Assembly (NCBI RefSeq): GCF_965363235.1
Contig: NC_134847.1
Span: 73,290,268 to 73,354,267, forward strand
Direction: 5' to 3'
Length of the DNA stretch: 64,000 bases
From: Mytilus galloprovincialis
Taxonomy: Eukaryota; Mollusca; Bivalvia; Mytilida; Mytilidae
Position numbers and translations under genes: made by a program
Notes under the pieces: generated by a model
Told to the model about the DNA's origin: nothing
Database searches by the model: none
What the model saw: the letters and a program-made list of their open reading frames with translations, nothing else
In this document: positions 1-64,000 of the stretch, one piece after another
How the letters are laid out: each line of letters starts with the position of its first letter
How positions within the stretch are numbered: the stretch's first letter is position 1

Positions 1-487
1 CTACACCCGGGAATATAGGTTGGACACGGGTTAAATTTTGCAATTTTTATGAATCGTTTATAGCTTTTAACGATTTATTTAAAAGAATGGTTAAATGGGG
101 GGAAAATCTCATTATATGAACTTCGTCCAACTTTTGCAAAGACAAATTGGAGACATCAAGACAGTCCTCTAAATATAAAATGCGAATTGAAGTTTATGTT
201 GCGGAAGTACTCCGAAATAGATCATTTAAAGTCGTCACTTCAGTAAGGTGCAATCACCAATATTAAAAGACTTAATACCAGTTCACAGAATGTTTTACTT
301 GCGATTTGTCCTGCTATTCATGTTATAACTGTCGTGGCCGTAACTTTTCGTCATTATAAACTTGTGTATAAAATGGAGGTAATTGAAAGCCGAATACCAA
401 ACAGCGACAAAAACCGTTTCATCGAATTAATAAAAACCCGGGATTATACTAGCCGTTTTCGCGGACGATCCAGGAGTAGATAACTAT
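1..487. other. non-coding, nothing recognised
   Basis: There is no open frame of note, no splice-bounded coding exon and no repeat family that I can name. The stretch is AT-rich and lies at the window edge, so a larger feature could be cut here. Confidence 0.5.
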
Positions 488-750
488 ATTTTATGTGATC
501 ATTTTTATAAATTTCCTGATACTAAGCTTTGAATATTTCGAAAAACTAAGGATTTTCTTGTCCCAGGAATAGATTATCTTAGCCGTATTTAGCACAACCT
601 TTTGGAATTTTGAATCCTCTATGCTCTTCAACTTTGTATTGTTTGGCTTTATAAATATTTTGATATGAGCGTCACTGATGAGTCTTATGTAGACGAAACG
701 CCTGTCTGGCGTACTAAATGAAAAATCCTGGTACTTTTGATAACTATTAA
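488..750 (+). repeat. dispersed repeat family A, 5'-trimmed copy
   Basis: The copy carries the ordered blocks shared with the copies near 11.5, 28.4, 46.3 and 52.0 kb: a GGATTTTCTTGTCCCAGG block, TTAGCCGTATTT, a GCTCTTCAACTTTGTA block, GAGCGTCACTGATGAGTCTT and finally CCTGGTAC..TTTGATAACTAT. No protein is encoded. I know this as a very common mussel interspersed sequence, but cannot assign a transposon class. Confidence 0.75.
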
Positions 751-950
751 AATGTATATCAGAAGTTAAACACTATATATGACTTGAGAAATAATTCTCA
801 ATCCAAGGTTCAAGAAATTTAAGGGATATTTTTCGACAACCTATGTGCCAGGGAAAATACATTTCTATTCCATGGGTAAAAATGTTTCATTTACTTGCAG
901 AGTGTCAGATATATTTGTATTGGGGTTGAATTAAGATATAAAAATTTTAC

Positions 951-1190
951 AATGACAGATGATATGCACCTTAAAAGTGTTATATTAATGTTATATTAAG
1001 ATGTTTTTGTAGTATAAAATGTATCTTTATGCAATAGCAATATCACATAACAATTTAGTAAAATGACAAATCAGTATGAAAACGTAGCTCCATACTATAT
1101 CCAGATGTCTTCATAGTATTAAATATTATCTTCGAAACACAGTGAAATGACAGAAAAGTATGAAAAGGTAGCTCAATGTTATATCAAAGT
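951..1190. repeat. degenerate leader of the 63-bp array
   Basis: Three diverged, longer units (spacing about 84-110 bp) share AAATGACAG..AGTATGAAAA and GTCTTTATAGTAT words with the regular array that follows. They look like decayed edge monomers. Confidence 0.55.
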
Positions 1191-1662
1191 GTCTTTATAG
1201 TATATAAATGTATCTTAGTGATATATCGAATTGACAGAATAATATAGTCAAATGTCTTTATATTACATAAATGTACCTTAGTGATGTAGCGAATTGACAG
1301 AGTATTATAGTCAAATGTCTTTATAGTATTTAAACGTATCTTAGTGATATAGCGAATTGACAGTGTATTATAGTCAAATGTCGTTATAGTATATAAATGT
1401 ATCTTAGTGATATAGCGAATTGACAGAGTATTATAGTCAAATGTCTTTAGAGTATATAAATGTACCATAGTGATATAGCGAATTGACAGAGTATTATAGT
1501 CAAATGTCTTTATAGTATATAAACGTATCTTAGTGATATAGCGAATTGACAGGGTATTATAGTCAAAAGTCTCTATAGTATATAAACGTATCTTAGTGAT
1601 ATAGCGAATTGACAGAGTATTATAGTCAAATATCTTTAGAGTATAGAACATTTGCTTCATGA
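1190..1662. repeat. 63-bp tandem array, about 7 copies
   Basis: The word GAATTGACAG recurs at 1228, 1291, 1354, 1417, 1480, 1543 and 1606, an exact 63-bp spacing. Units differ by a few substitutions. Because 63 is a multiple of three and the unit lacks a stop in one minus frame, a 158-codon frame stays open across it; that frame is a by-product of periodicity, not a gene. Confidence 0.95.
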
Positions 1663-1721
1663 CATATTTTTAACCTTAATGATATGGTTATTCTTATCAT
1701 AAGGCAGTTGTGGCGTTCCAT

Positions 1722-1852
1722 TGGAGAAGATTTTTCCGGAAATTACAACAATTAAAGAAAATTGTTTAAAAAAAACTAGAAAGAGCAATATCTCCGTAAG
1801 GGGTCAATTGACAGTTTTGGTCTAACTATCTTAATTGTAATACGTAATTTGC
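1722..1852 (-). repeat. fragment of dispersed family F
   Basis: The reverse complement matches the middle of the family F copy at about 23690-23815: a CAAAACTGTCAATTGACCCC block followed by AATTGTTGTAATTTC and an 'AGTCTTCTCC' like block. It is an isolated internal fragment. Confidence 0.65.
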
Positions 1853-2231
1853 TGTATCATGTGAACATTGTTTCTGGAAGCGAGAACTTTTTAGATCGCA
1901 TTTGAAATTTGATGGATATACTGAATTAAACGCTAAGTTGATCATCTGTACAATGCTTAATGATTAATTCAACTGACATCGGTATTCTCAAATTGTTAAG
2001 AATTAAATTTAGCACATTCATTATTCGTATTTTTGCCTTAATCAATATATTTTAAGTGCATCACTAAGGAAAATCAGTCTGTGAACCTAAAAACAATCTT
2101 TTACCCTCTTAGTGTACAAATAAACGTAAACACCAGACTTAATTGACTAAATGAAGTATATTTCAAGTGGTGGTAAAAATTTCAACCAGATCTTTGAAGC
2201 CAGAAATAAGAAAATTACACTTGTTTGAATT
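1853..2231. other. non-coding, nothing recognised
   Basis: AT-rich sequence without coding signal or a repeat that I can identify. Confidence 0.4.
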
Positions 2232-2320
2232 TCTCACTGTATGATCAGTCTCGCTTGTATATTTTGAAACTGTATGATCAGTCTTTATTTCACTGTATTC
2301 TAGTGGTGATTTCAAAGTTA
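2232..2320. repeat. left arm of a distant inverted repeat
   Basis: It contains two copies of ACTGTATGATCAGTCT followed by ACTGTATTCTAG and a GATTTCAA block. The same blocks occur in reverse complement at 4588-4675, about 2.3 kb away. They may be termini of one decayed element or two independent inserts. Confidence 0.55.
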
Positions 2321-2934
2321 TTTACGATACATTAGATGGTGGCATTTTTCTAAATAACACAAATATATTTCAATAAATCCACATCCTAAAAACTTATGAA
2401 ACATGTTTAGCTTAATAGGGTGTACTCGACTTACTACATTAAGTATAAGGATGTTTAAATGTTGTTAAAATAAGAGGAAGGTTTGTTGTGTGTATAAGTT
2501 TCAGAACTGTCCTCCGTTATACTTAAAATTGTACAAACACACAGATCTAGATTTAATTGTTATAAAAAATGGATGTATTTGCACACACTCGAGGCCGTAC
2601 TGTAGTATATAATTGATCACAGTTCCTTCACTTTGTTTTGGAAGTAGAGCTGTCTCTTTGACACCCAATTGCACACCACTTTGTAAAGCGGGTGTTTATA
2701 GTGATAATGAAGTCCGTCTTTCCGTTTGTTCGTTGGACCGGTACAATATGTTTCGCCGGTTTTGTGAGCGCATCTCCTCATAAACTACTTAATATACAAT
2801 GGGGTTTCCAGCCAATTTTAAATGGAGAGAGGGTCCAACCCGGGAGAAAAGGGGATTCCAAATAGATGTTCCCATACAAATGCATTGATGGTTAAAAAAA
2901 GGTTTCAAACCGCCGGATCCCCCTTTTTTTTTGA

Positions 2935-3525
2935 TCCGTCACTGATATGACTATTAATTAATCTTTCTCGGATTCCTTATCATAAATGATAATGACTGTA
3001 TTGTGCACCGTCTATTTCGAATTTAACCCCCTTATGGGGTTTCTTTATATAAGATACGGACTTTGCATCATATGGGGCACCCATCAGGTATTTCCAACAC
3101 CTCCCAAACCAATTATTAAAGTCTTCTGAAATTGCTCCATTTTTAATCAATTAAAGCATTATGCACCTTCTATTTCGAATTTTTGGTGAAAATATTTTTT
3201 ATGTTTCTAAAATACAGACTTTGCCATAGCCTTATATTGGGCGTACCTATTTTATATCCACAAATTCCTTCAGACACTTAACTTAATGAATCTTTTTTAG
3301 ATTCTTTATCAATTGTGCACCTTTTATTTTGATTTTTCGAAAAAATCACTGTTTTCTCTTTCCGTGATAAGGCCTTTTCAACTACCTTATTGGGTGGTAC
3401 CCATCTACAATACGCAACTCTCCTAAACTTACCGTATATTAATAAAACTTTCTCAGATTTTTTATCAAATGATGCCACTCTGCACATATATTTTAGTTTT
3501 TTGGGGGGTTTATTTTTTCAAAAAC
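2935..3525. repeat. degenerate tandem repeat, period about 160 bp, about 4 copies
   Basis: Each unit has a TTGTGCACC..TCTATTTCGAATTT-like anchor (near 3001, 3160, 3314 and 3479), then a 'GACTTTGC' like block, a 'GGGCGTACC/GGGCACCC' like block, and a TTTCTCAGATTCTTTATCA-like tail. Spacing is about 153-164 bp and divergence is strong, so the array is old. Confidence 0.7.
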
Positions 3526-3711
3526 ATGGACTTCAGAAGTGGCGGGGTATAATTTCTTTAATTCTTTTCTCAATACCTCAAGTTTTTAAACAAATCACTG
3601 CATGTTGTATTAAGTTGTAAATATTTAACTTTACATATATTACCTCAAAAAGAAAATGAAATATGATTGCCAATTATACAACTTTCCCTCCGCGACCATA
3701 TGTCGTAAATA

Positions 3712-3786
3712 TAGACAATTATAGGTCAATGTACGCCTTCAACGTGGAGCCTTGACTCACTACACAAAGTTTGCCTCAAATGTCCC
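3712..3786 (-). repeat. fragment of dispersed family B
   Basis: The sequence TTATAGGTCAATGTACGCC..TTCAACGTGGAGCCTTGACTC is the reverse complement of the family B 'GGCTCCGTGTTGAAGGCC' region. It is only a short piece. Confidence 0.55.
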
Positions 3787-4587
3787 CTAAATAAAATAAT
3801 TCATACGAGACAAACTAACGACCATAAATTATATGCAGCGAGGTTATACGTATTTGTTAGATCACACAAACACACACACACCAACACAAACACCGATACA
3901 CACCAACAACCCTTTTTAACCCTGGACAATTGAAACATGAAAAAAAAACGTTTAAATCCCTTTTAAATAAGCTTTACTCGCCAGACCGACAAAATGCCAA
4001 ATTTAAAGCAAACAACAAACGAGCAAAATTGAGGCCAAACAAACTCAAGTACTGTAGGAACTAACTGTAAAATTTTCCTTTAAAAAGTTCATGACCATCT
4101 TTCCAGAACTGTTTAACATCTTGTGAATATCTCATTGCATGTGTGTTACTTTTTGAGAACCTTTTAACGACGTCTGAGAATAGCAGAAAAGCAATGTTAT
4201 TCATAGGAAGCTTGTTCTAGTTTATCAATGTATGGAACTTCACATACATATCTTGTTTATTGTAACCTTTCAAATTTATGTTATCATCAATTGGTCAACG
4301 GCGGACGGTGTAAATAGTCTTTAAAAATGTAAAAGCTAAAAAAAAATAACTGTAACGACACACTATTACAAAGCCCACAAGCAAATCATGTATTGCTTTT
4401 TAGGCATTTGATTTTAAATCAGACTGACGGAACAAAAATACAATTACTTTGCAGTTTACAAAAATCATCAGAACTATATTTATATGGTCTAATGAAAGAT
4501 ATTACACGTTACAATTCCCTGGACAGTTCATAATATCACATATACACGTATATACCTTCAAATTGCCATTGTTTTTTTCTTTTTTCT
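3787..4587. other. non-coding; short CA-rich tract
   Basis: A CA-rich stretch lies at about 3866-3902. Otherwise no gene or named repeat is visible. Short open frames here lack any domain or splice support. Confidence 0.4.
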
Positions 4588-4675
4588 TCTTCAAAATCAC
4601 GACTGGTCATACAGTCAAAAAAATTGAAATCGCTTCTAGAATACAGTAATTTGTAGACTGATCATACAGTAATTT
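4588..4675. repeat. right arm of the distant inverted repeat
   Basis: Reverse complement of the 2232-2320 arm: ACTGTATGATCAGTCT, then ACTGTATTCTAG, then GATTTCAA, with one ACTGTATGACCAGTC variant. See the left arm. Confidence 0.55.
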
Positions 4676-5149
4676 ATTTTGGGATCCTCAAGGAAAACAT
4701 ATTTTTTATGGGAAATACGAATTTTCTACTTTAATACGAAAAGAATATTGAAACAGTATATATTTAACTGTAAACTGATGCAAATATTTGCAATAAAGGA
4801 TTATTTGCTTTGTACTACGAGAGCAAAATTGTCCATCGATTTCACTTTTTTCTATCAAGTTGGAATGATGCACACGTATATTTTGTGTTCTAGTGCATGT
4901 TTTTGTTACAGTTACACATATTTATGATGCTATACATACCTTGAAGATGTTCAAAGCACTTTATAGATATAGGTGTAAACAAATGATGAGAAAAGTCACC
5001 GTAGGCAAAACCGTTCTGTTAGCCAGTCGGAAATCATCGCTTCGAAAATCGCGACTTCCGGATAGCGTACAGAATAGTATCTTCACTGTGTAGTTTATCC
5101 CTATGAATAATTATATTTTTGAGAAGAACCACAAACTGCAGAATTTGCC

Positions 5150-5925
5150 AATTCAGGGGTAACGGGCTGTCTTATTTGTCATTTCATGGATCAGTGAACA
5201 AGGTTAAGTTTTGGTGGTCAGATACTATAAGCAACAGGTCTAGTATATTTGGTGTATGGAAGGACTGTAAGGTGTACATGTCCAACTGGCAGGTGTCATC
5301 TGACCTTGACCTCATTTTCATGGTTCAATGGTTATAGTTAGGCTTTTGTGTTTTTGTCTGTTTTTCTTATACTATATGCAATAGGTCTTCCATATTTGGT
5401 GTATAGAATGATTATAAGGTGAACATGCCTAGCTGGCAGGTGTCATGTGACCTTGAAATCATTTTCATTGTTCAGTGGTGACGTTAAGTTTTTGAGTGTT
5501 GGTCTTTTTTTCTGATACTATATGCAATAGGACAACTTTATTTGGTGCATGGAAATATTTTAAGATCTATATGTCAGTCGTGCAGATTTTTTTTTACCTT
5601 GACCTCATTTTCACGGTTCATTGCTCAGTGTTCAGTGTTAAGTTTTTGTGTTTTGGTCTGTTTTTCTTAAACTATAAGCAATAGGTCAACTACAGTTGTT
5701 GTCTGGAAGTATTGTTAGCTGTACATGCCTGCCTGGCATGGTTCATCTGACCTTGACCTCCTTTGCATAGTTCATTGGTCAATGTTTATAGTTTTCTTGC
5801 TTAATGTTAAGTGTATGTAACAGTTGTAATAAAGCTTATACATATTTAAGAATATCTATGTAATATCAATGATAAGTAAAGAAGGCGAGACATTTCAGCG
5901 TTTGCACTCTTGTTATATATTCGTT
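5150..5925 (+). repeat. about 150-bp tandem satellite, 4-5 copies, with terminal tail
   Basis: The anchor GACCTTGACCTCATTTT recurs at about 5302, 5449, 5595 and 5749 (spacing 146-154 bp). Each unit also holds a 'CTGGCAGGTGTCATCTG' block and ACTATATGCAATAGGTC. The array is followed by a tail ending GGCGAGACATTTCAGCG..TGCACTCTTG. From memory this resembles the widespread bivalve 160-bp satellite class (BIV160-like), which is often embedded in mobile elements. The family name is tentative; the periodicity is directly visible. Confidence 0.75.
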
Positions 5926-6016
5926 TAATGTGCTTAAGTTTTGACTGTGTTTTAGAATTTCCATCCGAGATCTGTATTTTTGGTTATTCTACTTTTTATT
6001 AATTCTAAATCTCTTA

Positions 6017-6121
<105 letters not shown>

Positions 6122-6289
6122 TCTAAAGATTTGCACTACGGTACTGATATACGATGTTATAATACGAAAATGTTGTTATTAAATCGTGTTGACAAATATG
6201 TCGGCTCAACAAATGGCCTTTTTCAAGTGTCACAAGTTTTAACTATATTGATACATAATGTATAAGGTGTAAAAATAGATCAGTAATAA

Positions 6290-7062
6290 TACAGGTAAGT
6301 TTTGGTAGATTGATTTTAATCCAAAATCCTGAATATCATAATATAAACAAAACACTATAATTCAATATACGTGACTGTGTATATTAACAATAAAAATGAG
6401 TGAAAAACAAAACTGTTAGTATTTCTTATTGATGCCGTTTGGCTGATGTACATTAAGTTCCTTTATCCAAAAGCTTTCCCGAACCTGTCGCTGGGCATCA
6501 CTCCAGTGAATGTTCTGTTCAATCACTAGAATTAAAATATATATATATATGAAATATGAATATATTGCAGTAGTTATGTCCAAGTCAATATTCCGGAACA
6601 TTGTGTTTCTGTTTTACAAACTCGGTTTCTGTGTGTAAATGTCATGCTATGCATCAATAATTAAGTGGGACAATAACTATTCTTACGGCGTGAATCCCTG
6701 GGGGTTCATGCATATATATTAGTTAGGAATATGGTCGATGGAGGAATATTCGGAAGCTGAATTGTTGTTCATTCGGAACATTTTTTTTTATCTGTATCAG
6801 CTTCTTGCAATTAAAGGCAATTAATATCTCTTATTAGTTGACTAGTTCGCCATGCCTCATTAATTGTGTTTAGATTAATTTGATGAATTTTTAGAAGGAG
6901 GTACAATAACCGTGTTTTGAAATTTTACGTCTAGAAATCTATTTCTTATTTTTCTATACAGATGTTCAACTTCATCTTTTGTTATATTATATCGGATATC
7001 ATTAGTGAAATATCGATCTGTGAAAAGTTCTCTATTGCGACGTTTTAAATATATTAAATAGA
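6290..7062 (+). repeat. distant third copy of the 32-40 kb duplicated segment
   Basis: Blocks such as TCAATATTCCGGAACATTGT, GTCATGCTATGCA, GGGACAATAACTATTCTTA, TTAGTTCGCCATG and a final TCTCTATTGCGACGTTTTAA occur in the same order and orientation at about 36000-36840, and partly at 32160-33250. It is non-coding and diverged. Confidence 0.75.
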
Positions 7063-7440
7063 ATACTAGTGCAATAGAGAACGTGTCAATTAGTATGAGA
7101 CATTAATGTTACATACCGACCAATCATTAATACGTCTAATTCTCCAACTAGACGCATGCAAGATTACTTGATATAACAATTTAACTATACTTGAAAATGA
7201 ATAACTGTGACAAGATACAGACGATTTTATTTGATGGACAAATAAATTATAGGAGCATGGGTAAACATGCACAAATAGAAATCTTCGGTAAGTTCCAATG
7301 GAGAGAAAACATCAAATTACATTGTAAATATATATAGAAATGACGATTTTTTGGTCTTCACTGGCAAATAAGAGCAAGTTGAAGATTTCTTTAACATAAG
7401 TGAACGAAATTGACACTCTAATTGTGTTCACATATCATGT
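7063..7440. other. non-coding, nothing recognised
   Basis: AT-rich sequence without coding or repeat signal that I can name. Confidence 0.4.
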
Positions 7441-7444
7441 GTCG

Positions 7445-7790
7445 ACATTTAGAATTGAGAATTGAAATGGGGTGTGTGTCATAGAGACAACAACCCGACC
7501 AAAGAGCAGACAATAGCAGAAGGCTAACCATGGGTCTTCAATGCAGCGAGAAACTCCCGCACCCGGGGGCGTGCTTCATCTAGCCCCTTTACAAGAATGT
7601 ATCCTAGTTTAGTGATACTGGACGTCATACCAAACTCTAAAATATACAGAAACAACTATAATTAAAAATCATACAAAACTAACAAAGGACAGAGACTCCT
7701 GACTTGGAACAGGTGCAAAATGCGGCAGTGTTAAATATGTTTTTGATATCTCAACCCTCCCCTACATGCCCTATACATCTAGCCAAAGTA
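7445..7790 (-). repeat. family E retroelement 3' end, 5'-truncated
   Basis: On the minus strand it runs from a GTATAGGG..GAGGGTTGAGAT-like block through CCAAGTCAGGAG..CTCTG, CTGAACTAG and CACCCGG..GAAGACC to the 'GGTCGGGTTGTTGTCTCT' terminal block near 7450-7500. It is the same tail as at 25750-26102 and 38539-38900. Only the 3' portion is present. Confidence 0.8.
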
Positions 7791-8800
7791 TTAAGAATAA
7801 ACACAAATACAGCCACTTTCATTTCAGATGGAAACCGTCTACAATTTTACAAAAATGCTTAAATTGTGAAGATTTCAGTAATTTAGGATCACTTAATGAT
7901 GCTAGAACCCAATATATGTGCATTGTATTGTCAAAAACAGCCCATATGTTTGTAACAGAAGCATTCTACTTGCCAATAAATAACTAAAAGTTAACATTTT
8001 AGCAATTTTGTAAAACAGCTATATTTTGAGGCCAAAAAGGGGTCTTACTGGACCTACTCCTTTACTCTAACTTTAATCATTGTTTTTATAACTCCTGGGA
8101 ATTTTGGATCAGTCAAAAGGAAGTCAAATTTTTTTTTTGGTTTACTTGGTAATTTTTTATTATTTGTTATAATTCAACCTTTTATCTCTAGAACTAAACG
8201 AAGAAGCTATTTCAAAAACTGCTTTCTAGACGATAAATATAAAAAGTCTGCATTTTGTAGATAACAAACAAGTGAGATTTTCATTTTCCATGGAATGATC
8301 CTTCAAAGAGTTGTCATGACAACTATTAAAGACAGACAACTTACCACTCCATGCTTTAAAGTTGTAGATATGAATAAGTAAAACATTTCTGAAGGTATAC
8401 GAGACATAACTCTAGCTCTTTTTAATCATGTGCTTGTATCAATAAGTAAAAAGCACTTGTATAAGTATGACCCCTTACTGTACGATGAAAGAAACGAAAA
8501 GAATGGCATGCATATTGAGAGTGGTTACAAGGGACCACTAGGAACTTTTATTAGAATACAATAAAAAAAAACCAAAACATTAAAAACCACAGTAATTCTT
8601 GAAAGTAAAAATAATAAGTTTGCTTTTAAAATAATATACAGTGGACTCTCTTTTTGCAAAAATCTACTGAACAGTGATAAAGTTAGTGTTAACCGGAGTT
8701 CAATTTAAGATGAGCACAGGTAAAAGCAATCAAAGGGAGGCAACTATAATTTTGCTAGCTAATACGATTTGCTTAACAGGCTGATCTGATCACAATTTGT
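7791..8800. other. non-coding, nothing firm recognised
   Basis: A 73-codon open frame at 7766-7987 begins inside the family E relic and has no recognisable domain. The rest is AT-rich and non-coding. Confidence 0.35.
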
Positions 8801-8936
8801 ACTTATTTTATCGTGTTCAGCTTTAGGGTTTGCTAATTGTTGAAGGCCGTACGGTGACCTTTAGTTATTGTTTTGTATCATAAGGTCTCTGGTGGAGAGT
8901 TGTCTCATTGGCAATCATACAACATCTTCATTTTTA
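8801..8936 (+). repeat. dispersed family B, variant subfamily
   Basis: It carries TTGTTGAAGGCCGTACGGTGACC, a 'GGTCTCTGGTGGAGAGTTG' block and CTCATTGGCAATCATAC..CATCTTC at the 3' end. The same variant occurs at 16320-16505, 18485-18610 and 41290-41435. Confidence 0.75.
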
Positions 8937-9254
8937 ATTATTTTTTTTCTCATCTCCAATAGAATAGGGAATATTTATTTCTCAATATATCTACAGTTTA
9001 CGTCTTTAAAATGCATTTCTGAAAAGAACTCTTGTAGTTGATATGATATATATAAGAGAGCCCTTTTCTCACTCAATATGAAATCTCAGGTCTCTCATCA
9101 CCTGAAAAAATAAATTCTGATGTAACGATTGAAATACCTTGGCCAACTTTTGCAGCAGTTTTGACAGCCATTTTTATGATTTGTAATACTTTAAATATAC
9201 AAAACGAGCTATAGTTTGAATTTTTATTGGGGTAAGAATTTGGATGCAAATTAA

Positions 9255-9733
9255 AACTGTGCCCCTCTACTTGCCGACTTGTTTCTTTATTATTTTGAGG
9301 CTGACTTCATGCAGGAACTTCTTAGGAAGAAAGATAAGAAGTTAGCAATATCCTTTAACTCTACTTTTCGCTATATAGATGATGTTCTTTCACTAAATAA
9401 TTCAAAATTTGGTGACTATGTGGAACGCATCTATCCAATCGAGCTAGAGATAAAGTATACTACAGATACAGTTAAGTCGGCCTCATATCTTGACTTACAT
9501 CTAGAAATTGACAATGAGGGTCGGTTGAAAACAAAACTTTACGACAAAAGAGATGATTTCAACTTTCCAATTGTGAACTTTCCATTTCTAAGTAGCAACA
9601 TTCCAGCAGCACCTGCATACGGGGTATATACCTCCCAATTGATACGATATTCCCGTGCTTGCATTTCCTATCATGATTTTCTTGATAGAGGGTTGCTGCT
9701 CACAAGGAAGCTATTAAACCAAGAGTTTGTAAG
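9255..9733 (+). pseudogene. reverse transcriptase fragment of a non-LTR/Penelope-like retroelement
   Basis: This is the best preserved of several relics of one reverse-transcriptase family. The frame reads NCAPLLADLFLYYFEADF, then a catalytic-type FRYIDDV box (YxDD), YLDLHLE, YDKRDDFNFPIVNFPFL and SQLIRYSRAC, and ends inside LLTRKLLNQEF. An in-frame TAA precedes the fragment at 9252, and no ATG start is needed because the copy is a 5'-truncated piece of a longer polyprotein. At about 9733 the protein similarity stops abruptly and family D sequence begins, so the open frame to 9758 ends in foreign sequence. RT activity is not expected. Placement as Penelope-like versus LINE is unresolved: the motif order is visible, the class is an inference. 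Confidence 0.8.
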
Positions 9734-10205
9734 TTACGTAACGCGTCACAGGTTTTGATATCCTGTGATGTTTGTCGTTGATGGAATATGTTCGTTGATG
9801 TTACGCATGTGGTATCGACTATTATACTATTTATTTGTGTGTTTTTCTGTAATGAATATTCTTGCTTGTGTTTGTGTTGTGTTTCTGTCACGTAGTGTTG
9901 TCATTTTATTAATATATTATTTAACATTGTTATAAAGCAGAGGGTTGGCTAGCTATTAAACCAGTTTCAACCCACCATGTTCTTAAAATGTACCAAATGA
10001 AGAATATGGCAGTTGTTGAGAAAAAGTTCGTTTCTATGAATGTTAGCGGGTTTTTTGTGTCGTTTTTTTTCGCACTTCAGTGTTCCTGTAGTTCCTTGTC
10101 CTCTTATAGTTTATGTGTTTTTTTTCGATTTTATTGGTAACTCGGATATATTTTCTTTCAATCAAGTTATGACTTTTGGACACCGGTATACTTCTGTTGC
10201 CTTTA
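9733..10205 (+). repeat. dispersed family D, long copy
   Basis: It runs from a TTACGTAACGCGTCACAGG block through AACATTGTTATAAAG, an AACCCACCAT block, GAATATGGCAGTTGTTG and a CTTCAGTGTTCCTGT block to the CCGGTATACTTCTGTTGCC end. It is non-coding and directly abuts the RT relic. Confidence 0.75.
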
Positions 10206-10705
10206 ATCACATGAGGCCACGACATGTTAAAGCGTTAAACAATTCATACAAGAAAACCGAAGCCCTGATTAATGATAGAAAATGTACGAAAAAAAAAAAT
10301 AAACAGTTACCAACGACAACATTTTAAAAATTAATATAAATTATGTACAAATATTATCAACTATTATCTGGAAACTAAATACAATTGATGGATTCTAATA
10401 GTGACATGCATATACCAACTGCTAACAAAACTGCATGACAAAGATGTTAATGTGTTTGCCCGTTGATAATCAATAAATATGACAAACGTTTAAACATATC
10501 GGTAACATTTTCGTTAAAATATTTAATAAACATCGTTATGAATGACGCAAAACCGGTTTATTTAATTCAAGTTATCGTTTGGGAATTGATAGATAGATAG
10601 TGTATTCTCATAAAACCATGCAAGTACAAATGTTACAGAGAAGTTAAAGAAATAATATACATAATAACAAAAATAAAAATGCATTAAAAATAATTAATAA
10701 CGCCG
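10206..10705. other. upstream region of the lectin gene
   Basis: About 500 bp of AT-rich sequence without a repeat that I can name. It likely holds the lectin promoter because the TATA-like motif and the first exon follow. Confidence 0.35.
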
Positions 10706-10713
10706 TATATATA
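10706..10713 (+). promoter_or_regulatory. possible TATA box of the lectin gene
   Basis: TATATATA in the context CCGTATATATACAG, about 155 bp upstream of the lectin start codon. In an AT-rich genome such a match is weak evidence; the single uninterrupted match in a GC-bordered context is what makes it plausible. Confidence 0.3.
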
Positions 10714-10868
10714 CAGTGTCACATTGAATGTGTTCAATCGGTAATTCTGGGATCAATTAGCTAGTAGTCTACTCTTTATTTTAAGGTACGGAATCGACCG
10801 AGTTGAAACGGATGAGAATGTGTTAAAAACGATAGATTTGATTTCTAGCTGATAATCATACACTAACT

Positions 10869-11180
10869 ATGGATGTTTTTACAGTAGTGGTATTTCTCTT
10901 TAATGTTGGAGTTGCATATTTTCAGCAATGCACCGTCAAAACATTACGTGTAGATGCAGATAAGACTGGGGCTAGGTTAAAAGGATATAACTATATAACT
11001 TTTTCCAATATTGGTCCGAATGCATGTTACAATGAATGTATCCGAAGAACAAAATGCCGCTCATTTAACTACAACAGTATAACACGAAGATGTGACATTA
11101 ACAAAATGTCTAGTAGCTCAGAAACAGATTTTGTTGACGAAACAAATTGTGTTTATGTTGATATGACACAATACAGAGGG
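10869..11180 (+). CDS. lectin exon 1: signal peptide and PAN/apple domain
   Basis: It encodes residues 1-104. ATG in the context CTATGG is the first in frame. The six-Cys PAN pattern is contained in this one exon. The donor is GGG|GTGAGT at 11181; reading past it adds ten unrelated residues and a stop, which is why a bare ORF call ends at 11213. Confidence 0.92.
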
Positions 11181-14100
11181 GTGAGTAAGATTGTTACTAC
11201 AGATTTATGCTAAGGGCATTGATGTGGACTATCATAGAGTTTCAGTAACTTAGGTTATTCTTTATTCTTCGTTTTGTATATTTGTGGTTTTTACTTTTGA
11301 TTGCATTTGTATGTTTTTTAGTAATTCTTTTTTATTGGTGTTCTTTTATTGGGAGGGGTTTTGGTGATTTGCCTTTTTGAGAATGTTTTGTTTTGTTTTA
11401 TAATTGTATCTGTTGTTTTATTGTTCAGTGGATTTTTTCTTGTTTTCAAATTCAAAGATAATATTGATTTACTCAAAATGAATTGATTACTTCACCAGAG
11501 GGTATCACCAGCCCAGTAGTCAACACTTCGTTGTTGACATGATTGTCAATTATATGGTCATTTCTATAAATTTCCTATTACAACTAATTTGATCTGAGCG
11601 TCACTAATTCTTATGTAGCCGAAATGCGCGTCTGGCGTATACAAGTATTATCCTGGTACCTTTGATAACTATTGGTTACAAATTTTTATAAACAATTCAT
11701 CTTCCTATATCTAATAATGCTACATTTGTATGATATAGGTAAAAAAAAAGCATTTTTTACATTTTTGCTGCATATTTTATCAAAATAAAAAAAAATATTA
11801 TTATGTTTCATAAAAATTGGCATAAATGATCTGCATACATTACCAAGTCATGTATGAAAAGAGAGGTCCATGAACATTTGACTGAACTTATTTGTTATAA
11901 CGACTTTGTTTATTTAACTCGTTATCACAACTAAGCCAAGTAGCAAACTCTTTAAACCCTTAAATAACTCGGGTGAAGCAATATTTCATTATCTGTATTG
12001 AAGCATGCCAACAATTTTTCAATACATTTTTATTTTTCAATATCGTAAAAAGTACATAGATGCTTATGCAATCTAGTATTCTTTTTGGTTTCTTTAGCTG
12101 ACCAGTTAAATTCACTGATTGTTTTCTTTTTTAGAATAAGTATCAGCATAAGTAAAATATACTTTTTTGAATCCTTCATTTGTTCCTGATCTGCTACTGA
12201 TAAAACAAACAAAACAAAAGAGGTCTTCTGTAATGTATCTCTTCCGTTTGAAGAATTCATCTAATACAATTAAAAAATGTAGATTCATCAGTAAAACATG
12301 ACAAGTAATAAAGTATTTCAATTTCTATTATCTTTTTTAGAGTTTTATGTCTTACAACTTCTTTTTTTTATCAATTTGCACTTGTAGTCGAAATTTAGAA
12401 ATCTATAAGAAGACAATAAAAAAGTAAGCTAAGTTGATATAACGAGCCAGAAAATCTACATCGTTTGAACGAATTAGCTAAGTAATCTAAATGAGTAAAC
12501 TAATTTGTTAAATCGAGTTGGCCACTCGTTAATACAACTTTAAGATAAAACATAACTCTGAATCTAACCGGCTTTCGTACTACGTCCTTTCAGTTTCGTT
12601 GTAGTGATAAATTTTACAATATTTCAACCAATAATCTTTTTTAGAAAATAATATATCTTAAATCAACTTTATCCAAATCTAGTGATTAGTATAATAAAAA
12701 GGGAGATTGAGGATAACAGAGGGATATCAAACTTCAACATATAGGTCAAAATCAAACTAACAACGTTACGACAAAAAAAAAAAAGCGGAAAACGACAAAA
12801 ATACAACGTACGTCATGTTGTGTTCTAATATATTGTGGGTTCTCACATACTACCGATTCCACTTCAACATAGACTATTCTGAATTGCCTTTCTCGTCGAT
12901 TATATCATTATATAGCGTTGTAGTTTATATCAATTATGATAATAATTCGTTTAGAAATCGGCTTTATGTGCAAAAGCATGGGTTACTGACACTGATTATT
13001 TACTTTGTTTATACTATTTTTAGGACTCCTATTATGATCCATGTCCCGGCAGCGATGCTTGTGTTAAGGGAGAATTCTGCCAGACTCTGAAAGATAACAT
13101 AAATATATGTAATATAGATGTGAAAGGTAAGGTAAAATTTGTTTTTTATATAGCTATCATTAAAGCTATCATTGCAGTTAAATTATCTATATCATTAAAG
13201 TACACTATGATCGGGTTGTTGTCTCTTTGGCACATTCCCCGTTTCCATTCTCAATTTTATTCATTGTTCCTTTTAACGTGTTTTTCGTTCTATATTTTAT
13301 ATAAATATATATATCTTAGAAATCTGCAAGTGAAATTGCTTTAACAATATATGTTGTGATAGAATAAGTAGGTGTGGTATGATAACCAAGGAGAAACCTA
13401 TCAAACAGAATTCAAAAATACAATGAACCAATTCCAAAAAAGTTAAATCACAAAAAAACTAAACTTAGAGGAAAATCAATTCGAAAAGTCCATAATTACC
13501 GTTTACTCAATTGTGAAAGTGTGGAACAAATCAAACGACAAGTCAACGTCTTGATTTATGACAACAACAAAAATGACGAATAGTACACATAACAGACATC
13601 GATAACGTCATTTAATGACTACCAAGTACCTGACTTTAGACATCCACATTAATTTGTTGTAGGAATACACAGGTTTATGAGCGCGCAACTCCTGTGCTTG
13701 CCTGTAACAATGGTTTAACGACACATCCAAAGACGGAGCTGTAGAAATAAGTTAGGAATGGTCTTAATCATTAGATTGGTTCAAAAGAGAGAAAAAAACG
13801 GATATAAAGAATAAAAAAACACAAAGTACCGTTTGGTTTAAAAAATAAGGCGATGTGGTATGAATGCCAATGAGACAGTTATCCACCGAAGTTTAAACGA
13901 AGAAGATGTAAACAGTTGCATTTAATTACAAGCATATTAACCGAGATATTGGACAAGAGATAAAGTGTTTTATATTGTAGAATTATTTCTCGTTACAATA
14001 ATGAAGATTCGCAGTGATAATTATTATTACATTATATTGATCCAACTAAAAAACCTGTTATTGCAGTGGACAGTAACTAAGACAGATATGTGTAGTTTTT

Positions 14101-17100
14101 GTAAGCAAGAAGAAGATTATGCTCACTATATTCTGAAATGTAGATATTTGAATAAATTTTGGCAAAAAATCTATGAACTCTTAAAAGAAGTAAAATAGAT
14201 TTTGATATTAAATTGCAACATCTGGTATTTGGATATAAAATCACAGATTATTTTTAATTATATACTAACAGTATTAAGTTTTTTCTATTTTTTCAGTCAT
14301 ACTATGTATCCAAGTAGAGAACAAAAACTGTTGATGTCTTTAGTATTTTTGAAAATGAATTTGATAAAGGAATAGATGCATATAAATCAAGATGTCCAAT
14401 GTTATTGTCAATTAGAAAGAATTTTTAGCATTGATAAATCTCTGCATAAGAAAATTATACATTCTTTATATTATTTTTTATAAGTTAATAAGTTGGATCA
14501 GCTGTTTATTTCCCTGGACAATCAATGGAGTGTAACAGGGTAAATCAAGATAAGCTTGGACTCTTGGTGAAATTTGTAACAATCAAGATTAGAGGAATAA
14601 ATATTACTATGTTGTAAAAAAAAAGTAATAACTAACATTTTAATTGTCTTGATTTTATTACTTTTTGTAATTAAATATGTATAATGTCATATATACAATT
14701 TAAAACTCATAAACTGTTGGCTTTTATTGAATCATATTTAAAATCATTGATGTCATTACGTTTTGTTTATCTTGTTACGAATCAATAGAAAATTTAATAA
14801 CAAAACCTTTTGTTTTGATAAGAATAATAAATGTACCGTACAGTTATATATCCAACACATTTTTACAATTGCGATCGCCCACAAGACTAAAATAAAATGC
14901 AGAATAGATAAATTTAAACGGGAAATTTCTTAAACGATATTCCCTAAGTGTAGGAGGAGGAAAATCCGATTTGCGGGAGTCCTGTGGACAAAAAAGTTTC
15001 CGTCCAAAATTGAATTTATAAATCTTGTCAAAAAGTGCCTTTTTTCTGGAATAAGTATAATTGATATTTGACGAAAGCATATTCAAATTATGTGAAGTTT
15101 GCCGTATGCATGCATGGTTTTAATGGGTGCACTATTAAAGCTCAAAAGTCTGAAAAGTCAATTTTTGACTTTATTTGCAAAAAAACCCTAGTTATTCGAC
15201 ATTCTCCAAAAATATGACTATCTTGACACTTTCTCATTTGTATTTAAGTATGAAGTTTACTCGAAAAATCCTCGACATTCTGAATATGGTCTTAAAATGT
15301 CTTGATAAGTTCTTCATATTTGAATACTGTCTTGAAATTTCTCGACTGGATTGACATCTTCTGAATATTTTGTATGATGTTGTAAATTTACTTGGCAATT
15401 CTGAGTTTTACAAATCTTGTCCAATATACATGATATATCTTTATCTTTATTTCTCTTTATAAAATGTAACAATTTTTTTTAGATACAAATATGTCTATGA
15501 AATTTAAAGTTTTAGCAATACAAATGTTAGTATGTTTATATAAACCAATCTAAATGTGGGTTTGTGAATAATTACAAATGGTGATCCCTAAATCTTATAA
15601 ATAATTGCTTAATGATTTTTACCAATCAAACTGTAGTCATATTTTATTCTACATGCATAATATTCCATGTTAGTATGTATGCTAAATAAACAATTATTGT
15701 ACATGTAACAAAATGTATTTTTATACATAGTAAAAGGATAGTTATTGTATCCTTATTCGTCCAAGATTTAGTATAGTCCTAATAACTATACAAATCCTTG
15801 ATTTAACAGAAGAAAATGTGTGCAATGTCATCCGTTGGAATATATATTAAATATTACACATAAACAGGATTTTCCCCATGAAAAAAAAAATGAATTTTCT
15901 TCATCAAAGTTATGATGTGAAATAATTTAGCATAAAAACAAATTGGTCAATTTCCCAAAGTTTAACAATTTCCAAAAGGTTAAAAGAAAATTATTATCTA
16001 CTCTAGGAAAATTTGAAAACTGTATTTATAGAGGGTCCAAAAATTATTTCTCTAAAATGTATACTGTTGTGATAGTGTAAAGACATCTTTAAGACCACCA
16101 AGAATGTGTCTAGATATACCTGTATTCAGACAACTTAAAGACTTCAAGTATGTGTCAAGCACAATTCAAACATTACTAAGACTGTTAAGAATATTGTGAA
16201 GACATATTCAGACATTTTATAGAATGCAAAGAATATGTCAAGACTGATCGAGACAAATTTAGGACAGTCAAGAATTGGTCTAAACATATTTGTTTTTCGT
16301 AACGTTTTTTTTTAACTTAATAAGGCCGTTAGTTTTCTCGTTTGAATTGTTTTACATTGTCATTTCGGGGCATTTTTTAGCTGACTATGCGGTATGAGCT
16401 TTGCTCATTGTTGAAGGCCGTACGGGCACCTATTAATGTTAATTTCTGTGTCATTGTGGTCTCTGGAAGATAGTTGTCGCATTGGCAATCATACCACATC
16501 TTTTTTTTATAATCAAGACTCTTATCAGATGATGCAGATAGTGTCGAGAAACGTTTAGACAATGTTTATATACTGTCAAGACACAGAAAAATCAAGAACC
16601 TTATTAAACAAATTCATACTATGATAAGAATTTAAAAATCATACAGACAAAGAAAGAATGTCGAGTAAAAAAAATGAAACTTCAGAAAAAATTAGTCATT
16701 TCCGTCTTTTTGACCTTTGTAGTGTTGCGAAAATTTGTTTCCAAAGTTCAGAGCTGTCTTCTAATTTGACCTTACTGATCTTACAAGTTATCTGTGACGA
16801 TCATAGTGATGAACTGATACAGCGTCTGGATGGGGTTTACAGAATAGATGATAATAGGATAAACGCGCTGAAAAAAAAAAGAAATAAAAAATAGAGAAAA
16901 ATTAAAGTAAAATCTCAAAAATAGTGAACTCCAAGGAAAATTCAAAAAGGAAAGTCCCTAATCAAATGGCAAAATCAAAAGCTCAAACACATCGAACGAA
17001 TGGGTAATAACTATTATATTTCCGACTTGGAAATGAAAATGGTGGAATAAATCTGGTTTTATAGCTAGCTAGACCTCCTTCTAGTATGACAGTCTCATAC

Positions 17101-20100
17101 TATTCAATTATATAGACCAATGAAAATTAAACAAATAAGAAATAAGGAACAAACAATGATTTTAGAAAAGGGAGAAGGTTTGGTACCAGTAAAACTTTTA
17201 ATCCCGCTGCATTTGTTTGCACCTGTCCAAAGTCAGGAATCTGATGTTCTGTGGTTGTCGTCTGTTTATATGGTTTACAATTGTTTCTCGTTTCTTGTTT
17301 TCATATAGATTAGACCGTTGGTTATCTCGTTTGAATTGGTTTACACAAGTATTTGTTGGGCTGTTAATAGCTTGCTGTTCGGTGTGAGCCAACGTTCCGT
17401 GTTAAAGGCCGTACCTTGACTCTACTTTAATAAACTGGTACTTGGAAGGAGAGTTGTCTCATTGGCACTCATACCACATCTTCCTTTATAAACTAAATAA
17501 TAGGGTGCTAAAATTTAAAGAATTGATTATAATCGGATTTGAAAAAAAAAATAGATAATAATTGTCAAAATACATAAATGATTAAAAACATGGTGTAAAA
17601 AATTAAAGAATGCAAAAATGAGAAACCCCATCTAGACCCTAGTAAATATAAATTAGATAGCATAAATATTCTTAAAGACCAAACAGCCTATTAATTTCTA
17701 CCTGTGATTTTTTCTTAAACTTTTGACAGAAGATATTTCATATATTTAGGAATAAAATATGAGAAAAAACTTGAGGTTACCGACTTTGTTTTGTCACTAT
17801 GGCAATCCCAGTTTTGTGTGTTTCTGCAATATGTACAATTTTAGGTTGTTGTTTATATTTTCAAATAATTCAATAATACCGAACCTACAAGCATAATTCT
17901 TTTCCACATTGAACTGTAGATTTGTATCTATCGATTTTAGATTATAGAGTTAAAGATTCTTGGTGGTTACATTCTAAAAGTAAACATACGAATGAAAAAT
18001 GTTTCCATTATTAACTACCAATGATTTCTTCTAAACAGTTCAACAAAGAAAGTCATTTCTGTTATCTTTTAAATAAAGTCACTAAAACTTTATGTCACCG
18101 ACCTTTTAAGAAAGTTATGAGTAATTTTCATGTTTTTTTCATTTGTTTTTTTTTTTAGAAAAAGAGTTTGTTTTTCTATAGAACACTGAATCTGAAAGTA
18201 CAAGTTTCCAGTAATTTTCGCAAATTAGTATTACATGACGTTTGAAACATATTTAAACTATTGTAATAGTTGTCGCTGCAGCAATATAGATCTATTCTAT
18301 TATCTATAGGATAACATGTATAATACAAGAAAACGCATGTATGCATCATTTTTTGTCATTTTATAAACCGAGCATCTCAGCTTTCGGGAAAACCTTCCTT
18401 GAAACGTCATATTTTTTTAAATCTCCTTTTACTCCGCTTTAAAAATTATTTGTTATTTCTCCTCCTTCTCTTTGAAAAAAAATATTGAAAGTAAAAAAAT
18501 GAAAATGGCAGATGACACTGCCACTGCCATTGTGTATACGGTAACCTTCTGTTTCATTTGGTCTCGGGTGGATAGTTGTCTCATTGGCAATCATATCACA
18601 TCTTCTTATTATAATTTAAGACTATATAGTGTTTAAGGACGGAGTAGTTTATACCACACAACTTTCTGACTTAGTCGGGCGTGTAAAAGCTATTCCATCT
18701 CATTTGTAGATGCATAATTTTTAGATATAAAAAATCGAAGGAAGTTGAAATGAAAGGTAGACATAGACAATTAATTTTTAAATGTTACATGCATGTTAAT
18801 GGCAATTTTATTAAGAGCGATTTAACGGGCCTTGAATACAGTAAACACATAGAACAAATCAACAGGAACAGACGTCTACAGGTCTATATTTAACAATTTA
18901 ACAATTTTCATTTGAACTGAAAGAAATAATCTTCCATCGCAAATAAAAAGTATTTCTCAGAAGAGCATGAATGTAAAAGATTACAGTTTTATGAATGGGG
19001 GAAAAAACAACATATCGAAAAAAAATTTCAATCTTTCCGGTCTTTGTAGCTTCTTGTCTTTTGCGTTTAGTTTTTTCAATTTCTACTGAATATTTGTAGC
19101 AACGGTATCTCATTTTAACTTTACCTAACTTATTTTGACGCGTACATCATATTAGAGTCTATAAAATATACGAAATGGGACGTTCGTATCTGCCACAATT
19201 TACCGATCTCGACAAAACATCATAATCCAGTTGCATTAGCTTATGTGCATATACAAATGTCATATTAGTATGTTTCTTTATTTTTTTGTCTTTCTTGTAC
19301 CCATTTTACCCAGGTAGACAAATCATCATAGAGCTTTCATAACATAATCAAGTTGCTTTAGCTTATGCACATAAACAAACGTCAATATAAGTATTTTCCT
19401 TTACTTTTTGTCTTTCTGTGCCATAAAATGATCATTATTGATATTCTTATTCTTAAATCAATTCACTGATATATCAATTCTACATTACATTTTACAACAT
19501 GTGTTTCAATTTACAGAATGCTTGAATGATTGGATATCGTTTTCGAATCACTGTTATTTGTTTGTGTATACGAAGATGTCTTGGGAAAATGCAAAGGTAA
19601 TTAATAACAATATACAATTATGGCCCGCTGTAGAGGTAAATATCTAAAATGATGTACCCGAGTAAGGGTTATATAAAATGAAAACATAGTTTACAGGAAT
19701 AACACGGTAGGTATCGCTAATCGACAGGAACTTCTGACAAATCAAAAACAAATCTCAGGTCATTTTCGAGTTTTTATAATTTTGTTACGTGTCATGCTGC
19801 TTATGACATGTGACAAAATTTGGCAATACTTAACATTAATTTGCAGTAATTGATATCATTTGGTTTTATTGTTGGTCACAACCGTATAGATATGTTGAAG
19901 GTTGTTCCTAAAATACGTGTTTTGAGCATAGAAACATACAGGTTGTTTTACTACAACTGTGTCGATACGCTGCTCAGTCCACATATGATACAGTGCTTTT
20001 GTATTCGCCGTTTCAAAATCTAAAGGATCATGGTTAATGTCAAAGATATTGACCCGAAAATATCGTCACTTCATTGGCTAAATTTCTATTGTTTACTACG

Positions 20101-23100
20101 CTATTATACAAAAAACACGTTTTGATAAACGCTTTTGAAAAATATTACCCATAATAAATTTGGTAACGTAGCTTTTTAATTGCGCAAAACTAATAGTTTA
20201 CTTCTAAGTCAAATCTGAGATTTGATTTAACAGTTACGTTTCAGTTGTTTTGATTTCTTATATGCTCTCTGTATTGGCCTGTTAAAATTGTGGTCATTAG
20301 TGAAATTGATATCAATAATCCTAGAAATACTACTCCTATGTTTGGTTGAACTGCTGTTCTGTCTTATCGTGGTTTTTTGTATCCGTTTTTTGACAATGAT
20401 TTTGTCGATTTCTCTTCGACTTATAGGTATCTCCTGTAACTTTTATCATAAATAGTAAACAAGTTTTTTTTTTCGAAAGATTAAAATAATTCGATTTCTT
20501 ATAACGTATTACCAATGTTATTTCAACTGATCGGGCGGAGCTTACGTTTAATTTGCATAAGAACAGTCTATTTGAAAATGTGTGTGATAATTAGGATCAT
20601 TGCGGTTATAATTATCACTGATTTATAATCACCTATCAGTGTCATCAAACATTTGTGTCAAAGGAATTAAAAAAAATAATGACCGGACACTTCATTGATG
20701 AGTTTATCCTAAAACACCTATCTATAGATAGACTGGTTTATTTTTGAGCGAACCGGACAAACTCCGCCCAGTCAAGTGAAATAAATTGAGTACTTTTGTG
20801 TCCGACTATTGTATATCTGTGTTTGTAATATACACTTCTCATTCATGACGAGAACAAGTTATCAATAAATGCAATGCATATGTTGTACAAAGTAGATCAG
20901 CAACACATACAAGAGAGATGTAGCTGTAATATTAACTGAACTTTTAAATAGTGTTCTATTGTAAGGGTGTATTTGGCTACTTGAGGATAAAAAAAAGTTT
21001 TTTCAAACTGATTTATATTCAATAAAACTGTGGTTCAATTTATTTTTAAATTTTTATATTTTTGTTCGAAGGATCAAGGTAAATTTTTTTGTCTATTTCT
21101 TCCTAAATTACACGAGCAAAACTAATGTACGTAAAAGTGTCTGCTACTACCTAAAGTGTTAAACAAAGGCAGCAGTAGTATACCGCTGTTCAATAGCCAT
21201 AATTTGATTAAGCAAAAACAAATCCGGGTTACAAACTGAAACAAATCAACTATTAGAGGAACATTACAGAAAAACATATTCACTGAACTGGAACTAAAGT
21301 AAACTTCAACACAAATAGAAACTGATTGTGTAATAACAACTGTTATATTCATGACTTGGAACATGACATTTTATGAAAAAATGGTAAATAAAATTGTAAC
21401 ATCCAATATAAGTACATGTATTAAATTATTATATGATATTTGGTCCTTAGAAAAATAACTAAAAAAAGACCTATGTTAAATTGATATGAGTAGCCAACTG
21501 GATAATGAATATAGAATACAATACAACAAACCGAGCGCTGTTATTGTGGGAAGGGATTTTTTTTTACTTTATTTAAGCAGTGACTATCAATATTACAATC
21601 GGTCGCCAATTTTAATGGCAGCAATATATCTAAGTGTTATCGTTATGACAGAGATCTTATATCATGCATAATCGTTACAGATCTTACTAGTGTAATGTGA
21701 TTCCAGATCAGCTTTGACAGAGAAATGTTAACATATGCTAATGTTTGTTGTAGGTTCAATGCCAGACAGGAGAGGGGTACTTGGTGAAAATTGAAAATAG
21801 TGAGGAGAACACATGGATTAAGTCAATAGTTAAAGGTATATCTTGTAATTATCATATAATGAACCAGAACTGACATATTGCTGTCTCGTTGACATATCTG
21901 TTCATTTTATTTTATTCAAATAACCAACAGTAATGTCGGAACCCATTTAAAGGTAAGAAAATAACACCAAATCTAATATCAAGCTTACTACTGGATGTAT
22001 AAATAAGGTAAAGTAACAAAAATACTGAACTCCGAGAAAAATTCAAAACGGAAAGTTGCTAATCAAATGACAAAATCAAATGTATGTTACCATTTGCGAG
22101 TATGGTCTTCAGGAACCGAGGATAGACCGTCGGAAGGAGACGATAAATGGCTGACCCGTCCTCGCAAACGACATTCTTTTAGATGTCGAAAAAAGAGTAG
22201 GCTTATGCCGCTACAAGGCAACACTCGCACCCACAACTTGAAAGGGATTACTTGTTTGCCAATCCACTTTAAATAAATATGTTTAAAACTAACCTAATGT
22301 ATCTGTGTATGTTGAGTATTCAGCGCGAGAAACATGTTATTTAGAATTTATTCAAATCACACCATAGTCCTCTTCCTCTGTCACTCTTACCCATGTCAAC
22401 ATTCAGAATTTTTTCATCTTTCAAGTCTTTAAGATGTAAGTTGAAGCGAGATGCTTTCAGCTTCCCAATTGTGAACTTTTCATGTCTATGTAGTGCCTGC
22501 ATACGGAGCATATATCTGCAAATTGATACGATATTCCCGCGCTTTTATTTTCTAGCTCGATTTCCTTGATGAGGATTGATGCTCACAAAGAAGCTATCAA
22601 ACCAAGAGTTACAAATGGTAAAATTGAAAACTTCCCTTCGTAAATTTTACGGATGCCATCACGAGTTGGTTGACCGTTATGAAATAACCGTTTCATAGAT
22701 GATATCAGATATGTTTCTTACGTCGTAACTTCAATCCCCTTCCATTTTCATGAATGTGACCTACCAAATAAGACTTTTAACCGGGTTTGTAATAACATGA
22801 GCAACACAACGGGTGCCACATGTGGAGCAGAATCTGCTAACACTTCCAAAGCATCTGAGATCACCCCCAGTTTTTGGTGGGGTTCGTGTGGCTCATTCTT
22901 TAGTTTTCTAGTTGTCAGTTTATTTTCGAGTTATGAGTTTGACTGTTCCTCTGGTATCTTTGGCCCCTCTTTTGAAATGATTAAAATCCTTTTTCTTTTA
23001 TGTTATTCAATGAGCGGGATATCCGGGACTCCCAATATAGAGCATTTGAATAAAAGGTTTAATTGAACAAACAGCTGAAGAGCTTAATATCACAAAGGAC

Positions 23101-26100
23101 CTAGCAAAACAGCCAAATCAATCAATTGCTTGCTTAAGATATTAATTAGCCGTCCCTTTTAGCTCATCTCTCCCAAAGGGTCAAGTGGACTTTTTTCATG
23201 TTTTTGAAACCGCCGTCCGTCTTCGTCCGTCGTCGTTTGTTATCGTCTGTTGTCGTCTGTCGTCGTCGTCGTCCATCGTCGTCTATAGTCCGTCGGTGTC
23301 TTTTGTCGTCGTCCGTCGATAACCTTTACAAAAATCTTCCTCTCTGAAACTACTGAGACAAATATATCTAAATTTTGTCACAAGCATCATTAGGGTATCT
23401 AGTTTTAGTAAGATGTCTGATTACACCGCTCGCCAAAAATTATTCAAAATGTCTATAAATAGATCATTAAACGCATTTTGTTGCTTATATTTCTGATTTT
23501 TCCACGGTAAAATAACGTATTTAACATTCTTTGAAAATTTCAGACAAATCAGACAACCCTCTGTCCCTGAACTGCTAAATTTTGCAGTTTTTCGTTCTTA
23601 TAAAAAATATTTTTATACATAAATATAAACTGTATACAGCAACAATATTCACATGGTTCAGCAAATTACGAATTACAAATATGATAGTTCGACCAAAACT
23701 GTCAATTGACCCCTTATTGAGCTATTGCCCTTTATAGTAATTTCTAAACAATTTTTCTTAAATTGTTGTAATTTCTGGACAAATAAAGTCTTCTCCACTA
23801 AAACTACTGGGCAAATTAGAATAAAAATTGGTTTGCAGTAGACCATATATGATTGAATGTATTCGATAATTCTGTCATTTAACCATCATAGCTAACATTG
23901 GTAAACATAGAACATATGGGTTTACTATAGAAGTTTATGAATAAATTAAAAAAAAATTAAACCATTTTTAATGGTCAAGACATGGAAAATAATTTAAATA
24001 ATCATAAAGGGTCTTCAGTAACTATTGTAAATAGTTATTAGAAGATGTGGTATGAGTGCCAATGAGACAACTGTCCATCCAAGTCACACTGTGTAAAAGT
24101 AAACTATTATAGGTCAAGATAAGGTCTTCAACACGGAGCCATGGCTCACACCTAACAGCACTCAATTAAGAGGCCCAGCAATTAAAACAATTCCAACGGG
24201 AAAACCAACGGGTTAGTTTATATAAAAAACAAGAACCACATGAACAAATGACAGCCACTGAACATTAAGTTCCTGGCTGACTACAATAGAATAACCTGCT
24301 GTTAATTTGATTTCAGACCAAATTAAACCAAACTTTGTCTCAATCATGACTATGGTATCTAATGCTATTTATTATGATGATTTAATCTTATTTTAAATGA
24401 TTTCCTAAACCACCGTAAATACAGGTGCGCAATACAGGCTCTTGAGAGCCTCTAGTATTTGATAGGGGAAGGGGTAGCATGTTTTTCTTTTTTTCTAAAA
24501 TAGCTTTTTTCTAAATTTAAAAAAATGGTTGAATTTTGTATTGTTGATTGACAGAATACCCCCTCCCTAAAAAAGATAAAGAATAATGGTTTGTGCTTTG
24601 CTAAATGATAGAACCTTCCTATTCAGTTTTGATGATATGCTTTGCTTGTTAGATGTGAGACAATTAAGTGCATGGTTTAATGTAAAGGCATGTGTCCATT
24701 GTCTGAAAACAATGTTGACCTCTAAATCGCCTAAATACTGTATATATTGCAAATAAATCAGGCAAACATATGCTAAATGTTTCTAATAACATGAAAGTGA
24801 TATTATGTAATTATGCATAGCATTGCTTAAAAATGAATGAATAGAGACGTGGATATTATGAACAAATAAACCCAACTACTTAAAACAAAAATGAATTTAA
24901 ATATTGTGATATCATGTAGACACGTTTCTAAGATTATTAAAGATAGTTAAAGACCTATACATATTGGCTTCTAGATATACATGTGAACCTTTTTTATGAC
25001 TCGGGAGCTTTAATTTTTCATTTTTCCTCCGTCCGTTCGTTCGTCTCATTTCCTATTCCACACTCCTGCTTCATTTCACTCGTATATGTAACAATGGTTT
25101 AGATTTTAACGAGAGAAATTTATGTATTACTGAAAAATTATCACACCAGGGTTTTCGATATAACAAACTAGTCAAAACATTTACTAAATTTTATCATCGG
25201 TATCATCATTCGTAAATATAGCTCCACATGCAGACTTCTTATACGTTTAGGTATTTCACATTCATTTTTTTATGGAAATATTCTTTATAAAGCACCAAAA
25301 TGTCAGTATTCACGTCATAGCTAACAAATTCCTTAAATAGATTTATTGAGAAGGCATATAGGTACGATACTGTTGTCAGGTTATTAAAGACTGCATGTTT
25401 TGGCGTTAATAGTGATTCACTTGTAGGGTCTTTTCATCAGAACTAAACACATTTATTTAAAATCAGTTGTTGGCATGACACGGGTTATGTTCTTCTCATA
25501 TATGTTGTAATGGTATGATACTAAACCCCTAACGGAAAAGATTATGTCTCATATTCATATGATGAAGACATAATCTTTCAATCAGTTTAATTGTCTGGAG
25601 CTGGCATGTTAAATAACTGCTAGTACAAATGAAGTCAGTTGTTATTTATGTATTATTGTCATTTTGTTTATTTTGTTTAATTTCTTTGGTTACATCTTCT
25701 GACATCAGACTCGGACTTCTCTTGAACTGAATTTTAAATTGCTTATTGTTATGCGTTTACTTTTCTACATTGGTTAGAGGTATAGGGGAGGGTTGAGATC
25801 TCCTAAACATGTTTAAACCGACCGCATTGTTGCGCTTGTCCCACGTCAGGAGCCTCTGGCCTTTGTTAGTCTTGTATTTTTTTTAAATTTTAGTTTCTTG
25901 TGTACAATTTGGAGTTTAGTATGACGTTCATTATCACTGAACTAGTATATATATTTGTTTACGGGCCAATTGAAGGACGCCTCCGGGTGCGGGAATTTAT
26001 CAAGGCATTAAAGACCTGTTGGTGACCTTCTGCTGTTGTCTGTTCTATGGTCGGGTTGTTGTCTCTTTGACACATTCCCCATTTCCATTCTAAATTTTAT

Positions 26101-27172
26101 TAATGACAATTATACGCAATGCTGAGTACCACAACATACGAACAGAGTTCGAATTTTGGTTTTGAGTCATTTACTTTTCTACAGTTATGTACCTTTTAAT
26201 CAATTTGAAAATGTAAACCTCTAAATTGCATAAAGTCTTCTCCAGCTCGAATCAATTTTGTAAAATTTTGTTAAACATTTCTCATAAAATGATAGAGATG
26301 TTATGTACAGGTTTGCATCTATTAAAAAAAAACAGAGATGTGGGTATTATGAAAAATCCGACAACACAAAAAAAAAGCCTTGAGATTTTCATAGAATAAA
26401 AACATATTTCTCTAATTCTCCGTCAACTTTTCCCTTTCTGCACCCATCTTATAAGAAAATTAAATCAACGTGTGGTTCGTTTGATCTCAGTTCTTCATTG
26501 GTTAAAATCAAAGTATGACGTTGAATTTTCTTGCTTTTCTCCGAATTTCTATTGTGAAGGCATGAAAAAGGTGACCAAGCCTGATGACGTCACATAGAAA
26601 GAACAAATCTTTTTTGCCGAAAATTCGAAAAGAAGGAATAAATATCCACCACCAAATCTTGTGTAATACGATATTTATCCACTCTCGATTGTTTAATTTT
26701 AATTATTTAAAACGCTCGACGAGCCTTGCGTTTTATATTTGAATATGTAACTGTCTCGAGTCGATAAATATCGTATTACACTCGATGCAGTGGTAGAATC
26801 CAAATGTCTCATTTTGTTTAAGACCTCTATATATATTGGTTTCTTGACATATGATGTTTTTACTTTTTTAATTTTACTTATTGGGTTGTTGTCTCATTGA
26901 CATATATTACCCATAATCATTTTTTGTCTACTAACTTTTTTTTAGATCAAATGTGGATAGGATTGAATGATCGTCAAACAGAAGGACATTGGGTTTGGGA
27001 TTCTGATAATTCAACACTCACGTATAACGATTGGTCCCCTTCTGAACCAAATGGCGGAAAAAAAGAAAGCTGTTGTATGTTTTGTAAAGCATCATGCTCG
27101 TTAAGTAGTTACAGATGGAATGATGCTCCATGTTATTTTAAATATGGATATGTGTGTGAGAAACTGTTGTAA
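10869..27172 (+). CDS. secreted PAN/apple-domain C-type lectin, five exons, 267 aa
   Basis: Exons join at 10869-11180, 13024-13126, 19517-19596, 21754-21835 and 26946-27172 with GT..AG borders and phases 0, 1, 0, 1, giving one continuous 267-aa frame. Residues 1-18 are a hydrophobic signal peptide. Residues 21-94 form a PAN/apple domain with cysteines at 21, 53, 57, 63, 75 and 94. Residues 105-138 are a small four-Cys module (C111, 117, 123, 133), possibly a partial EGF-like unit. Residues 140-267 are a C-type lectin domain: CLNDW start, WIGL core, EPN (226-228) and WND (250-252). In known C-type lectins EPN with WND coordinates calcium and favours mannose-type sugars. Extra cysteines at 236, 239 and 243 sit in the long loop. 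A secreted glycan-recognition role in mussel haemolymph or mucus is inferred. All four introns are filled with repeats. Confidence 0.93.
11490..11675 (+). repeat. dispersed family A copy in lectin intron 1
   Basis: It has the family's 5' end (GGTATCACCAGCCCAGTAGTC and TTGTTGACATGA) and 3' end (GAGCGTCACTAATTCTTATG, CGCGTCTGGCGTAT, CCTGGTACCTTTGATAACTA), but the middle of the element is deleted. Confidence 0.85.
11676..13023. other. rest of lectin intron 1
   Basis: AT-rich intron sequence. Short minus-strand open frames at 12030-12321 have no domain and low-complexity composition. No further repeat was identified. Confidence 0.4.
13024..13126 (+). CDS. lectin exon 2: four-Cys linker module
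   Basis: It encodes residues 105-138 plus the first base of codon 139. The acceptor is TATTTTTAG and the donor GTAAGG. The sequence reads DSYYDPCPGSDACVKGEF followed by two more cysteines. Incoming phase 0 and outgoing phase 1 match both neighbours exactly. Confidence 0.87.
13205..13265 (+). repeat. family E terminal tail
   Basis: GATCGGGTTGTTGTCTCTTT, then CACATTCCCC and TTTCCATTCTCAATTTTA. Only the last 60 bp of the element are present. Confidence 0.75.
13840..13930 (-). repeat. family B 3' fragment
   Basis: Reverse-strand GATGTGGTATGAATGCCAATGAGACA end of family B, with the start of its internal part. It lies in lectin intron 2. Confidence 0.65.
13990..14480 (+). pseudogene. LINE 3' end with zinc-knuckle (zf-RVT-like) fragment
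   Basis: The frame at 14060-14198 reads LLLQWTVTKTDMCSFCKQEE and then HYILKCRYLNKFW. The CxxC..H..C arrangement with a following aromatic residue is typical of the C-terminal region of LINE reverse-transcriptase polyproteins. A stop follows, and frameshifted remnants of the same protein tail appear to continue to about 14470. No catalytic domain is present, so this is a 5'-truncated dead copy inside lectin intron 2. It belongs to a different retroelement lineage from the YIDD family relics elsewhere. Confidence 0.7.
15110..16690. mobile_element. possible decayed foldback element
   Basis: The left half (15165-15380) is rich in TCTTGAC/TCTCGAC words and the right half (16060-16290, 16515-16660) in the complementary GTCAAGAC/GTCGAGA words, with about 650 bp of AT-rich centre. 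This resembles the foldback element at 52983-54072, but arm pairing by eye is poor. Confidence 0.3.
16310..16508 (+). repeat. family B variant, inserted in the foldback-like right arm
   Basis: Begins near TAAGGCCGTTAGTTTTCTCG, contains GTTGAAGGCCGTACGGGCACC, and ends CGCATTGGCAATCATACCACATCTT. TCTTGAC-type arm sequence resumes on its far side, so it is a later insertion. Confidence 0.75.
16915..17112 (-). repeat. dispersed family C copy
   Basis: The minus strand carries TTTTGCCATTTGATTAGGGA, CGTTTGATGTGTTTGAGC-like and CACCATTTTC-like blocks. It is the same element as at 32935, 33525, 35800, 48865 and 49650. Confidence 0.7.
17118..17492 (+). repeat. dispersed family B, long copy
   Basis: Near-complete copy: AAAACTTTTAATCCCGCTGC, a 'GTCAGGAATCTGATGTTC' block, TTAGACCGTTGGTTATCTCG, GCTTGCTGTTCGGTGTGAGC, then CTCATTGGCACTCATACCAC at the end. 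The 62-codon and 64-codon open frames here are shadows of the repeat. Confidence 0.85.
17493..18480. other. lectin intron 2, no feature
   Basis: AT-rich intron sequence; no coding or named repeat signal. Confidence 0.4.
18485..18610 (+). repeat. family B variant, 3' part
   Basis: GGTAACCTTCTGTTTCATTT followed by GGTCTCGGGTGGATAGTTG and CTCATTGGCAATCATATCAC. Confidence 0.65.
19195..19422. repeat. 122-bp direct tandem duplication
   Basis: The block TTGCATTAGCTTATGTGCAT..TTTTTGTCTTTCT recurs about 122 bp downstream as TTGCTTTAGCTTATGCACAT..TTTTTGTCTTTCT. It lies just upstream of lectin exon 3. Confidence 0.75.
19517..19596 (+). CDS. lectin exon 3: start of the C-type lectin fold
   Basis: It completes codon 139 and encodes residues 140-165, CLNDWISFSNHCYLFV and then a W..NAK helix, typical of the first strand and helix of a C-type lectin domain. 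The acceptor is ATTTACAG and the donor GTAATT. Phases are 1 in and 0 out. Confidence 0.92.
20519..20784. mobile_element. small terminal-inverted-repeat element (MITE candidate)
   Basis: A left TTATTTCAACTGATCGGGCG..GAGCTT motif pairs with the reverse complement of AAACTCCGCCCAGTCAAGTG..AAATAA on the right. Arms are about 25 bp with a few mismatches, and the span is 266 bp without coding capacity. It lies in lectin intron 3. No target duplication was confirmed. Confidence 0.5.
21140..21366 (-). repeat. family D copy
   Basis: The plus strand reads AGGCAGCAGTAGTATACCGC, then the complement of the family D body up to TTCATGACTTGGAACATGACA. It lies in lectin intron 3. Confidence 0.75.
21754..21835 (+). 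CDS. lectin exon 4: middle of the C-type lectin domain
   Basis: It encodes residues 166-192 plus one base: VQCQTGEGYLVKIENSEE then NTWIKS. The GYLVKI segment is the conserved second strand and loop of the fold. The acceptor is TGTTGTAG and the donor GTATAT. Phases are 0 in and 1 out. Confidence 0.9.
22005..22082 (-). repeat. family C fragment
   Basis: The minus strand carries TTTGATTTTGTCATTTGATT and a following GTTCAGTATTTTTG-like end. It directly abuts the truncated SINE that follows. Confidence 0.65.
22085..22292 (+). mobile_element. SINE, 5'-truncated copy
   Basis: The body matches the SINE at 55212-55560 in order: TTGCGAGTATGGTCTT, AGACGATAAATGGCTGACCC, 'ATGCCGCTACAAGGCA', 'GAAAGGGATTACT' and the AAATAAATATGTTTAAA tail. 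The tRNA-like head is missing. Confidence 0.8.
22440..22992 (+). pseudogene. RT-family retroelement: degenerate C-terminus and 3' region
   Basis: The translated remnants include a PIVNF-like and an IRYSRAF-like stretch (22465-22560) and a KTSLRKFYGCHHELVDRYEI-like stretch near 22620-22690, broken by frameshifts. These are C-terminal motifs of the same reverse transcriptase as at 9255. The following non-coding tail (GTGCCACATGTGGAGCAG, CACCCCCAGTTTTTGGTGGG, TGAGTTTGACTGTTCCTCTG, then a 'GGCCCCTCTTTT' end) is the 3' end that recurs in minus orientation at 40362 and 41614. The 89-codon frame at 22797 is a shadow of this tail. Confidence 0.75.
23155..24465 (+). repeat. dispersed family F, near full-length, with CGTC-rich head
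   Basis: Starts at TTTAGCTCATCTCTCCC/AAGGGTCAAGTGG, then a GTCCGTCGTCGTC microsatellite (23210-23320), repeated 'CTCTGAAACTACTGAGACAA'-type blocks, a 'CAATTGACCCCTTATTGAGC' block, and ends with ACAGGCTCTTGAGAGCCTCTAG. It is a common bivalve interspersed element in my experience; the transposon class is not determined. It is interrupted by a family B insertion at 24035-24300. Confidence 0.7.
24035..24300 (-). repeat. family B insertion inside family F
   Basis: The plus strand reads GAAGATGTGGTATGAGTGCC, the complement of the GTGTTGAAGACC region, 'GGAGCCATGGCTCACACC' and 'AAAACCAACGGGTTAG'. Family F resumes after it near 24300. Confidence 0.75.
24466..24997. other. lectin intron 4, no feature
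   Basis: AT-rich sequence; nothing recognised. Confidence 0.4.
25080..26102 (+). pseudogene. family E retroelement: degenerate RT C-terminus plus full 3' region
   Basis: Between 25080 and 25450 the three plus frames give broken pieces resembling the C-terminal part of a reverse transcriptase (VKTFTKFYHRY-like, RKYSSTCRLLIR, GNILYKAPKCQYS), interrupted by stops and frameshifts. The long non-coding tail follows: GGCATGACACGGGTTATGTT, CATCTTCTGACATCAGACTC, GTATAGGGGAGGGTTGAGAT, GGAGCCTCTGGCCTTTG, CGCCTCCGGGTGCGGGAAT and the CACATTCCCCATTTCCATTC terminus. Truncated copies of the tail occur at 7445, 13205 and 38539. It lies in lectin intron 4. Confidence 0.78.
26661..26781. mobile_element. hairpin MITE candidate, 19-bp perfect inverted repeat
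   Basis: GTGTAATACGATATTTATC at 26661-26679 is matched exactly in reverse complement at 26763-26781. The TAATACGATAT core also opens the hairpin at 58646-58747. No coding capacity. It lies 165 bp upstream of lectin exon 5. Confidence 0.7.
26946..27172 (+). CDS. lectin exon 5: calcium and sugar-binding half of the lectin domain
   Basis: It completes codon 193 and encodes residues 194-267 and the stop TAA. Key parts: MWIGLNDRQTEGHWVWD, SPSEPNGG with the EPN motif, a Cys-rich SCCMFCKASC loop, RWNDAPC with WND, and GYVCEKLL. The acceptor is TTTTTTTTAG. Confidence 0.95.
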
Positions 27173-27550
27173 AGAGAGGTATTCAGTTTAGCCTCAACAT
27201 TTCGTAACCGTCCATTTTGGACTCTTTCCTTCCATTGTAAGTCAGTTTATTACATTAGTAAATAACTGTATAAGATGTTCTCTCCACTGTTTCAAATTAC
27301 AACCTTTTTAAAAAACTGTTATAAATTGATTATAAGCAAATAAGGGAATTTAAAAATGATACATTATAGATTTTGTGTCCTTATTTTCTGACGCATTTAA
27401 TTGAAAATGTGTAGGGAAGGGATTCTCTCTTATTTCATACATTTAAAACAGGCATCTTTTTTAATTTTAAAAACTATAAAGAAAGAAAAACGTCATTTTG
27501 TTAGATTTGTTCACCTATGACTTTATTTTAAAAATATATGCAATATAATC

Positions 27551-27556
27551 AATAAA
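27551..27556 (+). terminator. candidate polyadenylation signal of the lectin gene
   Basis: AATAAA about 380 bp after the lectin stop codon, the first clear hexamer downstream. Motif only; no cleavage-site evidence. Confidence 0.4.
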
Positions 27557-28130
27557 AAAAATTCAGCGGGCAATTGTGGATTTTTACAGTATATCCAAAT
27601 ATGTATTTATTGCCTATTTATTGCTTAAAATCTAGATAATACCAAATTTCTAACAAAAAATCATAACAAGTGTAGCATAACTTCTTAAGCACATGTGTGA
27701 AATGTCATTTGAATTTTAAAACAGATATGTTCTTTAAAGATTCCTATGGTCATTCAAGAATTTATGAATCATTGGGCTTTACTATTTGAGATTGAAAATT
27801 CAAGAAGAGTCGGAACCACCATAGTCATTGAGTTTTTATTTAATTTCTACAAATACACGCACTTGTTATCTACAGTTATTCATGTGTTATGGTAAAAAAA
27901 TTAATCACCGCCTTCATTTATTAGATTTGATTTTGTTCAACGTAATCTGTACGATGTTTTACGTTTGAAGTTAGATTCAAAACAAACTGGACATAGCTAT
28001 ATAATATAGTTAATTGCTACCTTAGTTTGTTATTAATAAGTATTGAAATGTGCATTGTTATCAAATGTAATATCAGTATGTAGTTCAAATATAATCTTAA
28101 ATCAATCCTAATTCTATCTTATTCATTCAA
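27557..28130. other. intergenic, nothing recognised
   Basis: AT-rich sequence downstream of the lectin gene, without repeats that I can name. Confidence 0.4.
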
Positions 28131-28133
28131 ATG

Positions 28134-28225
28134 TGACGTCATTTTTCATTTTTTGATGATCTGTTTTACAAATTCAAATGTGGCGTCATTTTTTGTCATT
28201 GTTTACAATTTCAAATATGACGTCA
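28134..28225. promoter_or_regulatory. cluster of three CRE-like motifs
   Basis: TGACGTCA at 28134-28141 and 28218-28225, plus TGGCGTCA at 28181-28188, each preceded by TTCAAAT(G/A)T. TGACGTCA is the CREB/ATF palindrome. The shared flanks suggest a short decayed tandem repeat rather than a selected enhancer. Confidence 0.4.
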
Positions 28226-28319
28226 CTTGGCGTTGAGGTTTTGACTCATTCGGATGTGTCGGGTTATGTAATGTATTTCGGTTGTTTCCTGTAATTACAT
28301 TGTGTAGTTAATACTTCAG

Positions 28320-28570
28320 TTTTATCATGTATATCTTTTGTATAGTCATTTTATAAAATTTACTGTTTGCAAAAGTATAAATTATTCTTAATAATAGGAT
28401 GTTCTGGTACCTAACAGAAAACCCTGCCGTTTTTGGCACAACTGTTTTGAACTTTTGGTCCTCTATGCTGTTCAACTTTGTACTTGTTTCGGCTTTCAAA
28501 CTTTTGTATCTGGGCGTCAATAGTAAGTCTTGTGTGGACAAAATGCACTTCTGTCGTATTAAAATTTTAA
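28320..28570 (+). repeat. family A copy joined to family D
   Basis: TTTACTGTTTGCAAAAGTAT, CCGTTTTTGGCACAACTG, TGCTGTTCAACTTTGTACTT, then a diverged GGGCGTCAATAGTAAGTCTT core. It continues without a gap into family D. The 179-codon frame across 28399-28938 is a shadow of the composite. Confidence 0.75.
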
Positions 28571-29106
28571 ACTTGTTGCCTTTTGTTAGCTTTATTCGTG
28601 TGCTTCTTTGTCAATTGTGTTCTCCTATTTATTTATATTGTAGTCCTGTAATGTTGTGTTGTCATTTTAATGTTAAATTTCACATGGCCATAAAAGAGGG
28701 AGGTTTGGCATGCCACAAAACCAGGTTCAACCCACCATTTTTTCCTTTAAAAATGTCCTATACCAAGTCAGAAATATGGCCATTGTTATATTATAGTTCG
28801 TTTCTGTGTGTGTTACATTTTAACGTTGTGTTTCCGTTGTGTCGTTTGTTTTCTCTTATTTTTGAGTGTGAATTCACGGAACTTATCTATCCCAAATTCA
28901 TGTATTTGGTTTTGATGCTATATTTGTTATTCTCATAGGATTTTGTCTAATGCTTTACATTTTACATTTTAATGTTGTGTCGTTGTTCTCCTCTTATATT
29001 TAATGCGTTTCCCTCCGTTATAGTTTGTTACCCCGATTTTGTTTTTTGTCCATGGATTTATGAGTTTGAACAGCGGTATACTACTGTTGCCTTTATATAT
29101 GGGAAC
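28571..29106 (+). repeat. family D copy, long form
   Basis: It holds GTGCTTCTTTGTCAATTGTG, a GTAGTCCTGTAATGTTGTG block, GGTTCAACCCACCATTTTTT, ATATGGCCATTGTTATATTA, a doubled 'TTACATTTTAACGTTGTG' block, and ends CAGCGGTATACTACTGTTGC. Confidence 0.85.
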
Positions 29107-30100
29107 ATTTTATGGGGAGACAAGAGCCCGTGTCTTTGAAGGATCTATCTATATTGAAATCATATGTGAACATATGAAAAAAGAAGTCTTTACTCGACGA
29201 CTTCTGTAAAGAGAGTGCCAATGTGCCACAGATGTTTGGTGGAATCATCGCAGACCTGTTGCACGGCTAAACCGTGCCTATCCAATATATCCTTATTTTC
29301 GATTGAAATTGGAATGACTCTCCATTCATCCTGGACTTCTTTTGAGTATTCATTGTTATTAAAGGGTTTACTTTTTGTTTGTTCTCATCCTGGAATTGCA
29401 TGTACAGGTTGGTTTTGGCAATATATATATATATATATAACCACATATAACATAAAAACAGTCAAAGTTATATCAGCATGAAGTAACAAATAAGAATCTC
29501 ATATAGAGCATGCAAAGAAAAAAATAGAAGCAAAACTAACAGAGAGTAAATTATTTTTCTATTATATAATTGACGTCATTAAAAGTTTAAAAATATAAAG
29601 ATTGAAATATGGTTACTATTTAAATCAATTGATTTCTTTTATGGGAATTAACTCAAAAGTTTTGAACTCTGATATATACTTCGTGATCTAGATATAACAA
29701 GGAACACAATATTTTCAACAAGTTTTGATTTACCTCATTTCTGGAAAAGATTTGTAAAAACGTATATCACTTCTCTACGTCTACTCTGTGTTTTTGCTTG
29801 ATGTATTTATATATATGTATTCATCTAAAGCATGTAAAGAGTATGAAGTCTATTGCAACTGATTTATTTTTATTTCGTTACTATGTTTTTCTAAAATGTT
29901 TAACATTTCACAGCGGTTATATACTTTTACTTAAATTATTCATTCCTTATTTTTATTAATAATGTATTTACAAACACAGAGATTAAATTTACTCGTTCAT
30001 TGTGTGTTAATTTGCGTTACTACATTTTTTTAATGAGTTAAGCCATTCCAATCGATATTGATTTTATAGTGTGTCTTTCTATATTGTGATGTTATACTAT
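29107..30100. other. intergenic, no feature
   Basis: AT-rich; a short (TA)8 tract lies at about 29421-29440. Small open frames lack any recognisable content. Confidence 0.4.
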
Positions 30101-30104
30101 TCTT

Positions 30105-30432
30105 TTAGAAAAGGGAAAATGTTTGGTATCATTGAAACGTTTAATTCCGCTGCGATTGTTTGCATCTGTCCTATGTCAGGAAACTGATGTTCAATGGTTG
30201 TCGTCTGTTTATGTGTTTCCTATTTTTTTCATATAGATTAGACCGTTTGGTTTAACTGTTTGAATGGTTTTACATTAGTAATTTTTAAAGCTCTTTATAT
30301 CTTGCTGTTCGGTGTGAACCTAGGCTCCGTGTTGAAGACCATACCTTGACCTATAATGGAATACTTTTACAAATTGTGATTTAGATTGAGAGTTGTGTCC
30401 TTCGCACTGATACCACATCTTCCTATATCCGC
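30105..30432 (+). repeat. family B, long copy
   Basis: AAACGTTTAATTCCGCTGCG, GTCAGGAAACTGATGTTC, TTAGACCGTTTGGTTTAAC, CTTGCTGTTCGGTGTGAACC and a diverged CACTGATACCACATCTTCC end. Confidence 0.85.
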
Positions 30433-31434
30433 TAAAACATTTTTCTGATTACTTCATTTATGCAAATTTCGTGGCGAGAAGATAGTTGAAAGACATGGTT
30501 GTTCTAGAGTCACTTGCCTTTTAGAAGCAGTTTTTACTGTAAAATTATTATATGATATTTACCACCATATCATAAAACAAACAATTTAATCCTTTTTTTA
30601 TTTCTGTTTGAGGTAACCACAATGTGTGAGTATTTATAAACAAAATTTGAAAAAGATATCATGATCTTATTTGGACTTAAGCTCAACTGACCTTTCATTT
30701 TCATCCAATGTCAAAGATTATTGATTGTAAAAAATCATTTAGTTTAAATTTTTCTTAAAACTGCCGATATGATAGATGAACGCTTTTATTCTGTCAAGTT
30801 GTAACATTAATATTTAATATTTTCCCGCTTATTGAAAGAATTGCAACAGCCTTAAAGTATTACATCTTTGAACGTTTATTCTGTATATGCACTTCGTTAA
30901 TACGTTTTTTTTTTTATTTCACCTTACACAAATGAACTGCTTTATAACTCGTGTAAACATTCCATTCGTGTTAATTTCACCTTCAATGATACAATTGTTA
31001 TGCTTTATGATATTTAATGTTTATTTATTTAATTTATATCTCGTTTCTCTGGTTTTTTTAAATATATAAGCTTCGATAAGAGTTTGGTTTAACTATAAAT
31101 GTTCATTTCTGTTCTCGTATTATGAGTAACAAAATTATTTATTTTGTAAAAAAAAATCCGCTCTCCATTACTGTATATCTTTCAACAAAATTATTTTCAT
31201 TTACCAGTGTAGATTATCTTGTTGTAAGTGGCATTGTGTTCAAGGTTATGTTTGACTTTCTGAAATTGTTTAACATCAAACCTCTTATTGTATTGATTTT
31301 GTATCTACATTGTGTCATTGGTCAAATTTATTTGTTCAGTGTTTGCTCACTTGTTTATGTTATTATGTCTTTTGATTGAGTTAAGTCCTTTCAACTGATA
31401 TTTTATAATGGGTCTTTCTATGATGTACTGTAAC

Positions 31435-31932
31435 ACGACTATTGCTTCAGGTAAGGGTAAAGTTTGTACCTATCAAAACGTTTAAACCTTTGTTTGTACC
31501 TGTCCTAATAGTTATCAAAGGTACCAGGCTTATAATTGAAAACGCCAGACGTGCGTTTCGTCAGCATAAGACTCATCAGCGATGCTTAGATCAAAATAGT
31601 TATAAAGCCAAACAAGTACTAAGTTGAAGAGCATTAGGGACCCAAAATTCACAAATGTTGTGCCAAAAACGGCTACGAAAGGAACGTGATGTTCAGTGGT
31701 TCTCGTTTGTTAATATAGTTCATAAGTTTTTCTTGTTTCTTGGTTTAACAGATTATACCGTTGTTTTCCCGTTTAAATGGTTTTTACACTAGTAATTTTT
31801 AAGACCATTTACAGCTTGATGTTCGGTGTGAGGTCCGTGTTGAGGATCGTACTTTGACCTACAATGATTTACTTTCACAAATTGTGACTTGGATAGAGAG
31901 CTGTCCAGTGGCCTTTCATACCATATCTTCTT
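31435..31932 (+). repeat. family B copy split by a family A insertion
   Basis: The B blocks CAAAACGTTTAAACCTTTG and CCTGTCCTAA precede, and AACGTGATGTTCAGTGGTTC and CTTGATGTTCGGTGTGAGG follow, an inserted family A piece at 31508-31679. The 3' end CCATATCTTCTTATT is degenerate. Confidence 0.8.
31508..31679 (-). repeat. family A insertion inside family B
   Basis: The plus strand reads AGTTATCAAAGGTACCAGG, GCCAGACGTGCGTTTCGTC, AAGACTCATCAGCGATGC and CAAGTACTAAGTTGAAGAGC, the exact reverse order of family A, ending near the 'CGTTTTTGGCACAAC' block. Confidence 0.85.
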
Positions 31933-32934
31933 ATTTCTATTATAACGAAATCCATTAAGAATTTATTATTCCAATGAAAAATAATCAGAGAAAAAATATC
32001 AAAAAACATAGTTTATTGATTTTTTTCACACGGAGTTTAATGTAAAAACAAATGTACTATTATTTTATGGTAGTCATGTCTTTTGTAGATATTTTTCTTC
32101 AGATTTCATATGCATTCTATGTTTATTTACTCTAGGTTTCAATTTATTACTAAGTGTTTTAGATTACACATGAAATGTGGATATATTACAATAGTTATAT
32201 CCAATTAATTTTTCTGGACCATTCCGTTCCTATCGTAAAAGTACAATTTCAAATTCCAAAATCGTGAATCTAAATGTTGGTAGATTGATATCATTTGTGA
32301 TTTATGTGATTGAATGTTTGAAACGACAGTAGTTTCCATGATTTTATTATGTTTACGCCACACAAAAAGAATTGATTCTTTCTATTGGTTCAAGGGCCCT
32401 TTTTGTTACATTGATCAGTATTTCATACAAAGTCGGTGTCAGTTTGAAACGAGCATTTGTTAATTGTTGCATATGATGCATTACACTATGTGCTAACTCA
32501 AGTCTTATGTTAAAGTTTAAAATATAATAACAGAGGCATCTATCATGTTTTAATTGAATGATTTTTTCATGATTTACATCAGATAAAGCAATATAGGAAG
32601 CTTGATAATTATATAAACATTTCAAAACGGCAGGAGTTTTTCATTACCTTTTTATGCTTCTTTAATACATATATGACGTGGCTCTGTAGTTATTATTTGT
32701 TATTGCACTATGGTAAATTTGTGTATTCTTGTCCTTAACGTTTGCTTAGATACTTGGTATATACTCTATGTTAAGCTTCTTTGTTACATATTTGTTTGTT
32801 TTTATAGTAATTGAGATTATAACACAATGATTGTGATATCCCTATTTTTGACAGTTTCACCTGTTATGTCTGTTTGTTTTGTTCACACATCGTTGCCAAT
32901 ATAATGGAATTTAATATGACTGTCATACAAGGGA

Positions 32935-33100
32935 GAGATTAAAGCTAGCTTTTAAACCAGGTTTAATCCATCATTTTCTACATAAGAAAATGTCAGGAAT
33001 ATGACAGTTGTTATCAATTTGAGCTTTTGCTTTTGCCATTTGATTCAGGACTTTCCTTATTGATTTTTCCGGAGTTCAGTATTTTTGTGATTTTACTTTT
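32935..33100 (+). repeat. family C copy in unit 1
   Basis: AAACCAGGTTTAATCCATCA, TTTCTACATAAGAAAATGTC, GAATATGACAGTTGTTATC and CCGGAGTTCAGTATTTTTG. Confidence 0.8.
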
Positions 33101-33464
33101 TGCATATATCACTGCAATGTGAAACAAAAATGTTTAAAAAAAATCATTGTTTATTGTTTTCTGTGTATAAATGTTATGACATGCATCAATAGTCCTTAAT
33201 TGGGACAATAAGTATTCTTATTTTTCTTATTTTGATATGTTTATATTTATTTTAGTATGGTTTTAAAATTATGTAAACTTTTTGCATATATCACTGCAAT
33301 GTGAAACAAAAATGTTTAAAAAAAATCATTGTGTATTGTTTTCTGTGTGTAAATGTCATGCCGTGCATCAATAGTCCTTAATTTGGACAATACGTATTCT
33401 TATGTTTCTTATTTTGATATGTTTATATTTATTTTAGTAAGGTTGTAAAATTATGTAAAGCAGT
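33101..33464. repeat. 182-bp tandem duplication, 2 copies
   Basis: TGCATATATCACTGCAATGT at 33101 recurs at 33283, with near-identical sequence throughout (GAAACAAAAATG, CCTTAATT.GGACAATA, a TTTGATATGTTTATATTTAT block). High identity means a recent event relative to the segmental duplication. Confidence 0.93.
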
Positions 33465-33524
33465 TTCACAAGGTAAAACTTCATTTTGGTCAAATACCGA
33501 TTAAATGGTACAATTAATGAAAAG

Positions 33525-33727
33525 AGTCATGTCCTTAGCTAGCTATAAAACCAGGTTCAATCCTCCATTTTCTACATAAGAAAATACCTGTACCAAGTCA
33601 GGAATATGACAGTTGTTATCCATTCGTTTGATTTGTTTGAACTTTTGAATTTGCCATTTGGGACTTTCCTTTTTGAATTTCCCTCGGAGTTCAGTATTTT
33701 TGTGTTTTTACTTTTGATTCGATTCTT
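33525..33727 (+). repeat. second family C copy in unit 1
   Basis: CTAGCTATAAAACCAGGTTC, ACCTGTACCAAGTCAGGAAT, TTTCCCTCGGAGTTCAGTA. Unit 2 lacks it at the corresponding place (near 37820), so it inserted after the duplication or was lost there. Confidence 0.8.
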
Positions 33728-34205
33728 GTTTGAAATTCTAAATCTAAAATAGGTGAGACTGGTGGTATTTTGTGTGTAAATTTGTTTTTTATTACTTATT
33801 TTTCTTTTAAATAAACGTTTTTATGAACTATACATTTCTTTCTGCCTTACACAATGAGATAAAAGTCAACATACACGCTAACTAAGTCAGTACGACAAAT
33901 AATATGATGTTTTATGTGTACAACTGTTAATGTGTATATGAACTTTTGTTCATTACAGGTCCTGCATTTTCTGTGGGGAGTAAATATTTGTTTTGCTTTT
34001 TTGTCACTACTCTGCTCCGTTAGCTACAAGTCCGCTGACCCAGACTAGTAAAAATTTATTTGGATTAAATTATAAGCAAAAAATGTTAAGACACATAGGA
34101 AAAATAGCTGAATATTGGTCTTCGGACTAACAGTTGAATTTTTTTTTAGGACAAGAGTTTATATAAAAACTCAAACCTCAAAAATCCAATAATCGGCTCA
34201 CATTA

Positions 34206-34826
34206 AATAAAAGCAAAAGTAGTATACCGCTTTTCGAAATTCATAAATCGATTGAGAAAAAAAAACAAATCCTGGTTACAAACTAAAACTGAGGGGAAAA
34301 CATCAAATATAAGAGGAGAACTACGACACAACACTAAAAAGTGACACACACGAAACGAACTATAAAATAACCATGGCCATGTTTCTGACTTGGAACAGGG
34401 TATTTCAAGAAACAAATGGTGGGTTGAATCTGGTTTTGTGGCTAGCTAAACCTTCCGCTTTTATGGCAATGTTAAATGTAATTAAAATGACAACATTACA
34501 TGACAGGACTACAATACAAATTAATGAGAGAACATATAGGAAAGAGAAACACACAAATAATAGCTATCAAAAGGTATCAGGTTTATAATTTGATACGCCA
34601 GAAGCACGTTTCGTCTACACAAGACTTATCAATGACGCTCAGATAAAAAAGTTCGAAATCCAAAACAAGTACAAAGTTGAAGAGCATTGAGGACCAAAAG
34701 TTCCAAAACATTGTGCCTAATACGGCGACGGTTATCTGCCTGGGAAAAGAACATCATTAGTAATTAGGCATATTCATACTTTTGCAAACAGTCAATTTAA
34801 AAAAATGACTATATACTAAATATACA
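34206..34826 (-). repeat. family A+D composite inserted in unit 1
   Basis: On the minus strand family A (34562-34826) is followed directly by family D (34206-34560), the same order as at 28320-29106. The plus strand shows GTAGTATACCGCTTTTCG, GGTGGGTTGAATCTGGTTTT, then GGTATCAGGTTTATAATTTG and ACGTTTCGTCTACAC. The corresponding position of unit 2 (38290-38320) lacks the insert. Confidence 0.82.
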
Positions 34827-35080
34827 TGATAACACTAAAGATATTTTAACTAAATAATCCCACTTTGAAAAAATCTGAAGAAGACAAATGAACTTGTAAA
34901 TTGAAATCGAAATTAACAAAATTATATTAATGTACAAACTAAGATTTACTTATTACTCGAAGTAAATTCTTCGTGCTAAAAACACCAAATCCGGAATTTT
35001 GAATCTGAATACAACTATCGTGCTCCAATTATTCTTTTATGACCAAAAGGCCAGCATAAGATGCAAAAAAATCAATCAAT

Positions 35081-35795
35081 CATGCATTCCAATGATATTC
35101 ATTGACATTATTGTTAACATTTGTATAAACAAATCACAACAAATAATTGTAAACTATATACACGTATATGACACGCTATTGGGATGTGAGAAATAGGGGG
35201 CGAACAAAGGTTTTTGATAGACAGGTTCAAAGGCTAAATAACGTACGAAGTTGAAGAGCATTGATGACCCAAAATTCCGAAAGGTTTTGCCAATTAAAAT
35301 TAGGGTATTTGTTTTGGGGGGGAGGGGGGTGGATATTCCTTAGAATTTCGAAGAACTCGCATGGTCATTTGACTGTAAGAAGATAACTTCGTTCAAGATT
35401 TTGTTTACAATACATTTTTTACTTTCACGTGTCTACAACACCTATCACGTGTATGACATTATAACGGACAAGACAGCAAAAACGACTGTATGTGTTCAAG
35501 TAGGTAGAACAATGGACATTTGTTTGTTTACAAAATCAAATAAGAGATAATAATTCTAAATGTGAAATCGAAATCCAAATAAAATATTCAAAACAACATA
35601 TTTTAATCATCCTTTGTAATACATAATTTAATGTGCAAATAAATTTTATGGTTCTTAATGGTAGTCATTTCTAATGTAATATTTGTTTCCTTATGTTTTC
35701 ATATACATTGTTGTCAAAAATACTAAATTTATGCTTGGTATTTAAGATAATATAAGCATTATGCATTCTGTATTGTTTTTATATGGAATTAATAT
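35081..35795. other. spacer between duplication units, no gene
   Basis: It includes a G-rich run at about 35316-35330 and a small family A-like trace near 35235-35300 (GAAGTTGAAGAGCATTGATG, CCAAAATTCCGAAA). Otherwise nothing recognised. Confidence 0.4.
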
Positions 35796-35797
35796 AA

Positions 35798-35970
35798 CTA
35801 GTCACAAAAACCAGGTTTAGTCCACCATTTTCTACATACGAAAATACCTATAGTCAGGAGTATGACAGTTTTTATCCATTCGTTTGATGAGTTTGAGTTT
35901 TTGACTTTGCTTTTCTTTTATGTGCTTTCCGTTTGGAATTTCTATCGGAGGTCGGTATTTTTGTTGTTAA
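35798..35970 (+). repeat. family C copy
   Basis: AAAACCAGGTTTAGTCCACC, TTCTACATACGAAAATACC, a GTATGACAGTTTTTATCC block, then CGGAGGTCGGTATTTTTG. Confidence 0.8.
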
Positions 35971-37489
35971 ATTTTAACTTATTATAATTGTTTTAAGATA
36001 TATAAATGAAATGTGGATATATCGCAGTAGATATATCTAAGTCAATATTCCGGAACATTGTGTTACTGGCCTTATAGTCCAATTTGGAATTACAGACTCT
36101 TGTTTACAGAAACAATTCAATCTTTCAGTTTACTTTTAAGGATACCTTTCTTACATTGATTTGTATTTCATACAAAGTCAGTGTTACTTTGAAAGAAGTA
36201 TTCATCAATGTTTGCATATGATACAATACTGTAGGTGCTGCCAAAGTATTATGTAAACATTATTGAAAAATATGAGAACAAACGGCATATATATTGAATG
36301 CATTCTTTAATGGTTTACTTCAGAAAAGAAATAAAGGATGCTTGATAGTTTAATAAAAAATTCATATATCATCTCAATTGGGAAAACCATTTTTTACAAA
36401 ACTTTTTCTGTGTGCGAATGTCATGCTATGCACCAAAAGTCCTCAATTGGGACAATAACTATTCTTATTGCGTGAACCCCTGATGGTCTATGGGGGAATA
36501 ATCGGAAGCTTAATTATTATTCATTCGGAACATTTATTTTTCTCATCTGCTCATCAGCTTCCTGCAACTACGAGCAATTAATCTCTCCTACTAGTTGATT
36601 AGTTCGCCATGTCTCATTAATTAATTCTAGATAAATTTTATGAATTTTCATAAGCAGGTACCGTTCCGTGTTTATGTCCTTATTATTCTTTTTGAAAGTT
36701 TACGTCTGGGAATCTATTTCTTTTTTTTTTCTCTATATAATAGATGTTGAACTATATCTTTTATTATAATATAGCTGATATCATAAGTGAAATAGCGATC
36801 TGTGAAAATTTCTCTATTGCGACGTTTTAAATATATCTTTAATATACGGACGCCCACTTAGACCTCCAAAAAAACAATAATTTGAATTCGAAATTACGAA
36901 TTGAAATCGTTATCAGGAATTGTATTATTCATTATAACAGATTTAATATGTGATAACGAGTTACTGAAAATCGTTATAACAGATTTTGTAATTCGTTATT
37001 ACCTCTAAGTTCGTAATCACGTATTTTTTTGTAATTTGTGATAACGATTTAAATTATTTGTAATAAAAACGTTAAATATGCAACGGATAGACAAAAAACC
37101 TTAATAAAGACCAACAAAAGTAATGAATTAACCACGTACTCTCAATACAAAGTATAACCCAATGATGAAAAACCTGAGTAAAAATTATAAGAAAACATTG
37201 AAAACATTGGACCCATCTGCAAAAAGACAAACAATACAGAGAACTTTTCTCCCAGGTTTCTATCATAGCATATAAACGCAACTGCGAAGTCAAGGTAGCA
37301 GTTAGGAGACTATTGAAAACAAAAGCCATGTTTTAACAGTTTAAAACAAAAAATCCTTAAACCCTGTAAACATTCTAAATTATAGGCAACAAACATAAGT
37401 TAGCAAACACAGTGTTAAGTCTTGATTTTTATTACGTATGTTGGTTGAAGGAACCGCAATTCTTTATAATCGAATTTTTCTGCGACTGA

Positions 37490-37680
37490 AATGGTTATAT
37501 AATATTTTCGTATGCTTGCCAATGAGACAACTTTTGATCAAAGATTAAATCTCATATGTGTAAGCAATCTTGATCACAGTGTTATACAATTCGAACAAGA
37601 TGTAAATCAATGACCATATTTATATACAAAACGACGAAAAATAGACACGATTGTAATAAGCCAAAAAAAGATTAAGGATA
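37490..37680 (-). repeat. degenerate family B-like fragment
   Basis: CTTGCCAATGAGACAACTTT is the reverse complement of the family B end; the rest is strongly diverged. Confidence 0.4.
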
Positions 37681-38417
37681 CGGTTTTTCTTACTTTGATA
37701 TGTATATATGTATACATTTTAGTTTGATTGTAAAATTATATAAAGCGGTTTCACTTTGTGAACCTAATTTTGGTCAGATACCGATTAAATGGTAAAATTA
37801 ATGATAAAGGCATGTCCTTTGTTTAATTTCATGTTTGGAATTCTTAATTTACATAAGTGAGGCTGCTGATATATTGTGTGTTAGATTGATCAACGTTTTT
37901 GCTTACTTTTTAACTTTTTAATAAACGTGTATATGTACTACAACTTTTTTTCCGTCTTACACTAAAGGCTAAAAGTTACGACACAGGGTAAGATGGAGGC
38001 AGTACGGAAAAGTTATATGGAGTTGTATGTGTACAGCAGTCAAAAAGTATTTGAATTTTGGTTGATTTGAGGTCCTGAATTTCCTGTGAGAAGTAAATAT
38101 TTGTTTACCCTATTTTAACCACTAGTCCACTGCCCCGGACTAGTTAATATTTATTTGGTTTAAAGTATTCGTAAAAAGTATTTAGAGACATAAGAAATAT
38201 TACCGAATATTGGTCTTCGGGCTAATATATTTGGGATATAATAGTTTAATAAACTTTATCTAAAATTTCCAACCCAAAATATTAAATACTCCGCTCACAT
38301 CATGCACATTTAAGCGCAGGATATCTTAACTTTATAATTCCCGTTCTGAAAAAATTAGAAGAAGACGAATGAGCTTGTAAATTGGGATCGAAATTAACAA
38401 AACTATATAAATGTACA

Positions 38418-38426
38418 TGTTCCGGA
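38418..38426 (+). repeat. left terminal inverted repeat core
   Basis: TGTTCCGGA, followed by TAATATGAGTA; the right end in reverse complement is TGTTCCGGA followed by CCAAATGAGTA. Confidence 0.8.
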
Positions 38427-38523
38427 TAATATGAGTACTTGGACCAGAATAAGTCAATATAGCAACGTAGAAAAAAATGGAATTTATGCTGAATTTCTTA
38501 AATGGTAATTGTAGATTTAATAG

Positions 38524-39151
38524 TTTGTCATTGTGAATAAAATTGAGAATGGAAATGGGGAATGTGCCAAAGAGACAATAACCCGGCCATAGAAAGAAAA
38601 AACAACAGCAGAAGGTCACCAACAGGTCTTCAATGTAGCGAGAAATTCCAGCACCCGGAGGCGTCCTTCAGCTTGCCCCTAAACAAATATATACTAGTTC
38701 AGTGACAGTGAACGCCATACTAATTTCCAAATTGTACACAAGAAACTAAAATTAAAATAATACAAGACTAACAAAGGCCAGAGGCTCCTGACTTGGGACA
38801 GGCGCAAAAATGCGGCGGGGTTAAACATGTTTGTGAGATCTCAACCCTCCCCCTATACCTCTAGCCAATGTAGAAACGTAAACGCATAACAATACGCACA
38901 TTAAAATTCAGTTCAAGAGAAGTCCGAGTCTGATGTCAGAAGATGTAACCAAAGAAAATAAACAAAATGACTATAATACATAAATAACAACAGATTACTA
39001 GCAGTTAAGTGACATGCTAGCTCCAGACTTCAATTAAACTGACTGAAAGATTATGATTTCATCATATGAACATCAGGCACAATCCTTCCCGTTAGGGATT
39101 TAGTATCATACCATCATAACATATATGAGCAGAACATTTGTCATTGTGAAT
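38524..39151 (-). mobile_element. family E retroelement insertion with 15-bp target duplication
   Basis: TTTGTCATTGTGAAT flanks the insert exactly at 38524-38538 and 39137-39151. The insert (38539-39136) is a 598-bp family E 3' end in minus orientation, starting at the TGTTCTGCTCATATATG point, so it is 5'-truncated and lacks any RT sequence. Long exact target duplication with 5' truncation is the signature of target-primed retrotransposition. Confidence 0.9.
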
Positions 39152-39420
39152 GTATTCATATGTTCCAGAGCATATAATTATTTGGACCATACGCGTATAT
39201 ACTTATATGGTTGGACCATATGAGTATATACACGTTTGGGTATTAACAGACCAGACCATATGAGTAATTGGACCATAAATATAATTTTTTTTTCAAATAT
39301 GCTATAGAAACGTTTCAACTTGAATGATTAACTGTATCTAAAAAAAAACATATTGGTTGTAACATGCATATGCATATGTATGGACTCAAATGCCCCACAT
39401 ATTAAATATTGAAGACGCAG

Positions 39421-39666
39421 TTAGTTTTTATCGTTAACTATATTCTTGCATGTATGCTTAGGGTAACATTTACTTCCACACGGTACAATAGCTTTTCGGC
39501 ATTTGCACGTCTTTGTTGTGCACAATCCTTTGCAGTTCTGTACACGTTGTGCTTGCGAGTGATAATCTAACCTCCTGCGTGCCGTGAGACCATGGGCCAT
39601 GCATTCCGATGTGTCTACTGTCTTTTTAAGAAGCTCTAGATCTCTAATATCGTAACATGATTGCAA
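39421..39666 (-). pseudogene. Cys-rich C-terminal remnant of an integrase-type transposase (KRBA2-like)
   Basis: The 81-codon minus frame reads SCYDIRDLELLKKTVDTSEC, then RRRLDYHSQAQRVQNCKGLC and KTCKCRKAIVPCGSKCYPKH. Dense CxC / CxxxxxxC spacing with HxxC is a tail that I associate with invertebrate 'KRAB-A domain-containing protein 2-like' transposon proteins, which carry an rve integrase core upstream. No integrase core (DDE) is visible here; the frame is closed by a TGA about 15 bases upstream of the first usable codon (TTG), so only the tail survives. It lies between the inverted ends of the 38418-40068 element, supporting its identity as the remnant of that element's transposase. Confidence 0.6.
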
Positions 39667-40059
39667 CGTGTTTACTCTTCATACTGGTGACTGTTTGTCC
39701 GTTAGTAAAACAGTTGACTTCTTGTTTGACAGTTCACAAAAATCTTAATTTGGATTGTTATAACGAATCAGTAATGACCATACATTTAAAATTGTAATTG
39801 ACTAGTAGGTAAAACTAACTTTGTTATACTTCTAATTTATTATTTAGTCATTCTTGTTATTATTTCAATATAGTAAAATGACCCTTGATAACGTCTTTTA
39901 AATGACGAGACAACTAGAAGGATAATACCTTAGTTATGTAGAGTTAAGTATTTAAAGTAAACGTGGTAGTTATCCCGACTATACGCGTACGGTCGGACCA
40001 TATGCGTATATACCCATATTGTCATGACCATACGCGTAATTATCCTATTACTCATTTGG

Positions 40060-40068
40060 TCCGGAACA
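40060..40068 (-). repeat. right terminal inverted repeat core
   Basis: TCCGGAACA, the exact inverse of the left terminus, followed by the TACA target duplication. Confidence 0.8.
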
Positions 40069-40361
40069 TACATACTAAGCTTTACCATTACTCGAAGTAA
40101 AATTTGTGTGCCCAAAACACCAAATCCAGAATTTAATTGGTTAAACTATGAGTCTGAATACGACTATCGTGCTCCAATAGGTTATGACAAAAAGGCCACT
40201 ATTAGATACAAAAAAAGAAAAAGCAAGAAGACACATAAAAGAAACATCACTCAGCAGAGGAGAACTGACAGTCATATATCTGAGAGGCAATGTATACCAA
40301 AAAGTTTTGATGTAACGTGTCACTTGTCTTATGTTTTTTAAGTTGTTCAAATCTTTTAAAA

Positions 40362-40740
40362 GAGGGGCGAAAGATACCAGAGAGACAGTCAAACTCATAG
40401 ATTGAGAATAAACTCAAAAAGAGAAAGACAAATAGACAAACATTGGAACACAACATACAACATAGAAAACGAAAGACTAAGCAACACGAACCCCATCAAC
40501 GACTGGGGGTGATGTCAGATGCTCCGGAAGGGTAATCAGATCCTGCTCCACATGTGGGACCCGTCGTGTTGCCTATGATATTACAAACCCGGTAAATAGT
40601 CTAATTCGGTAGGTTATAATCATGAAAAGGGACAAGGATTGTATACAACACATAAGGAACATATCCGCTATCATCTGTGAAACGGTTATTCCATAACGGT
40701 CAAAATGCAACCAACTGGTGATGGCGTCCGTAAAATTTAT
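40362..40740 (-). repeat. RT-family retroelement 3' end, 5'-truncated
   Basis: The plus strand reads AGAGGGGCGAAAGATACCAG, CAACGACTGGGGGTGATG, GATCCTGCTCCACATGTGG, GTCTAATTCGGTAGG and GGTGATGGCGTCCGTAAAAT. It is the inverse of the 22620-22992 tail; the RT coding part is absent. The open frames at 40024-40456 are shadows. Confidence 0.82.
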
Positions 40741-41290
40741 TTTAAATATTGTCGATTTATTAAATCCAAGTAAGTGAACAGAAATTGAATATTACATGCA
40801 GCAATAACAGTGTGTTTCTTTGCTTTAGTATTGTCAGCTGTGTGTAAGGATTTTGGACCCGGAATTCTCTCTTTAACATTACAAAAAATCGTTGAAATTA
40901 CTGAACTAAAATAAACATTAAGTGTTTTCTTATTCAAATTAATACAATGTAACTTTTTGTTGTGTTGTCGTTTTTTGTTTTGTTGTAAAGATTCTTTTTT
41001 TATGCACAATCCTTTGAAATTCTAATAAAGACATAATTAATGAAAGTGACAGGTATAACATTATTTCCCGCTTTATTTTGTAAATGCAAAAAAAAGCCTA
41101 GACTTTAGATTTAGCTCCCTATAACTAAGCGTTGTAAGTACAACACGAGATGGGAGGAAACATCAACACGACCACTACAAGTCGACAAAAATGATAAAAT
41201 AAAACGAGAGTTCAGCATATCTTACTCCTCATTTCCAAAACTAAAAAAAAAAGTTTGTTATTATACAACCAATTTCTATATTTGTTATAT
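40741..41290. other. intergenic, nothing recognised
   Basis: AT-rich; the 90-codon minus frame at 40737-41009 starts inside the neighbouring repeat and has no domain. Confidence 0.4.
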
Positions 41291-41438
41291 ATATTAGTCA
41301 TTTCGAGGACTTTTAAAGCTGCCTATGCGGTATGGGCTTTGTTCATTGTTGAAGGCTGTAGGTGACCCATACTAGTTGTTAATTTCTGTGTTATCTGGTC
41401 TTTTGTGGAGAATTGTACCACATCTTTTTATATTCACG
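41290..41438 (+). repeat. family B variant
   Basis: AGTCATTTCGAGGAC, GCCTATGCGGTATGGGCTTT, TTGTTGAAGGCTGTAGGTGA and a GTACCACATC end. Confidence 0.75.
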
Positions 41439-41613
41439 ATATAATGCAGATTATTTATTGCTTCGGTTGATTTATTCATGATATATTAATATATTTTATT
41501 AACAAACCCATGTGTCGTTTACTCGTTGACATCTTTTTTTCTTATTTATCTAAAAATAAGAAAATGGGGTATGATCGCCTATTATACTTTTCATCAGGAA
41601 CCAAATTACGTAT

Positions 41614-42195
41614 AAAAGAGGGGCGAAAGATACCAGAGGGACATTTAAACTCATTATAATTATGATAGCTAGAAAAAAAAAACTGATAACGTCATCTGGC
41701 TGAAAAAGAAAAGGACAAACAGACAAAATATATACACATTAAACAGTATAGAAAACTAAAGACTAAAGAACACGAACCTCACCTAAAAAATGGGGTGATC
41801 TCATGTGCTCCAATACGGTAAGCAGATCCTGCTCCACATGTTGCACCCGTCGTGTTGCTCATGTGAATACAAATCCGGTAAATAGTCTAATTCGGTAGGT
41901 CACATTCATGAAAAGAGAACAGGATTGTAGTTACGAAATAAGGAACATATCCGATTTCATCTGCGAAACGGATTTTCCATAATGGTCAACCAACTCAAGA
42001 TGTCGTCCGTAAAATTAATGAAGGGATGATTTCAACCTCACCATTTGGAACTCTTGATTAAATAGCTTCCTTGCGAGCAACAAACCTCTATCAAGAATAT
42101 CATGATAGGAAATAGAAGCCCGGGAGTATCGTATCAAGTTGGAGATATAAACTCCGTATGCAGGCGCTGCTGCAATGTACGGAATTTATTGTTTG
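41614..42195 (-). pseudogene. RT-family retroelement: RT C-terminus and complete 3' tail
   Basis: On the minus strand, 42190-42030 translates to APAYGVYISNLIRYSRASIS, then HDILDRGLLLARKLFNQEF and MVRLKSS, the C-terminal motifs of the same family as the 9255 relic. The tail from about 42015 to 41614 matches 40362-40740 and ends TTTCGCCCCTCTTTTATAC. The copy is 5'-truncated within the RT domain, so no YIDD box remains. Confidence 0.85.
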
Positions 42196-42855
42196 CAATT
42201 CTACTGCTTCTTTACAAAACTTGTTTGGTGGTTTTAGTACGTACAATGAGACTTCTCTAGATTAGATGTGAATTAGACACGGGTTGTTAAAAATGTGATA
42301 GGTATCTAAAAGAACAAAAAAACGAGAGCTTTGAAACACTTGTGTACTACACCCCGTCCATCCCAATATTCCTTATTGAAATGTAAAGAAAGATAAGTTT
42401 TAACTTTGTTCAGTTGATAAGAACGAGCACCATACAGAAACAAATACCGGAGATATATTTCATTTGCACCAAAATAAAATATGTCGTTCGCGCCAAGAGG
42501 ACAGGTAAATAGAATAAAAATAGTTAATGCAAAAAAACTTTAAATTGTAACTTAAAACACATGCAGTTTGTGGTTGCATAATACTACATATCCCTCCGAA
42601 ATCAGTCAACGTAACCATATTGAAATCATTATACGTTCTTAATAAATAAGACTTTTCCTGATAATGTTAAAACACAGCTCTGTTATTTAACATTATTATA
42701 AAATCTAAAAGAGAGCGCTATACACTGACATGGAACCAACAGTCTGTTTTGACACGAGACTTGTGAGCAGTGGCTCTGACGTACTCATGAACACTGGAAA
42801 ACTTAATGTGTGATCATAAAAAAACTACAGACTTATGATCACTTATTTCCTGTAT
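42196..42855. other. intergenic, no firm feature
   Basis: A possible short first exon (ATG at 42481, eight codons, then CAG|GTAAAT) is visible but unsupported. Otherwise nothing recognised. Confidence 0.3.
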
Positions 42856-42857
42856 AT

Positions 42858-43095
42858 AAAAATAAGGAGATGTGGTCTGATTGCAAATGAGACAATTATC
42901 CATTAAAGTTCAAATGAAGTGGTTGTAAGCAATTATGGGCAACCGTTTGGTCTTCAAAAATGAAAAATTCCCATACCGTTTAGTTGGCTAGAAATAGCCC
43001 TGACAACCACTGAATTACAGGCTCCTGACTTGGGACAGGCACATACATGTACATACAGAATGCGGCTGGGGAGAGTTAAACATGTAAGGTTCTGT
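42858..43095 (-). repeat. mosaic of family B and family E fragments
   Basis: AAATAAGGAGATGTGGTCTG and AATGAGACAATTATCC are the family B end; GGCTCCTGACTTGGGACAGG with GCGGCTGGGG..GTTAAACATGT is the family E middle. Both are in minus orientation. Confidence 0.65.
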
Positions 43096-43203
43096 ATCCT
43101 TGGGGGACTTTTGTATATAAAGGACACAAACAAATGCGTGTACGTATAAAATAGATTTAGTTGTTATATTTTAATCATTAAATTACGTCTGCTATCCGCA
43201 ATT

Positions 43204-43207
<4 letters not shown>

Positions 43208-43238
<31 letters not shown>
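43208..43238. repeat. (GA)n microsatellite
   Basis: About 15 uninterrupted GA units. Confidence 0.95.
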
Positions 43239-43239
<1 letters not shown>

Positions 43240-44449
43240 AACATCAGTCCGGATACGGAATAACCCTTTCCGATTCCGGAAGGATACAGATACCAGACTG
43301 TGAACTAGCAACCATTATTTATAACGAAAATATATATACCAAAGGCTTCTATGTAAATAAGGAGAAGATAGTTATATCCGTCATTGTCAATTTAACAAAT
43401 CATCTCCACATACTGAATAATAATAATAAAAAAAAGTGTGTATATATATATATATAGATATAATAAATTGCAATTTCGCAAAACAGAATTGAAATTGCAT
43501 ACAGTTATGTGTGTTTCATGCTATTTTTAAACAACAAGACGGAAAACTTCAAATTTGGCATTACAAACTTTATATATTTTCATATCTAGAAATTCGCTCA
43601 ATTTGTATACAGTCATGTTTAAAGTCTTTCGAGCATTATTCCGGCAGCATGTTCATACATGGAATATACATCCTATTCACAAGGTATTCAATCGCGAACA
43701 CAAACTTAGTTAAACTAGAGATTAGCTACATTCTCTAGAAAAAGAGTCGCTGTTTTCCAGGACGTCTAAAAAAAGTTTGAAACGTTTAAGATCGCCGACT
43801 TGACTTTGTTGACTTTTACTTTAAATATGTGTTGTAACACAAATTTTATCCTAAATTTAACTTATCGTCAAATTTTTGCTCATTACGAGCAACACGAGGG
43901 TTGTTACCAGGAAAGCAGAACAGTATATTCTTCCGGATTATCTGATGTGCTACCCGGATTTGAATTGCATGGTTTATTAGATTTTTTAAAGCATAGACTA
44001 TAGACTACATGGTAAGGAGATCACGGACAAAAACAGAATACAGAAAAACGGCATAAAATAAAGAAAACATATATTACACGCCCCCCCCCCCTTTCTCCCC
44101 TTTTTTATCCTTTTTTGCCCATACCGTCATTTTGATCCGTTCAAAGTGTATTGCTTTGCATAAATGTTCGGTAAAAAAAATATATTACCAAATGTTGGGA
44201 AATATAACCTTTCTTTCAACTTGTGAGAATAAAAATTGCTTCTAAATAAATTTTGAACATTTAAAAAAATAAAATGAAACGGTTAGATAAGAACCACGTG
44301 ATGGTGTGCATATATTGATTTTTAAATTTAAAGTACTACTAAATAAGAGATACGCTTAAAAATTTAAATAACGACATGTGATACTTTTTTGGTTATGGGA
44401 ATTATATGTGTGTGTCAATAAATAATCGTATACGTGTGACTGCTTGAAC
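43240..44449. other. upstream region of the glutamate receptor gene
   Basis: Short (TA)n at 43440-43456 and a C10 run near 44081. Small open frames (43511-43738, 43800-44003) have no recognisable domain. The receptor's promoter should lie here, but I see no convincing element. Confidence 0.35.
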
Positions 44450-44515
44450 ATGGATATGTGGTATGGATACACAGCGTTTTTACTCGTCTCTGTTTTTTAC
44501 ACCTCTGCGACCGAG
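44450..44515 (+). CDS. glutamate receptor exon 1: signal peptide
   Basis: ATG in context GAACATGGAT; 22 codons ending ATE, donor GAG|GTAAGG. A compact hydrophobic core (AFLLVSVFY) flanked by polar residues. Confidence 0.75.
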
Positions 44516-47295
44516 GTAAGGATATTTTCTAAATTTTCTTGATTTATTTTATTATATCATTTCAAGGATAATATTGAACATTTATTTTATTATAAATAAA
44601 ACGTTTAACCTTGGGATATTTCACGCCCCTTTTGATGGTCTTTTTCTTTTTGAAATTGTGTCTGGAGTGGTTCATTTATTTGTTTTATCGTGTTAATTTT
44701 CAAATAATCTAGTATTTTTTTATTTTTCTATATCTTTACACCCTCCTCTTTTACTATTATTGTGATGCCTCTGCTTTTCAATTCAAGTATCTTATATATA
44801 TGTAAAGTTAAAATTATATATTATTGTTTTTGCTTGCCTTTTCTTTATGTTCCCTTTTATGATCGATTTTTTTTAGAAACAGTTTGATGTTGAAAAAGTT
44901 ATGGCAATACATATTTATTTTAACAGGGTTTGACTGATTACCGAGTTACTACAATTCTGGTAAGTGTTACCTATTTTTTGCAATACACATATAAAGTCAC
45001 ACATACCGCCGAAAAACAAACAAAATCGAGAACAAAATAATGAACTAGACATCTATATTGTACCATTAGAGTGGTTTTCGAAGACAAAAGGGCATATTAT
45101 TACAATATACAAGAGGCAACATCGCATATGGTATTGTCCCCTCTTTATTTCTTTTTAACTTGTGTTTATATAATTTCTTTTAGTAAATATTCGTTACCAA
45201 TAGGATATGTTTACTTAATGTACTCTTGCTTTTATCCAATCGAAATACAATAACATTAGTTTACTAATATAATAATATGATACCCGTTTATCCTTTTTCT
45301 ACGAAAAATAAACCCCACCAAAACAGACCAAAACTGGAAAAGGACAATTAGTGCTCATACAACAAGCACCGGTGAAAGACGGAGGGACCTAGGGTTCCTA
45401 GGGTTAAAGCAAAGAATAAAAGGGGTGTAAAGGTCCGTTTAGACTGGGATCCCGCTATATATAATCACCTTGTTCTATAATGTAATATGCACATTGATCT
45501 AAATGTAGATAGGCGAACCAGTCTAAATGTCCGTTACGATAAATATTGATTTTTTACGATTTTATACCTATTTTCTATTAAAAGGAGGAACACCATAAAG
45601 TTGGTATATTTAACCTATATATGCATTTTTATAAATGTCAAAATGTAACAATTTAATTTGTCACATCCTTCATAACTCCAATTACACGTATATGAATCAT
45701 GAGACAGAAAAAGATAATTTAATTACCACTATCATAATTGTAGGCAGAATAATCAAAAACTATTCTCATTAGGAACAGTTATGGTACACCAGATTACAGT
45801 AAGATCTAGATCATGCACAATTCACGCAGACACATATTATGATTTTCGTAACCAGAATGACCTTGATATTTATAAAACTACAAGCTTGCAAATAAAAGCG
45901 TGACCTTAATTCGAATATTGTAATGTATTGCAATTTAGAAAAGAATATGTGATAAGATCACACCTTTTGTGCATGCATCATGCACCTTTTGTGCTGTCAG
46001 CTGACGATTTTTTTAAAGTTTAAATGAAAATGTTACCGACTTATTCATTACACAAGATCGAGTTAATAACTTGTGTGCATTTAATTGAATTTCTAATTTT
46101 AGCTACTGTCTATTTATTGTAGTATATTCAAATTTTCAAGCCGGGGAAAGGGGGGGGGGGACTTACCATGTCATCATAATGTCACGATATGAGCTATAAT
46201 ATAATATGGTCCTCCTCTTACGAAAATTCCTGGATCCGCAATCGTGCCTATTTTTTCTCTCAGATGTGAAATGAATGCATCATGTAGTTTTCAAACACTT
46301 TATCTATCTATAATCATTATCAAATATTCCTGTTTAAAAAACCATGAATTTTTCGAAAACTAAGGATTATCATATCCCAGGTATATATTACCTTAGCCGT
46401 ATTTGGCGCAACTTTTAGGAATTTCGGGTCCACAATGCTTTTTACCTTTGTACTTTATTTCTATTTTGATCTGAGTGTCAATAATGAGTACGATATAGAC
46501 TAGAGTCATCAGGGTGAGATAAGTATTAAAAGTTGGAAGCCCCCTTACGTAACCTTTTCTCTTAAAAAAAAACAAATGTTTATCGTTTACTATAATTCTA
46601 GTGTGGCAAAAAAAAAACATTTGTATTCATGGCGCGATACATAAACAGGAACAGTATAATATATCTACGAGGACGATGGGCGGGATTTTCTACAGTAACT
46701 TTAATTCTTTAAAACAACGGTATGTCAGACAGGGACGAACATTTTGTCATACAACAGGAGATTTGCAAACCTATAAAAATGCTTCTACGCAATATTTTTA
46801 AAATATGTAATATTTTTTTCTCTCTTCATCGATATAACGTTCCAATACGAACGGACCTGACTGCGTATTTATACATCACAAACAGCAAAACGAAAACACT
46901 TGGGGAAATATTAACACCCTGAGAACAACTGGGACTAATTTTTATACTAAAGTGCACATTTTAAAAGTCGATTTGAAAATTCAAAGTTTTACATTGGCGG
47001 TCAATTCTTTTTGTATGTATGGCCTCGTTGTTGGTGAATGGACCCATCATTTTTTTTAAAAAGGGATCTATCATTTTAAAACCATTTTAAATATTGTTTA
47101 CAGCATCCACCACTTGTCATGTCTCAAGGTGATGGTAATAGCAGAAAGTTTGTTGGTCTTTTACCAGACCTTCTGGACAAAATAGGTCCAATGATGAATG
47201 CCACATTTTCCCTGAATCACGTGCAAGATAGCAGATATGGAACGTTAGACAACACCGGAAATTGGACCGGGATGATAGGAGAGCTTGTAAATAAA
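44450..47295 (+). CDS. ionotropic glutamate receptor, 5' part, without amino-terminal domain
   Basis: Three phase-0 exons join: 44450-44515, 44927-44959 and 47104-47295, giving 97 residues. Residues 1-22 are a signal peptide (MDMWYGYTAFLLVSVFYTSA). Residues 23-33 read GLTDYRVTTIL and residue 34 onward HPPLVMSQGDG, FVGLLPDLLDKIG, DSRYGTLDNTGNW and TGMIGELVNK, which follow the start of the ligand-binding S1 lobe of ionotropic glutamate receptors (compare VTTIL..P, DL, YG, GMVGEL in AMPA/kainate types). The roughly 400-residue amino-terminal domain of classical receptors is absent: the signal exon is spliced 11 codons before S1. The next exon should begin with an ADIAVAPLTIT-like stretch; I could not find it, nor pore and S2 exons, before 64000. 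The gene is either very long or broken. A plasma-membrane ligand-gated channel is the family role. Confidence 0.82.
44927..44959 (+). CDS. glutamate receptor exon 2: 33-bp micro-exon
   Basis: Acceptor TTTAACAG, donor CTG|GTAAGT, 11 codons GLTDYRVTTIL. Its phase, splice sites and match to the opening strand of S1 support it despite its size. Confidence 0.78.
46141..46160. repeat. G-rich homopolymer run
   Basis: GGGGAAAGGGGGGGGGG in receptor intron 2; low-complexity. Confidence 0.8.
46320..46505 (+). repeat. family A copy in receptor intron 2
   Basis: TTTTTCGAAAACTAAGGATT, ATATCCCAGG, TTAGCCGTATTTGGCGCAAC, TGATCTGAGTGTCAATAATG. The 3' terminal block is missing. Confidence 0.8.
47104..47295 (+). 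CDS. glutamate receptor exon 3: ligand-binding S1
   Basis: 64 codons, acceptor TTGTTTACAG, donor AAA|GTAAGT, phase 0 at both ends. At the site where AMPA receptors have the ligand-stacking tyrosine (YEGYCVDL) this protein has F in KFVGLLPDL. One N-glycosylation motif NAT and one NWT are present. Confidence 0.9.
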
Positions 47296-47443
47296 GTAAG
47301 TATTATTTAATGCGGTGGTATAAATAAAAAAAAGTAAACAAACAAAAACAAACAAAACAAAAAAAAAACACGTCAGATTAGTTTCCTTTCATTAGACACT
47401 TATTAAACCAATTTCTTGTACATGTAACCAAAATGTTCTCGAA

Positions 47444-47449
47444 TTTATT
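47444..47449 (-). terminator. candidate polyadenylation signal of the sulfotransferase
   Basis: AATAAA on the minus strand about 150 bp past the stop codon, beyond the AT tract. Motif only. Confidence 0.35.
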
Positions 47450-47463
47450 GAACCAATGCATGC

Positions 47464-47464
<1 letters not shown>

Positions 47465-47546
<82 letters not shown>
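47465..47546. repeat. (AT)n microsatellite, about 41 units
   Basis: Uninterrupted AT tract between the receptor S1 exon and the sulfotransferase stop codon. Confidence 0.97.
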
Positions 47547-47547
<1 letters not shown>

Positions 47548-47599
47548 GTAAGTTTCACACTTTGAAATAGAAATTTCTAAACAGAAGAATTGTGTTAGA

Positions 47600-48430
47600 T
47601 CACGTTATGTAATGCTGTTTAAATCCAAAAACCTTATAATCCCAACTGTACATTTGAAATATCTCATTTTCAAGATGCCTGTTATAAAACAAATGTAGTT
47701 TGTTTGCTGTTCCTACAGTATGGTTTCTGTATCTTTGTGATAATTCGTCTGACTTAAGCCATGTTTCTACTTTTGAATTCCATGCTCCAATCTTTGTCAA
47801 CAAAGCTTTTGTAAACTTTGAAATATTTCCAAATTTTCCTATCATCATCTCCTTGTAAAAATGAAGAGGTGCTCGTACTTGAGATTCCCAGTGAGAATTT
47901 CTTTTACATGTTTTTATCACTTTAAACAATTCTTCAAACGAACTGATATTTACTCTACACAATTTTTGAGTAAAAGGTGATCTTACTACTTTGTCAAGGT
48001 AAAGTGATAGCAATCTCTCCCGAGGCTCTCTGACAAATGTGGCCTTTGTCCAATTTTTACTGTACATCATATAAGTAATTTCAGTGGCATTAAAATCCCT
48101 TAAAAACGTAAATCCGCTTTTTTTAGGATCCTGTAATATGAATGGTTTCCGAACTGTGGAAATATTCTGAATATAATGCAGCAGATATCTCCAATAAGTT
48201 GACGCCGATTTTTGATTATAAAAAAAGATAAGTTTGTATGAAGGAAGTACAATTGGACACGTGCGTGGTGCTCTGTCTCGGGTTAGAATTCTAATTTCAT
48301 GTGGTGTTAACATGAGAACATCGTCTTTCACTTTCCAATTATATTTAAGATAGTTTTGAATTTTATTCCTGTTTATAAATACAACTATCGTTATCACTAT
48401 AAATATTACTTTTAGCTTAAACCTTTCCAT
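47600..48430 (-). CDS. Golgi carbohydrate sulfotransferase (Sulfotransfer_2 type), intronless ORF, 276 aa
   Basis: Type II membrane protein: a short cytosolic MERFKLK, a membrane anchor at about residues 8-20 (VIFIVITIVVFIN), a stem, then the catalytic part. A 5'-phosphosulfate-binding-like segment FFYNQKSASTYWRYLL lies at 69-84, and the 3'-phosphate-binding motif FVREPRERLLSLYLDKV at 132-148, the hallmark of carbohydrate sulfotransferases that use PAPS. N-glycosylation motifs NIS, NAT and NWT are present. The frame is open to an upstream ATG at 48463 (287 aa), but that stretch reads TGTTTGTTTCAG|CGAAAT, a good splice acceptor at 48447-48448, so I start at 48430 with purine at -3 and G at +4, preceded by a spliced 5' UTR. 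The ORF lies antisense and just downstream of receptor exon 3. Exact acceptor sugar is unknown. Confidence 0.9.
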   Translation of the reverse strand: MERFKLKVIFIVITIVVFINRNKIQNYLKYNWKVKDDVLMLTPHEIRILTRDRAPRTCPIVLPSYKLIFFYNQKSASTYWRYLLHYIQNISTVRKPFILQDPKKSGFTFLRDFNATEITYMMYSKNWTKATFVREPRERLLSLYLDKVVRSPFTQKLCRVNISSFEELFKVIKTCKRNSHWESQVRAPLHFYKEMMIGKFGNISKFTKALLTKIGAWNSKVETWLKSDELSQRYRNHTVGTANKLHLFYNRHLENEIFQMYSWDYKVFGFKQHYIT

Positions 48431-48445
48431 TTCAGAGGTTATTTC

Positions 48446-48458
48446 GCTGAAACAAACA
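48446..48458 (-). other. splice acceptor before the sulfotransferase coding exon
   Basis: Minus-strand TGTTTGTTTCAG immediately before CGAAATAACC; 16 bases of 5' UTR separate it from the start codon at 48430. It implies at least one upstream non-coding exon, not located. Confidence 0.55.
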
Positions 48459-48864
48459 TACATTCATTACTTTTTCATCTTAAATGTCATACCAGTGTTT
48501 ATAGTTATCGATCCTTAAATGGATATTATTTATTGGAATAAATATCTACACAGATGGCCATGCTGTACATTTACCAATGAATTATCCCCAGTCTTATATC
48601 AATATAAAATTACACCTGTTCTTTCATATACAGACCATACACAGAACACGTTGCGTCAAAGACATCAGGTTATTACAGACCCTTACAATATATGATGTAA
48701 AATTCTAACCTCCTGGTTGCCCCGATTCAAATATTGTACCGCTGGACATTATCATCAGTCACGCCTCAGTCATTACAGCTGAACGGGTTTGCTGGTTCAG
48801 CTCATAATAACCTGCAAAATACAACGTGTAATTACTGAATGTATGACACAACGACTTATTACTC

Positions 48865-49100
48865 TGTTAAAAAAAAAAAACAGTCAGTATAATGCAAGTC
48901 AACAAGGAAAACTCAAATCGGAAAGTTCTTTATCAAATTGCAAAATCAGCACTCAAACACTTCAAACGAAAAAAAGCCACTGTCATATTCCTTACTTTGT
49001 ACAGGCATTTCCTCGTGTAGAAAATGGTGGATTAAATCTGGTTTTACAGCTATCTAAACCTCTCACTTATATGACAGTCACATAAAATTATTCCATTATA
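48865..49100 (-). repeat. family C copy
   Basis: The plus strand reads AAGTTCTTTATCAAATTGCA, CACTCAAACACTTCAAACGA, CTGTCATATTCC, GTGTAGAAAATGGTGG and GGTTTTACAGCTATCTAAACC. The 98-codon frame here is a shadow. Confidence 0.8.
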
Positions 49101-49645
49101 TTGGCGACAATGTGTGAAATGGTAAAAACGTCCGCAGAATGTGTGTCTACAAAGTATATAGTTCTTACAATCCTCATGCACTATTTCTTATATTATAAAT
49201 ATATGACGACACCTTCGACATCGGATGAATAGAACCCCGGATTAATCGAATGCCTTGGTGTGGTCTCTAAGATTTGGACACAACGAGGTTTGACTGTATT
49301 TGGATGTTGCGTAATATACATTCATTTCATTTTGTCACACACCACTGGTCCTGATTACGATTCCCGAAATCACAAATACTATGACTGCTACTTGTCGACT
49401 GTTACTACATCAACGTCGTTAGCAGGCTAACAAACGACTTGGACAGGCTCGGACAAAAAGCCGTTGTGAAAAGTAGTAAAGGAAACAACATCCACTCACC
49501 AAAACCATTATGAACGCACCCTGCTTGATCAACTTTTCTCATGCAATAAAATAATTAAGCAGCTAATGGTTAAAAAAATATTGTTTAAGCATAAAATAAT
49601 CACTGATGTTACAAACTCAATAACTGGTGTATCAACAAATCTGGT
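49101..49645. other. non-coding, nothing recognised
   Basis: No exon-like or repeat signal that I can name. Confidence 0.4.
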
Positions 49646-49649
49646 AATT

Positions 49650-49812
49650 CTATTTCAAAAAAGTAAAATCACAAAAATTCTGAACTCTGAGAAAAAATTG
49701 TTACGGAAAGTTCCTAATCAAATGATAAAATCAAATGATAAAACACATCAAACGAATAGACAACAACTGTCATATTCCTGACTTAATACAGGCATTTTCA
49801 AGCTGGTTTTTA
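49650..49812 (-). repeat. family C copy
   Basis: TCACAAAAATTCTGAACTCT, GAAAGTTCCTAATCAAATGA, CACATCAAACGAATAGACAA, CTGTCATATTCCTGACTTA. Same element as the preceding copy, more diverged at its outer end. Confidence 0.78.
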
Positions 49813-49974
49813 CAATCAAGAGAAGCGCAAAAAAAATTACTTGTTAAAAGTCAAAACAAATCTTACTCTTTTAGGAATCACACTGTATTAACAACAAATG
49901 AATCGGAGATGATCTGATTCGGATTTTTTTTTTATCGATAACATATTTGGTGAGTTCGGTTATTTTGATATTTT

Positions 49975-50480
49975 TACAGACATTCGGTATTCCTATAGGT
50001 ACTTACTTTGCACCACTATCCCATGACTCTTTTGAACTCGTATGAAACCGAACCAATATTCAAATACAAACATACAAAAAGTTAAAGCAGTTTGGAAAGT
50101 TCAATAATTTCACTTTCAGACAAATTGACGATCCTCCCTCGATAGCTTCAAATTTTGTTAAATTACTTCGTATTGGCATATTTGGACGACTACAAACTAC
50201 AATGTTAAACAATATTTCTATATTCAGCTTACCAATAGTCAAATTGTCCACATTACCCTTTGATTAATCGTATAGCCTTCTTTATAACTCAATTAATACA
50301 TATAGGTTATGCATGCTCACGTTATACATATTATCAACAAACTTTTACTAATGACACTAAAAAATGTAGCAATAGATTCAAATGGGTAACAATTAAAATC
50401 GATATTAGTTTTACCATTACAAAAACGAATAGGATTAACGTATTCGATGTGTCTATTTCGCAATTACTATTTTAATTTTT
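49975..50480 (+). pseudogene. RT-family relic, heavily decayed
   Basis: Remnants in different plus frames: TFGIPIGTYFAPLSHDSFEL at 49979-50040 (compare GTNCAPLLADLFL of the 9255 relic), a FSLPIVKLS stretch near 50225 (compare FNFPIVNFP), and FFITQLIHIGYACSRYTYYQ near 50280-50340 (compare SQLIRYSRAC). Frameshifts and stops separate them, and the YIDD block is unrecognisable. It is an old copy in the same orientation as the receptor gene. Confidence 0.6.
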
Positions 50481-50873
50481 TCGTGGTCTTGGTACTACAG
50501 ATACTAGAAAAGTCGTCGGATCTTTAACTTTTTCCATTTTTTTCCTATTCCCGTATGTGATATTTATACTAAATGTATATATTCGCTTGGTGAACGATGC
50601 GTGCATAGCAGAGTACCTATCCCGTCGACAAACCTGTCTGACTCCCTTTTGTGTTCGGGTGATGCCTCCGAAAGTTTTTACCTTGATTTGTATATGTTAC
50701 TGTTTACTATTCATTTGTTTTCATTTATTAGAAATGAAGTATGGTTTATAACATATGTAAAATTAGTGCTATAGATATGAACGACAAAAAAATCCACTGT
50801 CTTAAACATGTTTAAAGAGGCATCCGAAATTTAATATTACTCATACTATTTCGCCCCATTATACATTTTTTAG

Positions 50874-51362
50874 GACAATGTCGTTCCTTTTTTAGACATA
50901 CCTATAATGCATGTGTAAGGACAATGTTGTCCCAATTAGACATACATATACATTTGTAATACATTTGTAAGGACAACACAGTCCCTTTTACACACACATT
51001 TAATACACTTGTAAGGACAATGCCGTCCCCATTAGACATACATATAACACATTTGTAAGGACAATGTCGTCACAATTAAACATACATTTAACACATTTGT
51101 AAGGACAATTTCGTCCCAATTAGACATACATATAATACATTTGTAGGGACAATTTCGTCACAATTAGACATACCCATAACACATTTGCTAGGACAATGTC
51201 GTTCATATAAGGCATACATATATATTGCATTTGCAAAGACAATGTCGTCCCTACTAGACATACATATCAGGCATTTGCAAGGACAATGTCGTCCCTATTA
51301 TACATACATATAATGCATTTGTAAGGACAATGTCGTCCCTATTAGACGTACACAGAATACAA
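50874..51362. repeat. 44-bp tandem array, about 11 copies
   Basis: GGACAATGTCGTCCC(N)TTAGACAT with ACATATAA(T/C)ACATTTGTAA recurs from 50874 about every 44 bp (for example 51015, 51059, 51103), with one unit expanded to about 52 bp. Units differ by a few substitutions. Confidence 0.95.
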
Positions 51363-51824
51363 TTGCAATGGCAATGAAACATGAATAACATAAGATTAAT
51401 TCCCGTGTACTGGAAACATAACTGACAAATAATTTTGAAGTCTCGTCGCCTTTTTTAATTGCTTTATCTTTACGTTTAAGACCACATTGGTCTGATAGGT
51501 TTGTTATGTGTGTTGATTTAAATCCAGATGTTTCTAATAGGACAATAAAGTGTAAATCGAAAAATATTTATCCTTGATTTAATGTACAATCATTTATATA
51601 ACGTTTTAACAATTAGATGTCATATCATATTTCAATTTGTTTGCTAAGTGTTCATTCATTCTCTTCTTTTTAATGCTAGAGGTATTCAAAAGGAGAACAC
51701 GTGAACTAATAAACAAATGAATTGATTTTTAACCAATACACAAAGATAACATTAAGGAAAAACATGTTATATAATGTAAAACATATCCTTCTTTTCAGAA
51801 ACGAATAAGGCGCCTCTTAAAACA

Positions 51825-51935
51825 TATATAATATGAAGCTGTGGTATGATTACCAATGTGACAATTCTCCATAAGAGACAAAAAGACACAGGTATTAACA
51901 AGCAGAGTTCACTTTAAGGTCTTCAGGTGAGTAAA
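51825..51935 (-). repeat. family B end fragment
   Basis: TATGAAGCTGTGGTATGATT, ACCAATGTGACAATTCTCC and TTAAGGTCTTCAGG in minus orientation. Confidence 0.6.
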
Positions 51936-51954
51936 ATCTATAACGCAACGTTTC

Positions 51955-52262
51955 GTCCCCAAGAGTATCACAAGCCCAGTAGTCATGAATATCAATTATA
52001 TGGTAATTGTTTTAAGGAATTTACTGTTTGCAAAAGTATGCATTATTCGAAATACTAAGGATTTTCCTATCCAAGGCATGGATTACCTTAGCCGTATTTG
52101 ACATAACTTTCGAGAATTTTGGGTCCATCAATACTCTTCATCTTTGTAATTGTTTTCGCTGTCTAACTATTTTGATCTGAGCGTCACTGATGAATCTTAA
52201 GTAGACGAAATGCGCGTCTGTCTGGCGTTTCATATTATAAGCCTGGTACCAATGATAACTAT
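51955..52262 (+). repeat. family A, near full-length reference copy
   Basis: AGAGTATCACAAGCCCAGTA, a CATGAATATCAATTATATGG block, AAGGATTTTCCTATCCAAGG, TTAGCCGTATTTGACATAAC, TGATCTGAGCGTCACTGATG, GACGAAATGCGCGTCTG and GCCTGGTACCAATGATAACT. It shows the full block order at about 308 bp. No protein. Confidence 0.9.
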
Positions 52263-52379
52263 AATCAGATTTATGTACAAAACAATTAATGAAAAAAATA
52301 ACAAATGTGACAAACAACAACAATCAATATTCTTTAAATTTCACGCTCCTTATTTGGTTTGACTAGACACAAAACCGGC

Positions 52380-52592
52380 AAATGGCAGCTGCTATCTTAT
52401 AATTTGTTTCTTCGTGTGTTGCTAATTTTTTATTTGTTTTTGTTTTGCACTTAGTGTTTCTATTGTTTCATTGTTTTCTTCTTATAATTGGTGTACTTCC
52501 CTCAGTTTTAGTTTGTAATCCGGATTTGTTTACCCTAAATGGATTTATGACTTTCTAACAGCGGTATACTTCTGCTGCCTTTATTTCGAACT
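52380..52592 (+). repeat. family D copy, 3' part
   Basis: GTTTGTAATCCGGATTTGTT, GGATTTATGACTTTCTAACA, then AGCGGTATACTTCTGCTGCC. Confidence 0.75.
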
Positions 52593-52639
52593 CTCACAAA
52601 CAGAATAAGGCGAGGTTGAATATGTTTGTTCATTGGTCA

Positions 52640-52768
52640 TTTTGGGGCCAATACTTAGTGCTGAAAGCAGTACTTTGGCCTAAAACTGTTATATTTTTAC
52701 ACATTATGACTTGAATGTAGAATTATCTTAATGACACTTTTACCATACCTTCTTATTGTATAGTTTCG
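52640..52768 (+). repeat. degenerate family B fragment
   Basis: GGTCATTTTGGGGCCAATAC, GCTGAAAGCAGTACTTTGGCC and an end resembling CACTTTTACCATACCTTC. Diverged. Confidence 0.5.
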
Positions 52769-52982
52769 TTGTCAAGTGAGGTTCACACAACAATCCAAAC
52801 ACAGATACACGATACAAATTATCTGTTAGGTTAAGTGTTATGAATGATTAATTATGATAAAAATAACGACAATATTTTTGACTATAAATATAAATGCAGT
52901 GATGCTCGAGGCAAAAATATTTTAAAAATCAAAAACTTGAAAGGCAAATAACCACTCCATAAAAACCTACACAGCAAACTGC

Positions 52983-54072
52983 CCAGAGTCTAAAAAAACA
53001 GGTTTTGTGCTCGACCCGTTAAGTTGAGCACACATTTTACTAGATGAGTTTCAAATTGTCTCGACAGTACTAAACTGTACTTAACTGTACTGGTCTCGAC
53101 ATTGTGTAGTTTGAAATGTGATTGACCAAGGCTGGACCAATCTGGACCTATCTGGACCAGTCTCGACCTGTCTAAATTCAGATAATTTACTTTTGATTTT
53201 TTATAACTTTTTTCAAATTAACTTGGATTTTCTCAAAATATAGAGCTATCTCAGTTATATATTGATCTTACTGAAAATTATCTGTATTTAGTCGAACGGC
53301 AAATTCTAGCTTTTTTTTACCTAGATTAATTTAATGCTTAAATTTGACAGCAATACACCAAAATACATAACGACCTCGGATTCAGTAAGGTCAATATGTA
53401 ACTGAGATGGCTGTGTAGTCTTTTGAAAATCCTAGTTGATTTGAAAAAGTAATAAACAAATTTAAAGTTGACTATCTGAATTAAGTATGACTGAAAATTC
53501 TAGCTTTTTCTATCTTTTAGATTGAATCCTCAAATTTGACAGCAATTAATCAAACTACCAAACAACCTGACATTCTGTAAGATCAAAGTATAATTGAGAT
53601 AGCTGTAGAGTTTTAAGAAAATCCAAGTTGATTTGAAAAAAGTTATAGAAATAATTAAAGATGACAATCAACTTTTGTTTTACCTATTAATTAAACTCTT
53701 TAATTTCACAGCAATGAAAATCAACTCCCAAATAAACCTGAATTTTGTTAGATCTATATTTAATTTAGTTAGATGGGCTCATTTACACCAATTAAGACTA
53801 AATTTGAAGGTCCAGACTAGTCGAGACAAGTCGAGACTGAGTCGAGATTGTGTCGTGACTGGTAGAGACATTATGAGACTGGTCGAGCCTTGGTCGAGAC
53901 AATTGAGACCACACAAAGACCATCAAGTACTGAAACAGATTTATTTAGTAAAGTCAAGACCTAGTCGAGTACAGTTAAGTACAGTTAAGTACTGTCGAGA
54001 CTAGTCGAGTAAAATATGTGCTCGACTTTAATGGTCGAGCATATAATATGGTCTTTCAGACTCTGAGCAATT
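52983..54072. mobile_element. foldback DNA element with long inverted arms, about 1.09 kb
   Basis: The left end starts CAGAGTCTAAAA and the right end in reverse complement starts CAGAGTCTGAAA. Both arms then carry, in matching order, TGCTCGACC, GAGCACA(C/T)ATTTTACT, GTCTCGACAGTACT and AACTGTACTTAACTGTACT. A second, inner pairing joins 53197-53272 (TTTTTTCAAATTAACTTGGA) with 53577-53651. The centre (53300-53715) holds about three diverged 170-190 bp direct units with an AAATTTGACAGCAAT core. CAGAGTCT termini recall hAT-type ends, but no 8-bp target duplication is visible. The 123-codon frame at 53633 lies in the right arm and is a shadow. Confidence 0.8.
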
Positions 54073-54690
54073 TGAAGTGCTACCATATTGCTCGGGGTAG
54101 GAATCAAAACTATACATAACAGAGACACTTTACTTGATTAAATGAGATTCCCAAAAAAATAAATCAGTAGAGTGCAATACAATAAAACCAGTATGTTAAT
54201 GCTGTACTGAAGTTATATCTTCTTAACTGCTGGTACCTTAATTCTCGGACTATCGGTCAACCAGGATAGACCCAGTGGTAGTAATATTATTAAAGGTTCT
54301 AGTTTTTTTCTACAACAGATGAACAGTTCGAAAAGTAATGTCACGTAATGTCTTATGTTTCATATGAGTGTCAAATGATAATGTAACATGTGACATAGCT
54401 ATACTCAGATCACGATGTCTGTTATACATTTTTAATTTTATATCTTGAAAGCAGCTGTGATATGCAGTTTGATACAGCGTACTACTTAAATGGGCATTAG
54501 CTACGAGATATAAAATATGATTTTGTTTGTTAAATCATTATTTTAGGTGTGATGGTCAAATAATCATTCGATTTTAACAGCCAGTTTGGAAAAAAACAAA
54601 ATTAGCTTAAAAAATCACTGATGAATTATTCAGTTGTAATTGAATAATTCGACACATTGAATCCGATTTATGTCACCTTCAATTCATCCC
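54073..54690. other. intergenic, nothing recognised
   Basis: No gene or named repeat. Confidence 0.4.
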
Positions 54691-54912
54691 AATAGCTAGA
54701 GAGTAGTTACGTATAAATAAGTCGTGTTTAGTTATTAAAGAAAAAGAATGTCAATATTGAAAGTGAAACAAGGGTGAACCATTAGATTGACTCAGGTAAA
54801 AATGATGAGTTAACGTATATTCTTAACCTATAATAAGAAATAAACTGATCTCCAAAAATCCTATCGCACGAGTTTACTATCTTTTTGTATCTATATTTAT
54901 TTTATAGGGTTT
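54690..54912 (+). repeat. duplicated block, copy 1
   Basis: ACGTATAAATAAGTCGTGTT, TTGAAAGTGAAACAAGGGTG and CTATCTTTTTGTATCTATA recur in order at 55915-56140. Moderate divergence. Confidence 0.7.
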
Positions 54913-55211
54913 CATCACTGTGTAAACCACAGCAAATGTTTGGACTCGATGGTATCTAATATCCGGTACGGTGACGGCACATTAATAGACAAAGAAAAGG
55001 TTGACTTCTGTTTATTTATTTGTTATTTCTATGATATCGAAGAATTTGTACACATATACAACTATTTTCTATTGTGAGGTGTAATATTTTCTACAACCGT
55101 TCTATGTTAACGGAGAAAGAGGTAAAAATGCACGTCTAAATGAAGAATTGAGTGAACCTTGCCTCGAATTTGTTTAATATCTCGTTAAATTTGTCACATT
55201 GTACGGTTATC

Positions 55212-55560
55212 GAGAGCCTTGGTGTAGTGGTTATTGCATCGGACTACTAACACAAGGGTTCCTGATTCGATTCCCGTCTGGGATGAAAATTTCAGGGACT
55301 TAATTTTCGGCTCTCCCTTGACATCATTTGCGAGTATGGTCTTGAGGAAACGATGATAGTCCGTCGGAAGGGGACGATAAATGGCTGACCCGTGTTAAGA
55401 GAGAGCCATATCTCTTCCACGTTAAAGACACCCTTGTAGATTTCGAAAAAGAGCAAGCTAATGCCGCTACAAGGCAGCAATCGCACCCGCAAAGTGGAAA
55501 GGGATTACTATATGTTTCAAAACTTGTTTCCCAATCCACTATAAATAAATATATTTAAAC
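55212..55560 (+). mobile_element. tRNA-derived SINE, near full-length
   Basis: The head holds a polymerase III box A (TGGTGTAGTGG, 55220-55230) and box B (GATTCGATTCC, 55264-55274), 33 bp apart as in a tRNA. The body includes TTGCGAGTATGGTCTTGAGG, GGGACGATAAATGGCTGACC, 'CACGTTAAAGACACCC', GCTAATGCCGCTACAAGGCA and an AT-rich tail ATAAATAAATATATTTAAAC. A 5'-truncated relative lies at 22085-22292. The two overlapping minus-strand frames here are shadows. Confidence 0.88.
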
Positions 55561-55914
55561 TAAACATGGTACGGGAAGAAAGGTATGAAATGAAAGATAT
55601 TGACACGGAGATCATCATACAAATAGTTCAAGTCGCCATTAATTTGCAACCTTTGGTCTCGCATTATGAAGATTCTAAAAGATCAATGTGAATTTTTAGA
55701 CTAAACATTATTACCCCTCTCACATACATCCAATTTCGCGGGTGTCACTGTTTTCTTATTTCTTATAAGTTATAAAATTCTAAGTTGGTACACGATTAAT
55801 CATATTACATTTGTGACGAATCTAGGCGGCGTATAGGTCGCACGCGCCCATCCCCACCTTTGATGGCCTAAAAAATAAATCTTGTTTTTAAGCTTTTTAT
55901 TTTTGAATCCTTAG

Positions 55915-56150
55915 TTAGAGATGAATTATGTATAAATTAGTCGTATTCAGTAATTAAAGGAAGAGAATGACAAAATTGAAAGTGAAAAAGGGTGAACCAT
56001 TTCATTGACTGATTAGATACGCAGAAACTCTTTTTTTTACATGTAAAAACGATGAATTAACATATATGTTTAATCTATAATAAATTAAACTGACGTCTAA
56101 AAATCTAATTGCACGATTTCGCTATCATTTTGTATCTATATTATATTTAT
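55915..56150 (+). repeat. duplicated block, copy 2
   Basis: Matches 54690-54912 in order and orientation (TGTATAAATTAGTCGTATTC, TTGAAAGTGAAAAAGGGTG, CTATCATTTTGTATCTATA). The SINE lies between the two copies. Confidence 0.7.
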
Positions 56151-56589
56151 ATCCGGTTTTATGAAGGGTGGCAGTCTTTGGAGGTCAATGCAATAGTTAA
56201 TTAGATGGCGTCTAGTCTAAATTCATTCGAAATGCTGATACATGTTATCAAGTCTTTGAAATGTTAATTGTTAATAAATTTTCGATTTTCATAATTTGGA
56301 TATACGATTTAGTACGTTATAATTCAAGTATGATGAGTCAATTCGATGAACATGACAGGTAATGGACTTAAATACAAATAATTTGATTTGTTAAAGGTCA
56401 GACGATTGACATTTATAAAAGTGCTTCACTTACATTCGATTTATTATAAGTCCTTAGTTTCATATCATCATGAAATAAATATCATGTATAATCAATCCCC
56501 TTTAAACAATGGTTTGATTTCTTCAGTTACAGATGAAATTGTACTTATGAATAAAACAAACTATTTTTTATCCATAAAATATTTGTTGA

Positions 56590-57082
56590 GTTTAGTGAAT
56601 TGGTATACTACCAGAAAATCGGTATTCCAATGGAAAGTTAACTGCACTTACAGTGACCGATTTGATTTTGAACTCATATGAAAGAATGCAAACTTATCTG
56701 TTTGAAGGACAAATAGAAAAGCCTCTTGCAAAATTCTATAGTTTCACTTTCATAATCATATTGATGGTGTTATGCAAACCAAAAATATCCACAGTTCATT
56801 TTTGAGCCTGCATCTCATATATTCAAGTGCTTTTGCGATCAAGGAAAAACCTAAACTTGAGTGTCCGATTTATATCTATATATTTTCCTTAATTTTGACA
56901 CCGACTGGTACATCAGAACAAGAACTTGCAGAAATCAGTTTTCCTATTGTCAACTTTTCATTTCTCAGCAGTAACATAATCTCTACACAGTCGTTTAGCG
57001 CTTATGTAATGCAATTTATAAGCATGTTCAGATTATACATATTTAGTTGGAAAACTATAGTAGTAATAGTAATACGGACATA
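56590..57082 (+). pseudogene. RT-family relic, decayed
   Basis: Frameshifted remnants: IGIPMES/NCTYSDRFDFE near 56618-56675 (compare GIP.GTNCAPLLADLFL), SYERMQTYLFEGQIEKPLAK with FYSFTF near 56672-56750, and EISFPIVNFSFLSSNI with YVMQFISMFRL at 56930-57045 (compare FPIVNFPFLSSNIP and SQLIRYSRAC). It is the same family and orientation as the 9255 and 49975 relics. Confidence 0.7.
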
Positions 57083-57329
57083 ATATTTCAACATGGTAAT
57101 CACACAAACTTCTTAGTTAATTGATATCTACTTCAATATCTAGCATCGAAAAGAATACAAATAACTCTTTATCTGAATGATTGAACACAAAATATACATC
57201 CAATGTAACATCCAGATATTTATTCTTTGGTTCTCAATCATTAAAAATTAAACTTCATCATATTTAGAAAAGGCGCTTGATTCGGTATTGTAGCTTTTAG
57301 AATTTACACGAGAATAATTTTTTTAAAGT

Positions 57330-57335
57330 TTTATT
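57330..57335 (-). terminator. candidate polyadenylation signal of the PLAC8-like gene
   Basis: Minus-strand AATAAA about 65 bp past the PLAC8-like stop codon, in context AAAAATAAAACTT. Confidence 0.5.
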
Positions 57336-57397
57336 TTTATACATTTTCTCGATCAATTGGTAAGGACAAACGCTATACCAAAGAGTACTATGTGTCA

Positions 57398-57490
57398 TTA
57401 CAGTCCCATATTTCTCAGTTCTCTGTGTTCTTGACAGGCTGCACATGGTCCACAACAATTGACTGTCAGACAATCATTGCAAACGTTTCC
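57398..57490 (-). CDS. PLAC8-like exon 3
   Basis: 30 codons and TAA; acceptor TCTTTGTAG. It begins GNVCNDCLTVNCC, contains GPCAACQEHREL and ends NMGL. It is too short for a routine ORF search. Confidence 0.92.
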   Translation of the reverse strand, partial: GNVCNDCLTVNCCGPCAACQEHRELRNMGL

Positions 57491-60400
57491 CTACAAAGAT
57501 ACAGGAATTCATTAATAACAAGACAACTCGTTCGTTGTACCAAAATATATTTGAGAATAAGGTTTTGGTAATACATGCAGTTTTTGCATAATTTCTAACT
57601 ACCTTAATTGTCACACGCATTCAACAACTACATGTATCTTATATACGACCTGTAGATATACAATTGAAATTAATGATACGTGTTGATTGTTATAATATGG
57701 TTCAAAGTACAATAAATTTTGGAAAGTATGCAAATAAATACCTATTACGGCAGAAATTTTGTGATGACACATAATACGTACCACTAAATGAATGAGAAGT
57801 ATAAAACAATTCTGAAGGAATTTCGAAATGTATGGTGTAAAATTTACATTTAAACTAAATTATTTCGCTCAATTATTGCAATTAATCCTTTTGACTATAA
57901 TTGCTTACATCCACCTAACTTAACTTTGGTGGATGGTGGTCTCATTGACAATCATTCAATATCTCCTTATATTCATATAGTTTGGCCGTTGTATCATTAT
58001 CTGCTAGCTTGAATCTCAGTTGTATATGGTTTAAGATTAGTCTATTTATTTCATTAATTATATATAAATTTATCTTACCTCCTGTAAATTTATAGATATA
58101 TGATTGGTTAAAGGACTACACGTGGTGACGATGAATATTTGATATAGGGTGTCATGAAAAATATAGCGCTAGCAACCATACATGGTTAGTTTCCATATGG
58201 GGTTAGTAAGGAGTTACTTCCTTAAGTTTAAAAAAATATGATGCCACAACCCTTCATAAAAACAACACGGTGTTGAGAAAAAGTCTGAAAGGATTCAACA
58301 GACGAAGAAATTGATGATGTAAGGTTGAAATAAGTTTATAAAACATAATTAAAGCTAACAAGTTGTTATTGTTGGCATAACGGGATTACTTCCCTTTCAA
58401 AACAAAAACCAAAAAATTCAACAGACGGAGTAATTAAAGTAAATGTAATGAACGATTGAAATAAATTCATAATACAAATTTAAAGCTAAAGAGTTGATAT
58501 TGTTGGCATTTTTTTCTGTATAGACAAATGGAAGTAGGATCTTAATACTAAGTATTGTAAACTTGATCACTTTGATAGGCCGCTAGTCAAAATACCATAT
58601 GTGAAGAAAGTCGGTAAGATGAATTCGTTACACGGTGTGCTAGTGACCTAATACGATATATATGGGGTCAGTAAATTTCATATGGGGATTCGAGCTTCGC
58701 TCTCACCTTATATGGAATTTTCTGACCCCATATATATCGTATTAGGTTAGTATCACAGCATGTAACTAATAATATTAGACATCGCATCTATCGAATAAAG
58801 AATTTTCTGGATAAAACTGCAACATAGAAATACGTGTTTTCATTGATATATTCGTAGTTATCATAACGAGTGGGAATAATGATATCGCTTGATAAAACGA
58901 GGTCAGAGGTTCAACCCACAATTTTTGTCTTACCATATCCTGAACCAGATCAGAATATGGCAAATGTTATAAAATAGTTCGTTACTATATATGTTTATGT
59001 TTTTTTTTGTTGCACTTCAGTGTTTCTGTTGTTCCTTTGTTTTCCTCTTATAGTTGATGTGTTTCCAACATTTTTAGTTTGTATCCGAGATTTTTTCTCT
59101 CAATCGATTTATGAATTCTAAACAGCGGTAAACTACTGTTGACTTTATTGATATCAATTGAGTTACATAATTTACTTCACTATAATATTAATAGCCTTTT
59201 GAGATCTGGTAATTATTTTTTGAATAAATAACGAGAGTTGATATAAGGCGATGTTCAATTGGCACGTTCGGCTTTACCTATTTATATGATGGTCATCATG
59301 CATTTTCTATTTGAACATATCAGTTGGACATCGTCCATTATCCAGCAATAAAATAAAGAGAATGGGAAAATATTTGCTAGTTACACTATCATTATTAGTT
59401 GACACTTGTTTCGTATGAATTTTGGGGGATATTAACGGACAAATTTAAAACCAACAATTTTCATAGTAACAATTATATACAAATAAATTGTAAATCTTTA
59501 TCAATAACCTGTACTACATTATTTGTTTGCCTAATGAATCAACCAAGATTCTTGATTCTTCCTTCCCTTGTTATTGCTTTTTTGGCTGGCAATCATTTTC
59601 GTCATCTGGCATGCGCACCCAAGTACAAACACAGTTTAAATCAAGGGTTGCATGAATTTTGATTCCATTTGGTTGAATTGCTAAATTCCAAGCCCTGTTA
59701 TTCATCAGTGAGTTTTGGGGCCTAATTTTAAAACATTGAACTAATCTGACTGCTTTTTGCGAATGATGATTTTAATATCGTGTTTTTAAAAATATTCAAA
59801 TGTTGTCCAACTCTTGGCTAATGGCTCTGCTGACGATACCGATATAATCAAGGATCACTATGCATCGCCTTTGCAACATTCATAGCAGGCGATACAAAAC
59901 ATGTTTGGGATTAAAAGCCAAATGAATTTTTAATACACTATGTAAGGTATAAGTCATCTCACACCAAGTGTTTGATACCATATGATGCGATAGGTCCTTA
60001 CCCTTATTCCACCGATTGTTCTAATTCTGGCTCTTAAAATAATTTCTGTGCCTGGTACACAACACGGCGTACACAAGCATTCACCAGTTCGACTAGCCAA
60101 CTGACAAACGGCACATGGATAGCAACACCAAGTAAATAAACCTAAAATCAGAAACCAAAGAATTAACCTATTGTTATGAAATATATATTATCATAATTCA
60201 GTTATTATAAACAAGTATATTGGGTTACACGTTACAGGTGACATGGTTTTATACGGTAAATTGCAAGGAATAATGAATAACCTTAAAAATTTAAACCAGA
60301 ATGAATACCAGTTACCATATTATTCACCGGAGAATAACCTTTTGTGTTTCATGATTTGGACACGAATTATCTCAAATGATTGACGTCACAGACGTAAGTA

Positions 60401-62554
60401 AACAAAATGGAAACATTCACGTTACAGGAAGACCATCGAGTGACAAGTGACGAGTGACGAGCGACGAATGACGAGGAAACAAGGTTTTGGAATTGCATCT
60501 AGTGCCGATTATATCTCTTGTACTTTTCAGTACCTTTTCGTGTTAAAAATTTTGAATATTAATTTTTTCTACGGCAATAATTGTAGAATACCATTTAATG
60601 TAATTCAATGTTTGCAAATCGTGTTAAATCAAATTACAATATGTACGAAATGAAAGCTTAGATATATGTTTTCAACAAACGAAAAGTTAAAATATATACA
60701 TACTCATTTAAGAGGGTTTGGATGGGGTTAAATGATTAAAGAATAATGCCCTTAAAAATGAAGATTAGAGAATAACGGGCAAAAAGAATGAAGATTAGAA
60801 AAAAAGGGGTTAATTTTTTGAAGATGAGAGAAAAAAGGGGTTAATGTTTTGAAGATTAGAGAAAAAAGGGGTGAAAATGAATGTTTACAGAATAACAGAC
60901 CCCCCCCCCCCACACACACACACACCCAGGCCATCATTTAAAAACTACACGTATGAAGTATTGGAGTAAGCAAAATCTTAAATTGTTTAAACAACAAAGA
61001 TAAAACCGTGTTTGTGCAATGTCTAAATCAGATTAAACCATGGCTTCAAAACACCACACAATTTCACATTCACACAATTTCATAGATATGAAATTGTTTT
61101 ACCCAATTTGTCAGCTTACACAAACGTATGACATGATTTATAAGTAGCATTATACGTATTTCCGGCGTTAACTTTTAATCACGAGACCATAATTATGGCC
61201 AGCCAAAAATATAAAACGTTGAAGAGAAATCAAAAACATTGAAAGATAGAGTTTAAAGAAAACAGATATTTGCACATCTTATTTATTTTCAAAATCAATA
61301 CACAATTTGCTTGATAATACTATTTGAAATAAATTTATCACAGTTATTACATTTGTTCTGTGCAGGAATTGAAACATTGCAGCTTTGTATGTTTTTATAA
61401 TTTAAGTTTACAAAAAAAAACAACATGAAACTGGGAATGACTTTAGACAAATTTGGCTGTCCTTCAAACGTCTTGCTGCTTTTGCTCTTAGCTGTGTTAT
61501 TTATCTTTTTTCAAAGCGAAAGGATAATTGATGAACATATCGTGCACGACAATCGATAGCAACCATGTTTAATACTTTGTAATCTGGATCCTCTGAGCTG
61601 ACAGGAACACTTTCAAGTAATGAATTAATTCCTCCTTGTCATGATCTCTGCTCATTTTAAAATGAGTAGGCGTTATATTTGTCGATATTTAAAAAAAAAC
61701 CATAGTCAAATATAATGCCTACCCATGTTAACATGTGCATCGAAAACGACGTGAAAAAATTATATCGATTCGAATATGACAAATACAGTACTTTTATAGG
61801 TCAAGCGTTCGAAAAATCTTTAAAAATATTTGGCTGATAGTAGTCTGTACAGTACATTATCATATCTAATCAGTTAAAAAAACTAAAAGCAGGGTTAGTA
61901 TAAACAATATGTAATAAAAGTTAATGGAAACTGATAGAATGGATATATTTTAGAAGAATAAAAATGAAATTTCGAGAATATTTACTGTAAGTTTGTGCGC
62001 ATGTAACAAATATATTTTGTGCTGATTAGAACACGGCTGTTGTTAAAAATTGTAAGTGGATATAATAGTAACCAATAGCCACGAGGTTTTTGTTATTATT
62101 TTTTACTTAAATGTAGAGCGTATTTTAGATTACAATTTCTTCTTTATTCTTAGCTGCAACATGTTTCTATTTTGTTATATATAAATAGGAGGAAGTTGAA
62201 TGGTAAATTCGATATTTGTGACAGTCTGGGTTTTTTATTATAAATTTGATACTCCTTATTGCTTTTTGCATTTTATTTATAAATGAAATTATTCTCACAA
62301 TTTCCTATATCTGAAAAACAGTCGCAAATTCCTGTTGACCATTCCCTTGTTCCATAAATATCCACGAGCTTTAATGGATTTTGTTGTGCGTGTGGTTGCT
62401 GAACTATTACTGTGGTTGTTGACTGTTGTTGTCCACTGTAACCTCCCATTGGTTGACCGTAATTTGACACAGGCTGGCCATGAATCTGTCCAGCTGGTGG
62501 AGGGACGTGAACTTCAGGATACATTTCTGTTTTGCTATCGTTATTGGGATCCAT
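57398..62554 (-). CDS. PLAC8/cornifelin-like Cys-rich protein, three coding exons, 162 aa
   Basis: Coding exons on the minus strand: 62554-62299, 60141-60002 and 57490-57398, with phases 1 and 0 at the joins and GT..AG borders throughout. Residues 1-65 are a Pro/Gln-rich, unstructured N-terminus (GQPVSNYGQPMGGYSGQQQS). The PLAC8 domain follows: REWSTGICDCFSDIGNC (70-86), a hydrophobic LFTWCCYPCAVCQLASRTGE, a CLCTPCCVPGTEIILRARIR stretch, then GNVCNDCLTVNCCGPCAACQ and EHRELR near the end. The CCYPCAVCQ and CCGPCAACQ repeats are the family's signature Cys motifs. Members are small membrane-associated or cytosolic Cys-rich proteins (PLAC8/onzin, cornifelin, plant fw2.2-like); the biochemical role is poorly defined, so I assign none. 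An upstream acceptor-like CAAATAG before the start suggests a non-coding first exon. Confidence 0.93.
57915..57980 (+). repeat. family B end fragment
   Basis: GGTGGATGGTGGTCTCATTG, then ACAATCATTCAATATCTCC. Confidence 0.45.
58205..58512. repeat. diverged tandem duplication, about 125-170 bp
   Basis: AGTTACTTCC, ATTCAACAGACGAAG and TAAAGCTAACAAGTTGTTAT are followed by ATTACTTCCC, ATTCAACAGACGGAG and TAAAGCTAAAGAGTTGATAT in the same order. It lies in PLAC8-like intron 2. Confidence 0.7.
58646..58747. mobile_element. hairpin element, about 40-bp arms
   Basis: ACCTAATACGATATATATGG at the left is the exact reverse complement of the right end CCATATATATCGTATTAGGT. Pairing continues with few mismatches through GGTCAG and the ATATGG..CCATAT-type inner parts, leaving a loop of about 20 bp around GATTCGAGCTTCGC. 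It shares TAATACGATAT with the hairpin at 26661. Confidence 0.85.
58890..59146 (+). repeat. family D copy
   Basis: GAGGTTCAACCCACAATTTT, AGATCAGAATATGGCAAATG, CACTTCAGTGTTTCTGTTG and AACAGCGGTAAACTACTGTT. Confidence 0.82.
59147..60001. other. PLAC8-like intron 2, no further feature
   Basis: The 87-codon plus frame at 59399-59662 has no recognisable domain and is antisense within the intron. Nothing else is named. Confidence 0.4.
60002..60141 (-). CDS. PLAC8-like exon 2: core Cys motifs
   Basis: It completes codon 86 (C) and encodes 46 codons, LFTWCCYPCAVCQLASRTGE then CLCTPCCVPGTEIILRARIR and TIGGIR. Acceptor TGATTTTAG, donor AGG|GTAAGG. Phases are 1 in and 0 out. Confidence 0.95.
60418..60476. 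repeat. short GTGACGA-type repeat
   Basis: GAGTGACAAGTGACGAGTGA then CGAGCGACGAATGACGAGG: a 7-bp motif repeated about six times. Confidence 0.8.
60727..60905. repeat. about 33-36-bp tandem array, 4-5 copies
   Basis: GAAGATTAGAGAA(T/A)AA(C/A)GGG units recur at about 60759, 60791, 60821 and 60852, followed by a diverged final unit. The minus-strand 61-codon frame with repeated FFSxLH words is a shadow. Confidence 0.8.
60901..60927. repeat. C10 run followed by (CA)n
   Basis: A homopolymer C run directly joined to about eight CA units. Confidence 0.95.
60928..62298. other. PLAC8-like intron 1, no further feature
   Basis: AT-rich intron sequence without repeats that I can name. Confidence 0.4.
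62299..62554 (-). CDS. PLAC8-like exon 1: Pro/Gln-rich N-terminus
   Basis: 85 codons plus one base. Start ATGG preceded by AAAG. Donor AATT|GTGAGA at 62298; ignoring it extends the frame by eight non-homologous residues to a stop at 62273. It ends in REWSTGICDCFSDIGN, the entry to the PLAC8 domain. Confidence 0.9.
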
Positions 62555-63138
62555 CTTTTAATAACAACCTATTTGAAAATAATAAATAGTTCTATAACTC
62601 TTATCTATGGCACACGTATTCTTCTATTATTTATATGATCAGAATTTTACGCCAAGTTGTTTCAGTGTTGTTTCAATCAAATAAAATCAATATTTGAACC
62701 AGACACACAAAAAGTTATAAAGTGCATTAAGAAAAGACTTTTGTCGTCCGAACAACTTTGAAATCCGAGAATTCTTATAAGATGATTGCAAAAAAGGCTT
62801 CCAGAGAGGTATAAAAACAAACACGAAAAACCGTAAACTACTTACAGCAAATGCAAAAAAAAAATCAAACTTAAATTGACTGCTTTTAGCAAAACAAATT
62901 CTTTTCAAATTAGGGAGTAATTACAGTAATTTATTTTGAAACATATATACCTGCTCCGATAGAAGTTGAATCGTTGTCATTTCCAAGAAATAAAAAAAAA
63001 CACTATTGTAGGATGAATGCGAGAACAGAAATGAATTGGGACGTAAGGGGTTCATTTTATTCTAGCCAAACGCAAATACGACCACCAAGATGACCAATCA
63101 AAAGACACTAAGTGGTCAACATTCGTCGTAAAAAAAGG
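62555..63138. other. upstream region of the PLAC8-like gene
   Basis: The non-coding first exon and promoter probably lie here or further right; no clear element is visible. The 73-codon minus frame at 62687-62908 has no domain. Confidence 0.35.
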
Positions 63139-63139
63139 A

Positions 63140-63246
63140 AACAGTAGTTTACCGCTGTTCATAAGTCATAAATCGATTGAAAGAAACAAAATCAAGGTAA
63201 CAAACGAAAACCGACGGAAACACATCAACAACAGGAGAAAAAGGGA
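63140..63246 (-). repeat. family D fragment
   Basis: AACAGTAGTTTACCGCTGTT, CATAAATCGATTGAAAGAAA, GGAAACACATCAACAACAGG in minus orientation. Confidence 0.75.
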
Positions 63247-64000
63247 AGAGATGAAATAATACCGTACGTTCTCAACAGTTTAGAGTCAAAAGCTATGAAT
63301 AAATTAAAAGAACCAATCAAATATCTGCCATGACATCTAAAGCATGGAAATAACAAAGACCATTAAGATATGACAGAAGACATAAACTTTTTAAAAACTG
63401 CATTTTGTTAAACTAGCTTAAAGTACCTCTATACCAACATCACAGTATTACAATTAGGATGGCATTTTGTTACCGATAATTAAATATCACAAATCGAACA
63501 ATTGTAACGATCATCCAATTCGTGATTATAACACCATATTACGCAGTATCGATGATGGAAGTGTTTACCGGCCTTGACTGGCTTTACAGCCCTCGCACGG
63601 TCGATAACATAAGCAGTATCGATTTCAATCGTTCTTCCTTATAATTGTGATGGGGATTTTTTTTAATGTTGTTGTGTCAGTACCACATCCTGGTAACAAC
63701 AATAGCACTACATGTATAACTCGATAAACGGGTTAACAAATTTGAACGATTTCGATTATAAGGTTTCACTGCGAATATACGAGTCTTTCACTGATTACCT
63801 GAAAGCATAAAATGTTAGCTGGAACATGTAAATATCCTCTTTTAAAGTTTAATTTCTAGGAAACGTCGTGTAAATCATTCGTGGAACATTGATTTTATCG
63901 TGTACAAGATTGGATAGGAGTGTTTCCAACAAGTATAAAGGACATCAATAGACAATTTAACTAAATATTATTTTGTTACATTTAGCCTTCTATCAAGACA
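63247..64000. other. non-coding, nothing recognised
   Basis: AT-rich; a GTATCGAT word occurs twice (near 63547 and 63614). No gene or repeat was identified before the window end. Confidence 0.35.

Follow-up and report, generated by a model that had tools for sequence, protein, structure and literature searches.

A probable new Ginger2-like DNA transposon family in Mytilus galloprovincialis and an insertion with two left ends

The Insertion and Its Surroundings

The stretch of Mytilus galloprovincialis DNA analyzed here (the window: 64,000 nucleotides, C10:73290268-73354267 in a 1.38-Gb assembly) carries a PAN domain exon (10842-11210, +; E = 1.7e-07), a C-type lectin exon (26855-27169, +; Lectin_C, E = 1.4e-12), and an open frame of 287 aa that matches Sulfotransfer_2 (47603-48463, -; E = 6.2e-17). 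It also contains a tandem minisatellite of ~63 bp (1057-1669), the reverse frame of which is open, and a 182-bp tandem duplication (33095-33459; 94%).

A DNA transposon is inserted at 38418-40068. Its ends are inverted copies of TGTTCCGGA (38418-38426, +, and 40060-40068, -), and TACA is found immediately outside both of them (38414-38417 and 40069-40072). The 27-nt arms at 38417-38443 and 40043-40069 are 81% complementary. TGTTCCGGA occurs four times in the window, against 0.18 expected; the remaining two occurrences, at 6592 and 36049, are unrelated to the element, both lying inside an unrelated paralogous stretch. All 10 matches to GGACCATAYGMGTA in the window (two or fewer mismatches; 0.66 expected) fall within the element. 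A solo LTR or Gypsy LTR retrotransposon was rejected because the paired ends are inverted rather than direct, and an Rfam search of 36000-43000 gave no match.

The left side of the element is composite. The outer left terminus (38418-38446, +), with 3 mismatches over 29 bp to the end of the family described below, is followed by a spacer of non-family DNA (38447-38523, +) and by a nested high-copy repeat of ~600 bp (38539-39136, +), a later insertion flanked by the 15-bp duplication TTTGTCATTGTGAAT (38524-38538 and 39137-39151). Right of this repeat lies a second, inner left terminus (39161-39189, +; 4 mismatches over 29 bp), followed by left subterminal repeats of the GGACCATAYGMGTA type (39184-39266, +). 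The interior holds an 84-aa open stretch, the remnant of a Cys-rich integrase tail (39424-39675, -), and the decayed first part of transposase exon 1 (39691-39778, -), with the deletion junction between the two near 39667-39690. The right subterminal repeats (39976-40062) overlap the right terminus (40040-40068, -; 5 mismatches over 29 bp).

A preliminary description of this DNA had proposed a transposon with inverted termini, a TACA duplication, and subterminal repeats of the GGACCATAYGMGTA type, all of which were confirmed. Its outer ends were correct, while the nested repeat and the second left end at 39161 had been overlooked; likewise, the Cys-rich tail that it reported is present, but is not the only coding remnant, as the exon-1 piece shows.

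Copies of the Family and Their Target Sites

The family is large: when the genome was searched with the portion of the element that follows the nested repeat, 40 places were scored from 1,362 candidates, and the copy number is to be read as a lower bound. An exact 4-bp duplication was seen in 14 of 20 end pairs delimited by hand, a set that includes the copy on C9 (L011), which is no independent pair. An automatic set, which required five or fewer mismatches in each 20-bp end and includes the window copy (L010), gave exact duplications in 22 of 30 cases, duplications with one mismatch in 3, and worse ones in 5; these counts are uncorrected, with L014 and L023 mispaired with an internal motif, L043 and L056 looking like copies of one locus, and L026, which is exact in the hand set, omitted. 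When flanks were paired across copies as a control, 4 bp matched in 235 of 870 pairs (27%), chance matches being common because the targets are AT-rich.

The 22 exact duplications were TATA (13), TACA (2), TATC (2), TTTA (2), CATA (1), TAGA (1), and TGTA (1). The context was R-NNNN-Y in 20 of them and exactly RTATAY in 11, and none was a CCGG or CCGT target of the Ginger1 type. Further copies with both ends and 4-bp duplications, which the preliminary description had suggested looking for, do therefore exist in this genome.

A Longer Copy Encoding an Integrase

With the 84-aa tail of the window copy as the query, 150 matches were scored from 1,075 candidates. The only one of these 150 to lie in an open frame of >200 aa was C7:68959006-68959257, where the frame extends over 613 aa. 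The element at this locus (C7:68958690-68961688) is 2,999 bp long, is flanked by TATA on both sides, and has TIRs that are near-perfect over about 91-93 bp, with 0 mismatches to the terminus in both 20-bp ends. Its predicted gene has two exons with a GT...AG intron, whose borders read GTTAGA...CCTCAG, and would encode about 678 aa. In this gene model, the protein consists, in order, of an H2C2 finger, the residues D185, D245, and E284 (D-59-D-38-E), an Asp-Ser-Gln repeat, and the same Cys-rich tail as the remnant in the window.

The best solved relative by sequence was prototype foamy virus (PFV) integrase (E = 7.8e-11), in a match that spans residues 31-263 of a 584-aa frame and aligns the D, D, and E. 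Pfam returned Integrase_H2C2 (PF17921) alone for the C7 protein, at E = 0.0017, which is below the curated cut-off, and no match to rve. A scan of viral contigs with the 584-aa frame found no relative, and the 84-aa tail by itself had no match in Pfam or PDB. This tail presumably resembles the Cys-rich C-terminal tail of KRBA2 and of invertebrate KRBA2-like integrase proteins; KRBA2 differs in being a host gene in mammals. KRBA2 has been listed as rve-derived (PMC3257199).

Over 147 exon-2 codons compared between the C7 copy and the decayed copy L050, dN was 0.087 and dS was 0.189, which is weak evidence but would agree with past selection on the protein. The C7 copy appears still to encode an integrase that probably moved its sister copies. 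An autonomous copy with an integrase followed by the same Cys tail was just what the preliminary description had proposed to search for, and this integrase is of the retroviral type.

Compared with the 2,999-bp copy, 35 of 54 other loci join about 585-620 to about 2605-2630, five have about 700-755 fused to about 2747, and the other 14, including the long decayed L050, are arranged otherwise; at least five places occur twice among the 54 (L028/L045, L034/L049, L035/L065, L022/L057, and L037/L062). Judging from these shared junctions, the main classes arose by internal deletion, with both ends, the beginning of exon 1, and the tail retained. In the window copy, the junction lies between about 565 and 2587 of the 2,999-bp copy and contains some filler, and on this basis the copy is judged to be a separate deletion derivative. 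Among 19 short copies, the median K2P is 0.11 (0.05-0.30), whereas values of 0.28-0.40 separate the window copy from each of these 19; it is therefore an old side branch.

Relationship to Ginger2

Ginger2 was described as having 4-bp target-site duplications, RTATAY targets, TIRs of about 50-180 bp, and TGTNR termini, with YPYY and GPY/F given as absent (PMC2836005). The family found here resembles the Ginger2/TDD elements of that description in its 4-bp duplications and RTATAY target preference, in its H2C2 finger and DDE integrase, in the TIRs of the C7 copy, which fall within the published range, and in the 2,999-bp length of that copy, which is near those of Ginger2-1_AP (2,885 bp) and Ginger2-1_NV (2,751 bp; PMC2836005). 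A simple pattern search of the C7 protein detected no YPYY and no GPY/F at the C terminus; the sole GPF, at residue 195, is inside the catalytic domain. Two differences are apparent, namely that both ends of the C7 and window copies read TGTTC instead of TGTNR, departing from it at the fifth base, and that the Cys-rich tail and the Asp-Ser-Gln repeat have no counterpart among the Ginger2 features compared (PMC2836005).

These same differences, together with the lack of an rve match in Pfam, would suit an integrase-type transposon from another group with the same 4-bp duplication, be it Ginger1 or a sister group as yet unnamed. Ginger1, however, inserts into CCGG or CCGT and carries YPYY and GPY/F (PMC2836005), whereas the targets here are R-TATA-Y and the pattern search found neither motif, and we regard such an assignment as unlikely. 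Very probably, the element in the window is a cut-and-paste DNA transposon that belongs to a new Ginger2-like family and is a non-autonomous copy with an internal deletion. We call membership in Ginger2 likely rather than established because, in this comparison with the published features of Ginger2, the TGTTC termini miss TGTNR.

The preliminary description had spoken of a Ginger-like family, possibly undescribed and non-autonomous. This was right as to the type of integrase, although Ginger2-like is the better term in view of the 4-bp duplication, the R-TATA-Y targets, the H2C2 finger with DDE, and the TIR length, with TGTTC as the departure; novelty is supported as well, as the family was unnamed in the searches made. 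A literature search for three 14-letter stretches of the terminus gave no match. Repbase held 30 autonomous Ginger2 entries in 2022 (PMC10045372), and 98 Ginger elements were identified in a survey of mollusc data (PMC10294476). Such elements are thus on record, and the present family is a new one within a kind of mobile DNA that was known before.

The N in the name Ginger2-1N1_NV is taken to mean non-autonomous. This 252-bp element likewise accompanies, as a short form, an autonomous Ginger2 family whose TIRs are equally long (PMC2836005, Table 2), whereas the short copies here are mostly about 0.6-1.1 kb long and retain coding remnants on both sides. The endogenous large DNA viruses of crustaceans also have a Ginger2-like integrase, inverted ends, and AT/TA targets (PMC10871703), but their cargo is a viral genome of 265-285 kb, in contrast to the simple transposon described here.

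Two Left Ends and an Empty Site

The two flanks of the insertion, when joined with one TACA, align with an uninterrupted paralog at 34701-35200, in which TACA is single (34933-34936); the preserved empty site ~3.5 kb away that had been noted earlier is thus real. No excision footprint was seen at this site.

The best-covered family copies span ~9 to 921 of the query, corresponding to 39158-40070 of the window. Since the family is collinear from 39158, the inner TGTTCCAGA at 39161, and not the outer end at 38418, is its regular left end, and the inner left side also forms longer inverted arms with the right side than the outer left side does. A search with 38400-38540 gave eight matches from eight candidates. 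Besides the window, the spacer is covered by C9:6845171-6845293 (90%) and by C10:73285339-73285466 (88%; the C10-upstream copy), and the remaining five matches comprise the terminus and its AT-rich flank only. The spacer was absent from the other family copies fetched.

Both spacer copies also match the left flank of the window insertion, to 37927 in C9 and to 37672 in the C10-upstream copy. The right part of the element with its right flank is found on the same strand at C9:6822309-6823252, ~22 kb from the spacer match, and at C10:73281866-73282538, ~3 kb from the spacer match; this C10 sister copy is located ~43 kb upstream of the window copy. An independent insertion in C9 was rejected, as the flanks equal those of the window. 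We read both as the same insertion, apparently spread by duplication and later interrupted. Because the outer end recurs with the same left flank in both, it belonged to the original insertion. The C10-upstream copy has a decayed right terminus and no recognizable inner end, so that the evidence for the inner end comes from the window and from C9.

Collinearity with the family, limited to ~39158-39161 through 40070, and the longer inverted arms of the inner end would both fit a mobile unit of 39161-40068, to which the outer terminus (38418-38446) would be added as a separate older fragment with a TACA matching by chance. Yet it is the outer end and the right end that are bounded by TACA, and the empty site joins exactly those flanks, whereas the tetranucleotide preceding the inner end (CATA, 39157-39160) is unlike TACA. 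Moreover, the outer end with its left flank is common to the window, C9, and C10-upstream copies, and all three copies seen with the outer terminus and spacer also hold the element, which leaves the shorter unit with hardly any credibility. A bolder reading, which we offer tentatively and with considerable doubt, is that the insertion moved as one unit with two same-facing left ends ~130 bp apart, enclosing ~100 bp of non-family DNA. A Ginger2-like integrase could then select an outer end and give rise to elements extended at that end; in addition, the family may represent a sub-lineage in which the terminus has changed to TGTTC and the integrase bears a Cys tail. The two-ended unit may have originated through the use of a neighboring end or through a rearrangement of two copies.

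Probable Order of Events

Compared with the window locus over long stretches, C9 is 89-94% identical, the C10-upstream copy 77-82%, and the empty paralog 70-75%. In the 120 bp left of the site, identities are 92% (window/C9), 87% (window/C10-upstream), and 90% (C9/C10-upstream), while the empty paralog is only 69-75% identical to each filled copy. In the 160 bp on the right, identity to the window is 86% for the C10-upstream copy, 83% for the empty paralog, and 77% for C9, the last value being lower because the C9 sequence departs part way. This right flank separates the filled C10-upstream copy from the empty paralog only weakly. The earlier proposal that the insertion followed the local duplication is accordingly supported on the left flank and less clearly on the right.

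Cut-and-paste excision can sometimes be precise. If the element had once been present in the 34.9-kb paralog and had been excised exactly, that paralog would not be ancestral, and the close values on the right (83% against 86%) would be compatible with this. The absence of a footprint and the left flank, where the filled copies resemble one another far more than the empty paralog resembles any of them, speak against it; an ancestral empty state is therefore simpler, and we consider precise excision very unlikely. With the empty site taken as ancestral, the simplest order would be a local duplication, insertion into one of the two copies, spread of the filled locus by duplication to C10-upstream and C9, and, once the window copy and C9 had separated, arrival of the nested repeat in the former. 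We are less sure of the order of the two later duplications. These duplicated filled loci add a younger bound, and the relative age of the insertion is thereby bracketed.

Proposed Mechanism

The family copies have their ends in common and show 4-bp duplications at R-TATA-Y-like targets; the window insertion has an empty counterpart, and a longer copy with the same ends encodes an integrase. On this basis, we propose that the integrase from longer copies would bind the ~92-bp TIRs through their repeated GACCATAYGMGTA motifs, cut at TGT...ACA, and join the 3' ends to target strands staggered by 4 bp. Acting on shared ends, it could thus have moved the short deletion derivatives in trans. The window copy would have retained both ends, the exon-1 piece, and the Cys tail, and would have brought with it another left end, located ~130 bp beyond its own (the nested repeat not counted). 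It may have integrated by this outer end, taking ~100 bp of non-family DNA along; the locus would then have been duplicated with the insertion in place, before the 600-bp repeat landed in the window copy.

Although the element is otherwise an ordinary repeat, the copies provide, in a mollusc, an almost complete series for a group that has been little studied, comprising a copy with an open integrase frame, a main class of deletions with a common junction, the targets, and an age-bracketed insertion. The family could serve as a model for retrovirus-like integrases acting as cut-and-paste transposases.

Later Insertions into the Copies

In the C9 copy, the 15-mer TTTGTCATTGTGAAT occurs once and the nested repeat is missing. 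A genome search with the whole element gave 42 matches, 40 of which were to the nested repeat; the search scored 40 places from 4,622 candidates, and 38 other copies of the repeat among these are 96-97% identical. The 15-bp target duplication of this repeat resembles that of retroposed DNA, and no poly(A) tail was seen in the window copy.

The C9 copy itself seems to be split by an insertion of ~21.9 kb, at about 6823260-6845170, which has a TTAA duplication and matching inverted ends of 26 bp, GAGGCTGGGACATGAATCATTGAGCT; its two end parts were read, and the ends are contained in L009 and L072. Within ~4.7 kb at one end, there is an open frame of 509 aa with no Pfam match. TTAA and the 5'-RR ends of this insertion fit the description of Kolobok (PMC9587614).
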